DNA from: Bacteroidales bacterium
GTDB lineage: Bacteria > Bacteroidota > Bacteroidia > Bacteroidales > PXBB01
Reading direction: 5' to 3'
Length of the DNA: 64,000 nt
Assembly: GCA_028698995.1 (NCBI GenBank)
Contig: JAQVVM010000015.1
Coordinates: 1-64,000, forward strand
This document shows, one piece after another, positions 1-64,000 of the stretch; the first letter of the stretch is position 1; each line of letters starts with the position of its first letter. The notes under the pieces are model-generated. The model was not told the DNA's origin, searched no databases, and was given only the letters and a program-made list of their open reading frames with translations. The translations under genes were made by a program, and so were the position numbers.

Positions 1-155
1 CTTATAATAAGATTCTCTGCATTTTTGTCTTTAAAATTCACAGAGTTTATAAAATCAGAATTCTTAAGCCCTCTGCACGCTAAAATTTATTATGTTTGTG
101 TCTGAGTTATTCAGCAGACCCTAATTATTAATTTTAGTCATTATCATAACTAAAC

Positions 156-1340
156 TCACACAAGCCTTTTAACTCTTGACTCTTTTGTCAACTGAAGACG
201 GGGTTTATCAATATTTTCAATCAGTAGAACCCCGGGTTTTTTATCCTTTGTAAAAGAACCAAGTTTACGCTCTTTACCCATATACTCTGCCCCGTTGAGG
301 CAAGCCCATTTAAAAAGAGTATTTATTGGGATTTCTGTGTTCTGTTGAATGGTTTTCAGCTCTTTAAGAATGGACAAAGCTGTATTTGATGCAAGACTGT
401 CAGTTCCAATGCAAATGTGATTACTGTATTTTTCAAAAAGATTAAAATCCGGCAGATTATTTTCAATATACAAATTGGAATTTGGACACAAACACCACCA
501 CACATTGTTAAGATTTTCTTTAGCATGTTTTATATCCTCATTATTAGCAAAGGTGTTATGTACTAAAAGCTTTTTCGGTTTTTCAGGTAACAAATTCGAC
601 ATTGTTACCAATGGTCTTAAGCCACTAGGGCTGAATGCACTTGCGTCAACACCCATCAATCCAAGACGCTCAATAATTTTCCCTGTTTTGTTTTTAAAAT
701 ATAACAGCTCCTCTTTACTTTCAAGATGATGCAATGAAAACAATTCCCCCTCATGTTTTGCAAATGCAGTTACTTTTCTGAAAAGTTCTTCGGAAACTGC
801 ATAAAAAGAATGAACGGTAAGAGAAACATCATTTGTGCTTTTAAAATCCTCATATACTTTTATCCCTTTATCATAGGCAGAATCAGCAAAAACAGGGTCT
901 GAGGCATAAACCTCAACTAAAGTGTGATAGAAAATTTTTGTGTTTGATTTAACTGCTAAGGTTAGAGTTGTATTTGAGATATCACAGACAGCCTGAATGC
1001 CCTTTTCAAACATGTCTTTATCAGCTTCAAAAATGGCATTTTGCACAACATCATCCGGCGTATTTGTAATTGGTTCTTTTTTTATTTCCATTATAAAATT
1101 GTCAAGACCTAAGCCCCTTGAGGTAGTACCCTTTAAATAGGACAATTCCAAATGACAATGTGTATTTATAAAACCGGGACACAAAAACCCCTTGTGTTTT
1201 TCAATATCAGTGAGCGAGTAATCAAGAAGCAAAGGGTTAAGAACTTCTAAAATACGACCATCGGTTTCAACAATAAGAACACCCTCAGGAATAGGATCCG
1301 ACACAACAGGAAAAAGACATTCAGACTGAATCTTGCGCAA
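156..1340 (-). CDS. Amidohydrolase-family metal-dependent deaminase
   Basis: A 394-residue cytoplasmic protein of the amidohydrolase superfamily, subgroup of purine/nucleoside-type deaminases (SAH/MTA deaminase, aminofutalosine deaminase, chlorohydrolase). The metal-binding HxH motif is at H61/H63 (NTHCHLE) after a short beta-sandwich segment; later metal ligands are the LHHLES segment, LLVHNTF and the Asp of GTDSLASN. The C-terminal beta-strands close the sandwich, so it looks full length. It is the last gene of a four-gene minus-strand operon, starting 11 nt after the rseP stop. The substrate cannot be told from sequence; in Bacteroidota a role in the futalosine menaquinone route is one possibility, but no mqn gene is in view. 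The 155 bases beyond its stop show nothing recognisable. Confidence 0.8.
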   Translation of the reverse strand: MRKIQSECLFPVVSDPIPEGVLIVETDGRILEVLNPLLLDYSLTDIEKHKGFLCPGFINTHCHLELSYLKGTTSRGLGLDNFIMEIKKEPITNTPDDVVQNAIFEADKDMFEKGIQAVCDISNTTLTLAVKSNTKIFYHTLVEVYASDPVFADSAYDKGIKVYEDFKSTNDVSLTVHSFYAVSEELFRKVTAFAKHEGELFSLHHLESKEELLYFKNKTGKIIERLGLMGVDASAFSPSGLRPLVTMSNLLPEKPKKLLVHNTFANNEDIKHAKENLNNVWWCLCPNSNLYIENNLPDFNLFEKYSNHICIGTDSLASNTALSILKELKTIQQNTEIPINTLFKWACLNGAEYMGKERKLGSFTKDKKPGVLLIENIDKPRLQLTKESRVKRLV

Positions 1341-1351
1341 AACTGAACCTT

Positions 1352-2677
1352 TTACTTAAACAATCTGATGACATCGTTCACGTTGGCATAAAGTACAAGC
1401 AGTAGTAGAATAGCCAAACCAACGTATTGTGAATATTCAAGAACTTTTTCGTTTGGTTTTCGTCTTGTAATTACTTCATAGAGCAAGAAAATGACATGTC
1501 CGCCATCTAAAGCCGGAATGGGCAATATATTCATAAAAGCAAGAATAACGGATAACAATGCTGTTATTGACCAAAAATGAATCCAGTCCCATGTAGGTGA
1601 AAAAATATTTCCGATGGTTATAAATCCACCCAAATTTTCACTTGCTTTCACTTCTTTGGATGTGAATAAGAGTCTTAGTTGCCTGATATAATCAACAATG
1701 GTTTTATAGGCTTTAACAAAACCTGCCGGAATAGCCTGAATAAAGCTATATTCAATAGATTTCAATTCAAAGAATGAACTTTCGGTTTTTGGATATATCC
1801 CAAGCACAGCGGTTTCAGGAATGGTCATTGAAAGATCAACAACAGCTTCGTTTCTTAAAACCGAAATATAAACATCCTCGTTTTTAAGTTTTTGGATTTC
1901 CGTTTTAAACTCATCAAAAAATTCTATAGGTGTATTATTGATTGCTATAATCTGGTCGTCAATCATGAAGCCTGCTGCCTGAGCCGGTGAATTTTCAAAA
2001 AAACCGTTAATAATAAATGGAATTCGCGCTTCAATAAAACGAAGATTTTTGGAACTGAGCAATTGGCCAATAAAACCATCTGGAATATTGACATCCATAG
2101 TATCTCCACTTCTGTCAACCTGTATGGTTTTGGCACTGTTAAAAATAATTTCAACAGGAATTTCTCTAAAATTCTCAACATATTCATTGTCAATGCTTAA
2201 AATTTTATCACCGTTTCGGAGTCCAATTTCATATCCGGCAGAGTCAACAGCAATGCCATATTTAAGGTTTTTTGTTGGGAGGAAGGTTTCTCCGAGAAAA
2301 AAGAGCAACAATATATATATAGCTATAGCTAATATGAGGTTCATAAATACGCCGGCCACCATCACAATAAGTCTTTGCCATGCAGGCTTTGACCTGAATT
2401 CCCATGGCTGAGGCGGTTGTTTCATCTGCTCTTTGTCCATACTTTCGTCAATCATTCCCGCAATTTTAACATAGCCGCCAAGTGGCAACCAGCCAAGACC
2501 ATATTCAGTTTCCCCATTTTTAATTTTAAAAATGGAAAACCATGGATTAAAGAATAAATAAAATTTTTCTACCCTGATTTTAAATAATCGCGCCGTAGCA
2601 TAATGACCAAATTCATGCAGGATTATAAGTATTGACAGACTAAGAAAAAACTGAACTATTTTAATGAATATTTCCAT
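1352..2677 (-). CDS. rseP: RseP family site-2 intramembrane zinc metalloprotease
   Basis: A 441-residue inner-membrane protease that cuts substrates inside the membrane (anti-sigma factors, remnant signal peptides). The zinc site is visible at the first membrane segment: HEFGH at residues 21-25. PDZ-like domains fill the middle (about 130-300), with two copies of the substrate-binding pattern. The C-terminal membrane segments contain the third metal ligand in NILPIPALDGGH. Length and layout match the family. It lies 17 nt downstream of dxr, a conserved neighbourhood in many bacteria, and 11 nt upstream of the amidohydrolase, so it is probably cotranscribed. Which sigma pathway it serves here is unknown: no anti-sigma factor is nearby. 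Confidence 0.95.
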   Translation of the reverse strand: MEIFIKIVQFFLSLSILIILHEFGHYATARLFKIRVEKFYLFFNPWFSIFKIKNGETEYGLGWLPLGGYVKIAGMIDESMDKEQMKQPPQPWEFRSKPAWQRLIVMVAGVFMNLILAIAIYILLLFFLGETFLPTKNLKYGIAVDSAGYEIGLRNGDKILSIDNEYVENFREIPVEIIFNSAKTIQVDRSGDTMDVNIPDGFIGQLLSSKNLRFIEARIPFIINGFFENSPAQAAGFMIDDQIIAINNTPIEFFDEFKTEIQKLKNEDVYISVLRNEAVVDLSMTIPETAVLGIYPKTESSFFELKSIEYSFIQAIPAGFVKAYKTIVDYIRQLRLLFTSKEVKASENLGGFITIGNIFSPTWDWIHFWSITALLSVILAFMNILPIPALDGGHVIFLLYEVITRRKPNEKVLEYSQYVGLAILLLLVLYANVNDVIRLFK

Positions 2678-2694
2678 TGATTTTTAAGTGTTTA

Positions 2695-3846
2695 TTAATA
2701 GAGAATTTTTTTTGCAAAGGTAATAGTTTCTTTATGAGTTTCAACAAGAGTTTCATAATTTGGTTTTTCAACAAAGCTTATAGTGTTCATGCATTTGTTG
2801 ATCAGTTCAGGAATTTGCAAAAACCCGATTTTATCTTTAAGGAAAGCCTCTACAGCCACTTCGTTTGAGGCGTTAAGAATACAGGGCATATTGCCACCTT
2901 TGTTCAGAGCCATATAGGCGAGATCCAGACACTCAAAAGTTTCTCTGTCGGGTTTTTCAAAAGTCAGACTGGGGTAATCGGCAAAATTAAACCTTTCGAA
3001 ATTGGTTTTTACCCTGTCAGGATAATTCAGGGCATAGTGAATCGGCAATTTCATGTCAGGAAGACCCATTTGTGCTTTTATTGAGCCGTCACAAAATTGA
3101 ACGAGTGAATGTATAACAGATTGAGGATGAATGATAACATCAATTTGGGAGGGTTGTAAATCAAAGAGCCAACGAGCTTCAATAACCTCAAGTCCTTTAT
3201 TTACAAGAGTAGCAGAGTCAATGGTTATTTTGCAACCCATACTCCAGTTTGGGTGTCTGAGCGCTTCTTCTTTTTTAACTGTGGACAGGTAATCTCTTCT
3301 TTTCCCTCTGAATGGTCCTCCTGAAGCAGTAAGATAAATTTTCTCAACAGGGTTTGCGTATTCACCTACCAGACATTGAAAAATGGCAGAGTGTTCAGAG
3401 TCAACAGGTAAAACCTGCACCCTGTTGGCCAAAGCATTTTCAACGATTATTTCTCCTGCAACAACAAGGGTTTCTTTATTTGCAAGAGCTAATCTCTTTT
3501 TGTGCTTAATGGCATTTATGGCCGGTTTAAGGCCTGAATATCCTACTAAAGCCAATAGGACAATGTCTATGGATTCCATTTCAACAATTTGAGAAACCGA
3601 TTCATCTCCAGCAAAAACCTTGATGTCTTCACCTGACAGAGCTTCTTTGACTTCTGAATAAAGTTGTTCGTTGGCAATAACAACAGCATTCGGAAGAAAC
3701 TCCAAAGCCTGTTTTATCAGCAGGGAAGCATTATTCTGTGCTGTCAACACCTCCACTTCAAATAAATCGCTATGAGCTCTGACAACTTCTAAAGCCTGTG
3801 TTCCGATAGAACCCGTTGCTCCCAAAATGGCTATTCTTTTTTTCAC
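2695..3846 (-). CDS. dxr: 1-deoxy-D-xylulose 5-phosphate reductoisomerase
   Basis: Second step of the MEP (non-mevalonate) isoprenoid pathway: NADPH-dependent rearrangement and reduction of DXP to 2-C-methyl-D-erythritol 4-phosphate. At 383 residues it is the normal length. The N-terminus carries the NADPH Rossmann motif GATGSIGTQALEV (residues 8-20). The catalytic domain shows NKETLVVAGE, the metal-binding segment PVDSEHSAIFQCL and the flexible-loop region SGGPFRGK, all expected. It starts 10 nt downstream of the M23 peptidase stop and ends 17 nt before rseP, in one minus-strand operon. It supplies precursors for the polyprenyl carriers and quinones used by envelope genes elsewhere in the window. 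Confidence 0.97.
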   Translation of the reverse strand: MKKRIAILGATGSIGTQALEVVRAHSDLFEVEVLTAQNNASLLIKQALEFLPNAVVIANEQLYSEVKEALSGEDIKVFAGDESVSQIVEMESIDIVLLALVGYSGLKPAINAIKHKKRLALANKETLVVAGEIIVENALANRVQVLPVDSEHSAIFQCLVGEYANPVEKIYLTASGGPFRGKRRDYLSTVKKEEALRHPNWSMGCKITIDSATLVNKGLEVIEARWLFDLQPSQIDVIIHPQSVIHSLVQFCDGSIKAQMGLPDMKLPIHYALNYPDRVKTNFERFNFADYPSLTFEKPDRETFECLDLAYMALNKGGNMPCILNASNEVAVEAFLKDKIGFLQIPELINKCMNTISFVEKPNYETLVETHKETITFAKKILY

Positions 3847-3856
3847 ATACTTTGTT

Positions 3857-4735
3857 TTAGAAAATTATGTAGTCCTTTGGATTCACTGGAATTCCATTAA
3901 ACCATAGTTCAAAATGCAGATGAATTCCAGTAGTGTATAAACCCGTTTCTCCGATAATGGATATAACCTCTCCTGCTTTAACAAAATCTCCCTTTTTCTT
4001 TAAAAGTACGGAATTGTGCTTATACATTGAGAGTAAATTATTTTGGTGCTGAATTACAATGGTATAGCCAAATTCCAGAGTCCATGCAGATAACACAACC
4101 ACACCATCAAGAGTGGATTTTACTGCTTCGTTTCGGGGTGCGACAATATCTATCCCAAAGTGTTGCTCAACCGGATCAAAATTATTTGTTACAGTTCCTG
4201 ATAAAGGAGGAAAGAAGAAAAAGCTTTTTATGGATTGTGTGCCCGAGTAAAACTGGTTTTCTTTGTTGCTACTTTCTGTAAGTTCAAAGCCGGGCTGACT
4301 TTCAATAATTGAACGTAAAATTGAATCTTCCTCTGAGCGTTTGAAATTTATATTTTTATTTACACCCTCATTGTTGGGTTGGGTGGGATAAGCCTCCAAT
4401 GATAAATTTCCTTCCAATATATTTTTAATATTTAACACATAGAATTCCTGCGATTCAACAACCCTTTCTAGAGAATCTGCTTTTTTGGTCAGGGTATAAA
4501 TATCTTTTGCCAAGTCAAAGTCGGCATACCCCGGAATATATTCCTTGAGTGGAGTAAAGGCAATAATATAGGTAGTTGCAAAAACTAAAAATATACACAA
4601 AGAGCCAACAATTATGAAAACATTCAAGCGCGATAGTTTTACAGATAATTTCTCCTCAAGGGTCTGATCGTTCATAATTACCAAACGGTACTTATCCTTG
4701 ATTTTTTTAAGAAAAGAATCTTTTTTAATTTCCAT
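3857..4735 (-). CDS. Membrane-anchored M23 peptidoglycan peptidase
   Basis: A zinc metallopeptidase of family M23 (LytM/NlpD type), probably cutting or regulating cutting of peptidoglycan cross-bridges in the periplasm. I prefer the ATG at 4735 (292 aa); the frame stays open upstream to 4882, but that extra 49-residue segment is basic and cysteine-bearing and does not look like a native N-terminus. From 4735 there is a short basic cytoplasmic segment, one transmembrane helix (FIIVGSLCIFLVFATTYIIA), a linker with a short coiled coil, then the LytM domain: HFGIDIVAP gives the first His and Asp ligands and GIHLHFELW the HxH pair. It is the first gene of the operon with dxr, rseP and the amidohydrolase. 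Proteins of this layout often act with cell-division or shape machinery. Confidence 0.88.
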   Translation of the reverse strand: MEIKKDSFLKKIKDKYRLVIMNDQTLEEKLSVKLSRLNVFIIVGSLCIFLVFATTYIIAFTPLKEYIPGYADFDLAKDIYTLTKKADSLERVVESQEFYVLNIKNILEGNLSLEAYPTQPNNEGVNKNINFKRSEEDSILRSIIESQPGFELTESSNKENQFYSGTQSIKSFFFFPPLSGTVTNNFDPVEQHFGIDIVAPRNEAVKSTLDGVVVLSAWTLEFGYTIVIQHQNNLLSMYKHNSVLLKKKGDFVKAGEVISIIGETGLYTTGIHLHFELWFNGIPVNPKDYIIF

Positions 4736-4899
4736 TCGCTTGTAAAATATTTGTTGCAAATATCGGAATAATTGAATGATAAACGGGCAGTTTTTTAGTA
4801 TTTTCTTTTTGAGACTACAGCAAACAACGATTTTCTTTACAAAGGGGAAAGAATATCCTAAATATCTGTTCTTTTGATGCAAAATTCAAAAAAATAAAA

Positions 4900-4907
4900 T
4901 AATTTTG
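4900..4907 (+). promoter_or_regulatory. Putative -7 element upstream of porW
   Basis: TAATTTTG fits the Bacteroidota -7 consensus TAnnTTTG, 75 nt before the porW start. A TTTG lies at 4873-4876, but the 23-nt spacing is longer than the usual 19-21, so support is moderate. Confidence 0.35.
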
Positions 4908-4982
4908 CCTTTTATTAGTTATTATGTATTCGAAAAGCAGAAAAATGATTACTTTTTATTACAAAACGGATAAACATTCATA

Positions 4983-7586
4983 ATGAAGCGAAACTATTTT
5001 ATACTCCTATTTCTTCTCAGCCTGTTTCTTCTCAATGCTTGTTCAACCAAAAAAGACAAATGGATGAACAAAAAGTATCATAATTTACTTGCAAAATACA
5101 ATGGCTATTTTAACGGCTATGAAAGCTTAAAAGAAGGCGTATTGGAACTGGAACGCGGCCACGTTGATAATTATGACGATATCCTCCCCGTTTATCGTCT
5201 TGGTTCTGTTCAGCAGGCTCAGGGACAGTTCCCTAAAATGGACAGAGCCATCGAAAAAGCAGTCAAAATGATTCGTAAGCATTCCATGACTTTTAAAGGA
5301 GTTGAACATGTTAAGTGGGTGCAAAAAAGCTATTTGATGATAGGGGAAGCTAATTTTTATAAAAGGGAATATGAACTGGCTTCTGAAAGTTTTGATTTTG
5401 TCATAAGACTTTATAATTACTCACCAATCAAATATGAAGCCTACCTGCGTTCAGCAATTACGAATAATATTACCGGAAATTACGGTAAATCTGAAGCCAT
5501 GCTAGAGTTGTTAGAAAATGCAATTGAGGAAGGCAAACTCAACGGACGTCAGATTCACGAATTCCATAAAACGTCTGCAGATTATTATATCAGGACAGGT
5601 GATTTTGAAAATGCAGCTAAAAGCTTGACAGATGCTTTAAAAACAACAAGAAAAAAGAAAACAAAAGTAAGGTTGAATTATATACTTGGGCAAGTTTTTA
5701 TGCGTTCCGGCAATCTGGCCGAGGCCAGCAAAGCTTTTAACAAGGTGATAAGAATGAGTTCTCCTTATGACATGGAATTTAATGTGAAGATAAGTGCAGC
5801 CATGTGTTACGATGCTGCTTCGGGTGACAGTAAAAACCTTATTGAGCTGCTGACCAAGATGTTGCGAGATGATAAAAACAAAGATTATTTAGATCAGATA
5901 TATTTTGCCCTTGCACAGATTGCAATTAAAGATCAGGAAGTTGATCAAGCCATAGAATATCTTAAACTTTCAACTCAAAAAAGTGTTTCTAACGACAGGC
6001 AAAAAGCTATTTCGTTCCATACCATTGCGGAATTGTATTTTGAAAAAGCTGATTATTTAAATGCAGGAATTTTTTACGATAGTACAATGGCTTTCCTACC
6101 TACAGATTACAGAGAATACAGACAAATAGAAGCCAAACATAAAGTGCTCTCAGAATTGGTAAAAAACCTACAGATTGTTATTCTCGAAGACAGTCTGCAA
6201 AAGTTAGCAGGCATGAGCGAAAGAGAAAGAATGGCTATAGTTGATGGTATCATTGAAGAAATTGTTGCCGATGAAAGACGTATGCAGGAAGAAGAAAATG
6301 AAAGGATGCAGAGTCTAGCCCTACATGGTCAGAATCAAATGGGTATGCAACAACAAAATAGTGATGGAAAGTGGTATTTCTACAATCCCCAAGCTGTCAG
6401 TTTTGGATTTTCTGAATTCAGACGTAAATGGGGAGAAAGAAGACTTGAAGACATGTGGCGCCTCAGCAACAAGGAAATGGTGATGGACTTCAATGATGGT
6501 TTTACAGAAAACCAGTTGTCTGATTCAACAGGTGGAACGGCTTCCGGAGGACCAACAGATCCAAAAGACAAAAACACCTATCTGAAAAATATTCCTACTA
6601 CCCCCGAAATGCTCGAGAAATCCCATACTCGAATTATTGATGCTATTTATGCTATTGCTACTATTTATAAAGAAGGGCTAAGAGAATTAAACCTGTCCAA
6701 CGAATCTTTCGAGGAACTTTTAAGAAGATATCCGGATAGTAAATATACCCTGAACACCTATTACCACCTTTACAGAAATTACGCTCAACTAAACAATGTT
6801 CCAAAATCGGATTATTATAAAAACCTGATTCTAAACAACTTTTCCGACAGTGAACATGCCAAACTTATCAATGACCCTGAGTATATGCAAAAAATGGCAC
6901 AAACTCAAAACGAAGCAGAAGTCTATTATTCTGAAGTTTACAATGATTATGTGGCTAATAATTACAACAGCGCGATTATGAAAGCAGATATGGGAATCAG
7001 CCGTTTTGCAGGATCATCTACTGAAGCAAAATTTGCCTACATCAAAACACTTTGTATAGGAAAAACACAATCAAAAGAAGTTTTTACTCAAAGCTTAAAT
7101 GATTTTATGACAAAATATGGTAACAGTGACCTTGCACCTTTAGCTAAAAATATTTTGGATTACTTAGGCAATTCATCAACTGATTCAACCCAAACAACAA
7201 CTACCAGAACGGGGGATATTTATACCAAAAATCTTGAAACAATCCATTTTTTTGTAATGATTGTAGATGCTCAAAAAATAAATGTCAATCAGTTGAAGAT
7301 TAAACTTTCTAATTTTAACTCAGAGTTTCATCGTCTGAAAAACCTAACTATCAGCAATGTTTTTCTTGACAATGTCAAACAGATTATCACTATAGCAAAT
7401 TTTGATAATGCTTCAAATGCCATTAATTATCACAGTTCAGTCCTAAATAACAGAGAATTATTTTCTGATTATAGTGCAGCAGATTATACCACTTTTGTTA
7501 TTTCTGTTGATAATTATCCCGTATTTTATAGAGATAAAGATGTACAAAAGTACATGACATTTTTCAATGCTAATTATCCTCAATAA
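4983..7586 (+). CDS. porW: Type IX secretion/gliding lipoprotein PorW/SprE
   Basis: An 867-residue TPR lipoprotein matching the PorW/SprE family, a periplasm-facing outer-membrane lipoprotein needed for type IX secretion (it links to the PorK/N ring and translocon) and, in gliders, for motility. The signal peptide ends in a lipobox LLNAC with lipidated Cys20. The family signature follows at once: a lysine-rich segment and HNLLAKYNGYFNGYESLKEG. The middle is built of TPR helices (about 80-400), then a charged helical segment, a section with SFGFSEFRRKWGERRLEDMW, and a C-terminal domain. Length is normal. It sits alone behind its own promoter, divergent from the M23 operon, and is followed by the bactofilin. 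Two proteins with type IX sorting domains are encoded in this window, consistent with a working system. Confidence 0.9.
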   Translation: MKRNYFILLFLLSLFLLNACSTKKDKWMNKKYHNLLAKYNGYFNGYESLKEGVLELERGHVDNYDDILPVYRLGSVQQAQGQFPKMDRAIEKAVKMIRKHSMTFKGVEHVKWVQKSYLMIGEANFYKREYELASESFDFVIRLYNYSPIKYEAYLRSAITNNITGNYGKSEAMLELLENAIEEGKLNGRQIHEFHKTSADYYIRTGDFENAAKSLTDALKTTRKKKTKVRLNYILGQVFMRSGNLAEASKAFNKVIRMSSPYDMEFNVKISAAMCYDAASGDSKNLIELLTKMLRDDKNKDYLDQIYFALAQIAIKDQEVDQAIEYLKLSTQKSVSNDRQKAISFHTIAELYFEKADYLNAGIFYDSTMAFLPTDYREYRQIEAKHKVLSELVKNLQIVILEDSLQKLAGMSERERMAIVDGIIEEIVADERRMQEEENERMQSLALHGQNQMGMQQQNSDGKWYFYNPQAVSFGFSEFRRKWGERRLEDMWRLSNKEMVMDFNDGFTENQLSDSTGGTASGGPTDPKDKNTYLKNIPTTPEMLEKSHTRIIDAIYAIATIYKEGLRELNLSNESFEELLRRYPDSKYTLNTYYHLYRNYAQLNNVPKSDYYKNLILNNFSDSEHAKLINDPEYMQKMAQTQNEAEVYYSEVYNDYVANNYNSAIMKADMGISRFAGSSTEAKFAYIKTLCIGKTQSKEVFTQSLNDFMTKYGNSDLAPLAKNILDYLGNSSTDSTQTTTTRTGDIYTKNLETIHFFVMIVDAQKINVNQLKIKLSNFNSEFHRLKNLTISNVFLDNVKQIITIANFDNASNAINYHSSVLNNRELFSDYSAADYTTFVISVDNYPVFYRDKDVQKYMTFFNANYPQ

Positions 7587-7598
7587 AAAAAATATTGA

Positions 7599-7630
7599 TT
7601 TTGTAATATTGCAATAAATTTGTATTTTTG
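7599..7630 (+). promoter_or_regulatory. Promoter of the bactofilin-AtpZ operon
   Basis: TTTG at 7600-7603, then 19 nt, then TATTTTTG at 7623-7630: a close match to the Bacteroidota TTTG/TAnnTTTG promoter with ideal spacing. A second overlapping -7 candidate, TAAATTTG, is at 7615-7622. The bactofilin start is at 7676. Confidence 0.6.
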
Positions 7631-7675
7631 AAATCTGAATTGAGATATTAATGATGTTAAAAAAATAATTGTATT

Positions 7676-8089
7676 ATGGCAAAGATAAACGAACAGGAAT
7701 CCCCTTCAATAAACCTTATTGGCAATGGCACTGTCATAATGGGAGACATAAAATCAAACGGAGATATTAGAATAGACGGTACTGTCGTAGGCTCGATAAA
7801 AGCAAATGGAAAAATTGTTGTGGGCGCAACAGGAAACATTGAGGGCGAACTCGATTGTATAAACGGAGATTTTTCAGGTACTATAAAAGCAAAAGTTAAT
7901 GTCAAAGAATTGCTTTCCTTAAAAGCTTCTTCAAAGCTTACCGGTGATATTGTAACCAATAAACTCGCTATTGAGCCCGGTGCTATTTTTACAGGAACTT
8001 GTAATATGAGCAAAGAAAATACCTATAAAGCACCGCTCAATTTTTCAGAAAAAAATGAAACAGCAAAAGTCAAAGAACCCACTACGTGA
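7676..8089 (+). CDS. Bactofilin (polymer-forming cytoskeletal protein)
   Basis: A 137-residue bactofilin, a small beta-helical protein that polymerises without nucleotide into membrane-linked filaments acting in cell shape or as a scaffold for wall enzymes. The core (about residues 12-110) shows the short repeating strands of the DUF583 fold: GNGTVIMGDIKSNGDIRIDG, then GSIKANGKIVVG and GNIEGELDC, with glycines at turns. Disordered, charged tails flank it, as is typical. It follows porW, and its 3' end overlaps the AtpZ start by 35 nt in another frame, so translation is probably coupled. Bactofilins often pair with M23 peptidases; one lies about 3 kb away on the other strand, but a link is only a guess. 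Confidence 0.93.
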   Translation: MAKINEQESPSINLIGNGTVIMGDIKSNGDIRIDGTVVGSIKANGKIVVGATGNIEGELDCINGDFSGTIKAKVNVKELLSLKASSKLTGDIVTNKLAIEPGAIFTGTCNMSKENTYKAPLNFSEKNETAKVKEPTT

Positions 8090-8270
8090 TTATGCAAAGT
8101 ATTCCGGTTTGGCTTTTCAGATTCTTGGAACCTTTCTTTTAGCAGTGCTTGGAGGTTTTAAATTAGATAAATTGGTTTCAACACATTTTCCTTTTTTTAC
8201 ACTTGGTTTCACCCTGATTGCTATTTTAATTGTTTTTCTCTTAATATTTAAAGATTTTAATAAAAAATAA
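8055..8270 (+). CDS. AtpZ/AtpI-family small membrane protein
   Basis: A 71-residue protein with two transmembrane helices (about 18-36 and 45-64) and a short basic N-terminus, matching the AtpZ/AtpI family. These proteins normally sit at the head of F-type ATP synthase operons and help c-ring assembly or magnesium uptake. The pattern GLAFQILGTFLLAVLGGFKLDK is typical. The start overlaps the bactofilin gene by 35 nt. The expected downstream atpB, atpE and other subunit genes are not in this window: after the next small gene there is only a large secreted protein. Confidence 0.8.
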   Translation: MKQQKSKNPLRDYAKYSGLAFQILGTFLLAVLGGFKLDKLVSTHFPFFTLGFTLIAILIVFLLIFKDFNKK

Positions 8271-8271
8271 C

Positions 8272-8658
8272 ATGCGTGAGCATTTCATAAGTTTTTTTAA
8301 GAAAATAAGTTTGGTAACTCTTTTCTCTGCTTTATTAGCTTTTGTTGCAAAATTCTTGCTACCAACCCAATTTCTAAATCCCCATCTTTTTTATATTCTA
8401 CTTTTTTTTTATTTGTTTAATTTATTAATCCATTTTTTATTGCTGAAATTTTCTCTTAAAAAAATTAAACAATTTCCAAACTTCTATCTTGGTTCCATTC
8501 TTATTAAGCTCATGTCTTATATGGGTATTATCGTTTGGTATGCTTTTATGTTTAAATCACAGGCAGTAAGTTTCATTATCAGTTTTTTTATTTTCTATGT
8601 TGTTTTCACAGTTATGGATGTTATAATTCTTCAAGCATTTGTTCGAAAAATTAAATAA
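8272..8658 (+). CDS. AtpI-like four-helix membrane protein
   Basis: A 128-residue, very hydrophobic and aromatic protein with four predicted membrane helices (about 12-32, 37-57, 72-95, 100-122) and lysine-rich turns. The starting ATG is one base after the AtpZ stop codon, so the two are almost certainly cotranslated. Size, topology and place fit the second small membrane protein (ATP synthase I type) that precedes atpB in many Bacteroidota. Sequence evidence beyond topology is weak; a plain hypothetical membrane protein is the alternative. No ATP synthase subunit follows. Confidence 0.6.
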   Translation: MREHFISFFKKISLVTLFSALLAFVAKFLLPTQFLNPHLFYILLFFYLFNLLIHFLLLKFSLKKIKQFPNFYLGSILIKLMSYMGIIVWYAFMFKSQAVSFIISFFIFYVVFTVMDVIILQAFVRKIK

Positions 8659-8868
8659 TAAATCCTTTCGAGATTGGAACAATAAAAAAATACTCCAAAT
8701 TGATTAGAGAAAGTTAAAAAAATAAATTCAAAAACATTTATCCATATTGTTTTTGATACTATTAACTGTCAAATTATTTGCATTTTCATTATTAAAAACG
8801 CTTCTTTTTATTACTGAAGCCGTCTTTGAGTTCGTAAAAACCTGACAGCTTTGGTTTTGAAATAAAAT

Positions 8869-8898
8869 TTTGTTGGTTAAATAAATTTCATAAATTTG
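8869..8898 (+). promoter_or_regulatory. Promoter of the SprB-repeat protein gene
   Basis: TTTG at 8869-8872, 18 nt, then TAAATTTG at 8891-8898, 42 nt before the start codon at 8939. It fits the Bacteroidota consensus. The rest of the 280-nt gap upstream is AT-rich, with no other signal seen. Confidence 0.55.
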
Positions 8899-8938
8899 AA
8901 ATGTTTTTATTCGTTAACTTTTTAGCAAATCTATAAAT

Positions 8939-11900
8939 ATGAAAAACAAATTACGCTCTCAAATTGTTCTAATTGGTCTGTTTTTTTTATTTAAACCATT
9001 TCTTTTTGCTCAACCTTCTGAAACACAGTTTAACTGGACTCATCCACTCTCTTTTATTGAAAACAAAGGGCAGTTTGATGGCAGAAACTGGCAATCAACT
9101 CAAATAGAGTATGCTGTTGACTATAATGGTTTATATATATTATTTACAAAAAATGGCCTTACATATAGACTTAGTAAATTTGTCAGGAATCCAGGAAGGT
9201 CACGTGAGCGAAGACATGAACCCAAGAGACTTTGTCATAGCGAGTTGATTTCTGTAAATTGGCTTGGTGCAAATAGTAATGTTGAATTGATTGCCTCAGA
9301 TAAAATACAACCTTATTATTCCTATGCCATTAATAATCAAGAAACTGGTGAAGTTACAAATGAAAATTTCATCAATGGTTTCATGAAACTTCTTTATAAG
9401 AATTTATATAATAATATTGATGTTGAATATGTTAGCTATCCCGGGCAAGGAATAAAGTACAATATTTACTTACATCCGGGAGCAGATGCTTCTCAAATCA
9501 GTATGAAATATGAAGGCTTTCACACCCGGTACATTGATGAAAATGTTGAAATTGAGCTTACTTCCGATGGAAAAATTCACATGAAAGGCTCCCTGGGAGA
9601 AATAACAGAGTTAAGTCCTGTTGCCTTTTACGAGGATAATCATGAACCCGTTGGCATTTCTTACTCTTACGAAGAAGGTATTGTGAGTTTCAATATTGAT
9701 GATTACGACAATACCAGAAAACTTATTATTGATCCTTGGATTATTTCACCCGTATTAAATTCTTCAAATGCTGTTTGGGAAGTAGAAACAGATGCAGCCG
9801 GTAATATTTATGCAATTGGAGGAGAAACGCCAATGAAATTAAATAAATACAATAGTGCAGGCACACTACAATGGACATATTCTACACCATGGGATACAGC
9901 AGGTTACTGGCTTGGCACTATGGCTACCGACAATGCAGGAATAACTTATGTTACAGCAGGCACATCACCAAAAATTCAAAAGGTTTCAACTACCGGTAGT
10001 ATGTTGTGGAATAACTCTGGCCCCAATGCTTCTTGTGAATACTGGAGTATTACTTTTAACTGTGATAATACAAAGCTTATTGTTGGCGGTACTTATTTGC
10101 CCATTGCCATTGGATTTGATTTTTCTTCCGCAGTCTATAATATTAATGTAAGTAATGGTGCTGTGGCGGGGATTCAAACTTTTGATACGACAAATGTTAT
10201 GGGCATTGGTACATCACCTATCGAAATACGTGGTATTTCTGCTTCACGAAATGCTAAATATAATTTCCTTACTCATAATTCAGTGGGATTAATTACCCAG
10301 AACATTGGAAGTTGTCCGACAAATACCCCATTATATAAGGTACCACTTAACTATACCCTTGGTTATAAATGTGAGAATTATTTGCCAAGTACACAGAATG
10401 GTGGCGGTCTGAAAGCAATTATTTCAAACAATAATTTTGTTTATACCCATAGTGGGAGTCAGATACACAAAAGAGATCTGGCTACAGGTGCATTGATAAC
10501 ATCAGTAAACATAGCTGGTGGTCAAAGCAGCACTGTACTACTGGGCGCACTTGTAGTAAAAAACTGCGGACTCGATGTGGACGATTGTGGAAACGTATAT
10601 GCAGGTTCTTCAGACAGGGTTATCAAGTTTGATCAAGATTTGAATGTGTTAGCTCAGGAATTGACTGGTTTTACTGTATATGATTTAAGTGTTAACACAA
10701 ATGGAGAAGTTGTGGCTGTTGGTGCTGTCAACAATAATTCGGCTTCAGCCAGAGACGGTAAAATTCGATCCATTAATATGAGTTGCTGTGCTCAATATAA
10801 TCCTACCTGTTGTGATGCTACAATATGTCCTGCAGGACCTGTTTGTCACAATGCACCCGCCTTTAACCTTGTAGCAAATAGCCCTGGTGGTACTTGGAGC
10901 GGTCCAGGTATTACAAGTTCAACCCTAGGCACATTTGATCCTGCTGTGGCAGGTACCGGAAGCCACATGATTGTTTATACTTTGGCTTGTGGCAGCGATT
11001 CCACTCTAATAGTTGTTAATTATTGCGCCACTTTAACTCCTTGTGTTGAATTAAATGGAGATATTTCAGTATCCGGAGGTACTGCACCCTATACATGGCA
11101 ACAATGGATTCCTGCAGGAACCGTTACAATTACAGATCAAGCTTCTTGTGTATCCTGTGGTTATACATGGAATGCCCTAATCGGTCAGTGTCTGAATGGC
11201 ATGTTCCCTGCAACCTCTTGCACTGCTGCAGCACATTGGCAAAATTTCACAACGGGAACAACCATTACGCCTCCACCAAGCAATTCTTACCCTCTTCAGG
11301 TTATGGATGCCGGCAACAACGCTGCTTCAATTACAAGTTATGCTTCTCTTCAACCCTGCTCCAGTTGCCCAACGCTTACTATAATACCCTCAAATCAAGT
11401 CAATATTCTCTGTAATGGAGGAACAGATGGTAGCTTTAATGTCATAACATCAGGTGGATCAGGTCCTTATGATTATGTGCTTATGCAAGGGACAACAGCT
11501 ATAACTTCATTTAATGGCGTTACTGGTACTCAAAGTTTTACGGGTCTAGGTGCAGGATCTTACATCCTTAATGTGCTTGATAACGATTCTTGTCCTGGCT
11601 CAATACCTATAACAATAACAGAACCTACAGCTATAGATGCAGGCACACCATCGGTTGTTGACGCCAATTGTGGACAAAATAATGGTTCTGCTACTGTCAC
11701 TCCTTCGGGAGGTACACCAATTTACAGCTATGAATGGAATACAACTCCTGTTCAAACAACTGAGACAGCCTCAAATTTACCAGGAGGAACCTACACTGTT
11801 ACTATTACTGATGCCAATAGTTGTACAGTTACTACTGCAGTAACTGTTGGAAATATTGGCGCCCCAACATTACAAACTTCATTTACCGATGCAAGTTGTG

Positions 11901-13093
11901 GTCAGGCAAATGGATCAGCTACAGTTACTGCAACAGGTGGCTCAGGAACTTATACCTATCTTTGGAGCACAACACCTCCTCAAACAACTCAAACCGCCAC
12001 CAATATTACTGCAGGCACATACAGTGTTACGGTTGATGACGGGGTTTGTCCGGCCAGTGCGTCTGTTACAATTAATGATATTTCTATACCTATTTACGAT
12101 TCCATTCACAGTATTTTGGATGCCAATTGTAACAATCCTGTAGGTGGTGCTATTGTAACTGTTACTGGAGGTACACCTCCTTATAATTATGAATGGAGCA
12201 CCACACCTGTCCAAACAACACCAAACCTACAGAATGTAGGTCAGGGAACATATTCGGTAACCATTACAGACTCTCAGGGTTGTTCAACAACTTCAAGTGT
12301 CACTATAGGTGGAATTCCAGGTCCAACATTAACCATGTCTTCCACTAATGAACATTGTGATCAGGGTGATGGAACTGCAAGCTGTGTTGCCACAGGGGGT
12401 TCCGGAACTTATACTTATTTGTGGAGTAATCAGAGCACAAATACCTCAATATCACCTCTTTCAGCAGGAACCTATTCTATTACTGTTAATGATGGTAATT
12501 GTGATGCTTTTGCTTCTGTATCCATTAGCAATGTACCCGGACCCACAGCATCTTTCTCATATACCCCACAAATTATTACAAGTGATAATGCTGTTGTTAC
12601 GTTTACGGGAACTTCTTTAGGTAATATTAATAGTTGGGCATGGAGTTTTGGTGATGGCAATTCTTCAACAGCAGGAAACACTGTTATTCATGAATATGGG
12701 TTACAAGGCACTTATACGGTTGTTCTTACAGTAACTGATATTAATGGGTGCACAGACTCTGATTCCGGTCTCATTGTTGTCAATGAACCATTTTCAATTT
12801 ATATTCCAAACACCTTCACTCCTGATGGTGATGGTCTAAATGACGGCTTTGCCCCAATTGGAAAAAACATTGACCCAGACAATTTTGAAATGTATGTTTT
12901 TGACAGATGGGGTAGCATTATGTATCGAACTACCGAATGGCTTGGTGAAACTTGCAAAGCATGGAATGGCACCAAAAACAATAGTGGAACAGAAGAGGAT
13001 GTTGTTGTTGATGTATATACTTATCGGATTAAACTCAAATCCAATCTGGGACATGAGTATTCTTATATTGGCAGTGTAACACTTATTAAATAA
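8939..13093 (+). CDS. Giant secreted SprB-repeat/PKD protein, T9SS type B
   Basis: A 1384-residue cell-surface or secreted protein. In order: signal peptide (1-24, ending FLFAQ); an N-terminal domain with the FIENKGQ signature of large Bacteroidota surface proteins (DUF7948 type, about 36-280); a beta-propeller-like region (about 280-620) with repeated strands and turns; a cysteine-rich stretch (about 625-820); several SprB-type repeats (about 830-1190; pattern GGTPxYxYEWxTTPxQTT followed by GTYTVTITD); a PKD domain (about 1195-1285; WSFGDGNSS); and a C-terminal gliding-associated (CHU_C, type B) sorting domain from FSIYIPNTFTPDGDGLNDGF to the end. The type IX system would export it and the terminal domain would tether or release it. 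Role is probably adhesion. It stands alone behind its own promoter, at the place where ATP synthase genes might be expected. Confidence 0.88.
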   Translation: MKNKLRSQIVLIGLFFLFKPFLFAQPSETQFNWTHPLSFIENKGQFDGRNWQSTQIEYAVDYNGLYILFTKNGLTYRLSKFVRNPGRSRERRHEPKRLCHSELISVNWLGANSNVELIASDKIQPYYSYAINNQETGEVTNENFINGFMKLLYKNLYNNIDVEYVSYPGQGIKYNIYLHPGADASQISMKYEGFHTRYIDENVEIELTSDGKIHMKGSLGEITELSPVAFYEDNHEPVGISYSYEEGIVSFNIDDYDNTRKLIIDPWIISPVLNSSNAVWEVETDAAGNIYAIGGETPMKLNKYNSAGTLQWTYSTPWDTAGYWLGTMATDNAGITYVTAGTSPKIQKVSTTGSMLWNNSGPNASCEYWSITFNCDNTKLIVGGTYLPIAIGFDFSSAVYNINVSNGAVAGIQTFDTTNVMGIGTSPIEIRGISASRNAKYNFLTHNSVGLITQNIGSCPTNTPLYKVPLNYTLGYKCENYLPSTQNGGGLKAIISNNNFVYTHSGSQIHKRDLATGALITSVNIAGGQSSTVLLGALVVKNCGLDVDDCGNVYAGSSDRVIKFDQDLNVLAQELTGFTVYDLSVNTNGEVVAVGAVNNNSASARDGKIRSINMSCCAQYNPTCCDATICPAGPVCHNAPAFNLVANSPGGTWSGPGITSSTLGTFDPAVAGTGSHMIVYTLACGSDSTLIVVNYCATLTPCVELNGDISVSGGTAPYTWQQWIPAGTVTITDQASCVSCGYTWNALIGQCLNGMFPATSCTAAAHWQNFTTGTTITPPPSNSYPLQVMDAGNNAASITSYASLQPCSSCPTLTIIPSNQVNILCNGGTDGSFNVITSGGSGPYDYVLMQGTTAITSFNGVTGTQSFTGLGAGSYILNVLDNDSCPGSIPITITEPTAIDAGTPSVVDANCGQNNGSATVTPSGGTPIYSYEWNTTPVQTTETASNLPGGTYTVTITDANSCTVTTAVTVGNIGAPTLQTSFTDASCGQANGSATVTATGGSGTYTYLWSTTPPQTTQTATNITAGTYSVTVDDGVCPASASVTINDISIPIYDSIHSILDANCNNPVGGAIVTVTGGTPPYNYEWSTTPVQTTPNLQNVGQGTYSVTITDSQGCSTTSSVTIGGIPGPTLTMSSTNEHCDQGDGTASCVATGGSGTYTYLWSNQSTNTSISPLSAGTYSITVNDGNCDAFASVSISNVPGPTASFSYTPQIITSDNAVVTFTGTSLGNINSWAWSFGDGNSSTAGNTVIHEYGLQGTYTVVLTVTDINGCTDSDSGLIVVNEPFSIYIPNTFTPDGDGLNDGFAPIGKNIDPDNFEMYVFDRWGSIMYRTTEWLGETCKAWNGTKNNSGTEEDVVVDVYTYRIKLKSNLGHEYSYIGSVTLIK

Positions 13094-13262
13094 GTTTTTA
13101 GGAGCATCTGTCGCTTTTAGCTTTTACAGTATAAGATTCTCCCTATAATGGGGTAAGAGTACAATCACTTGGAAAAAATAATTACAAATTAATACCCTAA
13201 ATAATGGAGATTTGGCTGCCCTCAGACTATTATTAACCTCGGTAATTCTATAACCATAAACA

Positions 13263-13745
13263 CTAACAAATTTTCTTTCTCAACTGTTCTCTAAAATTCT
13301 CATAACCAAGTGTTTGCCAAAGTTTCTTTGCTCTGGTATTGTTTATAAGGCAATGTAGTTCAACATACTGCACCTTGTGTTTTTTAAAGAAATTATTAAT
13401 AATATAAGCTTCAAGAATTTTACTTACAGATTTCATTCTGTTACACTCTTCCACATATATGGACGAAATATATCCGTTCAGGCCCAAGGATGTAAAAGTG
13501 AAAAATCCCGGACGAATATCTCCGGCAATGAAACCCTGTATCTCATTTTCTTCTCTTGCAATGTAAATAATATGATAAGGGTCTGTGAGTTTTTCTTCAA
13601 AATAGTTAAGAAGTTTTTTAGTAATATTTTCATCGTATGTAAAATTAAATTCATTGCAATCGTATCGTAAATAGTTAATGAACTTCATATACAAATTAAC
13701 GAAAATAGGCAATTCTTCTTGTTTGAGGGTGGTAATTTGCATCAT
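13263..13745 (-). CDS. GNAT-family N-acetyltransferase
   Basis: A 160-residue cytoplasmic protein with the GNAT fold: beta-strand IIYIAREENEIQGFIAGDI, strand 4 GYISSIYVEECNRMKSVSKIL (motif A, where the usual R/Q-x-x-G-x-G/A loop is degenerate, reading CNRMKSVS), and the closing ELHCLINNTRAKKLWQTLGY segment, which is the classic motif B. It would transfer an acetyl group from acetyl-CoA to a small molecule or protein amine; the substrate is unknown. The gene starts 8 nt after the stop of the unrecognised protein upstream, and so appears to be the last member of the deoC-AOR operon. The altered acetyl-CoA loop lowers certainty about activity. Confidence 0.78.
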   Translation of the reverse strand: MMQITTLKQEELPIFVNLYMKFINYLRYDCNEFNFTYDENITKKLLNYFEEKLTDPYHIIYIAREENEIQGFIAGDIRPGFFTFTSLGLNGYISSIYVEECNRMKSVSKILEAYIINNFFKKHKVQYVELHCLINNTRAKKLWQTLGYENFREQLRKKIC

Positions 13746-13753
13746 TAAAAAAA

Positions 13754-14659
13754 TTAATTTGGTTCGTAGTTCTGAATTTGAACAAAATATTTTGGATCAG
13801 AATTTAAATAATATACTTGTGATGAACTTTGGTGTTGCTTATTATTATAAGTATGCTCTATTTTGTCAGTGAGTTCAAGTTTAGAGAAAAGAATGTTCAA
13901 AACTTTGCATGTACCACCAAAAACATGATACACTTTTGCAAATTCGCCAAAACATTTAAATTCATTTTCAGTTATGAGGCTTATTATTTGATTATAGCCA
14001 CCGGCTTCAGATATTAAAAACTTCTGAGCCATGATGCCCCTGCAAAAGGGGACATAGTGAACACCGGTTTTTGTAATTTTCTTACAACCGACAAAATTAG
14101 CAAAAGAAGCTTCCTTATTGGTGTCAGAAATATCAGGAACATAAAGCAATGTCTCATTTTCTTTAACAAATCCCCTTTTAAGTCCATTTTTTAAGATAAA
14201 TTTACTTGACCTATTTCGCAAATTACTTTCAAAAAAGACAAGTGAGATGTCTGAAAAATCCAAGCCATTGTAATTTAAAATTTCTTTGTAAGCTGGATGC
14301 AGCCTAAATTCTTTTTTAATAAACAAGCGCCCATTGTTATCAAGGCCCATGTCATTAATAAGAAAGGCTAAAGACGGATTAAGGTTTTTTTTTAGTGCGG
14401 AAATGTAAATTTTTACAGCAAAATCAAAAACAAAAGAAGTCAGTGTATTGGGTTTATGATAGATTTGTTTACCGTGCTGCTCAAGAGGATAATGACCCCC
14501 GTCAATAAGAATTTTATCTGTCAGTTTTTCGGAAACCAAAGAAAACAAATCACTCTGGGTTCTTAATGATTTCACATGACCTTCATTAATTAAAACATTT
14601 GAAAAATTATAATTCCATTTTTCACTCTGTATATCGTTAAAAAAATGGGTGTAATTCAT
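13754..14659 (-). CDS. Unrecognised protein in the AOR operon
   Basis: I do not recognise this 301-residue protein. I chose the ATG at 14659; the frame extends 13 codons further, but that would overlap the AOR gene. No signal peptide and no clear membrane helix, so probably cytoplasmic. It has repeated aromatic and basic segments and some short motifs that may be conserved: IDGGHYPLEQHGKQIYHKP (about 52-70), YVPFCRGIMAQKF (about 205-217) and FGGTCKVLNILF (about 252-263). These hold two cysteines and several histidines that could be catalytic or metal-binding. It is 19 nt downstream of the tungsten aldehyde oxidoreductase and 8 nt upstream of a GNAT, which suggests joint expression and perhaps a role in the same metabolism. 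No function is claimed. Confidence 0.75.
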   Translation of the reverse strand: MNYTHFFNDIQSEKWNYNFSNVLINEGHVKSLRTQSDLFSLVSEKLTDKILIDGGHYPLEQHGKQIYHKPNTLTSFVFDFAVKIYISALKKNLNPSLAFLINDMGLDNNGRLFIKKEFRLHPAYKEILNYNGLDFSDISLVFFESNLRNRSSKFILKNGLKRGFVKENETLLYVPDISDTNKEASFANFVGCKKITKTGVHYVPFCRGIMAQKFLISEAGGYNQIISLITENEFKCFGEFAKVYHVFGGTCKVLNILFSKLELTDKIEHTYNNKQHQSSSQVYYLNSDPKYFVQIQNYEPN

Positions 14660-14678
14660 TTTAAATATCAGAGAACAA

Positions 14679-16508
14679 TTATAGACCCAATTCTTCAAGT
14701 TTTTCTTTACAGGGTAAACCTTCTTTCGACCAGCCTCTGATGCTGTAATATTCCTGCAACAATGGCTGAAGGTCGATTTTTACACCTTTTGATTTTCCCG
14801 ACGGAAAAGGTTCATTTAAAATGCGATTTGGTAAGTTGTCATCTTTCTGAGTAAACCCTTCTCTATTGTTATACAATCTTTCTAGATTCCAGATCCTTTC
14901 TCCGGTTTTAAGGTATGCGTCAGCAGTAATCTCAACACCTGTAACAGCACTTAAGTATTGTGCATACAAACTTGGATTGAGCGCAAAGGCAGTAAAAAGA
15001 CAAACGCCCATAGAATCAATCATCGCGGTATTCTCCTGATACAGTTTAACCAACATGCTCTTTCCTTTACCTTCAAATCTGTCTATTGCGAAAGGAGTGG
15101 CAACACCTTCGGGTGCTACTGTATAGCAACGCAAATGGCAACCGCCTCTGTTGCTTGTGGCATAAGCAATACTCATTCCTTTAAAACCACGTGCATCATA
15201 AGCAGGAAGTTCAAGCCCCTTTACCTGCATGGCCAGTTCGGGATGTCCGTATTTTTCTGCCAGACGTTTACTACCCATGCTGATATATTTTCCAATACCT
15301 TCACCCTTGCCTGTTAGAATGCTGAGTTTTAGCATTGCTTCGGCATCACCGAATTTGAGTTCTCTGCCCAATGCATCATGAATAAGTTTCTGTGCATCAG
15401 CATCAAAATATCCTCTCTCCGAAAGCTCCATCGCGCATGCTATTGAGCTTCCCGCAGAAATGGTGTCTATGCCCAATTCATTGCAGTTGTAATTGGCGTT
15501 TACGATGGCTTCAAAATCACTGATGTTGCAAAGAGCTCCCAAAGACCACAAAGATTCAAATTCTGGCCCCTTACCGCTTCTTGTTGCTGTTTTGGATAAG
15601 TGTGCACAACCAATTGTGCATCCTCGGCAGGGCTCACTTTTAGTATAATATAATTCTTTAAAGGTTTCAGCAGAGATCGAGTCCACATCGTTAAAAACGC
15701 CTTCCTGGAAATTTTTTACCGGAAAAGCGCCATAACTATTGATAACCCTTGCCAGAGATGGTGTGCCATGTTCTTTTAACACGTCTTTTGTAAGAGGTGC
15801 TTCGCCTATGAAACTTTGCCAGCTTTTTTTAACCTCGTTGACTTTAGCTTCGTCTGCCACAGGTGTTTTATTTTCACCTGCCACAACAAGGGCTTTCAGG
15901 TTCTTGGAACCCATTACGGCTCCCATGCCTCCTCTGCCCAAAGCATGGTTTTTATCATTTATGATGCAGGCTAATAAAAGCTGTTCTTCTCCGGCCGGAC
16001 CAATGCACGAAACAGCTGCCTTTGATCCTGCTTCAGCAAGAAGTAAATCTGTTGTTTCCGGAATGTTTTTACCCCACAGATGACCGGCATTGCGAATCTC
16101 AACATCTTCTCCATTGACAAAAATATAACTGGGACCCGTTGCCTTGCCTTCGATGGCAATAACATCAAAACCTGTCGCTTTAAGAATAACTCCAAAGTGA
16201 CCTCCGGAGTTACAACCACCAACAGTTCCTGTCAGGGGTGATTTGGTTACAGCAGAAAACCGACTTGAAGTTGTGGCACCCGTACCGTTAAAAGGCCCTG
16301 TAACATAATAAATTGTATTGTTGGGACTAAGAGCGTCAGTTCCGGATGGAACTTCGTCATACAGTAGCTTTGTACCTAAACCTCTTCCACCAATGTAGTC
16401 TAATAATAGTTTTTCAGGAATATTTTCTTTCTGAACAGTTTTATTGCTGAGATTAATGCGAAGCAAACGACCATGATAACCGCCTTTAATTTTTTTATAT
16501 TCACTCAT
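14679..16508 (-). CDS. aor: Tungsten aldehyde:ferredoxin oxidoreductase (AOR)
   Basis: A 609-residue AOR-family enzyme that oxidises aldehydes to carboxylic acids with ferredoxin as acceptor, using a tungsten (or molybdenum) bis-pterin cofactor and a [4Fe-4S] cluster; oxygen-sensitive and cytoplasmic. The cluster ligands are visible as CRGCTIGC (C294, C297, C301) plus C503. The two pterin-binding motifs are DARGF (438-442) and DSMGVC (498-503), matching the family's DxxGL(D/C) pattern. The N-terminal domain GGYHGRLLRINL and GGRGLGTK is typical. Length is normal. Its gene follows deoC by 25 nt and precedes the unknown gene by 19 nt. DeoC makes acetaldehyde, a good AOR substrate, so coupling is plausible. 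It suggests anaerobic or microaerobic life. Confidence 0.95.
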   Translation of the reverse strand: MSEYKKIKGGYHGRLLRINLSNKTVQKENIPEKLLLDYIGGRGLGTKLLYDEVPSGTDALSPNNTIYYVTGPFNGTGATTSSRFSAVTKSPLTGTVGGCNSGGHFGVILKATGFDVIAIEGKATGPSYIFVNGEDVEIRNAGHLWGKNIPETTDLLLAEAGSKAAVSCIGPAGEEQLLLACIINDKNHALGRGGMGAVMGSKNLKALVVAGENKTPVADEAKVNEVKKSWQSFIGEAPLTKDVLKEHGTPSLARVINSYGAFPVKNFQEGVFNDVDSISAETFKELYYTKSEPCRGCTIGCAHLSKTATRSGKGPEFESLWSLGALCNISDFEAIVNANYNCNELGIDTISAGSSIACAMELSERGYFDADAQKLIHDALGRELKFGDAEAMLKLSILTGKGEGIGKYISMGSKRLAEKYGHPELAMQVKGLELPAYDARGFKGMSIAYATSNRGGCHLRCYTVAPEGVATPFAIDRFEGKGKSMLVKLYQENTAMIDSMGVCLFTAFALNPSLYAQYLSAVTGVEITADAYLKTGERIWNLERLYNNREGFTQKDDNLPNRILNEPFPSGKSKGVKIDLQPLLQEYYSIRGWSKEGLPCKEKLEELGL

Positions 16509-16533
16509 TTTATATTGGTTTTTAGGTTTCTAT

Positions 16534-17484
16534 TTAAAAATCTTTGTGTTTGCGGAATTCTTTATGTTGACACACCTGACAACGTTTGTTGCTGTATTCT
16601 CTCAAATCAACCCTGTGTTTTGATGTATGATGGTAAGGACAAATGATACAAGGAATAATACCTGCTTCAACCCAGCCTTCAGTGTTGTGTAAGAGCCAGC
16701 CCATCGTAGAAATAATGGCTAAGGGTCCGCTGGAACCAAACCTGAATTTATCGGGCGTTTGCAAAGAAGGGTCTTTAGCAGCTGCCCACATCAATCGCAT
16801 GGCTGTCATAGCATCTGAAATACCACCTGAAGCTTTGACACCTTTTGTGTTGCCTACAACTTGTCGCATAATCCACATGTGATCGGGCAATGCACCAAAA
16901 GCATCCATGCCTGTTGAGTTCTTAATAAAATCGGCTTTTGATTCCGCTACAATTTCGGAAATAGCCCATACTTCTTCCTCTGTGAGTTCTGATGAACGAA
17001 CAATAACTTTTACCAATTCTCCGTCAGCGGCCTGACAAACAGCATTAATTTCATCTAAAGCATATTTATGATCACGCTTAAAACGTCCTACATTTATTAC
17101 CATATCAAGCTCCATTTTCCCTTTCCCTTCGCCACGTAATTCGCGGTTTTTTTTGACAACATGCTCTGTCTGTTGGGCTTTTGAGTCTATGTCAATCTTT
17201 CCTAAAGGAAAATCTATAACATAACAATTTTTAACACCACTGCCTTTAAGTAATACCGGCAAAATATCAGCCGATTCAACAGGATTGACACAAACTGAGG
17301 CACAATGATGCGTAATAGCCCACTCAGCCATTTTTTTCATCTTGGGCTCCTGAGTGTCGGCTTTCAGGTCTGTTACATCAATAAAATGAGCTAGTTTTTC
17401 GGGTGTAAATCTCTTGATTAACTGAATAAGTTCCTCTTTATTAATATCAACCAAAGGAGGTCTGTTTGGAATAAATTGTGACAT
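16534..17484 (-). CDS. deoC: Deoxyribose-phosphate aldolase with Cys-rich tail
   Basis: DeoC splits 2-deoxy-D-ribose 5-phosphate into acetaldehyde and glyceraldehyde 3-phosphate (deoxynucleoside breakdown). The class I aldolase residues are present: Asp127 in MELDMVINVG, the Schiff-base Lys188 in ADFIKNSTGM, and Lys217 in GVKASGG. At 316 residues it is longer than the usual 220-260 aa; the extra length is at both ends. The C-terminal tail (about 275-316) has two CxxC pairs (CIIC at 279-282, CQVC at 302-305) plus histidines at 285, 286, 290 and 307, resembling a metal-binding ribbon. It is first in the operon with AOR 25 nt downstream. The tail's role, structural zinc or contact with a redox partner, is inference. 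Confidence 0.93.
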   Translation of the reverse strand: MSQFIPNRPPLVDINKEELIQLIKRFTPEKLAHFIDVTDLKADTQEPKMKKMAEWAITHHCASVCVNPVESADILPVLLKGSGVKNCYVIDFPLGKIDIDSKAQQTEHVVKKNRELRGEGKGKMELDMVINVGRFKRDHKYALDEINAVCQAADGELVKVIVRSSELTEEEVWAISEIVAESKADFIKNSTGMDAFGALPDHMWIMRQVVGNTKGVKASGGISDAMTAMRLMWAAAKDPSLQTPDKFRFGSSGPLAIISTMGWLLHNTEGWVEAGIIPCIICPYHHTSKHRVDLREYSNKRCQVCQHKEFRKHKDF

Positions 17485-17532
17485 TTTTGCTCTCTTTTAT
17501 TTATAATTACTAATACTGTCCTTTTTCTTCTA

Positions 17533-17540
17533 CAAAAATA
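17533..17540 (-). promoter_or_regulatory. Putative -7 element of the deoC-AOR operon
   Basis: On the minus strand this reads TATTTTTG, matching TAnnTTTG, about 50 nt before the deoC start at 17484. No convincing -33 TTG was found at 19-21 nt, so confidence is limited. Confidence 0.4.
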
Positions 17541-17619
17541 AAACTTTTGTTTTGAAATGTCGTTTTTTTTAGAAATGAATTTCTATTTTAAATTCCAAAC
17601 AAGGCCATTTATTCTTTTG

Positions 17620-17627
17620 TATATTTG
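17620..17627 (+). promoter_or_regulatory. Putative -7 element of ftsK
   Basis: TATATTTG matches TAnnTTTG exactly, 32 nt before the ATG at 17659. It helps decide the ftsK start, because the longest open frame begins upstream of it at 17557. Confidence 0.5.
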
Positions 17628-17658
17628 CAATTATTATTTAAATAATCTGATTTTTTTA

Positions 17659-20112
17659 ATGACAACAAAAAATAAAATCAAAAGTAAACCTGCAAAACCC
17701 AAATCAGAGGTGAATTCAAAAAAGAAGACAGGTTTTGGAAAAGGATTGTGGCAATTTTTGACCAATTCAAAATTTCATAGGATTCTTGGTTTATTTCTTA
17801 CCCTTTTTTCTATATATCTTTTTGCTGCATTTATTTCCTACTTTTTTTCGTGGCGCGATGATGATGGCTTTCTGAAGAACAACACCATTTTTAATATTCT
17901 TTTTGGTGAGGATGTTTATGCTCAGAATGTTTTAGGACGTTTGGGAGCTTTATTAGCCTATGCTTTTATTAAAAAAGGATTTGGATTTGCCTCCTTTGCA
18001 TTCGTTTTTATTTTTTTTCTGAGTGGTGTCAGGGTTTTTCTGAGTATTAGATTATTACCCCTGCGCAAATCTCTTAAACATGTATTGTTCTGGTTGCTTT
18101 GGCTTTCTTTAACTATGGGATTCTTTTTCAAAAAAGAACCCTTTGATATTTTAGGAGGGGCTTTTGGAATTGAAAATTCTGATTGGCTCAAAGCATTTAT
18201 GGGGAACTTTGGACTGGCAATGTTTCTTTTCTTTGCTCTTATAGTTTACATTATCATAATTTTTAATGTTTCATTTACAAACCTTTTTAAATCTCGATCT
18301 AAAGAAGAAACAGAAGAAGATCCTTCTAATATTAACAAGAAAGAGGAAAATGAAAATGATGTTATTCCTGAAAAAGAAACACCTAATACCGTTGAATTAT
18401 CATTAGATACCAACGATATTTTACTTCAAACTGATGATGTTGAAGAGGATATTGAAGAAGAAAATGAAACAACATCTGATTATGATAAATCGGATATTGA
18501 GCTCGAAATTGAGGAAGTAAAACAAAATGACAAACTTCATCAAACAAATCATACAGAGGAAGTTAGTGATACAGATGAGATGTTACATATTCCTATTTCT
18601 GAACCTTATGATCCGCGTCTGGAATTACCTGCTTTTCAGTTTCCTCCTTTTGATTTACTTGATGATTATGACAATACATCAGCAAGTGTTAAAAATGATG
18701 AGCTTCAGGCCAATAAAAAAAGAATTCTTGATACCCTTGAAAATTACAGCATTAAGATTGAGAAAATTAAAGCCACTATCGGCCCGACTGTAACCTTATA
18801 TGAAATTGTACCGGCTCCAGGGATAAGAATTTCGAAGATTAAAAACCTTGAAGATGATATTGCCTTGAGCCTTTCTGCATTAGGCATAAGAATCATAGCT
18901 CCAATGCCCGGGAAAGGGACTATTGGTATTGAAGTTCCAAATCAAAACCCTGAAATTGTCTCCATGAAATCCATACTCATTTCAGAGCGTTTTCAAAACA
19001 ATAAATTCGACCTGCCCATTGGTCTTGGAAAGACTATTTCTAACGAAAGCTTTGTGGCAGATTTAACCAAAATGCCACACTTACTCATGGCGGGTGCAAC
19101 AGGACAGGGAAAATCTGTTGGGATTAATGCTGTTCTTGCATCATTGCTTTATAAAAAGCATCCATCTGAACTTAAGTTTGTGCTTGTTGATCCTAAAAAA
19201 GTAGAACTCAGTTTATTCTCAAAAATCGAGAGACATTACCTTGCAAAATTACCCGACAGTGACGAAGCTATTATTACAGACACCCGTAAAGTAGTGCGAA
19301 CCCTTAACTCATTGTGCATTGAGATGGACAACAGATATGATCTATTAAAAGATGCTCAGGTTAGAAATATAAAAGAATACAATTCAAAATTTATTGCACG
19401 CAGATTAAACCCTGAATCAGGACATAAATTTCTCCCATACATTGTACTTATTGTTGATGAATTCGCTGACTTAATCATGACGGCAGGCAAAGAAGTTGAA
19501 GGCCCGATTGCACGACTGGCACAATTGGCCAGAGCAGTTGGGATCCATCTGATTATAGCTACCCAAAGACCTTCAGTAAACATCATCACTGGAACTATTA
19601 AAGCAAACTTCCCTGCCCGTTTGGCTTTCAGGGTAACTTCCAAAATAGACTCCCGGACTATTCTTGATACAGGGGGTGCCGACCAACTCATTGGAAGGGG
19701 AGACATGCTTTTATCAACAGGAAGTGACCTGATGAGATTGCAATGTGCTTTTATTGATATCCATGAGGTGGAAAAGGTAACTGATTTTATTGGCTCACAA
19801 AGAGCATTCCCCGATGCCCATTTGTTACCGGAATATGTTGATGAACAAGCAGATAACGATATCTCTATGGATTCTTCTGATAGGGACAGCATGTTTGAGG
19901 AAGCTGCAAAAATAATTGTGATACATCAACAAGGCTCAACTTCTCTAATCCAACGAAAACTTAAACTTGGCTACAACCGTGCTGGACGAATTATTGACCA
20001 ACTCGAAGCTGCCGGCATTGTAGGATCTTTTGAAGGTAGTAAAGCACGTGAAGTCAAATATAAAGACTTGTTTGCTTTGGAACAGTATTTGAACAGCCTG
20101 AAAAACAATTAA
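17659..20112 (+). CDS. ftsK: FtsK/SpoIIIE-family DNA translocase
   Basis: An inner-membrane DNA pump that clears and aligns chromosome termini at the division septum. Start chosen at ATG 17659 (817 aa), just after a consensus -7 element. Layout: four membrane helices (about 45-210); an acidic low-complexity linker (about 215-340, rich in Glu and Asp); the motor with Walker A GATGQGKS (about 479-486) and Walker B IVLIVDEFADL; and a winged-helix gamma domain at the C-terminus (ASTSLIQ-type helix QGSTSLIQRKLKLGYNRAGR) that reads the polarity sequences of the chromosome. All parts are present. The lolA-like gene starts 14 nt downstream, a frequent pairing in Bacteroidota. Confidence 0.96.
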   Translation: MTTKNKIKSKPAKPKSEVNSKKKTGFGKGLWQFLTNSKFHRILGLFLTLFSIYLFAAFISYFFSWRDDDGFLKNNTIFNILFGEDVYAQNVLGRLGALLAYAFIKKGFGFASFAFVFIFFLSGVRVFLSIRLLPLRKSLKHVLFWLLWLSLTMGFFFKKEPFDILGGAFGIENSDWLKAFMGNFGLAMFLFFALIVYIIIIFNVSFTNLFKSRSKEETEEDPSNINKKEENENDVIPEKETPNTVELSLDTNDILLQTDDVEEDIEEENETTSDYDKSDIELEIEEVKQNDKLHQTNHTEEVSDTDEMLHIPISEPYDPRLELPAFQFPPFDLLDDYDNTSASVKNDELQANKKRILDTLENYSIKIEKIKATIGPTVTLYEIVPAPGIRISKIKNLEDDIALSLSALGIRIIAPMPGKGTIGIEVPNQNPEIVSMKSILISERFQNNKFDLPIGLGKTISNESFVADLTKMPHLLMAGATGQGKSVGINAVLASLLYKKHPSELKFVLVDPKKVELSLFSKIERHYLAKLPDSDEAIITDTRKVVRTLNSLCIEMDNRYDLLKDAQVRNIKEYNSKFIARRLNPESGHKFLPYIVLIVDEFADLIMTAGKEVEGPIARLAQLARAVGIHLIIATQRPSVNIITGTIKANFPARLAFRVTSKIDSRTILDTGGADQLIGRGDMLLSTGSDLMRLQCAFIDIHEVEKVTDFIGSQRAFPDAHLLPEYVDEQADNDISMDSSDRDSMFEEAAKIIVIHQQGSTSLIQRKLKLGYNRAGRIIDQLEAAGIVGSFEGSKAREVKYKDLFALEQYLNSLKNN

Positions 20113-20125
20113 AAACTTAAGAGTC

Positions 20126-20776
20126 ATGAAAAAATTCAGCCTAATTATAAGTCTTGTAGTTATTGCAGCTTCTGTTACCCTTGCACAAGAAATCGACAGA
20201 AAATCAAAAGCTATTCTAGATGATTTGTCATCAAAGATAAAAGCGTATAATACATATAGTATTGAATTTTCATATAAAATGGAAAACAAAGTTGATAATA
20301 TTGAAGAAACTTATACGGGTACCATTTTAATGAAAAAAGAAAAATACCGTATTGAATTTGCAGAACAGATAATTATTTGCGATGGTGAAACTGTCTGGAC
20401 TTATCTGAGTGATGCTAATGAAGTACAGATAAGCAATGCAGAAGCTACAGGTGAAGGTTTAAGTGTGTCTCCTCATAATATTTTCAGCCTTTATGAAGAA
20501 GGTCACAGAAGTAAATATATTAGGGAAGGAACTTTCAACAATACCACTGTGCATGTTATTGAACTTATTCCATTAGAATCACAGGTTTATCATAAAGTAA
20601 GACTTAATATTGAGAAAGAAACCAATAAACTTCTCAGTGTTGTAGTTTTCGACCGTGAACAAACCACATTCACTTATGAGCTTATCAGACAACAACCAAA
20701 TTTGGTGATACCTGATAATAAATTCAACTTCAGAACAGAAAATTATCCCGGCATTGAAATAATTGACCTCAGATAA
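20126..20776 (+). CDS. LolA-like outer-membrane lipoprotein carrier
   Basis: A 216-residue periplasmic protein with a cleavable signal peptide (1-20, ending SVTLAQ) followed by the LolA/LolB-like open beta-barrel: SIEFSYKMENKVDNIEETYTG, GTILMKKEKYRIEF, then CDGETVWTYLSDANEVQIS, a family hallmark. LolA carries lipoproteins from the inner membrane to the outer membrane. It lies 14 nt after ftsK on the same strand and ends before a strong terminator. Bacteroidota often have several LolA paralogues; whether this one serves general lipoprotein traffic cannot be told. Confidence 0.88.
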   Translation: MKKFSLIISLVVIAASVTLAQEIDRKSKAILDDLSSKIKAYNTYSIEFSYKMENKVDNIEETYTGTILMKKEKYRIEFAEQIIICDGETVWTYLSDANEVQISNAEATGEGLSVSPHNIFSLYEEGHRSKYIREGTFNNTTVHVIELIPLESQVYHKVRLNIEKETNKLLSVVVFDREQTTFTYELIRQQPNLVIPDNKFNFRTENYPGIEIIDLR

Positions 20777-20795
20777 TTATTTAACCCTTATTAAT

Positions 20796-20833
20796 AAAAA
20801 CAGTGTTGTGTTTTATCCCACAACACTGTTTTT
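20796..20833 (+). terminator. Rho-independent terminator after ftsK-lolA
   Basis: A perfect 10-bp stem (CAGTGTTGTG at 20801-20810 with CACAACACTG at 20819-20828), 8-nt loop, flanked by A5 before and T5 after, so the stem can extend further. It ends the ftsK-lolA transcript ahead of the tRNA-Glu promoter. Confidence 0.88.
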
Positions 20834-20930
20834 TATTTATTACGAAATATAGGTAGATTATAGCTGTGGGAAGTGTTTATTATAGTTTGCACGAAGAAAA
20901 TATAAAAATATTGAAATAATTATAAAAATA

Positions 20931-20961
20931 TTTGTCAATTAAAAAAATATTATTAATTTTG
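20931..20961 (+). promoter_or_regulatory. Promoter of tRNA-Glu (and rpsT)
   Basis: TTTG at 20931-20934, exactly 19 nt, then TAATTTTG at 20954-20961: a textbook Bacteroidota promoter. The predicted start of transcription is a few bases before the tRNA at 20982. It may also drive rpsT, since no separate promoter or terminator is seen between them. Confidence 0.75.
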
Positions 20962-20981
20962 CAGTCCCAAAAAAGAAAAAT

Positions 20982-21053
20982 GGTCCGTTCGTCTAGGGGT
21001 TAGGACATCAGGTTTTCATCCTGGTAACAGGGGTTCGATTCCCCTACGGACTA
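20982..21053 (+). tRNA. tRNA-Glu (anticodon TTC)
   Basis: A 72-nt cloverleaf. Acceptor stem GGTCCGT (20982-20988) pairs with ACGGACT (21046-21052), with a G-T pair at the first position. The anticodon loop TTTTCAT places TTC at 21015-21017. The T arm AGGGGTTCGATTCCCCT is canonical. The 3' CCA is not encoded, as is common in this phylum. It is followed 25 nt later by rpsT. Confidence 0.97.
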
Positions 21054-21078
21054 CTCACATTTAATAAAAAAAGAAAAC

Positions 21079-21330
21079 ATGGCAAATCATAAGTCAGCTT
21101 TAAAGAGAATCAGGTCGAACGACGCTAAAAGAGTGCGTAACAGATATGTGGCAAAAACGATGAGAAACGCAATTAAAGCACTCAGAAATCTAACCGAAAA
21201 AGAACAAGCAGTAAGCATGCTCCCAAAGGTTATTTCGATGTTAGACAAAAATGTAAAGAGGAACTTAGTTCACAAGAACAAAGCTGCTAACCTCAAGTCA
21301 AAATTGATGAAAAAGGTAAATGTAATGTAA
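21079..21330 (+). CDS. rpsT: 30S ribosomal protein S20
   Basis: An 83-residue, strongly basic, helical protein matching bS20, which binds the 5' domain of 16S rRNA during small-subunit assembly. The family signature ANHKSALKRIRSNDAKRVRN is at the very N-terminus, followed by the three-helix body and the closing HKNKAANLKSKLMKKV. Length is normal. It lies just after tRNA-Glu, with which it may share a transcript, and is closed by a clear terminator. Confidence 0.97.
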   Translation: MANHKSALKRIRSNDAKRVRNRYVAKTMRNAIKALRNLTEKEQAVSMLPKVISMLDKNVKRNLVHKNKAANLKSKLMKKVNVM

Positions 21331-21354
21331 TTGCATACTAATGCCATAATTAAG

Positions 21355-21387
21355 AAGCCTTTCTATTATTTAGGAAGGCTTTTTTTA
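21355..21387 (+). terminator. Rho-independent terminator after rpsT
   Basis: Stem AGCCTTTC (21356-21363) pairs with GGAAGGCT (21373-21380; one G-T pair), with a 9-nt loop and a following T7 run. It separates rpsT from radC. Confidence 0.85.
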
Positions 21388-21408
21388 TAAACTTTAAGCC
21401 ATATTTTA

Positions 21409-22098
21409 ATGAAATACAAAAACAGTATTAAAAACTGGGCAAAAGATGACCGACCAAGGGAAAAGTTTTTGTTAAAAGGACGTAAAGCTCTAAGTGATGC
21501 TGAGCTACTAGCCATATTACTGGGTTCGGGTTCAAAGGATGAAAGTGCAGTAGATCTTGCCAAGCATATCCTTGCAGAAGTAGGCAATAATCTGGTTGAG
21601 CTTTCGAGGCTTGATATAACATCCTTGAAAAAATTTAAAGGCATAGGTACTGTTAAGTCAATTACCATTGCCGCTGCCCTTGAACTAGGAAGGAGAAGAA
21701 GAGAGGCAGATGCTTTAGACAAGAAGAGTATCAATAGTAGTAAAGACGCTTTCGAGTATTTACAGGCTGAATTGAGTGATAAAAATTACGAAGAATTTTG
21801 GATGGTAAATCTTAACAGTGCCAATAGAATAATCAATAAAGTGCTTATTAGTGAGGGCGGTATTGGACAATCTGTTGTTGATTTACGAAAAATTTTTAAA
21901 GCAGCCCTTGAAAGCAATGCAGTATCTATAGTATTGGCACACAATCATCCCTCGGGCAATACAAAACCAAGTAAAAGCGACATAGATGTTACCCAAAAAA
22001 TTAGAAATGCTGCTGCCTTGCTTAATATCAGTTTACTCGACCACATAATATTAGGTGATGAAAAATATCTGAGTTTTGCTGATCAGGGGATTTTATAA
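21409..22098 (+). CDS. radC: RadC-family JAB/MPN domain protein
   Basis: A 229-residue RadC protein. The N-terminus has a helix-hairpin-helix-like module (ALSDAELLAILLGSGS, then LKKFKGIGTVKSITIAAALELG). The C-terminal JAMM/MPN domain has the metal motif HNHPSGNTKPSKSD near residues 178-191 (HxHx7SxxD). Historically called a DNA repair protein; its true role is unsettled and the fold suggests a zinc hydrolase or a DNA-linked function. Length is normal. It stands alone between the rpsT terminator and the convergent collagen-like gene. Confidence 0.92.
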   Translation: MKYKNSIKNWAKDDRPREKFLLKGRKALSDAELLAILLGSGSKDESAVDLAKHILAEVGNNLVELSRLDITSLKKFKGIGTVKSITIAAALELGRRRREADALDKKSINSSKDAFEYLQAELSDKNYEEFWMVNLNSANRIINKVLISEGGIGQSVVDLRKIFKAALESNAVSIVLAHNHPSGNTKPSKSDIDVTQKIRNAAALLNISLLDHIILGDEKYLSFADQGIL

Positions 22099-22185
22099 AT
22101 TTTCTACTAAAAAGTCAAAAATATTAAATGGATATTGATTTTTTATAAAACAAGGATATTTTTTTGAAGACCCTTTAAAAACAAT

Positions 22186-24399
22186 TTAGTAGTAAATAAC
22201 AACTCTACCGGCTCCACCTGCTGCACCACCGCTGGCACTGGTACCACTACCGCCACCACCTCCTCCTAAAGTACCAGCAGTAGCAGGAGCTCCACCAATA
22301 CCACCCTTGCCTCCAAAACCACCATTTCCGCCATTACCGGGACTACCTCCGTCACCACCTGAAGAATGCGAATAAGCACTGCCGCCTCCACCTTGACTAC
22401 CCGTAATATTAAAGGTTGCAGTACTTGTTCCTCCTGCTCCACCGGTTAATGGTGCTCCAATAGTTACATTTCCTCCTCCTGTAGCACTTATCAAGCTTCC
22501 AAAACTGGTGGTTCCTCCTACAACACTGGGAGAGCCTGCAGCACCCCCGGCACCACAAGTAACAAAATAACTTGTTCCAGGTGTTACAGTAAAAATCTGA
22601 CATCCGTAACCACCGGCACCGCCCCCAGCTCCACTGTATGTTGTTCCGCCAGAGTAGCCACCTCCACCACCACCCCAAACGTGAACAGTAATTCGGGTAA
22701 CTCCTGCTGGAACAGTCCAATTTGAACCACAGTTTGGTACAACTACAGTAGTATATGTCCCATTAGCCCCTGTTGCTCCGGTAGGTCCGGTTGCTCCATT
22801 TGCTCCATTTGCCCCTGCAGCACCGGTTACGCCGGTAGCCCCTTTGGCTCCGGTATTACCTGTAGCGCCTACTGCACCGGTAACACCATTTGTACCTGCT
22901 GCTCCTGTAACACCTATTGGGCCTTGTGCCCCGGTATTTCCTATTGGACCTTGTGCTCCGACAGCACCGGTTGGTCCGGTAAATCCATTTATTCCGGCTG
23001 CGCCTACTGCGCCCGTAGCGCCTATAGCGCCTACTGCCCCTGTAACACCATTTGTACCTGCTGCTCCTGTAACACCTATTGGGCCTTGTGCACCGGTATT
23101 TCCTATTGGACCTTGTGCTCCGACAGCACCGGTTGGTCCGGTTGACCCAACATTTCCCTGAGAACCCTGTGGTCCTTGTGCCCCAATGGCTCCTGTTACT
23201 CCGTTAGCACCTATGGCTCCGGTATTTCCTATTGGACCTTGTGCTCCGACAGCTCCTGTTGGTCCGGTTGAACCAATATTTCCCTGAGAACCCTGTGGTC
23301 CTTGTGCGCCTATGGCTCCAGTTACGCCGTTAGCACCAATGGCTCCGGTATTTCCTATTGGTCCTTGTACACCGTTAGCACCTGTTGGCCCTGTTAACCC
23401 AACATTTCCTTGAGGACCCTGTGGTCCTTGCGCACCTATGGCTCCGGTATTTCCTATTGGTCCTTGTGCACCGACCGCTCCTATTGGTCCAATATCACCT
23501 TGAATACCTTGTAAACCAGTCGGACCAGTTGCTCCTGGTAATCCGGTTAAACCGGTAGGTCCTGGAGGGCCTATCATGCCCATATCTCCCTCTGGTCCGG
23601 TAGGGCCGGTTATTCCGGTTAAGCCCATGGGACCGGTTGGACCTACTGCTCCCGCAGGACCTGTTAAGCCTATGGGGCCTTGTGGGCCTATAGCGGCAAC
23701 CCAGATGGTGCCGTTAAAATACCAAAATTGAGCATAATCTAAATCATATACCAGTAATCCATTGGCGGGGGATGAAATGGCATTGCGTTCAGAAGTTTTT
23801 AATCGAGGAATCAAAATACCTTTGGTGGTACTTTCCAATTCCATTATTGCACTGGGAGCTGTTATCTGTGGATTTTCTCCTACTTTATAATTTCTTACAT
23901 CTCCAAAAGCTATATTATTTCCATCCAAATCTACTAGACGGTTTCCATTAATAGTACCATCCGCTGTATATATGTTATCTCCACCACTTCCTAATTTTAT
24001 CCAATACCCATCTGAAATATCTGTTGTTCCTGTTGGATTATAGAAATAGTAAAATCCCGGGCTAACACTGACTACTTGTCCCTGACCTGTAAGTGTACTG
24101 CCTGTGCCTACATTATACACTATCATGCCATCAAAGGCTGTTGGAAACATGCTGCCATCCAACAAATCTGTTTTGAATTCCCACTGGGTTAAATCAGTAC
24201 GAGGAAAAACAAGACCTTTGTTGTTGTTGTTTTCAAACGTAACAGAGGGGTCATGATTGGTAGATGCATCAAAAAACGGGTTTTCATTGGGAATACTGGG
24301 ATCTACAGAATTACCGGTTAAAACTTGAGCTTGAGTATGAAAAACCATCAAATTAATCCAAAAGGCAGTGGTTAATAAAAAAAAGTTGTTAAGTTTCAT
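22186..24399 (-). CDS. Secreted collagen-like protein with Gly-rich end
   Basis: A 737-residue exported protein. Signal peptide (1-24, ending FHTQAQ). Residues about 25-235 form a head like those of Bacteroidota surface proteins (segment [14 protein letters not shown], then [18 protein letters not shown]). Residues about 236-545 are an almost unbroken Gly-X-Y tract rich in [14 protein letters not shown] and GATG, the pattern of a collagen triple helix, encoded by long tandem DNA repeats. Residues about 548-737 are a glycine-rich domain ([20 protein letters not shown], ending [10 protein letters not shown]) like those on phage tail tips and bacterial adhesins. No type IX sorting domain is seen, so its export beyond the periplasm is unclear. 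Repeat number probably varies between strains. Confidence 0.85.
22881..23142 (-). repeat. Tandem DNA repeats in the collagen-like gene
   Basis: Two 100-bp copies, 22881-22980 and 23043-23142, offset by 162 bp, differ at about one base, so the duplication is recent or kept alike by recombination. A second repeat family lies beside it: copies starting at 23156 and 23282 (offset 126 bp, a multiple of 9). All offsets are multiples of three and keep the Gly-X-Y frame. Confidence 0.85.
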
Positions 24400-24638
24400 A
24401 AAAAAGTACGAATAGAATAATTAAGCAAAGTAAACAATATAAAAAAAAATGCGATATAAATCGAAATAAAAATAGTATTGGTCTTAATAAAAAAAACAAA
24501 TTTAGTAAAAACATCTGTTGAATTTGAAGCATATGACAATATTTTTTTTCTTTCCAGAGTTAATCAATCTCAGCAAATGAAATACCTCATTTTTTTTGTT
24601 TCCCTAATTTTATAATTAGTGCAATCATCAAATATTTA

Positions 24639-24646
24639 TACATTTG
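24639..24646 (+). promoter_or_regulatory. Putative -7 element of the PgpH gene
   Basis: TACATTTG fits TAnnTTTG, 18 nt before the ATG at 24665. It overlaps the longer possible start at 24644, which supports the shorter gene. No clear -33 TTG is seen. Confidence 0.4.
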
Positions 24647-24664
24647 TATATAATCCACAGAGTT

Positions 24665-26752
24665 ATGAATTATTTAAGCAGGACAATAATAAATTTTCTG
24701 AAGTCAAAGTACAGATATATTAATAAGGGTTTTCTTTTTATTTTGTCATTACTGATTGTATTATGGGTAATCCCCAAGGAAACAAAGTTCAAATATGATT
24801 ACCACATTGGTAAACCTTGGTTACATGAAGAATTGATTGCACCGTTTGATTTTCCTGTTTACAAAGCTGAAAGCGATCTTGAAAAAGAAAAAGAAGCTGC
24901 ACTTTCCGGTTTTATTCCATTTTTTCGTTATGATGAAGCAATAACTAAAGGATTAAACGATGAGTTTCTTCTGACTTTTGAAAGATTATGGACACAAGAG
25001 AAAAGCTCTTTACCGGAAACCGAGAAAATTAAATCGCTTCAGTTCTCTCAACAAATTTTCAATAATGTTTTAATAAAGGGAATTATAAATATTTCGGATG
25101 TCAGAAGAATAACAGACAGTCCGAAGATTTACCTTCTATCTGGCACTACAGCAAAACTTGTTGATGTGGACAGTTTATATTCTATAAACAAAGCCAATGA
25201 AAAAATCATCTCTGATCTGAATGCATCAAGAGAATATGATGGAAGATTTTTATCGGAAATAATTCAAAATGTAATTGGTTATACGGTTTTCTATGATGAA
25301 CATTCAAGTGAAAAAAACAAGACAGAATTATTGGAAAGCATATCCCCAACAAGGGGTTTTGTTCAAAATGGAGAAAAAATAATTTCAAGGGGAGAGCTTA
25401 TTACTGATGAGAAGTTTCAATTATTGGAATCGTTCAAGAAAGAATATAAGGAGAGTCTTGGCACTGCTGACCGCTATTACCTCACCATTTTAGGGCAGGT
25501 TATGATTTTGAGTGTGCTTATTATTGTGGTATTTCTTTTTATATACAATTTCAGAAAGAAAATTTATGAAAATAATAAGAAACTTTTTTTTATTATTTTA
25601 CAGTTGGTTTTTACGGTTTTAATTACAAAATTGATTGTGGGTTATGACATTTCATTGTTGTATGCTGTGCCCGTTTGTATTACCCCAATTATTGTAAGGG
25701 CCTTTTTTGACACACGCCTGGCAATTTTTATTCATGTTATTACTGTATTAATAATAAGCAGTTTTGCTCCAAACAGTTACCAGTTTATTATTTATCATTT
25801 GATAGCGGGAATTGTGGCTGTGCTGAGCATTGTGTCGCTAACAAAAAGAGCCAAATTGTTTTATACGACCATTTATATTTTTATTACATATATGGCTTTC
25901 TATATCGGTTTTCTTTTGGTTTATGACGGGAGTTTAAAAAATTTAGAAACATCTTTAATTATTCAATTTGGAATCAGTTCTGTTTTAAACCTGTTGGCCT
26001 TCCCAATGATTTTTATGTTTGAAAAACTTTTTGGGTATGCTACAGATTTTTCTTTGTTAGAACTTAGTAATTCTAATAACCCATTGTTAAGGGAACTGGC
26101 TTCTAAAGCACCGGGGACATTTCAGCATTCAATGCAGGTGGCTATATTAGCAGAAGAGGCTGCTTATCGAACAGATGCAAATGCCCTATTAGTAAGGGCA
26201 GGAGCTTTATATCACGATATTGGGAAAATGTATGCCCCACACTACTTTACAGAAAATCAGGTAAAGGGAATAAATCCTCATGACGAACTGTCTTTTGAAG
26301 AGAGTGCTGGTATTATTATCAATCATGTGATCAAAGGAATTGAAATGGCCAAGAAGTATAATATTCCCGAATATTTAATTGATTTTATTCGCACACACCA
26401 TGGCACCAAGAAAACAGATTTTTTTTACCGTATGCAAATGAATGAAAAGCAGGGAGAAACTGTTGCGAGTAAATTTACTTATAAAGGCCCTCTTCCCTTT
26501 TCAAAAGAAACAGCTATCCTTATGATGGCTGACGGCGTTGAAGCCGCATCAAGAAGTCTTCAAGCCTATGATGATGAAAACATTGATAAGATGGTTGATG
26601 GTATAATTGACGGACAAATAGCCGATAATCAATTTTATAAATCAGAGTTGACCTATAAGGACACGACTTTAATAAGACAGGTTTTTAAAAACAAACTTAA
26701 AAACATTTACCATGTACGTATTGCTTATCCCCAATTAAACAAATCAGTTTAA
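24665..26752 (+). CDS. PgpH-type cyclic-di-AMP phosphodiesterase
   Basis: A 695-residue membrane HD-domain protein of the 7TMR-HDED family (PgpH), which breaks down the second messenger c-di-AMP and thereby affects osmolyte, potassium and wall homeostasis. One N-terminal helix (about 20-42), an extracytoplasmic domain (about 43-265; VIPKETKFKYDYHIGKPW, ending in GFVQNGEKIISRGELI), seven membrane helices (about 270-455), then a cytoplasmic HD domain. HD metal ligands: QHSMQVAILAEEAA, LYHDIGKM (His517-Asp518), NPHDELSFEESA and RTHHGTKK. Start ATG 24665 preferred because the upstream GTG/ATG-free extension falls in the promoter. It stands alone and converges on the AlkD-like gene. Confidence 0.9.
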   Translation: MNYLSRTIINFLKSKYRYINKGFLFILSLLIVLWVIPKETKFKYDYHIGKPWLHEELIAPFDFPVYKAESDLEKEKEAALSGFIPFFRYDEAITKGLNDEFLLTFERLWTQEKSSLPETEKIKSLQFSQQIFNNVLIKGIINISDVRRITDSPKIYLLSGTTAKLVDVDSLYSINKANEKIISDLNASREYDGRFLSEIIQNVIGYTVFYDEHSSEKNKTELLESISPTRGFVQNGEKIISRGELITDEKFQLLESFKKEYKESLGTADRYYLTILGQVMILSVLIIVVFLFIYNFRKKIYENNKKLFFIILQLVFTVLITKLIVGYDISLLYAVPVCITPIIVRAFFDTRLAIFIHVITVLIISSFAPNSYQFIIYHLIAGIVAVLSIVSLTKRAKLFYTTIYIFITYMAFYIGFLLVYDGSLKNLETSLIIQFGISSVLNLLAFPMIFMFEKLFGYATDFSLLELSNSNNPLLRELASKAPGTFQHSMQVAILAEEAAYRTDANALLVRAGALYHDIGKMYAPHYFTENQVKGINPHDELSFEESAGIIINHVIKGIEMAKKYNIPEYLIDFIRTHHGTKKTDFFYRMQMNEKQGETVASKFTYKGPLPFSKETAILMMADGVEAASRSLQAYDDENIDKMVDGIIDGQIADNQFYKSELTYKDTTLIRQVFKNKLKNIYHVRIAYPQLNKSV

Positions 26753-26771
26753 GTAATAAAAAAAGAGTTTT

Positions 26772-27458
26772 TTAATATTTGAAATGCTTCAGAGCTTCTC
26801 TTTTACTTAAAGGTTTAAGTGAAGCACTTGATACGTATTGTAATACCCAATCAGGATTAGTCTTGGCATATTCTCTTAAGATCCACCCAATTGCCTTTTG
26901 AAGAAAAAATTCCTTTGAAGATTTACAGTCTTCAATATAAGAAGCTAACAATTCTATATCGGTTTTGTTTTTATATTGCAATTGAAACAGAATGCAGGAA
27001 CGTTGAAGCCACATATTTCCGGAAGCCATCCATGATTGAGTAACAGGTAATATCATTTCGGGGAATTTCAAAAAATAAAAACCCACAAGCTTAGCAGCAA
27101 TTAAATCAACGGTATCCCACCATGACTTTTCTGTAATCAATTGTTCATAAAATTTAATTGTGTTTGTATGCGTGTACTTACGATATTTGAAAAGTAACTC
27201 CATGGCAACATATTGCATTTCTCTCTCAGGAATATTCCAAAGCATAAGGCAAAGTTCTTCTAATTTTTCGGGGGGCGGTGGTTTGTGAAGCTGAGAAAAT
27301 TCTTTGAAAAGATCTGCTCTCAAAGGTTTTTTTAATCCGTAAAAAGCACATTTATTCTTCATGTATTTAGCCATCCAGAAAGCGTTTTCATCATTGGCAT
27401 TTAACTGAAAAATGTTTTCCAGTTCTGTTACATATTTAATCGTATCAAACGAATCCAT
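26772..27458 (-). CDS. AlkD-like DNA alkylation repair protein
   Basis: A 228-residue all-helical HEAT-like repeat protein of the DNA alkylation repair (AlkD) family, glycosylases that remove bulky or cationic alkylated bases without flipping them. Typical segments: FWMAKYMKNKCAFYGLKKP at the start, EREMQYVAMELL, EKSWWDTVDLIAAKLVG (family signature holding the catalytic Asp), WLQRSCILFQLQYKNKTD, and FFLQKAIGWILREYAKTNP. Length is normal. It is convergent with the PgpH gene (19 nt between stops) and downstream of the alpha-2-macroglobulin gene. Confidence 0.92.
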   Translation of the reverse strand: MDSFDTIKYVTELENIFQLNANDENAFWMAKYMKNKCAFYGLKKPLRADLFKEFSQLHKPPPPEKLEELCLMLWNIPEREMQYVAMELLFKYRKYTHTNTIKFYEQLITEKSWWDTVDLIAAKLVGFYFLKFPEMILPVTQSWMASGNMWLQRSCILFQLQYKNKTDIELLASYIEDCKSSKEFFLQKAIGWILREYAKTNPDWVLQYVSSASLKPLSKREALKHFKY

Positions 27459-27545
27459 ATCATTATTTTTTTAAAGATTAAGAATCAATATTTCTAATTT
27501 AAAATTAAATCATTATAAAAGACACGCACAAACTAAAGTAATTTC

Positions 27546-30500
27546 CTATTCTTCCTGAACTATTTCAATCCATTTCCCTGCAATTTTTGCATTTATTGAA
27601 TTATCATACATAGTTTCTGTATAAACTGCGGGCAGGTAAAATCTACCTAGATAAGCCGCATTAAAACTGAATTGAAATACTTTTGTCTCATTTGGTCTCA
27701 GATTGAAATATAAATTAATTCTGTCATCTCTGATATCCATATAATTATAGGACGACAAACGTAAGGTGGATTCACCCTGACTCAAACGGGGATTGGAAAT
27801 TTCCCAGCCAGATGGGACAATATAGGAGAGCGCAATTTCTTTATATTCGCCTCTGAGTCCGGGGTTTTCAACAATAATTTCTCCGATAAAATCAGAGCCA
27901 TGTTTAATTGTGTTAACAGAGAAATTCTCCCCATTTGTTGTTTTATAGTTAAGTCTCATTCTTAAATTGTTCTCACTGCTGGTTTCAAGACCCGGTTCAG
28001 GAATACCTTCAAGAATCATTCTTGCAAACAATACCCCCCTTCCTGTATTTTTAATTTCACAGTTACCCTCAACAGCCTGACCTCTGAATGCCATATCTGA
28101 TTGATGAATAATGGTGTTTCCATTATAATTACCTTGGGTTCCGGGTAATTTGTAAGTGTAACTTAAGGTTTCATGAACTCCTACATTTTTATAGAAATGA
28201 CTTAAGGCAATAAGAGAATATGCTGTAGATTGAGTACTGAGCCATTCATCGGATGCTAACTCCTCGGAAATGATCCGTGCCAGATGTGAAGCTTTAGCAT
28301 TTTCACCCATAAGGATAAGGGCTTCCAAAATCATCGATTTATCTCTGAGAGAGCTACCATATGTATAAGACATTTCACTGTAGGCTGGAATTTGCATTGA
28401 AAGGTTACCGGTAAGTCGTCTTGCTGCCTGATTTTGTCCTATAAGCGTATAAGCTGCTGCCAGTCTCCACTTTGCTGCAACAGAAAGGCTTCTTTGTTCT
28501 CTTAATCTGTTCATGGCACCAACATCAGCTTTTCTAACCAAAGCAAGGGTGTAAAGACGATAAGCTTGTATGAGATCAGAGTTATAATAATGTGTTTGTG
28601 GAACCCAGGAAGCAGCCATTTTTTGCTGATACTTGACAAATTTGTCAATAAATCCAACGGGCATTGTGTAGCCTTTATTTGAAGCTTCAATCATAAAGTG
28701 ACCGGCATAATTTGTACTCCAATCGTCTGTGTAGTTAGCCCCCGGCCAATAAGACAAACCACCATTGCTAATTTGTAAGCTGTTTATCTTTCTGATTGCA
28801 GCATTGACATTTACTTGAATACGATCTTTTTCCTCTTGTTTTAACTCCATAAAATTCTCAATATATAATTGAGGAAAAACAGATGATGTTGTTTGTTCAA
28901 GGCAACCATGTGGATAAGCTATTAAATAATTCAGCCTTTTTTCGAGATTGATTGGAGGAACTCCAGACACCTCAAGTGTTCCTTTATTACTTCCTCTGAT
29001 ACCAATGGCTTTGAATGCTTTATTAAGTGTTTTTCCAGGTTCAATCATCATCTCAACAACATCCACAACCCTTGGATTCGGATTTCTAATATCCATTTCA
29101 ATGGTATGTTCTGCCCTTTGATTACCTGAAACAGCCGTTATTTTAACACGACCGATACCTACTTCCGAAGCTGTTTTAAGTTTATACATTATTATTTTGT
29201 CGCCTATGCTTTCAAAAGTTATATTTTGCTGAGCATTACCATCAATTGTAAACAAATTATTGGTTTCTAATTTCACCCTGACATTTCTTATCTGGTTTTC
29301 CATGGCAAAAACACTGACAGGCAGTTCAACAGTTTCATTGGGACCTAAAACTCGGGGCAAAGTTCCCAACAGCATAAGAGGATTTCTGACCGCTACATTT
29401 TTTTCAGCATTTCCATAAGCACCTTTGTACCCTGCAACAACCATTACTCTCACAGAGCCAACATATTGTGGAACATCAAAACTATGGTTGTTGGATCTGC
29501 CTTTTTCGAGATGGAATGGGCCTAAAAATCGAACCATCGGCTTAAACCTGTTGGCTTTTGCTGATTCGGCTCCAGGTGCTAATTCATCATCACCTCCAAT
29601 GGCCAGCAAACGGCGTAATTGACCGGCATTTGCTCCGGCAATAAAATCATATAAATCCCATGTTCTAATACTAAGAGCTTCTTTTGCATAAAAATACAAC
29701 CATGGATTTGGTGTTTTGAAACGCGTCAGATCCAAAAGCCCCTCATCTACAACTGCAATGGTATATGTCATGGCATTGTTATGTTCTTCTTTGATGCGTA
29801 GTCTTGCAATTTGTCCTGGCCTGATGACATCAGGCATAGTGATGACAGGTTTCAGGATGGTTTTTTCATCTTCAACAGAAACCGGAACAACACCGTAGAG
29901 CCTTATAGGTAGGTCATTCTGTACTTGAGCATGAGGTTGTAGATAGGTTACAGAAGCAAACGCATTAGGAGTCATTTCTCTTGTAGCCTCAAAGATGAAA
30001 GTGGTGTGCCCCCTTTCTGTTTCTACCCAATGTGATTCAATAATTTCAGAACCCTTTTCAATACAGACCAAAGCCCTGCCTGCTTCACCGGAAGGAAAAG
30101 TCAATTCAATATTCTCTCCAACATTAAAAGAGTTTTTATTAGTTGTGATAGTAAGAAGTGAAGCGGCAGATGACTCGCGCATACGGTTTCTTCCTACCCA
30201 TTCGGGATAATCAATATACACAAATCCGCCACAAGAGTGTTTGCTTTGGTTATCAGTTACCCTGATAAAATACCTGCCCCATTCCGGTTTTTCAACCTTG
30301 AAATTAAAGTGTCCCCTCCCTGAAGGCAGAGAAACTTCTTCGGTATGCATAGGTGTGAGGTAATAGGAATTCAGATAGTTAGAACCATTGTCAGATTCAT
30401 CCCACCACCAATTCCAGTCAATTTTGTATACCTCCACCGTAGCAGTATTTCCGGGAACAAGTCTGCCATGTGCATCCAGATTAACAATATTAATTCTATG

Positions 30501-33122
30501 ATTTTTATCAGTCGTAAGAACATTATTATACCCTTCTCCTTCGGGGACTTTAATTCCCACATAAGAACGGTATGAATAAAAGGGCATTGAAAATCTATCT
30601 ATACTAAAAGCACCGCTATTTTCGAAAACACGCACCTGAAAAGCTGCATTCAGAACTCCCGGAGCTTCGAGATTGAAGTCAATATCCGGAGCTATAACTG
30701 CTTCTCCGTTTTCATTAAGCCTGCCATTAAAAAGCTCATAATCCGTTGTGTAAAATGCCCTAGATGCATCATCAAATACATACTTAGGATATTGGTCGAA
30801 ACTGGTTTTACTTTTACTTAAGGTTATATTGATATCAGCTCTGAGGTTTTTCGCTGTTGCACCATGCAACCATGCTGATTTTAAAAGAATATTCTGGTTT
30901 TCATAAGCTATAAGTTTATCGCCTTCAATTTTAAGTTCAATTTTGAGGCGATTAGGCATAATGGTTTCAATTTTAATAGTTTTAGAAAAAACAGAGCCAC
31001 CTACATCTACCTGAGCAGTCCAGTTTCCTGTTGGAGCATCGTTACTTGTAGGGACAATAAAAGTATAGAACCCGTTCAGAGAATTTGTTTTAACAGTTCT
31101 GTAAACAATCTGACCCATAGGATTAAGTAAAGTAAAAGCAACAGGATGGCTTATGGGAAGTCTTTGAAGTTTGTCTTCAAAAATGAAAGACAAAAACAAT
31201 GTGTCGCCAGGGCGCCAAACACCTCGTTCTCCATAAATAAAACCTTTATAACCTTTGTTATTGGTTGACCCGGAAATATCAAAACTACTTAATGACAAAG
31301 CATTGTTGTTATCAAGTTTCAGATATGCTTTTTGATTACCCGCTTTTGCAACAATGAAATATGCTGGTTTGGTAAGGCTTACTTCAGCTTTTCCATCCCT
31401 ATTTGTTTTGGTCGTTGTAATTAATTGTTGCTGCAGATTATAAAATTCAAGTGTAACATTTGACCATGGGCGTGTAGTTCTCAGGTCGTTAACAAAAACA
31501 TGAATCTTCTCATCATTACCTTTTTTTGCAATAATACCCAGATTTGAAGCAATAAAGTTTCTGCTTACTGATTTATTGTAATAGTATGATGGTTTACAAG
31601 GATCTTCTCTTTCGTACCAGTTGTAGTCTTCATAATAGTCACTGTATTCATAGTCATACCCATAATCATAATAGCCCATGCGGTCATAAACTCTGTCATC
31701 AGGGTTGACAGTAGGAATGATTGTCAAGTGTTCTACTTGTTCAACATTGTCATTACAGGGATAAGTTGAATATTCTTTTTTGAATGAAATACTAATCTGA
31801 TAAATAGCTCCCGGTTCAGTTCTGATGAGTTCTTCAAGATTAATTGCAAAACTGTTCCATTTACCAAAATCAACAATTTCACTATTGGTTAAATCAATTG
31901 TTTTTTCAAGAATTAAACGGCCAACACTATGCAAATCATAAGATCCATCATAGTTATTATTTTGCAGAAACTGAAGCACATTATTTTCAAAAATTTTGAC
32001 TATTTTTACGTCAACGGCATTAAGGTTTACTGCTTCAAAGGGAAAGATAAAGCCATTGGAAGAGGGTACAATGACACCGTTATCTTTGAGTCTCACATTT
32101 GGTTTAATTTCTTCAAACGTAACTCCGGCAGTTTCTCTTTTTGGTAATTTATCACCCAGTGTATTACAAACTGCTTTTTCAATAACTACCGTTTGGAAAC
32201 CAGTTAAATTTCTCAATGGGAAAATATGCAGTTCGTTGCCTTCAATAAAATATCTGAATGTTGAATTCATGCGTATAAGACCGTCAAGATTCTGTTCAGA
32301 AGCAAGAGGGTCTGAAAATTGAATAATAATTTCCTGTTCAGGGGCCTGTAAAGTTTTAGCACGCGTCATTTTAAAGTCATTAATCCCAGGAATTTCAATA
32401 TTATTACTTCCTTTTTGTTTGGTGTTTATATATTGACCATTCCATGAAAGCTTCACATTATAGCTTGTTGCCCTGCGTTGGAGGCTATCAACATAAAAAA
32501 CATGTGTCTTACTGTTTTCCGAATGAACCCATTCAAATTCAGCGTTAATATTGTCACCCGAAATGCTTAAAACCTTTTCAATATCTTCATTAACTGCAAA
32601 ATCTGCAGTGTTTACTTCTCCTATTATTTTGACATATTCATAAGCATCACCGCTTTCATTATCATAAGGCATCACATTTATTAGTTTTACATCCATGGCT
32701 TGCTTCATGGTATGAATATAAAATTTAAAAACAGCAAGGCTATCCGGCATTTGAAGAAGCTTATGCAAGTGAAAATCAATTTTATAGATTTTATCGTGAG
32801 GTAATTTTTTTTCGGGCTTAAAAGAAACGGTTTGTTTGTCTATCCATACAGTTTTTCCTGCAATATCAGGACTGAATTCAAATAGCCCTAACCGGCACTC
32901 ATTCCCAATCATTTCGTCGTTGGCATAATCAAAATTAAGACGAATTTTTATATCAGCAGATGTGGATACTATACCTGTAGTAAAACCGGATATGTATGGA
33001 CTGAAAGCAGGATTGATTTTAAAATAAGCATCCTTATCTTTATTCACCAAGATTGTTACTATATAAATAACGAGTACTAAAACAACCAAAACAATACTGC
33101 CTGCTATGATTTTTCGCTTCAT
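27546..33122 (-). CDS. Alpha-2-macroglobulin family protein with CLEQ thioester
   Basis: A 1858-residue bacterial alpha-2-macroglobulin, a broad protease trap thought to guard the envelope by trapping host or competitor proteases. N-terminal membrane anchor (about 6-27) with no lipobox cysteine; then a string of macroglobulin (MG) domains, including the RGVWRPGDTLFLSFIF segment, a bait-type region, and the complement-like toroid with the thioester motif HGCLEQTTS (Cys1407). Toroid helices follow (GGLSYWPGANYTDDW), then closing MG domains. Length is typical for YfhM-type proteins. In many bacteria the partner gene is pbpC; none is beside it here. The frame is unbroken. Confidence 0.92.
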   Translation of the reverse strand: MKRKIIAGSIVLVVLVLVIYIVTILVNKDKDAYFKINPAFSPYISGFTTGIVSTSADIKIRLNFDYANDEMIGNECRLGLFEFSPDIAGKTVWIDKQTVSFKPEKKLPHDKIYKIDFHLHKLLQMPDSLAVFKFYIHTMKQAMDVKLINVMPYDNESGDAYEYVKIIGEVNTADFAVNEDIEKVLSISGDNINAEFEWVHSENSKTHVFYVDSLQRRATSYNVKLSWNGQYINTKQKGSNNIEIPGINDFKMTRAKTLQAPEQEIIIQFSDPLASEQNLDGLIRMNSTFRYFIEGNELHIFPLRNLTGFQTVVIEKAVCNTLGDKLPKRETAGVTFEEIKPNVRLKDNGVIVPSSNGFIFPFEAVNLNAVDVKIVKIFENNVLQFLQNNNYDGSYDLHSVGRLILEKTIDLTNSEIVDFGKWNSFAINLEELIRTEPGAIYQISISFKKEYSTYPCNDNVEQVEHLTIIPTVNPDDRVYDRMGYYDYGYDYEYSDYYEDYNWYEREDPCKPSYYYNKSVSRNFIASNLGIIAKKGNDEKIHVFVNDLRTTRPWSNVTLEFYNLQQQLITTTKTNRDGKAEVSLTKPAYFIVAKAGNQKAYLKLDNNNALSLSSFDISGSTNNKGYKGFIYGERGVWRPGDTLFLSFIFEDKLQRLPISHPVAFTLLNPMGQIVYRTVKTNSLNGFYTFIVPTSNDAPTGNWTAQVDVGGSVFSKTIKIETIMPNRLKIELKIEGDKLIAYENQNILLKSAWLHGATAKNLRADINITLSKSKTSFDQYPKYVFDDASRAFYTTDYELFNGRLNENGEAVIAPDIDFNLEAPGVLNAAFQVRVFENSGAFSIDRFSMPFYSYRSYVGIKVPEGEGYNNVLTTDKNHRINIVNLDAHGRLVPGNTATVEVYKIDWNWWWDESDNGSNYLNSYYLTPMHTEEVSLPSGRGHFNFKVEKPEWGRYFIRVTDNQSKHSCGGFVYIDYPEWVGRNRMRESSAASLLTITTNKNSFNVGENIELTFPSGEAGRALVCIEKGSEIIESHWVETERGHTTFIFEATREMTPNAFASVTYLQPHAQVQNDLPIRLYGVVPVSVEDEKTILKPVITMPDVIRPGQIARLRIKEEHNNAMTYTIAVVDEGLLDLTRFKTPNPWLYFYAKEALSIRTWDLYDFIAGANAGQLRRLLAIGGDDELAPGAESAKANRFKPMVRFLGPFHLEKGRSNNHSFDVPQYVGSVRVMVVAGYKGAYGNAEKNVAVRNPLMLLGTLPRVLGPNETVELPVSVFAMENQIRNVRVKLETNNLFTIDGNAQQNITFESIGDKIIMYKLKTASEVGIGRVKITAVSGNQRAEHTIEMDIRNPNPRVVDVVEMMIEPGKTLNKAFKAIGIRGSNKGTLEVSGVPPINLEKRLNYLIAYPHGCLEQTTSSVFPQLYIENFMELKQEEKDRIQVNVNAAIRKINSLQISNGGLSYWPGANYTDDWSTNYAGHFMIEASNKGYTMPVGFIDKFVKYQQKMAASWVPQTHYYNSDLIQAYRLYTLALVRKADVGAMNRLREQRSLSVAAKWRLAAAYTLIGQNQAARRLTGNLSMQIPAYSEMSYTYGSSLRDKSMILEALILMGENAKASHLARIISEELASDEWLSTQSTAYSLIALSHFYKNVGVHETLSYTYKLPGTQGNYNGNTIIHQSDMAFRGQAVEGNCEIKNTGRGVLFARMILEGIPEPGLETSSENNLRMRLNYKTTNGENFSVNTIKHGSDFIGEIIVENPGLRGEYKEIALSYIVPSGWEISNPRLSQGESTLRLSSYNYMDIRDDRINLYFNLRPNETKVFQFSFNAAYLGRFYLPAVYTETMYDNSINAKIAGKWIEIVQEE

Positions 33123-33203
33123 AATTTTATTAAATTAAAAGGTTAATCCCTTTTTATGGAATGATAATTTAGAGTATGATTTTTAAAAAAAGTGTATCAA
33201 ATA

Positions 33204-34082
33204 TTACATATTTTGAGGAGACAACGACATCACTGGTACTTTTGACTGGCTTATAATAGACTGAGCAGTTGAGCCTACAAAGAACTCTGTCCAGTCATTT
33301 TCCTGTTGAGTCATAATCATTATCAGGTCTGCTTCAACTTCTGTGGCATATGTAAGAATCATACCTGCAAGTGTGTCTTTCCCTTTAATTCCTGAGCGAA
33401 GCTCAGAAGAACAAGCCACATTGTTTTCATTAATTGTCTTACGAACCTGATTTATCTGTTTGGTCAAATGAGTTACAATTTCTTCGTCGGATGTGAGTAT
33501 ACATGAAAAAACCTTGATGCTGGCATCATAATACTTTGCAAGCAGAATGGCTTGAGCTACTTTATTTTTGGTCTCCTTAGTCAGGTCCAGGGGTAAAACA
33601 ATGGTCCGACAGCCGTCTCTGAATTCATTTCCCTTGATGGTTATAACCGGGCATTTAGCCTCTCTTAACACCCGTAATGTATTTGATCCAAGGGTGCTTT
33701 TCTTTTTACTGTCAGGGGGATTGCTGTTGACACCCATAACGATGTATTTGGCAAAAATTTTCTCAGAAATTTCAATTATTTTCTCATATATTTTCCCTGA
33801 ATCTATTAAAGGCTTTATGGTTACCTTGGTTTTTTTTGCTGCTTTGGCTATAATCCCATTAAGCTTTGCCATACATTCTTCTTCATATTGCTTGGTCATC
33901 AAATTTGTCTGCACCTTTGAAAAGAATGGAATAAAAAAAGTACTGGTATTTTCAGGAATTACATACAGAAGAGTTATGGGAACATTATTCAGACGGGCCA
34001 GATTGTATATCTGTTCCATTGCCACAAGAGATTGTTCGGTAAAATCGGTTGGAACTAAAATTGAATTATAATAATCCTTCAT
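33204..34082 (-). CDS. Tandem-domain universal stress protein
   Basis: A 292-residue protein with two UspA domains (about 4-147 and 150-290). The first begins YNSILVPTDFTEQSLVAMEQI and ends with IVMGVNSNPP and NTLRVLREAKCPVITIKG; the second begins CRTIVLPLDLTKETK and ends TEFFVGSTAQSIISQSKVPVMSL. The ATP-loop glycines (Gx2Gx9G(S/T)) are partly kept in both. Usp proteins help survival in stress or growth arrest; the exact job is unknown. It is divergent from the nucleoside phosphorylase. Confidence 0.9.
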   Translation of the reverse strand: MKDYYNSILVPTDFTEQSLVAMEQIYNLARLNNVPITLLYVIPENTSTFFIPFFSKVQTNLMTKQYEEECMAKLNGIIAKAAKKTKVTIKPLIDSGKIYEKIIEISEKIFAKYIVMGVNSNPPDSKKKSTLGSNTLRVLREAKCPVITIKGNEFRDGCRTIVLPLDLTKETKNKVAQAILLAKYYDASIKVFSCILTSDEEIVTHLTKQINQVRKTINENNVACSSELRSGIKGKDTLAGMILTYATEVEADLIMIMTQQENDWTEFFVGSTAQSIISQSKVPVMSLSPQNM

Positions 34083-34212
34083 AAGTTGAATCCTTTTTTA
34101 ATTAAATACAAACGATAAAATTAGGAATAATATTCTATAAAACAAAATATAATTATTCATTAAACAAATTGTAAAATTCAGTAATGTTTATGCTCAATTC
34201 CAATTTTATTAG

Positions 34213-34220
34213 TAGATTTG
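34213..34220 (+). promoter_or_regulatory. Putative -7 element of the nucleoside phosphorylase gene
   Basis: TAGATTTG fits TAnnTTTG, 21 nt before the ATG at 34242. The longer frame would start at 34218, inside this element, so 34242 is the better start. No clear -33. Confidence 0.45.
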
Positions 34221-34241
34221 TGTAAAAATTATATAAAAAAC

Positions 34242-35114
34242 ATGAAAAGAATAGCGGAATCAGAACTTGTTTTAAATCCGGACGGGAGTATATATCATAT
34301 TAAACTCCGCCCCGAACATATTGCTAAAGACATCATAATTGTTGGAGATCCAGGCAGGGTAGATCGTATATCAAGGCATTTTGACAAAATTGAATTTAAA
34401 ATTCAAAATAGGGAATTTATAACCCATACGGGCTCCTATAAAGGAAATCCTATTACAGTATTAGCAACAGGCATAGGAACAGACAACATAGACATTGTCA
34501 TAAATGAGCTGGATGCCATTGTTAACATTGACTTAGAAAAAAGAGAAGTGAAAGAAAATCACACCTCTTTAAATATAGTTCGATTGGGCACATCCGGTGC
34601 TCTTCAGCCTGATGTACCGGTGGACTCGGTGGTTCTTTCCACACATGGATTAGGTTTAGATGGTATGCTTAATTACTATGCACAAACCAATAATATCTTT
34701 GATAATGAAATTTCTGAAGCCTTTATTAAACACACCTCATGGCTAGACACTCTAGCTTATCCTTATACTGTAAAAGGCTCAGAAATTTTAGCTAAAAAGA
34801 TAGACAACAACTATCACAAAGGAATTACAGCTACATCACCCGGTTTTTATGGACCTCAGGGACGTATCCTTAGATTGGGTACTGCTTTGCCTGATTTGAA
34901 TAAATATTTGGGTAGCTTTACATTTAAAGGACATCGTATTACTAATTTCGAAATGGAAACATCTGCATTATATGGCCTAGCGGGTTTACTTGGCCATAAT
35001 GCCGTCACTGTATGTGCCATTATTGCCAACAGAACAATTCAACAATTCAGTAAAGATTATAAGAAGACTGTAGATATTTTAATTGAACAAGTTTTGCATA
35101 ATTTGTTTTCTTAA
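34242..35114 (+). CDS. Nucleoside phosphorylase, uridine phosphorylase-like
   Basis: A 290-residue cytoplasmic enzyme of the NP-I (PNP/UDP) family, splitting a nucleoside with phosphate into base and ribose 1-phosphate. Visible motifs: phosphate-binding IIVGDPGRVDRIS near the N-terminus, THTGSYKGNPITVLATGIGTDN, VRLGTSGALQPDVP, and the nucleoside-binding NFEMETSALYGLAGLLGHNAV with the catalytic-site Glu-Met-Glu. The pattern leans to uridine phosphorylase, but purine specificity is not excluded. Start argued from the promoter at 34213. It abuts the next gene (TAA then ATG with no gap), so the two are likely coupled. It fits nucleoside salvage together with DeoC. Confidence 0.9.
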   Translation: MKRIAESELVLNPDGSIYHIKLRPEHIAKDIIIVGDPGRVDRISRHFDKIEFKIQNREFITHTGSYKGNPITVLATGIGTDNIDIVINELDAIVNIDLEKREVKENHTSLNIVRLGTSGALQPDVPVDSVVLSTHGLGLDGMLNYYAQTNNIFDNEISEAFIKHTSWLDTLAYPYTVKGSEILAKKIDNNYHKGITATSPGFYGPQGRILRLGTALPDLNKYLGSFTFKGHRITNFEMETSALYGLAGLLGHNAVTVCAIIANRTIQQFSKDYKKTVDILIEQVLHNLFS

Positions 35115-35975
35115 ATGTCCGATTTTTCGAGAGCCGAATATAACAGAATAAAACTTTTAGTAAGTTTCCTTAATGATGAGGATGCTGTTGTTATAAGCAG
35201 TGTTGAAGAGGAACTTATGGCAATACCTCATAAATATCTGCCAGTACTTAAAGAAATTCAATGTGATATAGAAGAAGAAATCATTCAAAAAAAATTAGCC
35301 GGCATCATATTAAAAAAAAGCTTCAATGAAATTGAACTGAAAATTTTATCATGGATACAAAATCCCCATGATATTTTTGTTCCTTTTGATATTATTGCAA
35401 AAATGGAACATCAGAATCGTGCTGTCAAATCAAAGTTTGATATGCACTATTGCGGATTTGATGTTTTTATTGATCTTGGGAATTGCTCATCAGCATTAGA
35501 TGTCGTTGAAACTTTAATAAACAGGGTATCTCTTTTTCTTAGAGATTCAGGATATCTTAAAACAAACACTGTTTTATTTATTAAAGAAAAGCTACCACCC
35601 TGGTTTTCGTCTGCTTTTATTAATACCATTCCTTTTCTTGCTATAGCGCAACGCTATGATATTCCAATAGTTCCACTTAAGGTTAATGAGAGCTTTGTTC
35701 TTGCTTATAAAAACACTGGAGATTATGAAATTAGTTTTATTGAGGATCCGTATTTAGCGATTATAATTCTTGATGATAATGAGAACACACAAATAGTTTC
35801 ATTTAACGAATCTCTGAACAATGGTATTTTAAATGATATTGATGAACTTAACAATGTGGAATTGTTTTCAATGTTTTTAAAAATGCTCTTAATTCATTAT
35901 AAAGACACAAATATACAGCTCTTTGAAAGCATAAGAAATCTGAACTTAAAAATAAACGGTGATACCTTTTTTTAG
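35115..35975 (+). CDS. Degenerate SirB1/transglutaminase-like protein
   Basis: A 286-residue cytoplasmic protein. The N-terminal part (1-85) is an alpha-helical segment like the one that begins Bacteroidota SirB1-type proteins (LVSFLNDEDAVVISSVEEEL). Residues about 161-200 (LPPWFSSAFINTIPFLAIAQ, then RYDIPIVPLKVNESFVLAYK) look like the SirB1 transglutaminase-like core, where the usual glycine-asparagine-proline-isoleucine-serine segment and the catalytic Cys are not seen. So this is likely a non-enzymatic or altered member. It starts directly after the phosphorylase stop codon and converges, with a 4-nt overlap, on the DUF5686 gene. Family assignment is tentative and rests on pattern alone. 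Confidence 0.55.
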   Translation: MSDFSRAEYNRIKLLVSFLNDEDAVVISSVEEELMAIPHKYLPVLKEIQCDIEEEIIQKKLAGIILKKSFNEIELKILSWIQNPHDIFVPFDIIAKMEHQNRAVKSKFDMHYCGFDVFIDLGNCSSALDVVETLINRVSLFLRDSGYLKTNTVLFIKEKLPPWFSSAFINTIPFLAIAQRYDIPIVPLKVNESFVLAYKNTGDYEISFIEDPYLAIIILDDNENTQIVSFNESLNNGILNDIDELNNVELFSMFLKMLLIHYKDTNIQLFESIRNLNLKINGDTFF

Positions 35976-38506
35976 AACCGGAATACCGCGCTTATTCTAA
36001 CTCCAAATTTTTCAGGCTTATTGCCGAAACTATCATTATTAAGATAAGTCAAGCGGTGAACGGCCTCAACACGAAAAACTTTAATTATATTTTCGATACC
36101 GTAAGAAACTTCAACATAGGGTTTATTTATGTCTAATGTTTTAAAAGAAGTAATGGGATTACCAATGTTGTCGGTTGCAGGGAGGATGCCTTCGGGGTTG
36201 TTCTGAATATTATAAATACCATTTCTTTTTTCGTCAAAACTGCCATAAGCAATACTTGCTGTTGTCACAGAACGTAAGCGTAGTTTTTTAATGATTGGAA
36301 TTTTATCTAATATAAAACCATCTTGCCTGTATGTTAGAAATATTTCTGCTGATTCATCAGCAAGAAATTCTCCATATTTCATAAGATTAAATGTTTTTTC
36401 GTTTCTGAAAAAGGATTCGTTTCCGGGGAAAAGATTTAATAGGGGATAGGGCAGCGGTGTAAAACATTTTGACAGCTTGATATCGTACGAAAAAGCACCA
36501 AGACCTCCAAGTAATATATTATGATGGATTCCGACTGAAACCTTATGATAGTTAAAATTACTTTTAAATACATTTTTAAGTCCCAAGGTGTAATTTAAGG
36601 TGATGGCAGGAGCCTTTTTCAGAGCAACTGGGAAACGCTCGTTCTTATCCACAATAAATGTGGCTTTAGGTTGGTAGAAAGAGGTAAAAGAAATCTCAGA
36701 AACGATAATATCTTTTCTGATAATAGTTCTTGCTGCATCTGCAAAATAGGCAAAATAATAATCGGGACTTAATGGACTATAGAATTTGTTTTTAAACACT
36801 ACTTTTTGTGTAAAACCTCTGAATAAATCTGTTTCGAACCAAACCCGCCCTGTTTTTATACTGTTGAGTTTATCGGCACCCCCAAATGATGAAGCAAAAG
36901 AAAGAAATGCACTGTTTGAGTAAAACTCATCAAGCGCACCAAGATTTTCAACATCTTCTGCATATTGGACACCAATTTTTGTCCAGCTCTTTCGGGATAA
37001 AAAGCGCTCTAACTGTGCATTATACTTAAACTTTCTATCTTTTGTGCCATAAGCCAAAAATCCTTTAGCAACCCATTTCTGGCTAAAGGCTGAGTTCGTC
37101 CTGAATCCCAAACGGAAACGATGTCCTTCCACTTCATTATTCTTATATAAAAGAAGATAGGGCCCAATTTCAACTTTACCTAAATTAAAATAGCCTTTTA
37201 TTGACATGTTGACAAGTGCAGCCAGAAACTTAACTGAACTTCTGAGTTTAAGGGAATCAATATTTGTGTTTGTCTCTACGTCGAGACTGTCAAATACACC
37301 AGCACGTAATACCTGCCACGTCTCATCATTTACATTGCTGGCTGTATCTGCTACTTCCAGTTCTTTATCATAATAGCTAAGCGGATGACTGCTATCAGTA
37401 CTAAAATTGTCATTAATAATATAGGCACTAATGAAAATATTAATGGCATCGGCTAGAATTCTTGTTTTTTGTGGAAACCATACTTCTGAGTGAGCAGGCA
37501 TAAGATCCTGCTGTATTTTAATGCGTTCAATAAAGTTCAGGTTTGCTTCTTTACCAACTTCAACCGAAATACGTTTCATAGCAAATGTGGTGTCATTTAT
37601 CCAAACACTGCCACTGAAAGTTAAATCCTCTTTTCTTCTTGGCACAATCCTTATTTCGTAGCAATATTTATCACCAATGAATAAACTGTCTGTAAGATAG
37701 TATTTATAATAAATTTGACCATTTGATGAAATAGGGGAAATAAAGTTTTTATCTAAGATTCTAACAAAGTTTTCATAAAAGTTGTATTTGGTGTTCTTTT
37801 GGATAAGTTGTGTAAGCATAGCGGTTTCAATATCTGCAAGGCTATTTGTAGAGGTTGCTTTGATAGTAACTTTTTCTCTTTCGGGAAAATTCAGATAACT
37901 GATACTTGAAAAGACTTCGCTCATATATACAGGCAAAGCCGGCATGGCATTTTCATCGGCCACAACGGAGAAATTATTAAAGGCACCTTCTGAACTTGTA
38001 TCTCTAGGTGCTTTGTTGTTAAATAATCTGCGCAAATAAACCTGAGTTTTTGCATAGCTATCAAATTCATAGGCCTCGAGATTATCAGCGTTTACTTTAT
38101 CTTTGTTTGCCCACACCTTTTTAAGTAATGTGATAGCAGGATTTTCTCCAGGCACAATTATTACCTCTGCCAAACCAATCATAGAAGGATTTAACTGAAA
38201 ATTAACGGATTGAATTATCCCTTTTTCAATAAGTTTAGTTGATGTATTGTAACCCACAAAACTTACAGTCAGAGAATCTGTTGCTTCAAGAGAGGTGAGT
38301 TCGTAATACCCTTCAAAATCAGTTGTAGTTCCAATCGTGGTGTTCTTAAAATATACATTGGCAAAAGCTACAGGTTCAAGTGTGGATGCGTCTATTACAC
38401 GTCCCGAAATGACTGTGGTTTGTCCTGATGCCGTAAAAAAAAATACAGTAATGAAAATAAAAGTGAAAAATGTTAAAATAGAATTTAGACCATATTTAAT
38501 TTTCAT
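35972..38506 (-). CDS. DUF5686 outer-membrane protein with carboxypeptidase-like domain
   Basis: An 844-residue exported protein. I chose ATG 38506, giving a clean signal peptide (1-28, ending FFTASGQ); ATG 38524 is possible. A carboxypeptidase-regulatory-like (CarboxypepD_reg-like) beta-sandwich follows (about 29-115; SGRVIDASTLEPVAFANVYF, DFEGYYEL), as in TonB-type receptors. The rest is the DUF5686 domain, with a central part (KVWANKDKVNADNLEAYEFDSYAKTQVYL) and a long C-terminal region of amphipathic strands ending in KFGVRISAVFRF, a terminal aromatic typical of outer-membrane barrels. Function is unknown; it is common in Bacteroidota. It is not in an SusC/SusD pair. Confidence 0.85.
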   Translation of the reverse strand: MKIKYGLNSILTFFTFIFITVFFFTASGQTTVISGRVIDASTLEPVAFANVYFKNTTIGTTTDFEGYYELTSLEATDSLTVSFVGYNTSTKLIEKGIIQSVNFQLNPSMIGLAEVIIVPGENPAITLLKKVWANKDKVNADNLEAYEFDSYAKTQVYLRRLFNNKAPRDTSSEGAFNNFSVVADENAMPALPVYMSEVFSSISYLNFPEREKVTIKATSTNSLADIETAMLTQLIQKNTKYNFYENFVRILDKNFISPISSNGQIYYKYYLTDSLFIGDKYCYEIRIVPRRKEDLTFSGSVWINDTTFAMKRISVEVGKEANLNFIERIKIQQDLMPAHSEVWFPQKTRILADAINIFISAYIINDNFSTDSSHPLSYYDKELEVADTASNVNDETWQVLRAGVFDSLDVETNTNIDSLKLRSSVKFLAALVNMSIKGYFNLGKVEIGPYLLLYKNNEVEGHRFRLGFRTNSAFSQKWVAKGFLAYGTKDRKFKYNAQLERFLSRKSWTKIGVQYAEDVENLGALDEFYSNSAFLSFASSFGGADKLNSIKTGRVWFETDLFRGFTQKVVFKNKFYSPLSPDYYFAYFADAARTIIRKDIIVSEISFTSFYQPKATFIVDKNERFPVALKKAPAITLNYTLGLKNVFKSNFNYHKVSVGIHHNILLGGLGAFSYDIKLSKCFTPLPYPLLNLFPGNESFFRNEKTFNLMKYGEFLADESAEIFLTYRQDGFILDKIPIIKKLRLRSVTTASIAYGSFDEKRNGIYNIQNNPEGILPATDNIGNPITSFKTLDINKPYVEVSYGIENIIKVFRVEAVHRLTYLNNDSFGNKPEKFGVRISAVFRF

Positions 38507-38644
38507 AATCATGTTTTCAAGCATAAATTACTGGCAAAGCAAAACAAAAATACATATTAATTTTATCATTAAATAAATTGGATTTAAAGACAAGATGAAA
38601 CTCGTATGGGTATTATTTTTTCCTTCACATAATAAGCTCATTCG

Positions 38645-38674
38645 TTGCATTTTTATTTAATTTAATTACTTTTG
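38645..38674 (+). promoter_or_regulatory. Promoter of the popT-aroE operon
   Basis: TTG at 38645-38647, 19 nt, then TACTTTTG at 38667-38674, 29 nt before the start at 38703. It matches both elements of the Bacteroidota consensus. Confidence 0.6.
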
Positions 38675-38702
38675 TGCTCTAATCACATAAAGGTTTAAAA
38701 CT

Positions 38703-39632
38703 ATGTTAAAATATTTGATAATTTCTCTTAAGGGCATTGGGATGGGTGCCGCAAATGTTATTCCAGGTGTTTCGGGTGGTACTATTGCCCTCATAACAGG
38801 TATTTTTGAACGTTTGATAAATGCCATCAAATCATTTGATCTGACAGCATTAAAACTTTTATTCACCGGAAAGTTTAAAAGTCTTGCAAAACACATAGAT
38901 CTCAGTTTTTTAATTGCTCTTTTTGCCGGCATTGGAATTGCAATTATTAGTTTTGCAAAATTGTTTGAGTATCTTTTTAACAATTACCCTGTTTACATTT
39001 GGTCTTATTTTTTTGGGTTGATTTTGGCATCTGTATTTTTTGTGGGAAGAACGGTAAATAAGTGGACATTATCAGTTATTATAATTTTTATTTTAGGGAC
39101 TGCTATTGCGGTTGTTCTTTCATTATTAACTCCTGCATCAGAAAATGACAATATATTTTTTCTTTTTATTTGTGGTATTGTTGCTGCTTGCAGTATGATA
39201 CTTCCCGGCATTTCAGGTTCATTTGTCCTTGTGCTGATGGGAAATTATGAACTTGTAATGATTAATGCAGTGAACGACATGAACTTGGCTGTTCTTCTTC
39301 CTGTTGTTGTTGGAGCAGGATTTGGATTAATCGCATTCTCCTATATTTTGTCATGGATATTTAAGAAATTTCGGGATCATACCATAGCAATACTTACAGG
39401 ATTTATCTTCGGTTCTTTGGGCATTATCTGGCCATGGAAAACCACTCTGTATAAAATGACAGAAATGGGTGATTTTATTTTAAGTCGTAAAGGAGAGAAA
39501 ATTGTCACAGGATATGACTGGTTTTTCCCTACATCATTTAATCAGGAAGTTGTTTTTGCAGCTTTTTTTATAGTCGTTGGCATATTATGTATCTGGGTTA
39601 CAGAGTTTCTTGCCAGTAAAAAAACAAGCTAA
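38703..39632 (+). CDS. popT: DUF368 undecaprenyl-phosphate translocase (PopT-type)
   Basis: A 309-residue inner-membrane protein of the DUF368 family, with about eight to ten hydrophobic helices. The family was recently assigned as a C55-phosphate transporter (PopT) that returns undecaprenyl phosphate to the inner face for reuse in peptidoglycan and glycan assembly. Two inverted-repeat signatures are visible: GIGMGAANVIPGVSGGTIAL near the N-terminus and CSMILPGISGSFVLVLMGNY in the second half, both with conserved PG(V/I)SG. It overlaps aroE by one base (TAATG type), so the two are coupled. Specificity here is inferred from the family. Confidence 0.88.
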   Translation: MLKYLIISLKGIGMGAANVIPGVSGGTIALITGIFERLINAIKSFDLTALKLLFTGKFKSLAKHIDLSFLIALFAGIGIAIISFAKLFEYLFNNYPVYIWSYFFGLILASVFFVGRTVNKWTLSVIIIFILGTAIAVVLSLLTPASENDNIFFLFICGIVAACSMILPGISGSFVLVLMGNYELVMINAVNDMNLAVLLPVVVGAGFGLIAFSYILSWIFKKFRDHTIAILTGFIFGSLGIIWPWKTTLYKMTEMGDFILSRKGEKIVTGYDWFFPTSFNQEVVFAAFFIVVGILCIWVTEFLASKKTS

Positions 39633-40384
39633 TGAAGATCTTCGGAATCATTGGTTTTCCACTGGAACATTCATTTTCCCCCACATATTTTAAAAGGAAA
39701 TTTCAATCTGAAAACCTTTCCGGTTATGATTACCGTTTATTTACGATGAAAGATGTAAAGCAGATAAGAGCCTTATGCTGTTCTATGCCTGAGTTATCCG
39801 GACTTAATGTTACAATTCCTCATAAAATCAATATTATAGAATTTCTAGACGAAATTGATGAGCAGGCTGCAAACATAGGGGCTGTTAACACTTTAAAAAT
39901 CACACATTTAAGTGATAGAGTTCACATCAAGGGGTATAATACAGATTGTGACGGGTTTAATGAAGTACTAAAGACTTATGACTTATCGAGACACAAAAAA
40001 GCATTGGTTTTGGGTACAGGTGGTGCCGCTTTGGCAGTGGCTTTTGCACTTAGGAAACACAACATTACCACAACTTTCGTTTCGCGAAAAGCTCAACAAA
40101 AGGATATTCTGAATTATTCATCCCTTTCATCGGAAGTGATGACATCACATACAATCATCATTAATGCAACACCCTTAGGCATGTTCCCAAATATAAACGA
40201 TTGTGTAAATATTCCCTTTAATCTAACAGGGAGAAACCATCTTTTTATTGACCTCATATACAATCCGGAAACGACTAAGTTTCTAAAAAATGCCCAAAAA
40301 CAAAATGCATTAACTTGTAATGGAATAGGGATGTTGCATGCACAGGCAGAAAAATCCTGGCAGATCTGGAACGAAAATCAATAA
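39632..40384 (+). CDS. aroE: Shikimate dehydrogenase
   Basis: A 250-residue enzyme that reduces 3-dehydroshikimate to shikimate with NADPH in aromatic amino-acid synthesis. Shikimate-binding segment IIGFPLEHSFSPTYFK, catalytic Lys and Asn in LNVTIPHKINIIEFLDE and GAVNTLKI, NADP Rossmann loop VLGTGGAALAVAFAL, and INATPLGMFPN; the end has GIGMLHAQAEKSWQIW. Length is slightly short of the usual 270 but complete. It overlaps DUF368 by one base. A decayed copy of its 3' end lies about 1.8 kb downstream (see 42015). Confidence 0.93.
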   Translation: MKIFGIIGFPLEHSFSPTYFKRKFQSENLSGYDYRLFTMKDVKQIRALCCSMPELSGLNVTIPHKINIIEFLDEIDEQAANIGAVNTLKITHLSDRVHIKGYNTDCDGFNEVLKTYDLSRHKKALVLGTGGAALAVAFALRKHNITTTFVSRKAQQKDILNYSSLSSEVMTSHTIIINATPLGMFPNINDCVNIPFNLTGRNHLFIDLIYNPETTKFLKNAQKQNALTCNGIGMLHAQAEKSWQIWNENQ

Positions 40385-40618
40385 TTTTCAGGTTATTGAG
40401 TACTAGGAACATAGGGCAAAAATTGTAAAATATTTTGGGTGTGCCATGAATGAGCAGAAAATTCAGACTATACATCAACATTGTACAAATTGAAATGAGA
40501 AAAATACTATTCAAGTTAATCTGCTCCCTGAAGAAAGAAAAAGAATTTTTGTTGTTGACAAATCTAGATGTATTGTCGTTACTCCTAATTTTTTTTGAAG
40601 TAAACATAGTATTTAAAA

Positions 40619-40650
40619 TTTGTTTTATACTAATATTTTTTATATATTTG
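40619..40650 (+). promoter_or_regulatory. Promoter of the T9SS type A protein gene
   Basis: TTTG at 40619-40622, 20 nt, then TATATTTG at 40643-40650, 32 nt before the start at 40682. The rest of the 297-nt gap from aroE has no gene I can support. Confidence 0.6.
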
Positions 40651-40681
40651 CCTCTATAATAAATTTAAAACCAGATAAACT

Positions 40682-41776
40682 ATGAAAAAATTAACTCTTA
40701 TTGTTTTATTATTTACTGTTTTTAGTTTAAAAGCACAAATTGTATTAGACGCTAATGATTTTCCTGCGCCAAGTTTATTAAGAACATATCATGGTGTAAC
40801 CGATTCAAGTGGGTCTTTAAACAGTATTGTATCGCTTGGAAATGCCGGTGCTAATGGTGTTTACACCCTTGGCAATATTGCCTCCCTGGCTACAGAAGTA
40901 TCAACCACCAGTTGTCTGTCGCCTTCAGCTACACCTTTTGCTGCACAACACACCAATTCGGATATGGCACTTTACTGGCGTACTTTTTTTATTATGGGCG
41001 ACACCTGTGCATGGCTCTGGACATATTATGATTTAAATGCCAACAGCGTTCTTCTGAATGGCGTTTCTGCTATTGTTGATACCTCGTATTTTATGAACCT
41101 GCAACACGGACCTCATGTTTCTTACACCCCCCCCTTATCTAAAAACCTTGAAATGTTAAGTACCAATTACGCACTTGGCTATACCTATAAAGACAGTGCT
41201 ACGTCAAATATATATATGGATTTGCAATGGCCTCTGGTGGTTGCTGCCAAACTTACTATTGATGTTAACGTTGATGGCTGGGGTACACTTACTACTCCTA
41301 TAGGTAATTATCAGGTACTAAGAGTTAAACAAATATGGAAACAAGCTGACGACTTCATCCAACCGGACGATACCCTTGGCGTAATTCAATACCCCGAATA
41401 TGAAATTTATCATCAGTATATATTTTATGCCAAACATATTGGCACACCTGTGGCTTATGTTACTATGGACTCTACATTTACAAATATTGTGGGTGTAAAA
41501 TATACAGATTACATTTATACATCTATTAATGAAAATCAAAGCAATAACCTCGTAGTAACAGGTGATAATAGCTCTTTTCTAAAAATCTGGAACCCCGATA
41601 ATACCTGTGATTTTGACCTAAAAATTTACGACATAAGCGGAAAAGAAATCTTGATACAATACAATCTATCTGATTACGAAATAAATATAAACACCGAACA
41701 TTTCAATGCGGGAGTGTATCTCATATGCCTTTCAAACAATAATAGCGTTTACAGATCCAAATATCTTATCAGATAA
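40682..41776 (+). CDS. Secreted protein with T9SS type A sorting domain
   Basis: A 364-residue exported protein of unknown function. Signal peptide 1-19 (ending FSLKAQ). The body (about 20-285) is beta-rich with many Ser, Thr and Tyr residues and contains a segment DGWGTLTTPIGNYQVLRVKQ seen in other Bacteroidota secreted proteins. The last 75 residues form a Por-secretion tail: FDLKIYDISGKEIL, then AGVYLICLSNNNSVYRSKYL, ending with basic residues, a type A signal for type IX export and anchoring. It is a single gene behind its own promoter, in an accessory pocket between aroE and the Mrr gene. Confidence 0.85.
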   Translation: MKKLTLIVLLFTVFSLKAQIVLDANDFPAPSLLRTYHGVTDSSGSLNSIVSLGNAGANGVYTLGNIASLATEVSTTSCLSPSATPFAAQHTNSDMALYWRTFFIMGDTCAWLWTYYDLNANSVLLNGVSAIVDTSYFMNLQHGPHVSYTPPLSKNLEMLSTNYALGYTYKDSATSNIYMDLQWPLVVAAKLTIDVNVDGWGTLTTPIGNYQVLRVKQIWKQADDFIQPDDTLGVIQYPEYEIYHQYIFYAKHIGTPVAYVTMDSTFTNIVGVKYTDYIYTSINENQSNNLVVTGDNSSFLKIWNPDNTCDFDLKIYDISGKEILIQYNLSDYEININTEHFNAGVYLICLSNNNSVYRSKYLIR

Positions 41777-42205
41777 AATTTTTCTTATCCCCTTTGGTAT
41801 TCTGAAAGGGAAAACTAAGGTTTCACAGAGGATCGGTATATACCAAACAACCAACAAGACAATAAAAATAAGGAGGGTTGGTATCGTTTGAAAATGGATA
41901 TTTTCAATTAAACATATGCTTCAGGAGATGAAAAGTCTCTAAGAAATAATACATAGTTGCATAGCTCTTATGCCTTGTTTAGAGTATATAACAGGGAGTA
42001 TTAGAAATTATTAAGAAACAGAAAAGTCAGGTATATACAAATCAGTAGCGACTAAGTTTTCAAAAAATGCCCAAGTACAAAATGAATTACCCGAATTCAG
42101 CATTAGAAAATGCTGAATCGATAAAGATTTATTTCCAATGCCTTTCAAAAAAGCCATTGGATAAATCATATCGGGGTTACTCTAATGGAATCATTAGTTC
42201 GTTTT
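41777..42205 (+). other. Intergenic region with an aroE relic and a hairpin
   Basis: 429 bases with no intact gene, between two convergent genes. It holds the decayed aroE fragment described at 42015 and a perfect 10-bp hairpin (ATTCAGCATT at 42095-42104, AATGCTGAAT at 42109-42118, loop AGAA). The hairpin has no T-run, so a terminator role is only possible. Nothing recognisable lies in 41777-41985. Confidence 0.6.
42015..42116 (+). pseudogene. Decayed 3' fragment of an aroE-like gene
   Basis: From 42048 to 42091, 37 of 44 bases match the aroE 3' region at 40271-40314. Reading the frame through gives IYKSVATKFSKNAQVQN, against IYNPETTKFLKNAQKQN in AroE; a TAA lies just upstream at 42012 and the frame stops near 42115. 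A TAACAGGGAG match at 41989-41998 equals 40224-40233, with a 12-bp length difference between the two anchors. The fragment is too short and broken to encode a protein. It is a relic of a diverged aroE copy or of a duplication. Found by eye, so the extent is approximate. Confidence 0.5.
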
Positions 42206-43105
42206 TTATTGTTCATCAAAAAAGTCTTCGTCAATTTGCTTGATGTCATAAGTCGTTTTTACTTGAATTCCAACATTAAATTCGTGCATAAGAGAAACCA
42301 ATTTTTGTCCATCAATGCAAATTATTTTATGATGTGCTGAACGAGCTTTCTCAATAGCTTTGTCGTCAAATTCAGATGTCGTAACGAAAACACCTTTATT
42401 TGTGTCTCCACTCATTGCTCCGATAAAATTTCTGATGTCTTTTTCTCTTACTTTTCCTTCATTAAAGCGTTTCGCTTGAATATAAATTTTGTCTAGCCCA
42501 AGTTTATCTTCGTTAATAATTCCGTCAATTCCACCGTCATTGGATTTTGATGTTTCAATAAATTCACCATAACCCATTTTTTTAAGAAGCCTCAGCACAA
42601 CCTTTTCAAAAAAATAGGGGTCAATGCTTTTTAGTTTTTGCAGAAGTTCACTTTTAACCTCACTTTCAATTCTATTAAAACCTTCATCAATTAAGTCTTG
42701 CGGTGTTGAAATGTCAATTTGATTAATTTGTGTTTTTTTGCCTGAAGTGTCAACTGAAATTGATTGCTTTTCTGTCTTGTAAAACTCAAATAAACTCGCT
42801 TCGTTTTCTAAATCTCTTACATTCAAAGCTGCTGTATGATTTTTACCTTTTTCAGTAATTTGAACAAATCCACGTTGTGGTGATTCAACGTAACCACCCT
42901 TTTTCAAATATGTTTTACCCCATCCAATTCTGTTATCAATAAGCAAGTCACCAGATTTGGTTTCTTGTTTTAGTTGTTCCTCTGTCAATTTAGAATAGAA
43001 TTTCGATTTTACTGCTTCAATAAGCTCTCTATACTTATAAACTTTTCCATCTTTAAGTACTTCAAGTATTGGAATAAATGTTTGATCAAATTTTGGTATT
43101 TCCAT
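42206..43105 (-). CDS. mrr: Mrr-type modification-dependent restriction endonuclease
   Basis: A 299-residue type IV restriction enzyme that cuts foreign DNA carrying methylated bases. N-terminal winged-helix Mrr_N domain (1-95; FIPILEVLKDGKVYKYRELI, GWGKTYLKKGGYVESP). The catalytic Mrr_cat domain (about 160-285) shows a PD-(D/E)xK site: Asp194 in SNDGGIDGII and Gln210-Ala-Lys212 in IYIQAKRFNEGK. The core IGAMSGDTNKGVFVTTSEFD is typical. Complete, with no partner methylase (none is needed for type IV). It sits in a gene-poor accessory pocket beside the aroE relic, which is consistent with acquisition by transfer. Confidence 0.93.
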   Translation of the reverse strand: MEIPKFDQTFIPILEVLKDGKVYKYRELIEAVKSKFYSKLTEEQLKQETKSGDLLIDNRIGWGKTYLKKGGYVESPQRGFVQITEKGKNHTAALNVRDLENEASLFEFYKTEKQSISVDTSGKKTQINQIDISTPQDLIDEGFNRIESEVKSELLQKLKSIDPYFFEKVVLRLLKKMGYGEFIETSKSNDGGIDGIINEDKLGLDKIYIQAKRFNEGKVREKDIRNFIGAMSGDTNKGVFVTTSEFDDKAIEKARSAHHKIICIDGQKLVSLMHEFNVGIQVKTTYDIKQIDEDFFDEQ

Positions 43106-43166
43106 ATTGTCTTGTTGTCATTTTGTTTGTAAAATGTTGATTGTTGCACTGTCATTATAAAAATAA

Positions 43167-44801
43167 TCACTTACTATAGTGTTTGTTTAACTCCATGGCT
43201 TTTTGATAATATAAATTGGCTTTTTTAGGCTGATTGAAGCTTGTATAATAATCTCCTGCCAGTTCATAAATCGAAGGTAATAAGGGGTTCAGAGAAACAA
43301 ATAACTCAATCAATTTATCATCAATTTGATTGCAATCTTCACAATTAGTTTCATTTATAAGAATTTGTTTAAAGCGCTTATATCTTTCAAAATTTACATA
43401 TTCTTGGCTAAGCAGAAATGAGTCTGCTGGAATCTCAAAAGCCGTTTCATAAATTTCTGAATTATCTTCACGAACAAACCGGTTGTTGAATATTTTATTT
43501 AAGTCGTAAGCCACATAACGGCCCAATTGGTAAGGGTTTGTTGACACCCATACCATTAACCGGGACGGTTCAAAAATAACAGAATGGTGAGCAATGAGCT
43601 GATTGATGGCGTAAGGATTTCCCATTCCTATGTTCTGATTCCCCGGTCCTTCTCTGTCGCGCAATATAGTAGCAACTTTCAGATAATTTAAAGGAGTCAT
43701 ACTTGCTAAAAGCTCATCAACTCTCTTTTTTCGGTAAGGAGAATCGCTTATTTCTATACTTTCTGCATTAAGAGGATCGGTTTGAAAAGGTTCGGTTTGA
43801 AAATGATTCACACAGCTTAGATTGCTGACATCTGATTCAAAAACACCGAGTGTTTCTCCCGATTTTTCAATTATTACAGCTTTATTATCCTGAGCCGAAC
43901 CTATTAGAAAAGATTCAGCCACAAAGGTTTCATGAGCTCTGGATATTTCTATTGCTTCTTCGATGTTCTGGGCATACTGTAAAATTTCTCTGGTTAGAAT
44001 TGAGACAGGTGTTTTGGCGCTGGTTGGAATACCGGAGGGAGCAGCATTAATAGTGACACACAGCCCTTTTTCATTCATGCCGGAAACAACCCCAATCATT
44101 CCACCCCATGTAACAGACATAAATTTATATCCTTGGTCGGGATTGTAAAAAGCAACGATTTTTTCTTTAGAAAAATCATCTCCCACATAAAAATCGAAAT
44201 TACGTCCAATGATTAAAGTGCTGTCTTCACTTTTTCCATCCCATGCAGCAAAAGAAGTACAGCCAACCATTCCCATATTCTGAAGTGTGTGTCCAATATC
44301 GTGTGCGGCATGGTAGTTCAGCATTCTCAGATAAGGGGGGCCTACAAAAGAAAATTCCTCGGAAGCAGCTTTCGACACACCGTAAATTTCGAGTTGATAT
44401 TCTCTGCTAATATGTTCATCCAAATTTCTGTTGAACCAAGCAATGAAATATTTTAAAAATCGGAGGTAAAAATCTGCGGGAATCAATCTTCTTATTTCAT
44501 TCACAAAAGCTTTTTCCTGGTTGTAAATCAAATCCTTTGCAAGTATGCCATAGATGGCACCTCTTTCAAAAGCCTCACCTTCAATATACATTTCCCATAA
44601 GCCACTATCACTTCTTTTTAACCAGTTTCTTCCGCAGGAAAAGTAGTCGGGACCTAAAACGGTTCTGACATTATTTAATACTTCAAGATTATCCGGAACC
44701 GGAGGTTTAATTAAAACAAAAAAATTAAAATATAACAAAAAACCGACAATGAGAATGAGAAGTACCAGAAAAACCCGCAGCAGAATTTTTAAGAACCTCA
44801 T
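43167..44801 (-). CDS. C45-family autoproteolytic acyltransferase/hydrolase
   Basis: A 544-residue Ntn-hydrolase-fold protein of peptidase family C45 (acyl-CoA:6-APA acyltransferase relatives). It has an N-terminal membrane anchor (about 6-29), so the catalytic domain is probably periplasmic or envelope-facing. The expected self-cleavage site gives a new N-terminal Cys181 in MVGCTSFAAWDG, followed by IIGRNFDF (oxyanion/substrate Arg-Asn-Asp pattern). A later segment GMIGVVSGMNEKGLCVTINA is typical of Ntn hydrolases, and the C-terminus has a TPR-like helix pair. It is the last gene of a four-gene operon, one base after the oxidoreductase stop. In related gene clusters C45 proteins process N-acyl or aryl-polyene lipids; substrate unknown here. 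Confidence 0.85.
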   Translation of the reverse strand: MRFLKILLRVFLVLLILIVGFLLYFNFFVLIKPPVPDNLEVLNNVRTVLGPDYFSCGRNWLKRSDSGLWEMYIEGEAFERGAIYGILAKDLIYNQEKAFVNEIRRLIPADFYLRFLKYFIAWFNRNLDEHISREYQLEIYGVSKAASEEFSFVGPPYLRMLNYHAAHDIGHTLQNMGMVGCTSFAAWDGKSEDSTLIIGRNFDFYVGDDFSKEKIVAFYNPDQGYKFMSVTWGGMIGVVSGMNEKGLCVTINAAPSGIPTSAKTPVSILTREILQYAQNIEEAIEISRAHETFVAESFLIGSAQDNKAVIIEKSGETLGVFESDVSNLSCVNHFQTEPFQTDPLNAESIEISDSPYRKKRVDELLASMTPLNYLKVATILRDREGPGNQNIGMGNPYAINQLIAHHSVIFEPSRLMVWVSTNPYQLGRYVAYDLNKIFNNRFVREDNSEIYETAFEIPADSFLLSQEYVNFERYKRFKQILINETNCEDCNQIDDKLIELFVSLNPLLPSIYELAGDYYTSFNQPKKANLYYQKAMELNKHYSK

Positions 44802-44802
44802 G

Positions 44803-46299
44803 CTATTTCATATTATTTAATTTGTCATAAATATACCTTGTTCCCAAAAACTGAGCACAAGTGATAAATGCACCCATTGATACACCAAGAACACCATGTA
44901 AATTGATGTTCTGTCCGGTAAGATAGAGGTTTGGGATTCGTGTTTTTGGTGACACCATTGTTTTAAGGGCGTTGTTGCAATCTCGCATATTGCCATAAAC
45001 AGAGCCATTAAGGGTGGATGTATAATCTCTATAGGTAAGAGGTGTTGATGTGTAGTATTTTTTTATGTGAGTTCTGAATCCGGGGAAACGCTTTTCTATC
45101 AAATCCAGTAATAATTCTGCCTTTTGCGTTTTGAAGTCCTTGTAAGACTGACCTCTTTTTTCAATAGTTGTGTTGTCCCACTGTTTGAGTTCTTCGTAGC
45201 TCATATATGTGATAACATTTACACTTTCGGCATAAGTACCTGTGTTTGATGAAGCCGGTGTGTAAAGCATATACCCAGATGGCCATTTGTATTTGCTGTA
45301 AATATCTGCACCCCAAACGTTTGGATTTTCAAAGTGGTAGTAATTATAGTTAAAATACTTAAATGAATTTTCTTTTAGAACAATATACATTGAAAAGACC
45401 GACATGGTTTGTTCTATATTGTTAATTCTTTTGAGGTATGCTTTCCTTATGAGTTTTGAATCAATAATCTCAAAGGTTTTAACCGGATGAATATTTGATA
45501 TAAATTGATGTCCGAAAATTCGTTCCCCATTGTCAAGTTCAACAGCTTCCACCAATGTATCAGAATTGTTCATAACAAAACGGTTAACGTTTGCATTTTT
45601 ACGGACATCTCCGCCTTGGGATTTTATAGATTGAGCTAAAGCATCTGCAATTTGTCCACCTCCATCAACAAAGCGCCATGCACTTTCCAGCAAGGAGTTG
45701 TTAATTACAGCATGTACATATAAAGGTGTTTTTTCAGAAGTCCCGAAATACAAGGGATTTGTAGCAGCTAAAACATCCTGTAAGCGAGGATTGGACGTAA
45801 CAGATTTGATAAAATCAAAGGCATTTTCTTCAAAATATTTCATTGTGGGCATATTTTGCTCATCATCGCTTTCCCCAATAAAACTGCTTATAGCAGAACG
45901 TATTTCTTTAAATTTGTTGATGTATTTATTAAGCCCATTTTCCTCATCTGGAAAATATTGAAGCATTGTAGAAATAAAATTGTCGTAGCCCTGGGCATAT
46001 TTATATTCATCACCGGCAATATGTATAAGGTCGAAAACATCTTCGTCCAGCTTTCGGAGTTTCACTTTTCCGAGCAAATCAAAGTACTTGAAAAAACGCC
46101 ACAAAATCTGGCCTTCATTCATTGAGCCTACATAGTGCATCCCTGTGTCGAAGACACAATTTTGCCTTGTGAAAGATTGCAGACAGCCCCCTAATTGATG
46201 ATTTTTCTCAAGTACCAGTACTTTTTTACCTTCCTTACTGAGTAAATAACCACAAAGCAGACCACCAAGCCCACTGCCTACAATAACGATATCATACAT
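44803..46299 (-). CDS. Phytoene desaturase/retinol saturase-like FAD oxidoreductase
   Basis: A 498-residue flavoprotein related to all-trans-retinol 13,14-reductase and CrtI/CrtO desaturases. N-terminal FAD motif IVGSGLGGLLCGYLLSKEG (GxGxxG, residues 6-24) and LEKNHQLGGCLQSF; then GMHYVGSMNEGQ; the C-terminal FAD-closing motif is LYLTGQNINLHGVLGVSMGAF. It would add or remove double bonds in a polyene or lipid chain. No carotenoid synthase (crtB, crtE) lies in the window, so a carotenoid substrate is not supported. Third in the operon after the secreted protein, and one base upstream of the C45 gene. Confidence 0.85.
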   Translation of the reverse strand: MYDIVIVGSGLGGLLCGYLLSKEGKKVLVLEKNHQLGGCLQSFTRQNCVFDTGMHYVGSMNEGQILWRFFKYFDLLGKVKLRKLDEDVFDLIHIAGDEYKYAQGYDNFISTMLQYFPDEENGLNKYINKFKEIRSAISSFIGESDDEQNMPTMKYFEENAFDFIKSVTSNPRLQDVLAATNPLYFGTSEKTPLYVHAVINNSLLESAWRFVDGGGQIADALAQSIKSQGGDVRKNANVNRFVMNNSDTLVEAVELDNGERIFGHQFISNIHPVKTFEIIDSKLIRKAYLKRINNIEQTMSVFSMYIVLKENSFKYFNYNYYHFENPNVWGADIYSKYKWPSGYMLYTPASSNTGTYAESVNVITYMSYEELKQWDNTTIEKRGQSYKDFKTQKAELLLDLIEKRFPGFRTHIKKYYTSTPLTYRDYTSTLNGSVYGNMRDCNNALKTMVSPKTRIPNLYLTGQNINLHGVLGVSMGAFITCAQFLGTRYIYDKLNNMK

Positions 46300-46326
46300 A
46301 AACTGTCAGTTGTCTCTTAAAAAATA

Positions 46327-46977
46327 TTAAACCCCATAGGTTTTTTCCCATGCCTTAAATTTGGTTTTTTGAATTGCAACGAGTATATTGTAAATTGCAC
46401 CGGCCCAGTAATTGCGTAATCCAATACCTCGGGCTTTGCCAACCATTTTTTCTGAGAATAATATGTTTTTTGTTGCAATATCAAAAAAAGTGACATATAC
46501 TGTTGCTTCCTGATTGGCCTTATGAAAAGTTTCAACAATAAAAACCAAACCGATTCCCTCTTGTTTTTCCCCATTTGTATAACCGCTTACAATATTCTCA
46601 ACTATAGCTGCAGGGTTTTCAAAACTGTATTCGTTATACGAAATGATAAAATCTTCATTTACACTACTGTTACTTCTTTCAACAACACCCAAGTCGTTAT
46701 ATACCACTGCTTTTTTAAAAGTTTTTCTTAAATCATACTTGTTGGGTTCGCTTACAATCAGGTTATTCCATGCAGGAATGTACTGAGATTTAATATCATT
46801 TCCGGTTGCAGGAGCCACACCAACAGCCTGATCAAATTGTCCTATAAGCTTTGCTTTGGAAAAGTCAAGGCCATACCAAACTAATTCTTCTGATGAAAAC
46901 ACTTCTCTGGAGGTATTTTGAGCTTTTAAAAGTGAAACCGCACTAAGAACGGTTAATAATAAGATTATTTTTTTCAT
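46327..46977 (-). CDS. Secreted protein of unknown function in lipid operon
   Basis: A 216-residue exported protein. I use the ATG at 46977; a GTG two codons upstream is possible. Signal peptide 1-20 (ending SLLKAQ). No family recognised. It is alpha/beta in character, with YGLDFSKAKLIGQFDQ near the start, several tyrosines, and ISYNEYSFENPAAIVENIV; the C-terminal part has VGKARGIGLRNYWAGAIYN. No lipobox and no sorting tail, so probably periplasmic. It lies 18 nt after the acyltransferase stop and 27 nt before the oxidoreductase start, in the same operon; it could be a periplasmic carrier or accessory for the lipid product, which is inference from position. Confidence 0.7.
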   Translation of the reverse strand: MKKIILLLTVLSAVSLLKAQNTSREVFSSEELVWYGLDFSKAKLIGQFDQAVGVAPATGNDIKSQYIPAWNNLIVSEPNKYDLRKTFKKAVVYNDLGVVERSNSSVNEDFIISYNEYSFENPAAIVENIVSGYTNGEKQEGIGLVFIVETFHKANQEATVYVTFFDIATKNILFSEKMVGKARGIGLRNYWAGAIYNILVAIQKTKFKAWEKTYGV

Positions 46978-46995
46978 AAACACAAAAATTTTGAG

Positions 46996-48141
46996 TTAAA
47001 CATTAATTAAACTATTTTTGTTAATAACAGGATTTGCGTACATCTCAAGGTATAATTTTTTTAAAATAGCCTTATCACCGTCAATTTTTTCAATTTCTTC
47101 AATTACAAAATTATTAAAATTTTGTTTTTCTAACGAGTCATATTTATCAGAATAATATTCCGAATTGTTTAATAGATCATAAGCAATATAATTGACAGGC
47201 CATAATTTATAATTTTCATAAATAGTATGGTCAATTATCCCTGCGAGTTCCTTTATGTTCTGATTGTTACAAACTTCATTATCAAGGTTCTTAATCTTGT
47301 TGTTAATAGGAATACCGGCACTTAAGTGGATTCTGCCTTTAGGTTGTTGAAATCCAGTAATGATACTGTTAAGGTCTTCACCTTTCTTTTTAATGTACGG
47401 TTCATTTCTGGAGAGATATAATTCCCTTACTTTTAATAGACCGCAAGGTTCGTATTCATAAGAAATACTCAGAGGAACGATGTTAAGCTCTTCGAAGTTG
47501 CTTGAAAAATTTTTTGTTCCACTGAGGTTTAACATTTTAAGAAGAGCCTCTTCTGTTTTATCTGATCCGTTTTTGGTTCTGCCATTTCGTTGTGCAATCC
47601 AGAGGGAATGCTTTTTCATGGTAATGGAATACCTCATATATAAGGAAAGTAATTTTGAATTATTAAGAAATTCAATCTTGGTACCTCCTCTGTAAACAAC
47701 AAACATTTTATTGACCTTTGCAAAATCAACAATAAATGGAGAAATCATTAAATTATCGCCAAGAGATATCTCAGAAGTGGGCATATTGTGTTCAACAAGC
47801 AGAACCTGAAGAATAGCAGAATCAAGGACAATATCCCTGTGATTGGTCAAAAAAAGATAGGGCGTTTGTGGGTCTAACTTATCGAAGCCATCAAAGGTAA
47901 GTCCTCCGGAGCTTACTTCTATCACCCTTCGAACAGCTCTGTGCATAAACTTTCGTTGAAATTCATCAGCCGTTTTTATTGAATGTAAGAGGTCTCTGAT
48001 TTCCTCAATTTTTTTATCGGGAAAAACAAAGGGCGCAACATAAAGAAACTCATTTGCCGTTGACATCCTGATTAAAGCAGGATTAATTTCCTCATCCTTA
48101 TAAGGTTCAAGAGTCTTAAAATCGTCAAAATTAATATCCAT
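46996..48141 (-). CDS. Glycerol-phosphate/lysophospholipid-type acyltransferase
   Basis: A 381-residue acyltransferase of the LPLAT (PlsB/PlsC-like) superfamily, moving an acyl chain onto a hydroxyl or amine group. Motif I is LTNHRDIVLDSAIL; this spaces His and Asp as Hx5D rather than the common Hx4D, seen in a subset of the family. Motif II-III has FVVYRGGTKIE and WIAQRNGRTKNGSDKTEEAL. No clear signal peptide; peripheral on the inner membrane. It is first in the operon with the secreted protein, the FAD oxidoreductase and the C45 acyltransferase, behind a TAATTTTG -7 element. Together they suggest a specialised lipid path. Confidence 0.82.
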   Translation of the reverse strand: MDINFDDFKTLEPYKDEEINPALIRMSTANEFLYVAPFVFPDKKIEEIRDLLHSIKTADEFQRKFMHRAVRRVIEVSSGGLTFDGFDKLDPQTPYLFLTNHRDIVLDSAILQVLLVEHNMPTSEISLGDNLMISPFIVDFAKVNKMFVVYRGGTKIEFLNNSKLLSLYMRYSITMKKHSLWIAQRNGRTKNGSDKTEEALLKMLNLSGTKNFSSNFEELNIVPLSISYEYEPCGLLKVRELYLSRNEPYIKKKGEDLNSIITGFQQPKGRIHLSAGIPINNKIKNLDNEVCNNQNIKELAGIIDHTIYENYKLWPVNYIAYDLLNNSEYYSDKYDSLEKQNFNNFVIEEIEKIDGDKAILKKLYLEMYANPVINKNSLINV

Positions 48142-48167
48142 AAGAAAAAAGTCAAAAAATTGAGATG

Positions 48168-48175
48168 CAAAATTA
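48168..48175 (-). promoter_or_regulatory. Putative -7 element of the lipid operon
   Basis: Reads TAATTTTG on the minus strand (TAnnTTTG), 26 nt before the acyltransferase start at 48141. No clear -33 TTG at 19-21 nt, so moderate support. Confidence 0.45.
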
Positions 48176-48297
48176 CAAAAAGAATGAAGCTGTCAGCTTA
48201 ATAATTCTAATGTTGGGTTAAGTTAGTAAATGATTTCACATCTGTAGAAATATAAATAAAAAAGATGGTATTGTTGGTCTGATATAACGTTTGAATG

Positions 48298-49206
48298 TTA
48301 TCTTAATTCAACAGCAGTTTGACCGATTTCGTAATTATCTATAAAAAGAGAGACACTGTAGTTGCCTTTTTCAAGAGCTGCAGTTTTACTCCAATAAATA
48401 CAAATAATTTCGGCTCTGCCTTCATAATTAATGGTCTTTTTCTCTGAAAACTGAAGCAGTTGTCCGTTACATTCGAATGCAAACTCATCGCCACTGCCTT
48501 TTGTAAGAATGACATTATCTGGCCCTGCAATACGCACATATACGGTTTTGGGACCATGAGAAATAATCGGGTTTTCACTTATGGTAAAACATATTTTAAT
48601 TTTATCTGCTCTTCGAGCCCTGTCTGTAACTTCTTCCCTGTTATCTCCTCTCATTCTGATGCCTTCTGCGCTTATCTGATAGGCTTTGAGTAAAGATGCC
48701 ATTTCAACTTTTTCTGTCAGCTCTTCTGTTACCTGAGTCAGTTCTGTTGTCCGTCTTGCTTCATTTTCAAAGTTTGTTTGAATGCGAACATTTTCCTCTT
48801 TAAGAACAGCGTTTACCTGATGTAAGGAATCAATTTGAAGGACATAACTTTGTGTAACTCGTCTGAGGTGATCCAATTGTCTTCTGATACGCCTGTAATC
48901 AGCCTGAGAATCAATCAACTTTTGAATTTCCTCTGCATTGGCTAAAATGATACTGTCTTTTTCAGTCAGAACACTATCATATTCATTTTTCACGGTGTTA
49001 TAAGCTTCAATGATAGAGTCAAGCTCAAGTTTTAAATCATAATTTTTGCGTTCCATTTCTGTCTTTTCGATAAAAATGTAATCCACTTTAGCTCTTGTAA
49101 CCCAAAGCTGCCATGCCAGCAGCGCAACTGCTATTGTTAATAAAATAATAACTATTTTATAAATGGTGTTGCCTTTTACTTTGCTATCTTTTAATTCCTC
49201 TGTCAT
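48298..49206 (-). CDS. Membrane-anchored coiled-coil protein
   Basis: A 302-residue protein of unknown function. Short acidic N-terminal tail, one membrane helix (about 15-35; IYKIVIILLTIAVALLAWQL), then a long coiled coil (about 45-180) in heptads rich in Glu, Lys, Leu and Ile, and a beta-rich C-terminal domain (about 195-302) with ICFTISENPIISHGPKTVYV and FAFECNGQLLQF. The coiled coil would place the C-terminal domain away from the membrane. Similar unnamed proteins are widespread in Bacteroidota. Isolated gene with a TAATTTTG -7 candidate at 49275-49282. No function claimed. Confidence 0.75.
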   Translation of the reverse strand: MTEELKDSKVKGNTIYKIVIILLTIAVALLAWQLWVTRAKVDYIFIEKTEMERKNYDLKLELDSIIEAYNTVKNEYDSVLTEKDSIILANAEEIQKLIDSQADYRRIRRQLDHLRRVTQSYVLQIDSLHQVNAVLKEENVRIQTNFENEARRTTELTQVTEELTEKVEMASLLKAYQISAEGIRMRGDNREEVTDRARRADKIKICFTISENPIISHGPKTVYVRIAGPDNVILTKGSGDEFAFECNGQLLQFSEKKTINYEGRAEIICIYWSKTAALEKGNYSVSLFIDNYEIGQTAVELR

Positions 49207-49769
49207 AAATAATTAAATTAAACGGGCTCAATGAATAAACTATAAAAATTAAATTAAATTTCATTATTCATTTGCAAAATTATTAAAATTTGTTTTATAC
49301 CATTGTAAAAGATGGTATTAATTTTTTTTGATATTAAAAACTTTATAAAAATTATATTAAGTACAATATTTATTTACACATTATTCAATCCGTTTTTTAT
49401 AGTCCGTAGGACTTTAATATTAATAAAAAATGTAAGTTCATTTTTTTTATTGTCCGTATGGACATTAACAAAAGCAAGACTATAGTTCCCAATGTTAATT
49501 CCCTGACGGGAAATATTTAAAGTTTTGGTGTTATTTTATTAATATTAATGCCCATACGGGCAAATTTTCAGTAGTAATGTGTAAATATTTAATAGGTTTT
49601 AAATAATGTAATTGAATGTTTAAAGATGATAATCTTTACCCTTACAATAACTACTCAGGTCTAATATATCAAGACGGCATTTTCTTATCCTCTAACAGCA
49701 ATTCATTTGTTGGGTATTCTGTCAGATGTTTAAAGGAATAGACAATGAAAAAAAAATAAATTTATTCTT
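49207..49769. other. Gene-free region with four related hairpins
   Basis: 563 AT-rich bases between two minus-strand genes. Holds the covarying hairpins at 49401-49562, a -7 candidate for the gene at 49206 (49275-49282 on the minus strand), and long A/T runs. I see no coding sequence or RNA gene. Confidence 0.65.
49401..49562. repeat. Family of four covarying short hairpins (REP-like)
   Basis: Four palindromes: AGTCC-GTA-GGACT (49401-49413), TGTCC-GTAT-GGACA (49451-49464), TTCCC-TGAC-GGGAA (49499-49512) and TGCCC-ATAC-GGGCA (49549-49562). The last two, read on the minus strand, have loops GTCA and GTAT, so all share stem-GT(A/C)N-stem. The bases next to the hairpin are also shared: ATTAATATTAATAA or TTAA on the 3' side in the matching orientation. 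The stems change in a paired way (TCC/GGA, CCC/GGG), which implies the structure is selected. Confidence 0.7.
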
Positions 49770-51389
49770 TTACTTTTTATTAACAAAAAAAGTATCCAGT
49801 TGTTTTTTGAAATAATCAACATCTTCGTTATTCGCAGTTGTTGTTTTAGGTTTCTCAGGTTCTTTTCCCATATAAATGGTTTGTGTCGGATAAGCAAAAC
49901 GTATTTTAAGAAAATCAGCCAAATTGATTATTTTTAAGATGATTTCTTCTCTGCATCTGAGCTCATCTTCCCACGTAGGAACATCAAAAAATGTGTAAAA
50001 AAGTATATTGAGCGAAGATGGGGCAAAGTCGTTCAACCTGACAATGTGAAAATCCTTTCTGGTATTTGGATGTTCAACAATAATTCTGTTAAGCCCTTCT
50101 ACAAATGCTTCAATAAGAGGAGTGGGCGTATCATAAGTAATGCTTATGGTGGTTGAAAATCGTCTGTAATTACGAAGCCCATGATTATCAATGGTTGCAT
50201 CAGCAAGTTTTCCATTGGGTACATACGTTAAAGAATTTCTGAATGTTCGAACACGTGTTGAACGAAATCCTACTTCTTCTACAGTCCCGTCTATATCTCC
50301 GGAAGTAATCCAATGGCCAATTTGAAAAGGTTTGTCAAGAAAAATCATAAGAGAGCCAAAGAAATTTTTAAGAGTGTCTTGAGCAGCCAAAGCAAAAGCA
50401 AGGCCACCTATCGAAATACCTGCAAGTAACGCTGTTATGTTAACATTAAGATTTTGCAGAATAAAAAGACTTCCGATAATCACAACAACAACTTTAAGCA
50501 CTTTTCTTATTAATGGCACCAATTGGTCATCGAGTCCGGTATCTGATTTCCCTGCCAGATTGTCAAGATAAAGGCATAACACATCAACCATCTTATAAAA
50601 AACCAATGTGGCAAAAACAGGCATGAGTATTTTTATTCCTATATTGATGTAATGATACATACCGACAGGTAATTGCAAAGCGGGTAGTAGAGCGATGAAT
50701 ATTAAAAAAATAATCAAAATGCTTATAGGTCTGGCAATTGGCAAATAATAACTGTTGGCCAGTTCAGGATATCCCATTCTATTGGCAGACTTATGAATAA
50801 ATTTTTCTATGATAAAACTGAGTAATTTGTGAAAAACCACAGATAAAAAAATATAAATAAGAAGAGCAATTATTTGCCATAAAAAAAGACCTAAATATTT
50901 TTCTTCACCAAATTTTGGTAATACCTCCAATAATTTTTCAGTGCCAAAAGGATAAACATGGTTATGAAAAGCAATTATATGTGGGAAGGTATTTTCAGGA
51001 AAAACCCAACGCCTTCCAACCAATTCAATGTATATTTCAGGAATATCCTTTGATAAAATATAAATATGTTTTTGTGCGATGGTATCGAAGTAACGGGAGT
51101 TTCGGGGTAAATCGTCAATTTTTATAAAAACGCCCTTGCCATCTAAGGCTTGTTTGAGTTTAATTGCATAGTCAATGGCTTCTTCCTCGCTGATGTTGCG
51201 CTGATCAAAGGCTTTGGCTGCAATTTTTGGGTGGTAATTATCTTCTTGCAGGTATTTTAAAAACGTAATTATGCTGTGATAAGGGGATGATAAATTATAT
51301 TTTACATTTTGCCTCGGGGTTATGGTATCCTCGCTGAATGATGTTAATGTACAAAATATAATTAAACATGAAAATAGAATACGTTTCAT
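49770..51389 (-). CDS. MscS-family mechanosensitive channel
   Basis: A 539-residue small-conductance mechanosensitive channel with a signal peptide (1-19), a periplasmic domain (about 20-160), then four to five membrane helices (about 165-330). The pore helix and cytoplasmic beta domain carry the family's core: AALLAGISIGGLAFALAAQ-like segment, LKNFFGSLMIFLDKPFQIGHW, then GTVEEVGFRSTRVRT and YVPNGKLADATIDN. The C-terminal tail is alpha/beta. It would open on membrane tension to release solutes during osmotic downshock. Single gene with a TATATTTG -7 element at 51415-51422. Confidence 0.92.
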   Translation of the reverse strand: MKRILFSCLIIFCTLTSFSEDTITPRQNVKYNLSSPYHSIITFLKYLQEDNYHPKIAAKAFDQRNISEEEAIDYAIKLKQALDGKGVFIKIDDLPRNSRYFDTIAQKHIYILSKDIPEIYIELVGRRWVFPENTFPHIIAFHNHVYPFGTEKLLEVLPKFGEEKYLGLFLWQIIALLIYIFLSVVFHKLLSFIIEKFIHKSANRMGYPELANSYYLPIARPISILIIFLIFIALLPALQLPVGMYHYINIGIKILMPVFATLVFYKMVDVLCLYLDNLAGKSDTGLDDQLVPLIRKVLKVVVVIIGSLFILQNLNVNITALLAGISIGGLAFALAAQDTLKNFFGSLMIFLDKPFQIGHWITSGDIDGTVEEVGFRSTRVRTFRNSLTYVPNGKLADATIDNHGLRNYRRFSTTISITYDTPTPLIEAFVEGLNRIIVEHPNTRKDFHIVRLNDFAPSSLNILFYTFFDVPTWEDELRCREEIILKIINLADFLKIRFAYPTQTIYMGKEPEKPKTTTANNEDVDYFKKQLDTFFVNKK

Positions 51390-51414
51390 TATTTATTTTT
51401 TTTGTTCAATAGTG

Positions 51415-51422
51415 CAAATATA
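51415..51422 (-). promoter_or_regulatory. Putative -7 element of the mscS gene
   Basis: Reads TATATTTG on the minus strand, fitting TAnnTTTG, 25 nt before the start at 51389. No good -33 seen. Confidence 0.45.
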
Positions 51423-51602
51423 AACAATTGTTAAAGAAAGAGATTATTAATTATAAAAAAGTGACCCTATTAAGAAGTCCAACCATTAAAAAACTGATTT
51501 CATTTTTTCCTGAATATTCAAGAATCAATATCTTTGCAAAAAGCATTACAAATAGCTAATAGATATTTAAAGAGGGAAAAAGAAAAATTTAATATACTAC
51601 AA

Positions 51603-53735
51603 ATGAAAATAGATTTTGTTGATATCATTTCAAAAGAGCTGGGATTAAGCAAAGTTCAGGTTAATAACACCCTAAAGCTATTAGAAGGAGGAGCTACAGT
51701 ACCATTTTTAGCAAGATACCGAAAAGAGGTAACAGGCAGTCTCGACGAAGTACAGATTACCCATATCCGCAATCGCAATGACCAACTTAAAGAGCTTGAA
51801 AAAAGGAGAGAGGCCATTTTAAGCTCTATTAAAGAGCAGGAGAAAATGACTCCCGAACTTGAAGAAAAGATAAATTCCTGCACTACTATATCTGAATTGG
51901 AAGACGTTTATTTACCCTTTAAACCCAAAAAGAAAACAAGGGCTACAGAAGCAAAAGCGAAAGGACTTGAACCACTGGCTATTAAAATCATGCAGCAGGA
52001 GTTGTTTTCAATTGAACAAGAAGCTAAAAAATATGTTGATGCATCAAAAAATGTCACCACAATTGAAGATGCATTAAGCGGCGCAAGGGATATTATTGCA
52101 GAGTGGATTAATGAAGACAGTAATATTCGTGGCAAAATCAGATATTTGTTTTCTAAAGAAGCAGCAATTTCATCTCATGTTGCTAAAGGGAAACAGGCAG
52201 AGGCACGTAAATATGAAGATTATTTTGATTATACGGAATCTTTTCAGAAAGCGCCTTCTCATCGTATAATGGCCATGTTGCGTGGAGAAAGAGAAGGGTT
52301 CTTAAAAATTTCTATTGAACCGAATGAGTCTGAAGCTATGTCTCTTATTTTTAAAATTGTTTTGCGTGCTTATAATGACGCCGCTCAACAGGTGAAAATT
52401 GCTGCAGAAGACTGTTATAAAAGACTCCTATGCCCTTCAATGGTAAATGAGTTCAGACAGATAGCCAAAGAAAGGGCAGATATTAAAGCCGTTGAATTCT
52501 TTGCTGATAATCTCAGGCAATTACTGTTGGCACCTCCTCTTGGCGAAAAAAATGTTTTGGCCATTGATCCGGGTTTCCGCACAGGTTGTAAAGTTGTGTG
52601 TCTTGATAAACAGGGAAATTTACTGCATAACGAAACCATTTATCCACATCCACCGGAAGTTAAAGTTAAAGAAGCTGTTAAAAAGATACAATATCTTGTA
52701 AGTGCCTATAAAATTGAAGCTATAGCCATAGGAAATGGAACAGCAAGTCGAGAAACAGAGCGTTTTATAAAAAGCATCCGTTTTGAAAAAGACATTATTG
52801 CAGTAATGGTTAATGAGAGTGGTGCTTCAATCTATTCTGCATCAGCATTAGCGAGAGAAGAGTTCCCCGATTACGATATTACAGTAAGGGGAGCCGTTTC
52901 AATTGGACGCCGCTTGATGGACCCCCTTGCAGAATTGGTTAAAATTGACCCAAAATCAATTGGTGTAGGACAGTACCAACACGATGTTGACCAGAATCTG
53001 CTTCAAAAAAATCTTGAAGATGTGGTGGTCAGTTGTGTGAATCAGGTTGGCGTAGAGTTAAATACTGCAAGTAAAGAACTGCTTACTTATGTCTCTGGAG
53101 TAGGACCTGTTCTGGCCCAAAATATAGTTTCGTATCGCAAAGAAAATGGCCCTTTTACCTCGCGAAAAGATCTTAAAAAGGTAAAACGATTAGGAGAAAA
53201 AGTATTTGAACAGGCTGCAGGATTCTTACGGTTACGTAATGGAAAGAATCCTCTTGATAATTGTGCCATACACCCTGAAAGCTATCCCATAGTAGAAAAA
53301 ATGGCCAGTTCCATTGGTTGTAAAACAGAAGAATTATTAAAAAATGAAGAAGCACGAAAAAGAATAGATATTAAAAATTTTGTAACTACTGATATTGGCA
53401 TTCCAACACTTGAAGACATTATGAAAGAATTAGCTAAGCCAGGGCTTGATCCGCGCAAGAAATTTGATGTTTTTGAGTTTTCAAATGAAGTGCACAGCAT
53501 GAAAGATCTTAAAATTGGCATGAAGCTGCCGGGGATTATAACCAATATTACTGCTTTCGGGGCATTTGTTGATATTGGTGTGCATCAGGATGGGCTGGTA
53601 CATATAAGCCAAATGGCTGACAAATTCATTCAAAATCCAAATGATGTTGTAAAACTTAATCAAAAAGTTATGGTAAAAGTTTTAGAAATTGATACAGAAA
53701 GGAAAAGAATTTCTTTAAGTATGAAATCAGATTAA
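51603..53735 (+). CDS. tex: Tex family RNA-binding transcription accessory protein
   Basis: A 710-residue Tex protein, a nucleic-acid-binding factor linked to transcription and tolerance of stress. Start at ATG 51603 (MKIDFVDIISKE), the usual family N-terminus; the frame extends 23 codons upstream without support. In order: helical Tex N-terminal domain (VNNTLKLLEGGATVPFLARY); a YqgF-like RNase H-fold domain (about 310-440; VLAIDPGFRTGCKVV); helix-hairpin-helix modules (about 475-570; YVSGVGPVLAQNIV); and an S1 RNA-binding domain at the end (about 640-705; GMKLPGIITNITAFGAFVDI, DGLVHISQMADKF). Complete and normal in length. Confidence 0.95.
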   Translation: MKIDFVDIISKELGLSKVQVNNTLKLLEGGATVPFLARYRKEVTGSLDEVQITHIRNRNDQLKELEKRREAILSSIKEQEKMTPELEEKINSCTTISELEDVYLPFKPKKKTRATEAKAKGLEPLAIKIMQQELFSIEQEAKKYVDASKNVTTIEDALSGARDIIAEWINEDSNIRGKIRYLFSKEAAISSHVAKGKQAEARKYEDYFDYTESFQKAPSHRIMAMLRGEREGFLKISIEPNESEAMSLIFKIVLRAYNDAAQQVKIAAEDCYKRLLCPSMVNEFRQIAKERADIKAVEFFADNLRQLLLAPPLGEKNVLAIDPGFRTGCKVVCLDKQGNLLHNETIYPHPPEVKVKEAVKKIQYLVSAYKIEAIAIGNGTASRETERFIKSIRFEKDIIAVMVNESGASIYSASALAREEFPDYDITVRGAVSIGRRLMDPLAELVKIDPKSIGVGQYQHDVDQNLLQKNLEDVVVSCVNQVGVELNTASKELLTYVSGVGPVLAQNIVSYRKENGPFTSRKDLKKVKRLGEKVFEQAAGFLRLRNGKNPLDNCAIHPESYPIVEKMASSIGCKTEELLKNEEARKRIDIKNFVTTDIGIPTLEDIMKELAKPGLDPRKKFDVFEFSNEVHSMKDLKIGMKLPGIITNITAFGAFVDIGVHQDGLVHISQMADKFIQNPNDVVKLNQKVMVKVLEIDTERKRISLSMKSD

Positions 53736-53776
53736 AAAAAAATGAAAAAAAAGTATATTTATAAAATTATTATTAT

Positions 53777-53784
53777 TAATTTTG
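53777..53784 (+). promoter_or_regulatory. Putative -7 element of the lipoprotein gene
   Basis: TAATTTTG fits TAnnTTTG, 41 nt before the start at 53826. No -33 TTG is seen. Confidence 0.45.
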
Positions 53785-53825
53785 TCATCGTAATAAACCG
53801 GATTATTAATTAAAAAAAATCAATT

Positions 53826-54383
53826 ATGAAAAAAATCAACAACATTTTAGCTTTTGCATTGGTTGTCATTTTTGCATTACCAATGTTAAGTTCATGTGGA
53901 AAAAAAGGTGAAGGTGACCCAGGTCTGAGCTTCAAATCAAGAGAATCAAGACTTATGAGAGCATGGAAATTAACAAAAATTGAAGGCACAGAACAATATC
54001 AGGATTTTAATAACAACACAGTTATTTTGACCTATTCTTATGATGGCACAATTTACACAATGTCAGGTGGCGGTCAATCAGTTTCAGGAACAGGTACGTT
54101 TGAAGTTGAGTATTTAGAATATGGCAACCTTACAGTAAATGAAACATTTACTGCAAACGGCAACACAGATGTTTATTCAGCTACAGGAACATGGCAATGG
54201 TTAGGTTCTGACGGTGAACAAAACTATCTTCTCACAGATGGTGGCAATAATATCTTTAATGGTGGTCTTTACTATATTTACAGACTTGCTTCTAAAGAAT
54301 TAATTTTGAAACAATCATACAACCAAAATGATAATGGTGATGTATCAAAAGGTGACTATACATACACTTTTGAAGCAAAATAA
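53826..54383 (+). CDS. Lipocalin-like lipoprotein
   Basis: A 185-residue lipoprotein of unknown function. The signal peptide ends in the lipobox LSSC with Cys24; the following GKKGEGDPG is a typical linker. The body looks like the lipocalin-like family of small Bacteroidota lipoproteins: MRAWKLTKIEGTEQYQDF, then alternating strands (GTIYTMSGGGQSVSG, GTWQWLGSDGEQNYLL) and a closing ELILKQSYN segment. Probably on the outer membrane. Behind its own -7 element and closed by a terminator, so it is a single-gene unit. Confidence 0.8.
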   Translation: MKKINNILAFALVVIFALPMLSSCGKKGEGDPGLSFKSRESRLMRAWKLTKIEGTEQYQDFNNNTVILTYSYDGTIYTMSGGGQSVSGTGTFEVEYLEYGNLTVNETFTANGNTDVYSATGTWQWLGSDGEQNYLLTDGGNNIFNGGLYYIYRLASKELILKQSYNQNDNGDVSKGDYTYTFEAK

Positions 54384-54400
54384 ACTGATTTAATTTTTTT

Positions 54401-54436
54401 AAAGAGGTTGGTTTTTTTAATCAACCTCTTTTTTTT
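54401..54436 (+). terminator. Rho-independent terminator after the lipoprotein
   Basis: Perfect 10-bp stem AAAGAGGTTG (54401-54410) with CAACCTCTTT (54422-54431), 11-nt loop, then more Ts. It lies between the lipoprotein and the Nudix gene. Confidence 0.88.
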
Positions 54437-54445
54437 ATCTATCCC

Positions 54446-54898
54446 ATGAATTATATTTACACATATCCCCGCCCATCGGCAACAGTCGATATCATTGTTG
54501 TCAGGGAAAAGAGTTACGGAATAAGTGAAATATTGCTCATCAAACGTAAATTTCCTCCCTTTCAGCACATGTGGGCCTTACCCGGTGGATTTGTGGATGA
54601 AAATGAAAATCTCTCTGATGCTGCCCAAAGGGAACTTCTGGAAGAAACCAACATTAAGGAAATTATTCTTGAACAATTTTATACTTTTGGTGATAAGGGC
54701 AGAGACCCTAGAGGTCATACAATCTCCGTTGTCTTTTACGGCTTTCTTCCCGATTGCATTCCTCCTCCATTAGCTGGAGATGATGCAGCCGAAATAAAAT
54801 GGTTTCAAGTTGAAGAATTACCTCCTATGGCCTTTGATCATAGAGACATAATCTGTTTATTCAGAAAAAGTCTCAAATCTTCAAATAAAATTACTTAA
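54446..54898 (+). CDS. Nudix hydrolase
   Basis: A 150-residue Nudix hydrolase cutting a nucleoside diphosphate linked to another group, such as ADP-ribose or a damaged nucleotide. The Nudix box spans about 48-70: GFVDENE, then REL and LEETNI, matching GX5EX7REUXEEXGU except that Asn69 replaces the usual Gly. The N-terminal segment ISEILLIKRKFPPFQHMWAL(P) and the C-terminal AAEIKWFQVEELPPMAFDHR are typical of the ADP-ribose pyrophosphatase-like subgroup. Substrate not assigned. It lies just after a terminator and needs a promoter of its own, which I did not find. Confidence 0.88.
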   Translation: MNYIYTYPRPSATVDIIVVREKSYGISEILLIKRKFPPFQHMWALPGGFVDENENLSDAAQRELLEETNIKEIILEQFYTFGDKGRDPRGHTISVVFYGFLPDCIPPPLAGDDAAEIKWFQVEELPPMAFDHRDIICLFRKSLKSSNKIT

Positions 54899-54992
54899 AC
54901 AATATGTTTTCATATCTCCATAATATTTTCTTAATGCAATAACATAATATATTGAGCCCATTTATTATTTACACAAATCTCTAGTTTTATAT

Positions 54993-55005
54993 AGTCCGAA
55001 AGACT
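54993..55005. repeat. Possible fifth, decayed hairpin of the 49.4-kb family
   Basis: AGTCCGAAAGACT differs at two bases from AGTCCGTAGGACT at 49401-49413; the outer stem AGTC/GACT remains. Sits in a 275-nt gap with no other gene seen. Weak on its own. Confidence 0.35.
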
Positions 55006-55173
55006 TTTTTCTTTTTTTTAAAACTTACCTTTGGCATTGAGTATAACATATCTTTCTTTAAGTTGCTTTTCAATAATTTGTGAAAATTTATATTGAACAA
55101 CAGTGAAAACAATAAATAAATTGAGGCTTTAATATGTCTTTTATTATTAACACTTATTTTTGTGTATAAAAAA

Positions 55174-56346
55174 ATGAGGTTAGCAACCGTTTTATTGTAT
55201 TTGTTAGTATTGCCATTAATCATGCATTCTCAAAGGTATGCTTACAAAATAACCAACCAAGGAACAACAGACAAAATTGTTGATTTAACTTCTTTCGATT
55301 TTTTTTCAGAGCAGAGGCATCTTATCGATTTTATTAATCAAAAATATCATGATGAAAAATATGGAGAAGACTATCAACGGGCATGGCATTTTTTGATTGA
55401 TTATACATGGTCTTCTGGTTTGCCTTTACCGGATAATATTTGGAAAGGCAATATCACACTTTTTCTTAATTCCTTCGGTTGGGGCTTCTGCGATACAAAA
55501 GCCAAAATATTGGCTAAGATATGGAGCGATATGGGGTATGAGTCAAGAGTATGGAATCTTGAAGGGCATTTTGTTCCTGAAGTATTAGTAAACAACAAAT
55601 GGTTGGTTTTTGATCCCACATATCACGTATTTTATAGTATTCCCTCATATGGAATTGCAGGCGTTGAGGAGCTTTCAGCATATACTAAGAGCTTCGACTG
55701 TATAATTGATAATGATTCTCCACAGAATATCTGGACAAAAATGATGGGAGGTGGTAAAAAAACAGCCAGATATTACAGGACCACTGAGAATAACAGTATT
55801 TGTGAGGTTCCTTCAAAAACAGTAGTTCTCCCTTGGTTTCTTTTTCCTGCAAACGCATCACTTACCTTTCCAATATATCCCGGTTTTCCACTAATTACTG
55901 AAAATAAAGAAGGAAGTTCTGTTTTAAAAAATTATGCCGCATTAAAGTTGCATATTCCTTCAACCTGGACAGGAGAATTTTCATTACCTTTAGTTTGTTT
56001 TGCTTTAAAAGCAGAAAATGCTTCTTTAGAGATGAACGACAAGATGTATATTTTTGAAAAAGAAGCACTTAAAACAATAAATCATTTTAATGCAGATAAC
56101 ATCTTTAAAATAAATTCAAATACTTCTGGTATTGATCTGTATTTTCTGATTAATCCCTTGCTTTTTGTTCATAAGCTTGGGAATGACCCAAAACCAATAA
56201 ATTTTACAGATAATAATCTGGTATGCGAAATTGTTTCCCTGCCAATTTCACAAAGACACCAATTATTGTTTTTGGTTGACTTAAACAAGCGGGGTTTGTT
56301 AAGAAAAATAGGACTCAATTTAATTTATAAAACTTTAAAATATTAA
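55174..56346 (+). CDS. Exported transglutaminase-like cysteine protein
   Basis: A 390-residue protein from ATG 55174 (a GTG four codons earlier is possible). Signal peptide (about 1-19, ending IMHSQ). A transglutaminase-like core follows, with a complete triad: Cys106 in GWGFCDTKAKILAKI, His132 in NLEGHFVPEV and Asp147 in WLVFDPTYHVF. Such proteins act as peptidases, acyl transferases or deamidases; the substrate is unknown. The C-terminal half (about 215-390) is a beta-rich domain with no name I know. It is 50 nt upstream of the first glycosyltransferase, so it may belong to the same glycan cluster. Confidence 0.8.
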   Translation: MRLATVLLYLLVLPLIMHSQRYAYKITNQGTTDKIVDLTSFDFFSEQRHLIDFINQKYHDEKYGEDYQRAWHFLIDYTWSSGLPLPDNIWKGNITLFLNSFGWGFCDTKAKILAKIWSDMGYESRVWNLEGHFVPEVLVNNKWLVFDPTYHVFYSIPSYGIAGVEELSAYTKSFDCIIDNDSPQNIWTKMMGGGKKTARYYRTTENNSICEVPSKTVVLPWFLFPANASLTFPIYPGFPLITENKEGSSVLKNYAALKLHIPSTWTGEFSLPLVCFALKAENASLEMNDKMYIFEKEALKTINHFNADNIFKINSNTSGIDLYFLINPLLFVHKLGNDPKPINFTDNNLVCEIVSLPISQRHQLLFLVDLNKRGLLRKIGLNLIYKTLKY

Positions 56347-56396
56347 ACCTTTAATATTTTTCAATAAATTTACAAAGAAATTATTTTCTTATTCAA

Positions 56397-57539
56397 ATGA
56401 ATTTACTTTTTCTTAATTATGAATACCCTCCGCTTGGTGGTGGTGCAGGTGTGTGTACAAAAGCTCAGGCCGAGGGATTAGCTGGTTTGGGACATAAAGT
56501 TACTGTTGTTACCTGTTATTTCAATGGAGAAAAAGAGTTGGATGTTTTTGAGAATCTGACTATAATCCGACTTCATGCGAAAAGAAAATACTTACATAAA
56601 TCCGGTGTTTTTGAGATGATTTCTTGGATTATTAAATGTAAAACTTTTCTAAAATCTTATTGTCGTAAGGAGAAATTTGATTTTTGTTTGTGCCATTTTG
56701 CATTACCGGGGGGAGTTGTAGCACTGATGCTTAAAAAGAGATTTAACATCCCCTTTGTTGTTATATCACATGGGCATGATATTCCGTGGTTTTTTCCCCG
56801 ACAAATGTTTTTGTACCACTTGGTTTTATATCCTTATATTAGATGCATCCTGAATAATGCCGTCCAGGTTGTGGTTCTTAATAAAAATCTAAAGGATAAT
56901 GCTCAGCGCATTGTAAGAAATAAACCAAAAGTTATTGTTATTCCTAATGGATGCAGACCCATTGAATTTACAAAAAGAGAGAACCCAAACACTCTTCCTC
57001 TTAAGATTCTGTTTTGTGGCAGATTTGTTACACAAAAAGACCCCTTTACTTTTTTAAAAGGAATTTTGCTCTTTTCAAAAACAGGTGCCAATTTTATTGT
57101 AGAACTGATAGGTGATGGACCCTTACGCTCTAAAATGGAATTGTATGTCAAGAAAAACAATTTAAATCATTTAGTAAGATTTAGAGGGTGGGTTAACAAA
57201 GCTGAAATGAATAAGGCCTACAACGAAGGACATTTGCTCGTTATGACATCTCTGACCGAAGCTATGTCGGTGGTGGCTCTCGAAGCTCTCTCTGCCGGTT
57301 TATTTCTCATAAGTACAGATGTAGGTGTAAATGCAGAGTATATTGAAAACGACATAAACGGGCTGATTATCCCCAAAAATAATGCTTTCCTTATTGCTGA
57401 AAAACTTAAATACTTTTATTATGAAAAGTATATGAAAGACTATACCATACCGGAAGAAACTGTTCTTAGGGTTATAAATAAATGCCAATGGGGAAATATT
57501 GTTGAACAATATAACTTTATGCTTAAAAATCTTTCTTAG
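56397..57539 (+). CDS. GT4-family glycosyltransferase
   Basis: A 380-residue GT-B glycosyltransferase, likely adding a sugar to a lipid-linked glycan (O-antigen, capsule or exopolysaccharide) at the cytoplasmic face. N-terminal loop NYEYPPLGGGAGVCTKAQAE; sugar-nucleotide domain with ILFCGRFVTQKDPFTFLKGI; the retaining EX7E motif in SLTEAMSVVALEALSAGL. Donor and acceptor cannot be read from sequence. First of three glycosyltransferases here; 26 nt before the next. Confidence 0.92.
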   Translation: MNLLFLNYEYPPLGGGAGVCTKAQAEGLAGLGHKVTVVTCYFNGEKELDVFENLTIIRLHAKRKYLHKSGVFEMISWIIKCKTFLKSYCRKEKFDFCLCHFALPGGVVALMLKKRFNIPFVVISHGHDIPWFFPRQMFLYHLVLYPYIRCILNNAVQVVVLNKNLKDNAQRIVRNKPKVIVIPNGCRPIEFTKRENPNTLPLKILFCGRFVTQKDPFTFLKGILLFSKTGANFIVELIGDGPLRSKMELYVKKNNLNHLVRFRGWVNKAEMNKAYNEGHLLVMTSLTEAMSVVALEALSAGLFLISTDVGVNAEYIENDINGLIIPKNNAFLIAEKLKYFYYEKYMKDYTIPEETVLRVINKCQWGNIVEQYNFMLKNLS

Positions 57540-57565
57540 TAAATATCATTTTTTATTTTTGTCAG

Positions 57566-58684
57566 ATGAAAATCTGTTTTATCAGCCTAAAATCTTACCC
57601 ACTTTTTAAACCTGCAATAAATGGGATGCATGGTGGGGCTGAAGTACAAATTAGCCTTCTGGCAAAACACCTTGCAGAAAATACCACCTTTGATGTCAGT
57701 CTTATGTGTGCCGACTATGGACAAAAGAAAATAGAACTTCATGGCAAACTGAAAATTTTTAAAACTTTTCCCTTTAATCTTTTCACCCCATTCAAATATG
57801 CTGTTTTTTTATTCGTTTTTTTTAAAATCAATGCAAATGTTTACATACAACGGACATTAACCCCATACTCATTTATCATTGCCCTGTTGTGCAAATTATC
57901 CGGTAAAAAATTTGTTTACATGGTAGCTCACGACAGTGAACTTAATGGCAAAGATATGTTATATGGTTCCTTAACAGGGCGCTTTCTGACTCACAAATTA
58001 TTTGTGTTTTCCTCTTTAGTTGTTGTTCAAAATAGTTTTCAAAAGGAAATATTTGAAGTCCTTTTTAAGGGAACACCATGTGTGGTGTTAAAAAAAGCTG
58101 TAGAAACTCCTGAATTGAAAGTTGACAAAAAGAAATATGACTGCATCTGGCTGGGAAGAGCAGAGCACTGGAAACACCCTGAGCTTTTTTTAAAACTTGC
58201 AGCGATGAATCCCGAAAATAATTTCTTAATGGTATGCCCACATCTATCATTGTCCTACAGCCGAAAAGCTTATAAAAGTTTACAGTCCGCCGCAAAGGCC
58301 ATCCCCAATCTCACTTTTATCACACATCTGACACATAATCTTGTTTTTGAAAAGCTCTCCGAAAGTCGAATTTTTTGCTCAACATCCGATTGTGAAGGAG
58401 ATTTGCCAATGAGTACTCTTGAGGCTGCGGCAATGGGGTTGCCGGTTTTACTTTTATCTATAGATAACTATGTTGATGATCCTGATAAAAATGGGATAGG
58501 TCTGCATTTCAAAGGTTCAGTAGAAAAACTGAATACACAACTCTGCCTTTTACTTAAAGATCAGCAAATGTATCATGAATACAGACTAAAATCAGAAGAT
58601 TATATCCATTTGCATCACAACAAAACCAAGATTTATAATAAATTTGAAGACATTCTTAAAGATCTAACAAAAAAATTAAAATAA
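57566..58684 (+). CDS. Glycosyltransferase family protein (GT4-like)
   Basis: A 372-residue GT-B enzyme. The N-terminal domain begins ICFISLKSYPLFKPAINGMHG and GGAEVQISLLAKHLAEN. The C-terminal domain has DCIWLGRAEHWKHPELFLKL, and the acidic pair lies in CEGDLPMSTLEAAAMGLPV, giving EX8E rather than the usual EX7E, so activity should be checked. The last base of its stop codon is the A of the xdhC start, so the two are coupled. No donor or acceptor inferred. Confidence 0.87.
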   Translation: MKICFISLKSYPLFKPAINGMHGGAEVQISLLAKHLAENTTFDVSLMCADYGQKKIELHGKLKIFKTFPFNLFTPFKYAVFLFVFFKINANVYIQRTLTPYSFIIALLCKLSGKKFVYMVAHDSELNGKDMLYGSLTGRFLTHKLFVFSSLVVVQNSFQKEIFEVLFKGTPCVVLKKAVETPELKVDKKKYDCIWLGRAEHWKHPELFLKLAAMNPENNFLMVCPHLSLSYSRKAYKSLQSAAKAIPNLTFITHLTHNLVFEKLSESRIFCSTSDCEGDLPMSTLEAAAMGLPVLLLSIDNYVDDPDKNGIGLHFKGSVEKLNTQLCLLLKDQQMYHEYRLKSEDYIHLHHNKTKIYNKFEDILKDLTKKLK

Positions 58685-59445
58685 TGGAAAGTTTTTATCA
58701 TAAATTATTAGAAGCAGAACAAGGCGAAAAACAAGCAGTCATCTGCATTGTTACAAAAATACATGGCTCCGCACCGGGAAAACCGGGCATGAAAATGCTT
58801 GTATATGAAGATGGCAGTATAACAGGTACTGTTGGCGGAGGAGCCATAGAAAAAGATGTTATTGATAAAGCCCTGAGCATGATGCAAACAAGTACGCCTC
58901 TTTACTTTTCATTCAATCTGAAAACAGACTTAAATATGGATTGCGGCGGTGGTGCTGACGTTTATATCGAACCCGTTAATCAAAAGAAAAAACTATACAT
59001 TTTTGGTGGCGGACACATTGGTAAAGCTCTTTCTGAATTTGCATTTACGCTAGGATTTGATGTTATTGTTATTGATGAACGCGAAGGAATTTTTAATGAT
59101 TATAAAAATGAAAAGCTGTTATTAATCAACAAGCATTTCACTGAGGTCATTCATGATATAAAATTTGATAAAAAATCTTATTTTGTCATAGTAACGCATA
59201 AACACATCCACGATGCTGATATTCTTAAATTGCTCTGTAACAAGACCAGTGCTTATCTTGGTATGATTGGAAGCAGAACAAAAGTAGAGAAAATTATCAA
59301 AGACCTGGTAGATCATAATTATCTTACAGAAGAGGCATCAAAACTAATAGACTCTCCAATCGGTATAAAATTCAAGGCTATTACCCCCAATGAAATAGCT
59401 ATAAGTATTTTAGCCAAATTAATTGATGTGAGAAATTCTTTGTAA
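58684..59445 (+). CDS. xdhC: XdhC-family molybdenum cofactor maturation protein
   Basis: A 253-residue XdhC/CoxI protein. These bind the molybdenum cofactor, promote its sulfuration and insert it into the large subunit of xanthine dehydrogenase-type enzymes. N-terminal domain: GSAPGKPGMKMLVYEDGS, then TVGGGAIEKDVIDKAL (glycine-rich, conserved). C-terminal Rossmann domain: LYIFGGGHIGKALSEFAF, then MIGSRTKVEKI and PIGIKFKAITPNEIAISI. Complete. Its start overlaps the glycosyltransferase stop by one base, and the xdhA-type small subunit follows 90 nt later. A large molybdenum subunit for it to serve is not in the window. Confidence 0.9.
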   Translation: MESFYHKLLEAEQGEKQAVICIVTKIHGSAPGKPGMKMLVYEDGSITGTVGGGAIEKDVIDKALSMMQTSTPLYFSFNLKTDLNMDCGGGADVYIEPVNQKKKLYIFGGGHIGKALSEFAFTLGFDVIVIDEREGIFNDYKNEKLLLINKHFTEVIHDIKFDKKSYFVIVTHKHIHDADILKLLCNKTSAYLGMIGSRTKVEKIIKDLVDHNYLTEEASKLIDSPIGIKFKAITPNEIAISILAKLIDVRNSL

Positions 59446-59467
59446 AATTTAATTCAGCTATTTTGAG

Positions 59468-59475
59468 TAAATTTG
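59468..59475 (+). promoter_or_regulatory. Putative -7 element of the xdhA gene
   Basis: TAAATTTG fits TAnnTTTG, 61 nt before the start at 59536. The nearest upstream TTTG gives a 25-nt spacing, so support is weak. Confidence 0.3.
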
Positions 59476-59535
59476 TTGAAAAAAATCATGTTCCTTCCTA
59501 TTTTGTAAATTGAATCTAATTATTAAACGCATAAA

Positions 59536-60993
59536 ATGGCTATAAAGAACCAAACCATATCGTTTGTTTTAGACGGTAAAATTGCAGAAATCGATTTTGG
59601 TCGTGTCGGTTTAAAACCCACTCACACCTTGTTACATTATCTGCGCTCACTTCCCAATCATAAAGGCACCAAAGAAGGCTGTGGTGAAGGTGATTGCGGG
59701 GCCTGTACGGTAGTTGTAGGCGAAGCAACCGGTAATCAAATAGAATACAGGGCTGTGGATTCCTGTCTTGTATTTTTACCCATGATACATGGAAAGCAAA
59801 TTGTTACTGTCGAAAACCTTGAAACGATAGTTAATGGGAAAGTAAAATTACATCCTGTTCAACAGGCAGTTGTTGAAGAAAACGGTACCCAGTGTGGTTT
59901 CTGTACACCTGGAGTTGTCATGTCGTTATACGCATTACACTTGAATAAAAGTAAGCCCCTTGTCAAGGACATCAAGGATGCCTTGTCTGGAAACTTGTGC
60001 AGGTGCACAGGATATAATGCTATTGTTAAAGCGGCTCAAAAAGCATCTGTTCTAAAGGAAAGTATCACCATTCCTGTAAAAGAAAACAATAACACGCTTA
60101 AAATGCTGCATCTGATCAATAAAAACAAAAGTACCATTCATATCGAAACCGAGTCAAAGAATTATTATAAAGTATTTTCAACAGATGAGGCTCTGGTATT
60201 AAAAAAGAAATTCCCGGAAGCACTTATTATTTCAGGTGCTACCGATTGCGCCCTGAGGGTTACAAAAAAACATGAGGTCATCCCATTAATAATTGACATT
60301 TCAGATATTGAGGAACTTAAAAAAATTAAAAAGCAAAAGGAAGGCTATTTAATAGGAGCATCGGTACATATAGAAGAAGTTAAAAATGCGGTTAAAAAAA
60401 ATTTCCCTGCTTTGTTCGATATGTTGTCTGTTTTTGGCTCAAAACAGATTCGCAACATGGCCACCTTAGGCGGTAATATTGGCTCAGCCTCACCTATTGG
60501 AGATACTTTACCTGTATTTTTTGCCTATGATGGAAAAATTGTACTGAAAAATTTAGAAAGTGAGCGGACTTTGCCTCTGAGAACTTTTATTGAGTCGTAC
60601 AGAAAAACCAAAATACGCTCTGATGAAATTATCACACACATTTATTTACCTCTGCCAAAAGATGGCGTTTTTTTTAAATCTTACAAGATATCCAAACGCA
60701 AAGAACTTGACATTTCTACCGTAAGTGCTGGTTTTAAACTGGAACTCGACAAAAAGAACAAGGTGAAGGAAATTGTATTAGCCTATGGAGGTATGGCAGC
60801 TTATACAAAACGTGCAGTAGCCACCGAAGCGTTTCTTGTTGGTAAAACATGGACTGAATCAAATATTATGAAAGCCTCTCTCATATTGGAAAAGGAATTT
60901 GCGCCCATTTCCGATGCCCGTGCAGGTGATGAAATGAGAAGAATTGCAGCAAAAAATTTGTTGTTGAAATTCTGGTTAGATGTTCAAGTTTGA
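59536..60993 (+). CDS. xdhA: Xanthine dehydrogenase small subunit (2Fe-2S/FAD)
   Basis: A 485-residue XDH small subunit of the XdhA type. [2Fe-2S] plant-type domain with C49, C54, C57 and C77 (EGCGEGDCGACTVV, then SCLVF). Second [2Fe-2S] domain with C120, C123, C155, C157 (QCGFCTPGVV, GNLCRCTGYNAIV). FAD domain (about 205-375; ISGATDCALRV, GSKQIRNMATLGGNIGSASP) and a CO-dehydrogenase flavoprotein C-terminal domain. It passes electrons from the molybdenum site to NAD. The partner large subunit normally adjoins it, but here the next gene is a glycosyltransferase. It is complete at both ends, so not a fusion or truncation. Confidence 0.93.
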   Translation: MAIKNQTISFVLDGKIAEIDFGRVGLKPTHTLLHYLRSLPNHKGTKEGCGEGDCGACTVVVGEATGNQIEYRAVDSCLVFLPMIHGKQIVTVENLETIVNGKVKLHPVQQAVVEENGTQCGFCTPGVVMSLYALHLNKSKPLVKDIKDALSGNLCRCTGYNAIVKAAQKASVLKESITIPVKENNNTLKMLHLINKNKSTIHIETESKNYYKVFSTDEALVLKKKFPEALIISGATDCALRVTKKHEVIPLIIDISDIEELKKIKKQKEGYLIGASVHIEEVKNAVKKNFPALFDMLSVFGSKQIRNMATLGGNIGSASPIGDTLPVFFAYDGKIVLKNLESERTLPLRTFIESYRKTKIRSDEIITHIYLPLPKDGVFFKSYKISKRKELDISTVSAGFKLELDKKNKVKEIVLAYGGMAAYTKRAVATEAFLVGKTWTESNIMKASLILEKEFAPISDARAGDEMRRIAAKNLLLKFWLDVQV

Positions 60994-61080
60994 TTTTTAT
61001 TACCATTAAAGGGTAATGTGAAAAATCTGCTTTTTTTTTACTAATTTTATCTTTTTGTAAAATATACATTTTATTCAATC

Positions 61081-62310
61081 ATGCATATTCTTTATGTTTC
61101 ATACGATGGTATGACCGATCCTCTTGGGCAATCACAGGTGTTGCCCTACATTATTGGACTGTCAGGAAAAGGACATCAAATATGTATAATAAGTGCCGAG
61201 AAGAAAGATAATTTTAACCTCAATAAAGATAAGGTTGAATCACTGATAAAAAACAAAAACATTGATTGGGTACCTCTTACATACACTTCAAAGCCCCCCG
61301 TTTTGTCAACAATGTATGATTTATCCCGCATGAAACAACTTGCTTGGAGACTTCATCAGAAAAAAAAATTTGAGGCGGTTCATTGCCGGAGTTATATTGC
61401 TGCACTTGTAGGACTTTACTTTAAGAGAAAATCTAATGTGCCCTTTATTTTTGACATGCGCGGGTTTTGGGCTGATGAGAGAATAGACGGCAAAATCTGG
61501 AATATCAGAAATCCGGTTTTTAAGCTTATTTATAATTATTTTAAAAAGAAAGAAAAACTTTTTATTAAAGAAGCGGCACATATTGTATGCCTTACAAATC
61601 AGGGAAAAGAAATTGTTGATTCATGGCAAAACACACTCATTAAAACACCCATAAGTGTTATTCCGTGTTGTGTGGATACTGATTTTTTTTCGAGAGAGCA
61701 TATGGATGGTCAAAAAATCGGGGAGCTTAAATCTCAACTTAAAATTGAAGATTCCGACAAGATACTCTGTTATTTAGGGTCTATTGGCACATGGTACATG
61801 GCTGACGAGATGATGATTTTTTTCAGACATCTTTCTGCCAGATATGATCATTATAAATACCTGTTTATCACCTACGAACCAAAGGACCTCATATTAAAAC
61901 TTGCCCAAAAGCATGGTGTAAATCCTGAGAAAATTATTGTTTTTAAAGCGGCAAGGCACGAAATTCCTCCATTACTTTGCCTTGTAGATATTTCTATCTT
62001 CTTCATTAAGCCCGTTTTCTCTAAAAAAGCTTCATCTCCGACAAAACAAGGAGAAATAATGAGCATGGGGATTCCTCTTATTTGCAACGATGGTATTGGA
62101 GATACAACCGAAATTATTGCCCCAAACAAAGCAGGCCTTGTTTTAAGTGATTTTAATGAGGAATCATATACAAAAGCCGTTGAGAATATTGAATCTCTTA
62201 GTGGCATTTCTCCTGCACACATCAGAAGTTTGGCCATGCATTATTTTTCACTCGAAAAAGGCATTGAACGCTACAATTTTATTTATGAAAGTTTAATTAA
62301 TAAGTCATGA
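61081..62310 (+). CDS. Glycosyltransferase (GT4-like)
   Basis: A 409-residue GT-B glycosyltransferase. N-terminal start SYDGMTDPLGQSQVLPYI with a typical glycine-linked loop; middle FIFDMRGFWADERIDGKIW; C-terminal sugar-nucleotide domain with CYLGSIGTWYMADEMM, and the acidic pocket KASSPTKQGEIMSMGIPLI, where SPTKxGE is a pattern of this subgroup. Substrates unknown. It is 87 nt after xdhA and overlaps the start of the TPR gene by four bases (ATGA), so those two are coupled. Confidence 0.88.
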   Translation: MHILYVSYDGMTDPLGQSQVLPYIIGLSGKGHQICIISAEKKDNFNLNKDKVESLIKNKNIDWVPLTYTSKPPVLSTMYDLSRMKQLAWRLHQKKKFEAVHCRSYIAALVGLYFKRKSNVPFIFDMRGFWADERIDGKIWNIRNPVFKLIYNYFKKKEKLFIKEAAHIVCLTNQGKEIVDSWQNTLIKTPISVIPCCVDTDFFSREHMDGQKIGELKSQLKIEDSDKILCYLGSIGTWYMADEMMIFFRHLSARYDHYKYLFITYEPKDLILKLAQKHGVNPEKIIVFKAARHEIPPLLCLVDISIFFIKPVFSKKASSPTKQGEIMSMGIPLICNDGIGDTTEIIAPNKAGLVLSDFNEESYTKAVENIESLSGISPAHIRSLAMHYFSLEKGIERYNFIYESLINKS

Positions 62311-64000
62311 ACAGAAAAGATATTCTTATATCCTATAATCAAATAAATAATCATCTGATTAACAACAAGATAATTAAAGCTATAAAAGCCTTACGAAAAA
62401 ATATCAACACCCGTACAGATGATGTGCTTTTGAGTTCCCTTGAAAACATTGAAACCACCTACAGTCTTGTTTTGGACTATGCCATCAGGGGGGTGAAAGA
62501 TCCAAAAAGAACTGAAATATACAATAAATTGGTTAAATCTCTATTAGAACTTAATGACAGAACAAAAAATCAATTACTCGATGCACAATTTTCCCAGTTT
62601 TATCATCAAAAGAAAAGCATTCTTTCAAAGAGCACCTATTTTCATCACAAAATAAAGGAAATCAGCGAACATGCTTCTGTTTCAGATGAATTAAGCAACC
62701 TTCTGGAAGGAATGAAAATTGAAAAACCGGCAGATGAACAAGTTGACATGCATGCTGTTATTGAAGAACTTTTTTTATATGTGTGGTTCACCGAAATGTT
62801 ATCAGATGCCGACATAGAGATGCTTAAGCTCATGTTTGAAAGCGATGTTTTTACAACCCAACACAAAGACCTGATTGTAAGCAGTTTAACCCTAGGTTTA
62901 CTTGATAATTTTGATGCTCGTAAATTAATTTGGCTTGCAGAAATGATGATCAACTCAAATTTTCAGTCAAGGGAAAGGGTATTCGCAGGACTGATGTTTG
63001 CGCTTTATAAATATGATTACCGCTTGCATTTTTATCCCGAAATAGAAAATATTTTGAAAACATTAGCTTTAAATTCTGAAATAAAGTCTTTTTCGGAGTT
63101 TTTGTTGATTCAGCTTATCAAGGCAAAAGATACAGAGAAGTTTACCAAAAAATTGAGAGATGAGATTATGCCTGATATTATTAAACATGCCCCTAAAATT
63201 CAGGAACGGCTTGACCTTGACAACATACTGCCTGAAGATGAAGATAAAAATCCAAATTGGGAAAGCATTCTCGAAGATGCTCCCGACCTTATGAAAAAAC
63301 TCGAAGAACTTTCGAGATTGCAGCTTGAAGGTACCGATGTATTTATGGGAACCTTTGCCATGTTAAAAAATTTCCCCTTTTTCCATAAGGCATCCAATTG
63401 GTTCATGCCTTTTTATCCTGAAAACCCTGAAATCTCAACAGTCCTTGATTATGAGGGAGATGATTTTAAAAGGACATTCCTTCATTTACTTGAAAGATCT
63501 ACACATATGTGTAACTCAGATAAGTATTCTTTTTGCTTAAACATCACCGCAATGCCCGAAGCACAGAAGAAAATGATGCTTCAAATGTTTAAAGCTGAAC
63601 TCGAAAGTATAAATGAAATCAATCAGGAGGACAGTAAAATTGATAAAACCCTGTCATCAAAAATTATTTTTACACAATACATTCAGGATTTATACCGGTT
63701 TTTCAAGTTGTTTCCACTAAAAAATGAATTTGAAGATATTTTTGAACAAGATCTTGACTTTTATAACAAGTCTTTTTTTATCTCATTTTTCTCAGATAAT
63801 GCCATTCTGGTGAAACTAAGTGATTTTTACTTCGAAAGCGGACATTATAAACATGCAGCAATTGTCTATGAACAGCTTATCGGGAAGGGTCTTAATACGC
63901 AGGTTGTTTTTGAAAAAGCGGCCTTTGCATACCAACAGCTCAACCAATTTGATAAGGCCATTGATATGTACAAAAAAGCAGAACTATTTGAAACAACAGT
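62307..64000 (+). CDS. TPR protein, 3' end beyond the window
   Basis: An open frame from ATG 62307, overlapping the glycosyltransferase stop by four bases, running off the window with 564 codons seen and no stop. No signal peptide. The N-terminal two-thirds is all-helical with many charged residues (NLLEGMKIEKPADEQVD, then VWFTEMLSDADIEML) and the later part contains TPR helices: SGHYKHAAIVYEQLI and YQQLNQFDKAIDMYKKAELF. Probably a cytoplasmic scaffold or regulator of a neighbouring function; large TPR proteins of this type are common in Bacteroidota. The partner is unknown. Confidence 0.8.
   Translation, partial: MNRKDILISYNQINNHLINNKIIKAIKALRKNINTRTDDVLLSSLENIETTYSLVLDYAIRGVKDPKRTEIYNKLVKSLLELNDRTKNQLLDAQFSQFYHQKKSILSKSTYFHHKIKEISEHASVSDELSNLLEGMKIEKPADEQVDMHAVIEELFLYVWFTEMLSDADIEMLKLMFESDVFTTQHKDLIVSSLTLGLLDNFDARKLIWLAEMMINSNFQSRERVFAGLMFALYKYDYRLHFYPEIENILKTLALNSEIKSFSEFLLIQLIKAKDTEKFTKKLRDEIMPDIIKHAPKIQERLDLDNILPEDEDKNPNWESILEDAPDLMKKLEELSRLQLEGTDVFMGTFAMLKNFPFFHKASNWFMPFYPENPEISTVLDYEGDDFKRTFLHLLERSTHMCNSDKYSFCLNITAMPEAQKKMMLQMFKAELESINEINQEDSKIDKTLSSKIIFTQYIQDLYRFFKLFPLKNEFEDIFEQDLDFYNKSFFISFFSDNAILVKLSDFYFESGHYKHAAIVYEQLIGKGLNTQVVFEKAAFAYQQLNQFDKAIDMYKKAELFETT

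Follow-up and report, generated by a model that had tools for sequence, protein, structure and literature searches.

A conserved gene pair of deoC and a tungsten-type aldehyde:ferredoxin oxidoreductase in Bacteroidales, with a DeoC subfamily carrying a four-cysteine tail

Background

The locus considered here raises the question of why a gene for a DeoC-type aldolase should stand directly before one for a tungsten aldehyde:ferredoxin oxidoreductase (AOR), and whether the two genes that follow belong to the same functional unit. It lies in a 64,000-nucleotide stretch of contig JAQVVM010000015.1 from a Bacteroidales bacterium, referred to below as the window. A preliminary description, made from the sequence of the window, had read all four genes as one operon, in which acetaldehyde released by DeoC is oxidised to acetate by the AOR, so that electrons from nucleoside breakdown are recovered in reduced ferredoxin; the product of the third gene had been proposed as a maturation or partner protein of the AOR.

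Results and discussion

Gene content of the locus

The features of the locus, in the order of reading, are as follows.

17533-17540, minus strand: candidate -7 promoter element of the Bacteroidota type, TATTTTTG, ahead of deoC (pattern match only)
16534-17484, minus strand: deoC, class I DeoC-type aldolase of 316 aa with a four-cysteine C-terminal tail (TIGR00126)
14679-16508, minus strand: AOR, tungsten aldehyde:ferredoxin oxidoreductase of 609 aa (AFOR_N and AFOR_C)
13754-14659, minus strand: orphan protein of 301 aa counted from ATG (coding by codon bias; outside the conserved unit)
13263-13745, minus strand: GNAT-family acetyltransferase of 160 aa (Acetyltransf_1; outside the conserved unit)

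Examination of the open reading frames confirmed the four genes on the minus strand between 13263 and 17484, separated by gaps of 25, 19 and 8 nt. A -33 element to accompany the candidate promoter is not clear by eye, and scans of the sequence around the three internal gaps gave no further Bacteroidota -7 motif. This promoter pattern is compatible with a single transcript, without proving it. An Rfam search near the operon returned no match to an RNA element or riboswitch.

The genome of the window is of the Bacteroidales type and has three AOR-family genes, of which the other two (L002, G000 C64; L003, G000 C117) encode proteins only 27-28% identical to the deoC-linked AOR. Elsewhere in the window, a T9SS PorW/SprE lipoprotein (4983-7586; NF052312, 672 bits) is consistent with a Bacteroidota genome. 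The genome also has a molybdenum-hydroxylase system, since a xanthine dehydrogenase small subunit (58684-60993; TIGR02963, 530 bits, above the cut-off) adjoins an XdhC-type maturation factor.

A two-gene unit conserved across Bacteroidales

Searches with the AOR covered 295 Bacteroidales genomes as well as genome contigs. The deoC-linked AORs, about 60-63% identical to that of the window, form one clade with a support of 100/100, and deoC lies directly upstream on the same strand in all 11 distinct members (the window and 10 further loci), with gaps of 19-191 nt. The pair spans at least six families of Bacteroidales. A correlation between the pairwise identities of the AORs and those of the DeoCs (r = 0.956, permutation p = 1e-4) indicates that both proteins travel together. 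The same association is seen in their distribution: the Cys-tailed DeoC subfamily occurs in 7 of the 295 genomes, six of which also have a clade AOR, always adjacent, and all six genomes with a clade AOR have the Cys-tailed DeoC.

Outside this clade the two genes stand apart. The fetched flanks of more distant AORs (35-49% identity) contained no deoC, nor was one found beside any other AOR examined. A TIGR00126 match of some kind is present in 262 of the 295 genomes, and no AOR was found near ordinary deoC at any of 63 loci (0/29 non-Bacteroidales, 0/34 Bacteroidales); where a genome has other AORs and a listed ordinary deoC, these lie on different contigs. The linkage of deoC to the clade AOR is far beyond chance, whereas that of the orphan and GNAT genes is seen in the window genome only. 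The downstream flank is readable in seven other deoC-AOR loci, with the next gene convergent in six, and neither the orphan nor the GNAT gene is present in any of the seven. Flanking genes are dtd, an MFS transporter, a polyprenyl synthetase, polA and similar genes, or are unknown; a conserved third partner gene was considered and rejected, as the outer flanks differ between groups. The conserved unit is deoC plus AOR, and the orphan and GNAT genes are local extras: the first half of the four-gene order recurs from family to family, but the full order does not.

For the 301-aa orphan, no curated match was found in Pfam, NCBIfam, PDB or PHROGs, and nothing credible among 60 relatives, 395 Bacteroidota genomes, phages, plasmids and viral contigs; a single match with E = 0.003 has stops inside. 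By codon bias (0.21 bits per codon in its own frame, no more than 0.01 in any other) it nevertheless looks coding; its AF2 model, with a pLDDT of 30, is uninformative. Its proposed role as a maturation or partner protein is counted against, because the gene is missing from all seven other readable loci. The GNAT protein scores 34.8 bits on Acetyltransf_1 (cut-off 20.7), and tblastn gave no match to it in related deoC-AOR loci. Both would be lineage-specific genes appended downstream of the pair.

Both enzymes retain their catalytic residues

The AOR has both expected domains (AFOR_N, 254 bits; AFOR_C, 451 bits) and matches PDB 9mqx and the Pyrococcus furiosus AOR, 1aor, over its full length. 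By alignment to the latter, the cluster cysteines Cys294, Cys297, Cys301 and Cys503 and the active-site Glu318 and His458 are invariant in 10 of 10 sequences, so that the catalytic pair, Glu313/His448 in P. furiosus numbering, is kept. The roles of the [4Fe-4S] cysteines and of the catalytic Glu and His are well established, but the substrate of the AOR cannot be read from its sequence.

The DeoC of the window scores 152.4 bits on TIGR00126, against a curated cut-off of 117.3, and its AF2 model matches DERA folds in PDB (best E 3.9e-16). The catalytic residues Lys188, Asp127, Lys217 and Cys65 (K167, D102, K201 and C47 in E. coli) are conserved in 12 of 12 subfamily members, and Ser238 is also kept; the roles of Lys167, Asp102, Lys201 and Cys47 in DERA (E. 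coli numbering) have been described (PMC8403123). Five of the six pair genomes have no TIGR00126 match besides the linked DeoC, which for this reason probably fills the usual DeoC role.

The placement of a Cys-tailed deoC always directly upstream of a clade AOR suggests that the AOR uses the aldehyde made by DeoC. Given the conserved adjacency in at least six families and the intact catalytic residues of both enzymes, a hand-off of acetaldehyde from DeoC to AOR, which we infer, with good support, from the pairing and from known chemistry, is the simplest reading. The substrate of DeoC would be a 2-deoxy sugar phosphate, with deoxyribose 5-phosphate the likeliest candidate, and its cleavage would give glyceraldehyde 3-phosphate and acetaldehyde; the linked AOR, presumably with tungsten, would oxidise acetaldehyde to acetate and pass two electrons to ferredoxin. 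The effect would be to remove a toxic aldehyde while saving low-potential electrons. With moderate confidence we favour a two-gene operon, probably co-transcribed, in which the aldolase-derived aldehyde is oxidised by the AOR with ferredoxin and to which the orphan and GNAT genes have been appended. The coupled path of the preliminary description accordingly holds up as regards the conserved pair and its catalytic residues; its nucleoside source has lost ground, as set out below.

The origin of the aldehyde

Neither deoB nor the TIGR02644 thymidine/pyrimidine nucleoside phosphorylase gave a match over cut-off in the six pair genomes, and 16 of 20 genomes with ordinary deoC from other parts of Bacteroidota have deoB. 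Nucleoside breakdown as the source is weakened by these results. The control genome of Bacteroides ihuae, however, has deoC without deoB and without TIGR02644, so the two absences cannot be charged to the pair alone, and the argument that a missing deoB proves a non-nucleoside role was rejected. Bacteroidales as a whole may share this gap, with unrecognised enzymes taking over the missing steps; in the pair genomes a PGM-type enzyme may replace DeoB. Some nucleoside phosphorolysis is possible, because PF01048 phosphorylases are present in all six. One uridine-phosphorylase-like PF01048 protein lies in the window itself (34218-35114), about 17 kb from deoC, and scores 117.6 against the TIGR01718 cut-off of 280.3. 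A PF05014 deoxyribosyltransferase/hydrolase was considered as an alternative feeder and discarded, being over cut-off in G278 only.

The lack of deoB and TIGR02644 matches would also be expected if the linked DeoC cleaved a different 3-hydroxyaldehyde, possibly not derived from nucleosides, and the AOR oxidised a resulting aldehyde; the hand-off would then be real and the nucleoside link wrong. Two features of the protein speak for this: substitutions near the active site that distinguish the subfamily from all 61 ordinary DeoCs compared (T168N, K/F172M, L240P and T72Y in E. coli numbering), and the four-cysteine tail that stands in place of the ordinary C-terminus. Against the substitutions it must be said that many ordinary DeoCs have Phe, not Lys, at position 172, and that loss of Arg207 was rejected as a mark of the subfamily, as this residue varies, with the same loss, in ordinary Bacteroidales DeoCs. 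The retention of the Schiff-base and relay residues and of Ser238, the score over the TIGR00126 cut-off in a protein that is the sole DeoC of most pair genomes, and the possibly order-wide absence of deoB all argue for the usual substrate. We regard a different 3-hydroxyaldehyde as unlikely.

The cysteine tail and an unpaired lineage

The tail comprises 54 residues (263-316), with cysteines at C279, C282, C302 and C305; the pattern C-x2-C-x19-C-x2-C is invariant in 12 of 12 subfamily members and absent from ordinary DeoCs. Tyr259 at the C-terminus takes part in catalysis by E. coli DERA (PMC8403123). This residue is missing in the subfamily, where the tail ends in Phe in 11 of 12 members. Its absence does not exclude DERA membership, since the C-terminal Tyr is not found throughout the family and many ordinary Bacteroidales DeoCs also lack it.

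A genome from the same family as that of the window, G001, the nearest relative in which this DeoC occurs, has a Cys-tailed DeoC without an AOR beside it, and no AOR at E <= 1e-100 was found in this genome, which is 76% complete. Compared with the window DeoC, its core is the closest of all (79%) and its tail the most diverged (39%). Among the residues invariant in all 11 AOR-paired DeoCs, it keeps 112 of the 119 core positions, as against only 10 of the 19 tail positions (Fisher p = 1.6e-5), with all four cysteines still in place. Such decay in an AOR-less genome is what would be expected if the tail were needed for the AOR, and this single unpaired lineage hints that the tail may be tied to the AOR. 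A more specific proposal, which we put forward only tentatively and consider doubtful, is that the tail is a metal-binding docking module (zinc or Fe-S) that would hold the aldolase on the AOR and let acetaldehyde reach the tungsten site directly. In G001 the convergent neighbour of deoC (L044, 7766-8629) encodes an XdhB-like FAD subunit of a molybdenum hydroxylase (xanthine or aldehyde), and the contig ends soon after.

The retention of DeoC without AOR in G001 could also be cited for the view that the two genes are co-inherited neighbours with no shared substrate, the AOR being a general aldehyde scavenger, as AORs are broad-specificity aldehyde oxidases. Neighbours of this kind would hardly remain adjacent down to 60% AOR identity in six or more families while their outer flanks change and while other AORs and other deoCs stay unpaired, and we consider this explanation improbable. 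A reverse operation, in which acetate is reduced by the AOR and the resulting acetaldehyde is joined by DeoC to glyceraldehyde 3-phosphate, giving deoxyribose 5-phosphate, is chemically conceivable, both reactions being reversible, but is very improbable, as with no deoB found there is no known route from deoxyribose 5-phosphate to deoxynucleosides. For the favoured reading, oxidation of DeoC-derived acetaldehyde by the AOR, the points on the other side are the lack of deoB and TIGR02644, the substitutions in the DeoC pocket and the occurrence of DeoC without AOR in G001.

Significance

A search of the full-text literature, with most subscription papers outside its scope, found no description of a deoC-AOR operon. 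What is reported here is a conserved pair of known enzymes, previously unremarked in the literature searched, together with a DeoC that has a distinctive tail. The pairing supplies a concrete substrate hypothesis, aldolase-made acetaldehyde, for one clade of bacterial tungsten enzymes, a group in which roles are mostly a matter of guesswork. A DeoC subfamily is defined as well, the tail of which may bind its partner. If the favoured reading is right, some anaerobic Bacteroidales would retain electrons at the ferredoxin level when they break down deoxy sugars, rather than release or reduce the acetaldehyde.

Comparison with known systems

The deoC-linked AORs share with the canonical tungsten enzymes (P. 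furiosus 1aor; 9mqx) both domains, the [4Fe-4S] cysteines and the catalytic Glu and His, but they constitute a separate clade within Bacteroidales that is tied to deoC. Similarly, the linked DeoC has the fold and the K167, D102, K201 and C47 of the enterobacterial enzyme, which is encoded in a deoC-deoA-deoB-deoD operon. Unlike that of E. coli, which adjoins deoA, deoB and deoD, the window deoC adjoins an AOR gene, in pair genomes where deoB and TIGR02644 were not found, and its product has, in place of the C-terminal Tyr of the E. coli protein, a four-cysteine tail with Phe at its end. The nearest precedent for the pathway is Pelobacter carbinolicus, for which the genome paper (PMC3543383), in the portions consulted, lists four putative acetaldehyde-oxidising AORs and outlines how deoxyribose is converted to acetaldehyde by way of deoB and deoC; those portions treat the AORs in connection with the metabolism of ethanolamine, ethanol, acetoin and 2,3-butanediol and describe no deoC-AOR gene pair. 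A conserved two-gene arrangement involving deoC is likewise seen with the Family 4 A-domain encapsulins of Thermococcales (PMC8346489), where the partner of deoC is a shell-fold protein, whereas in Bacteroidales it is an AOR.
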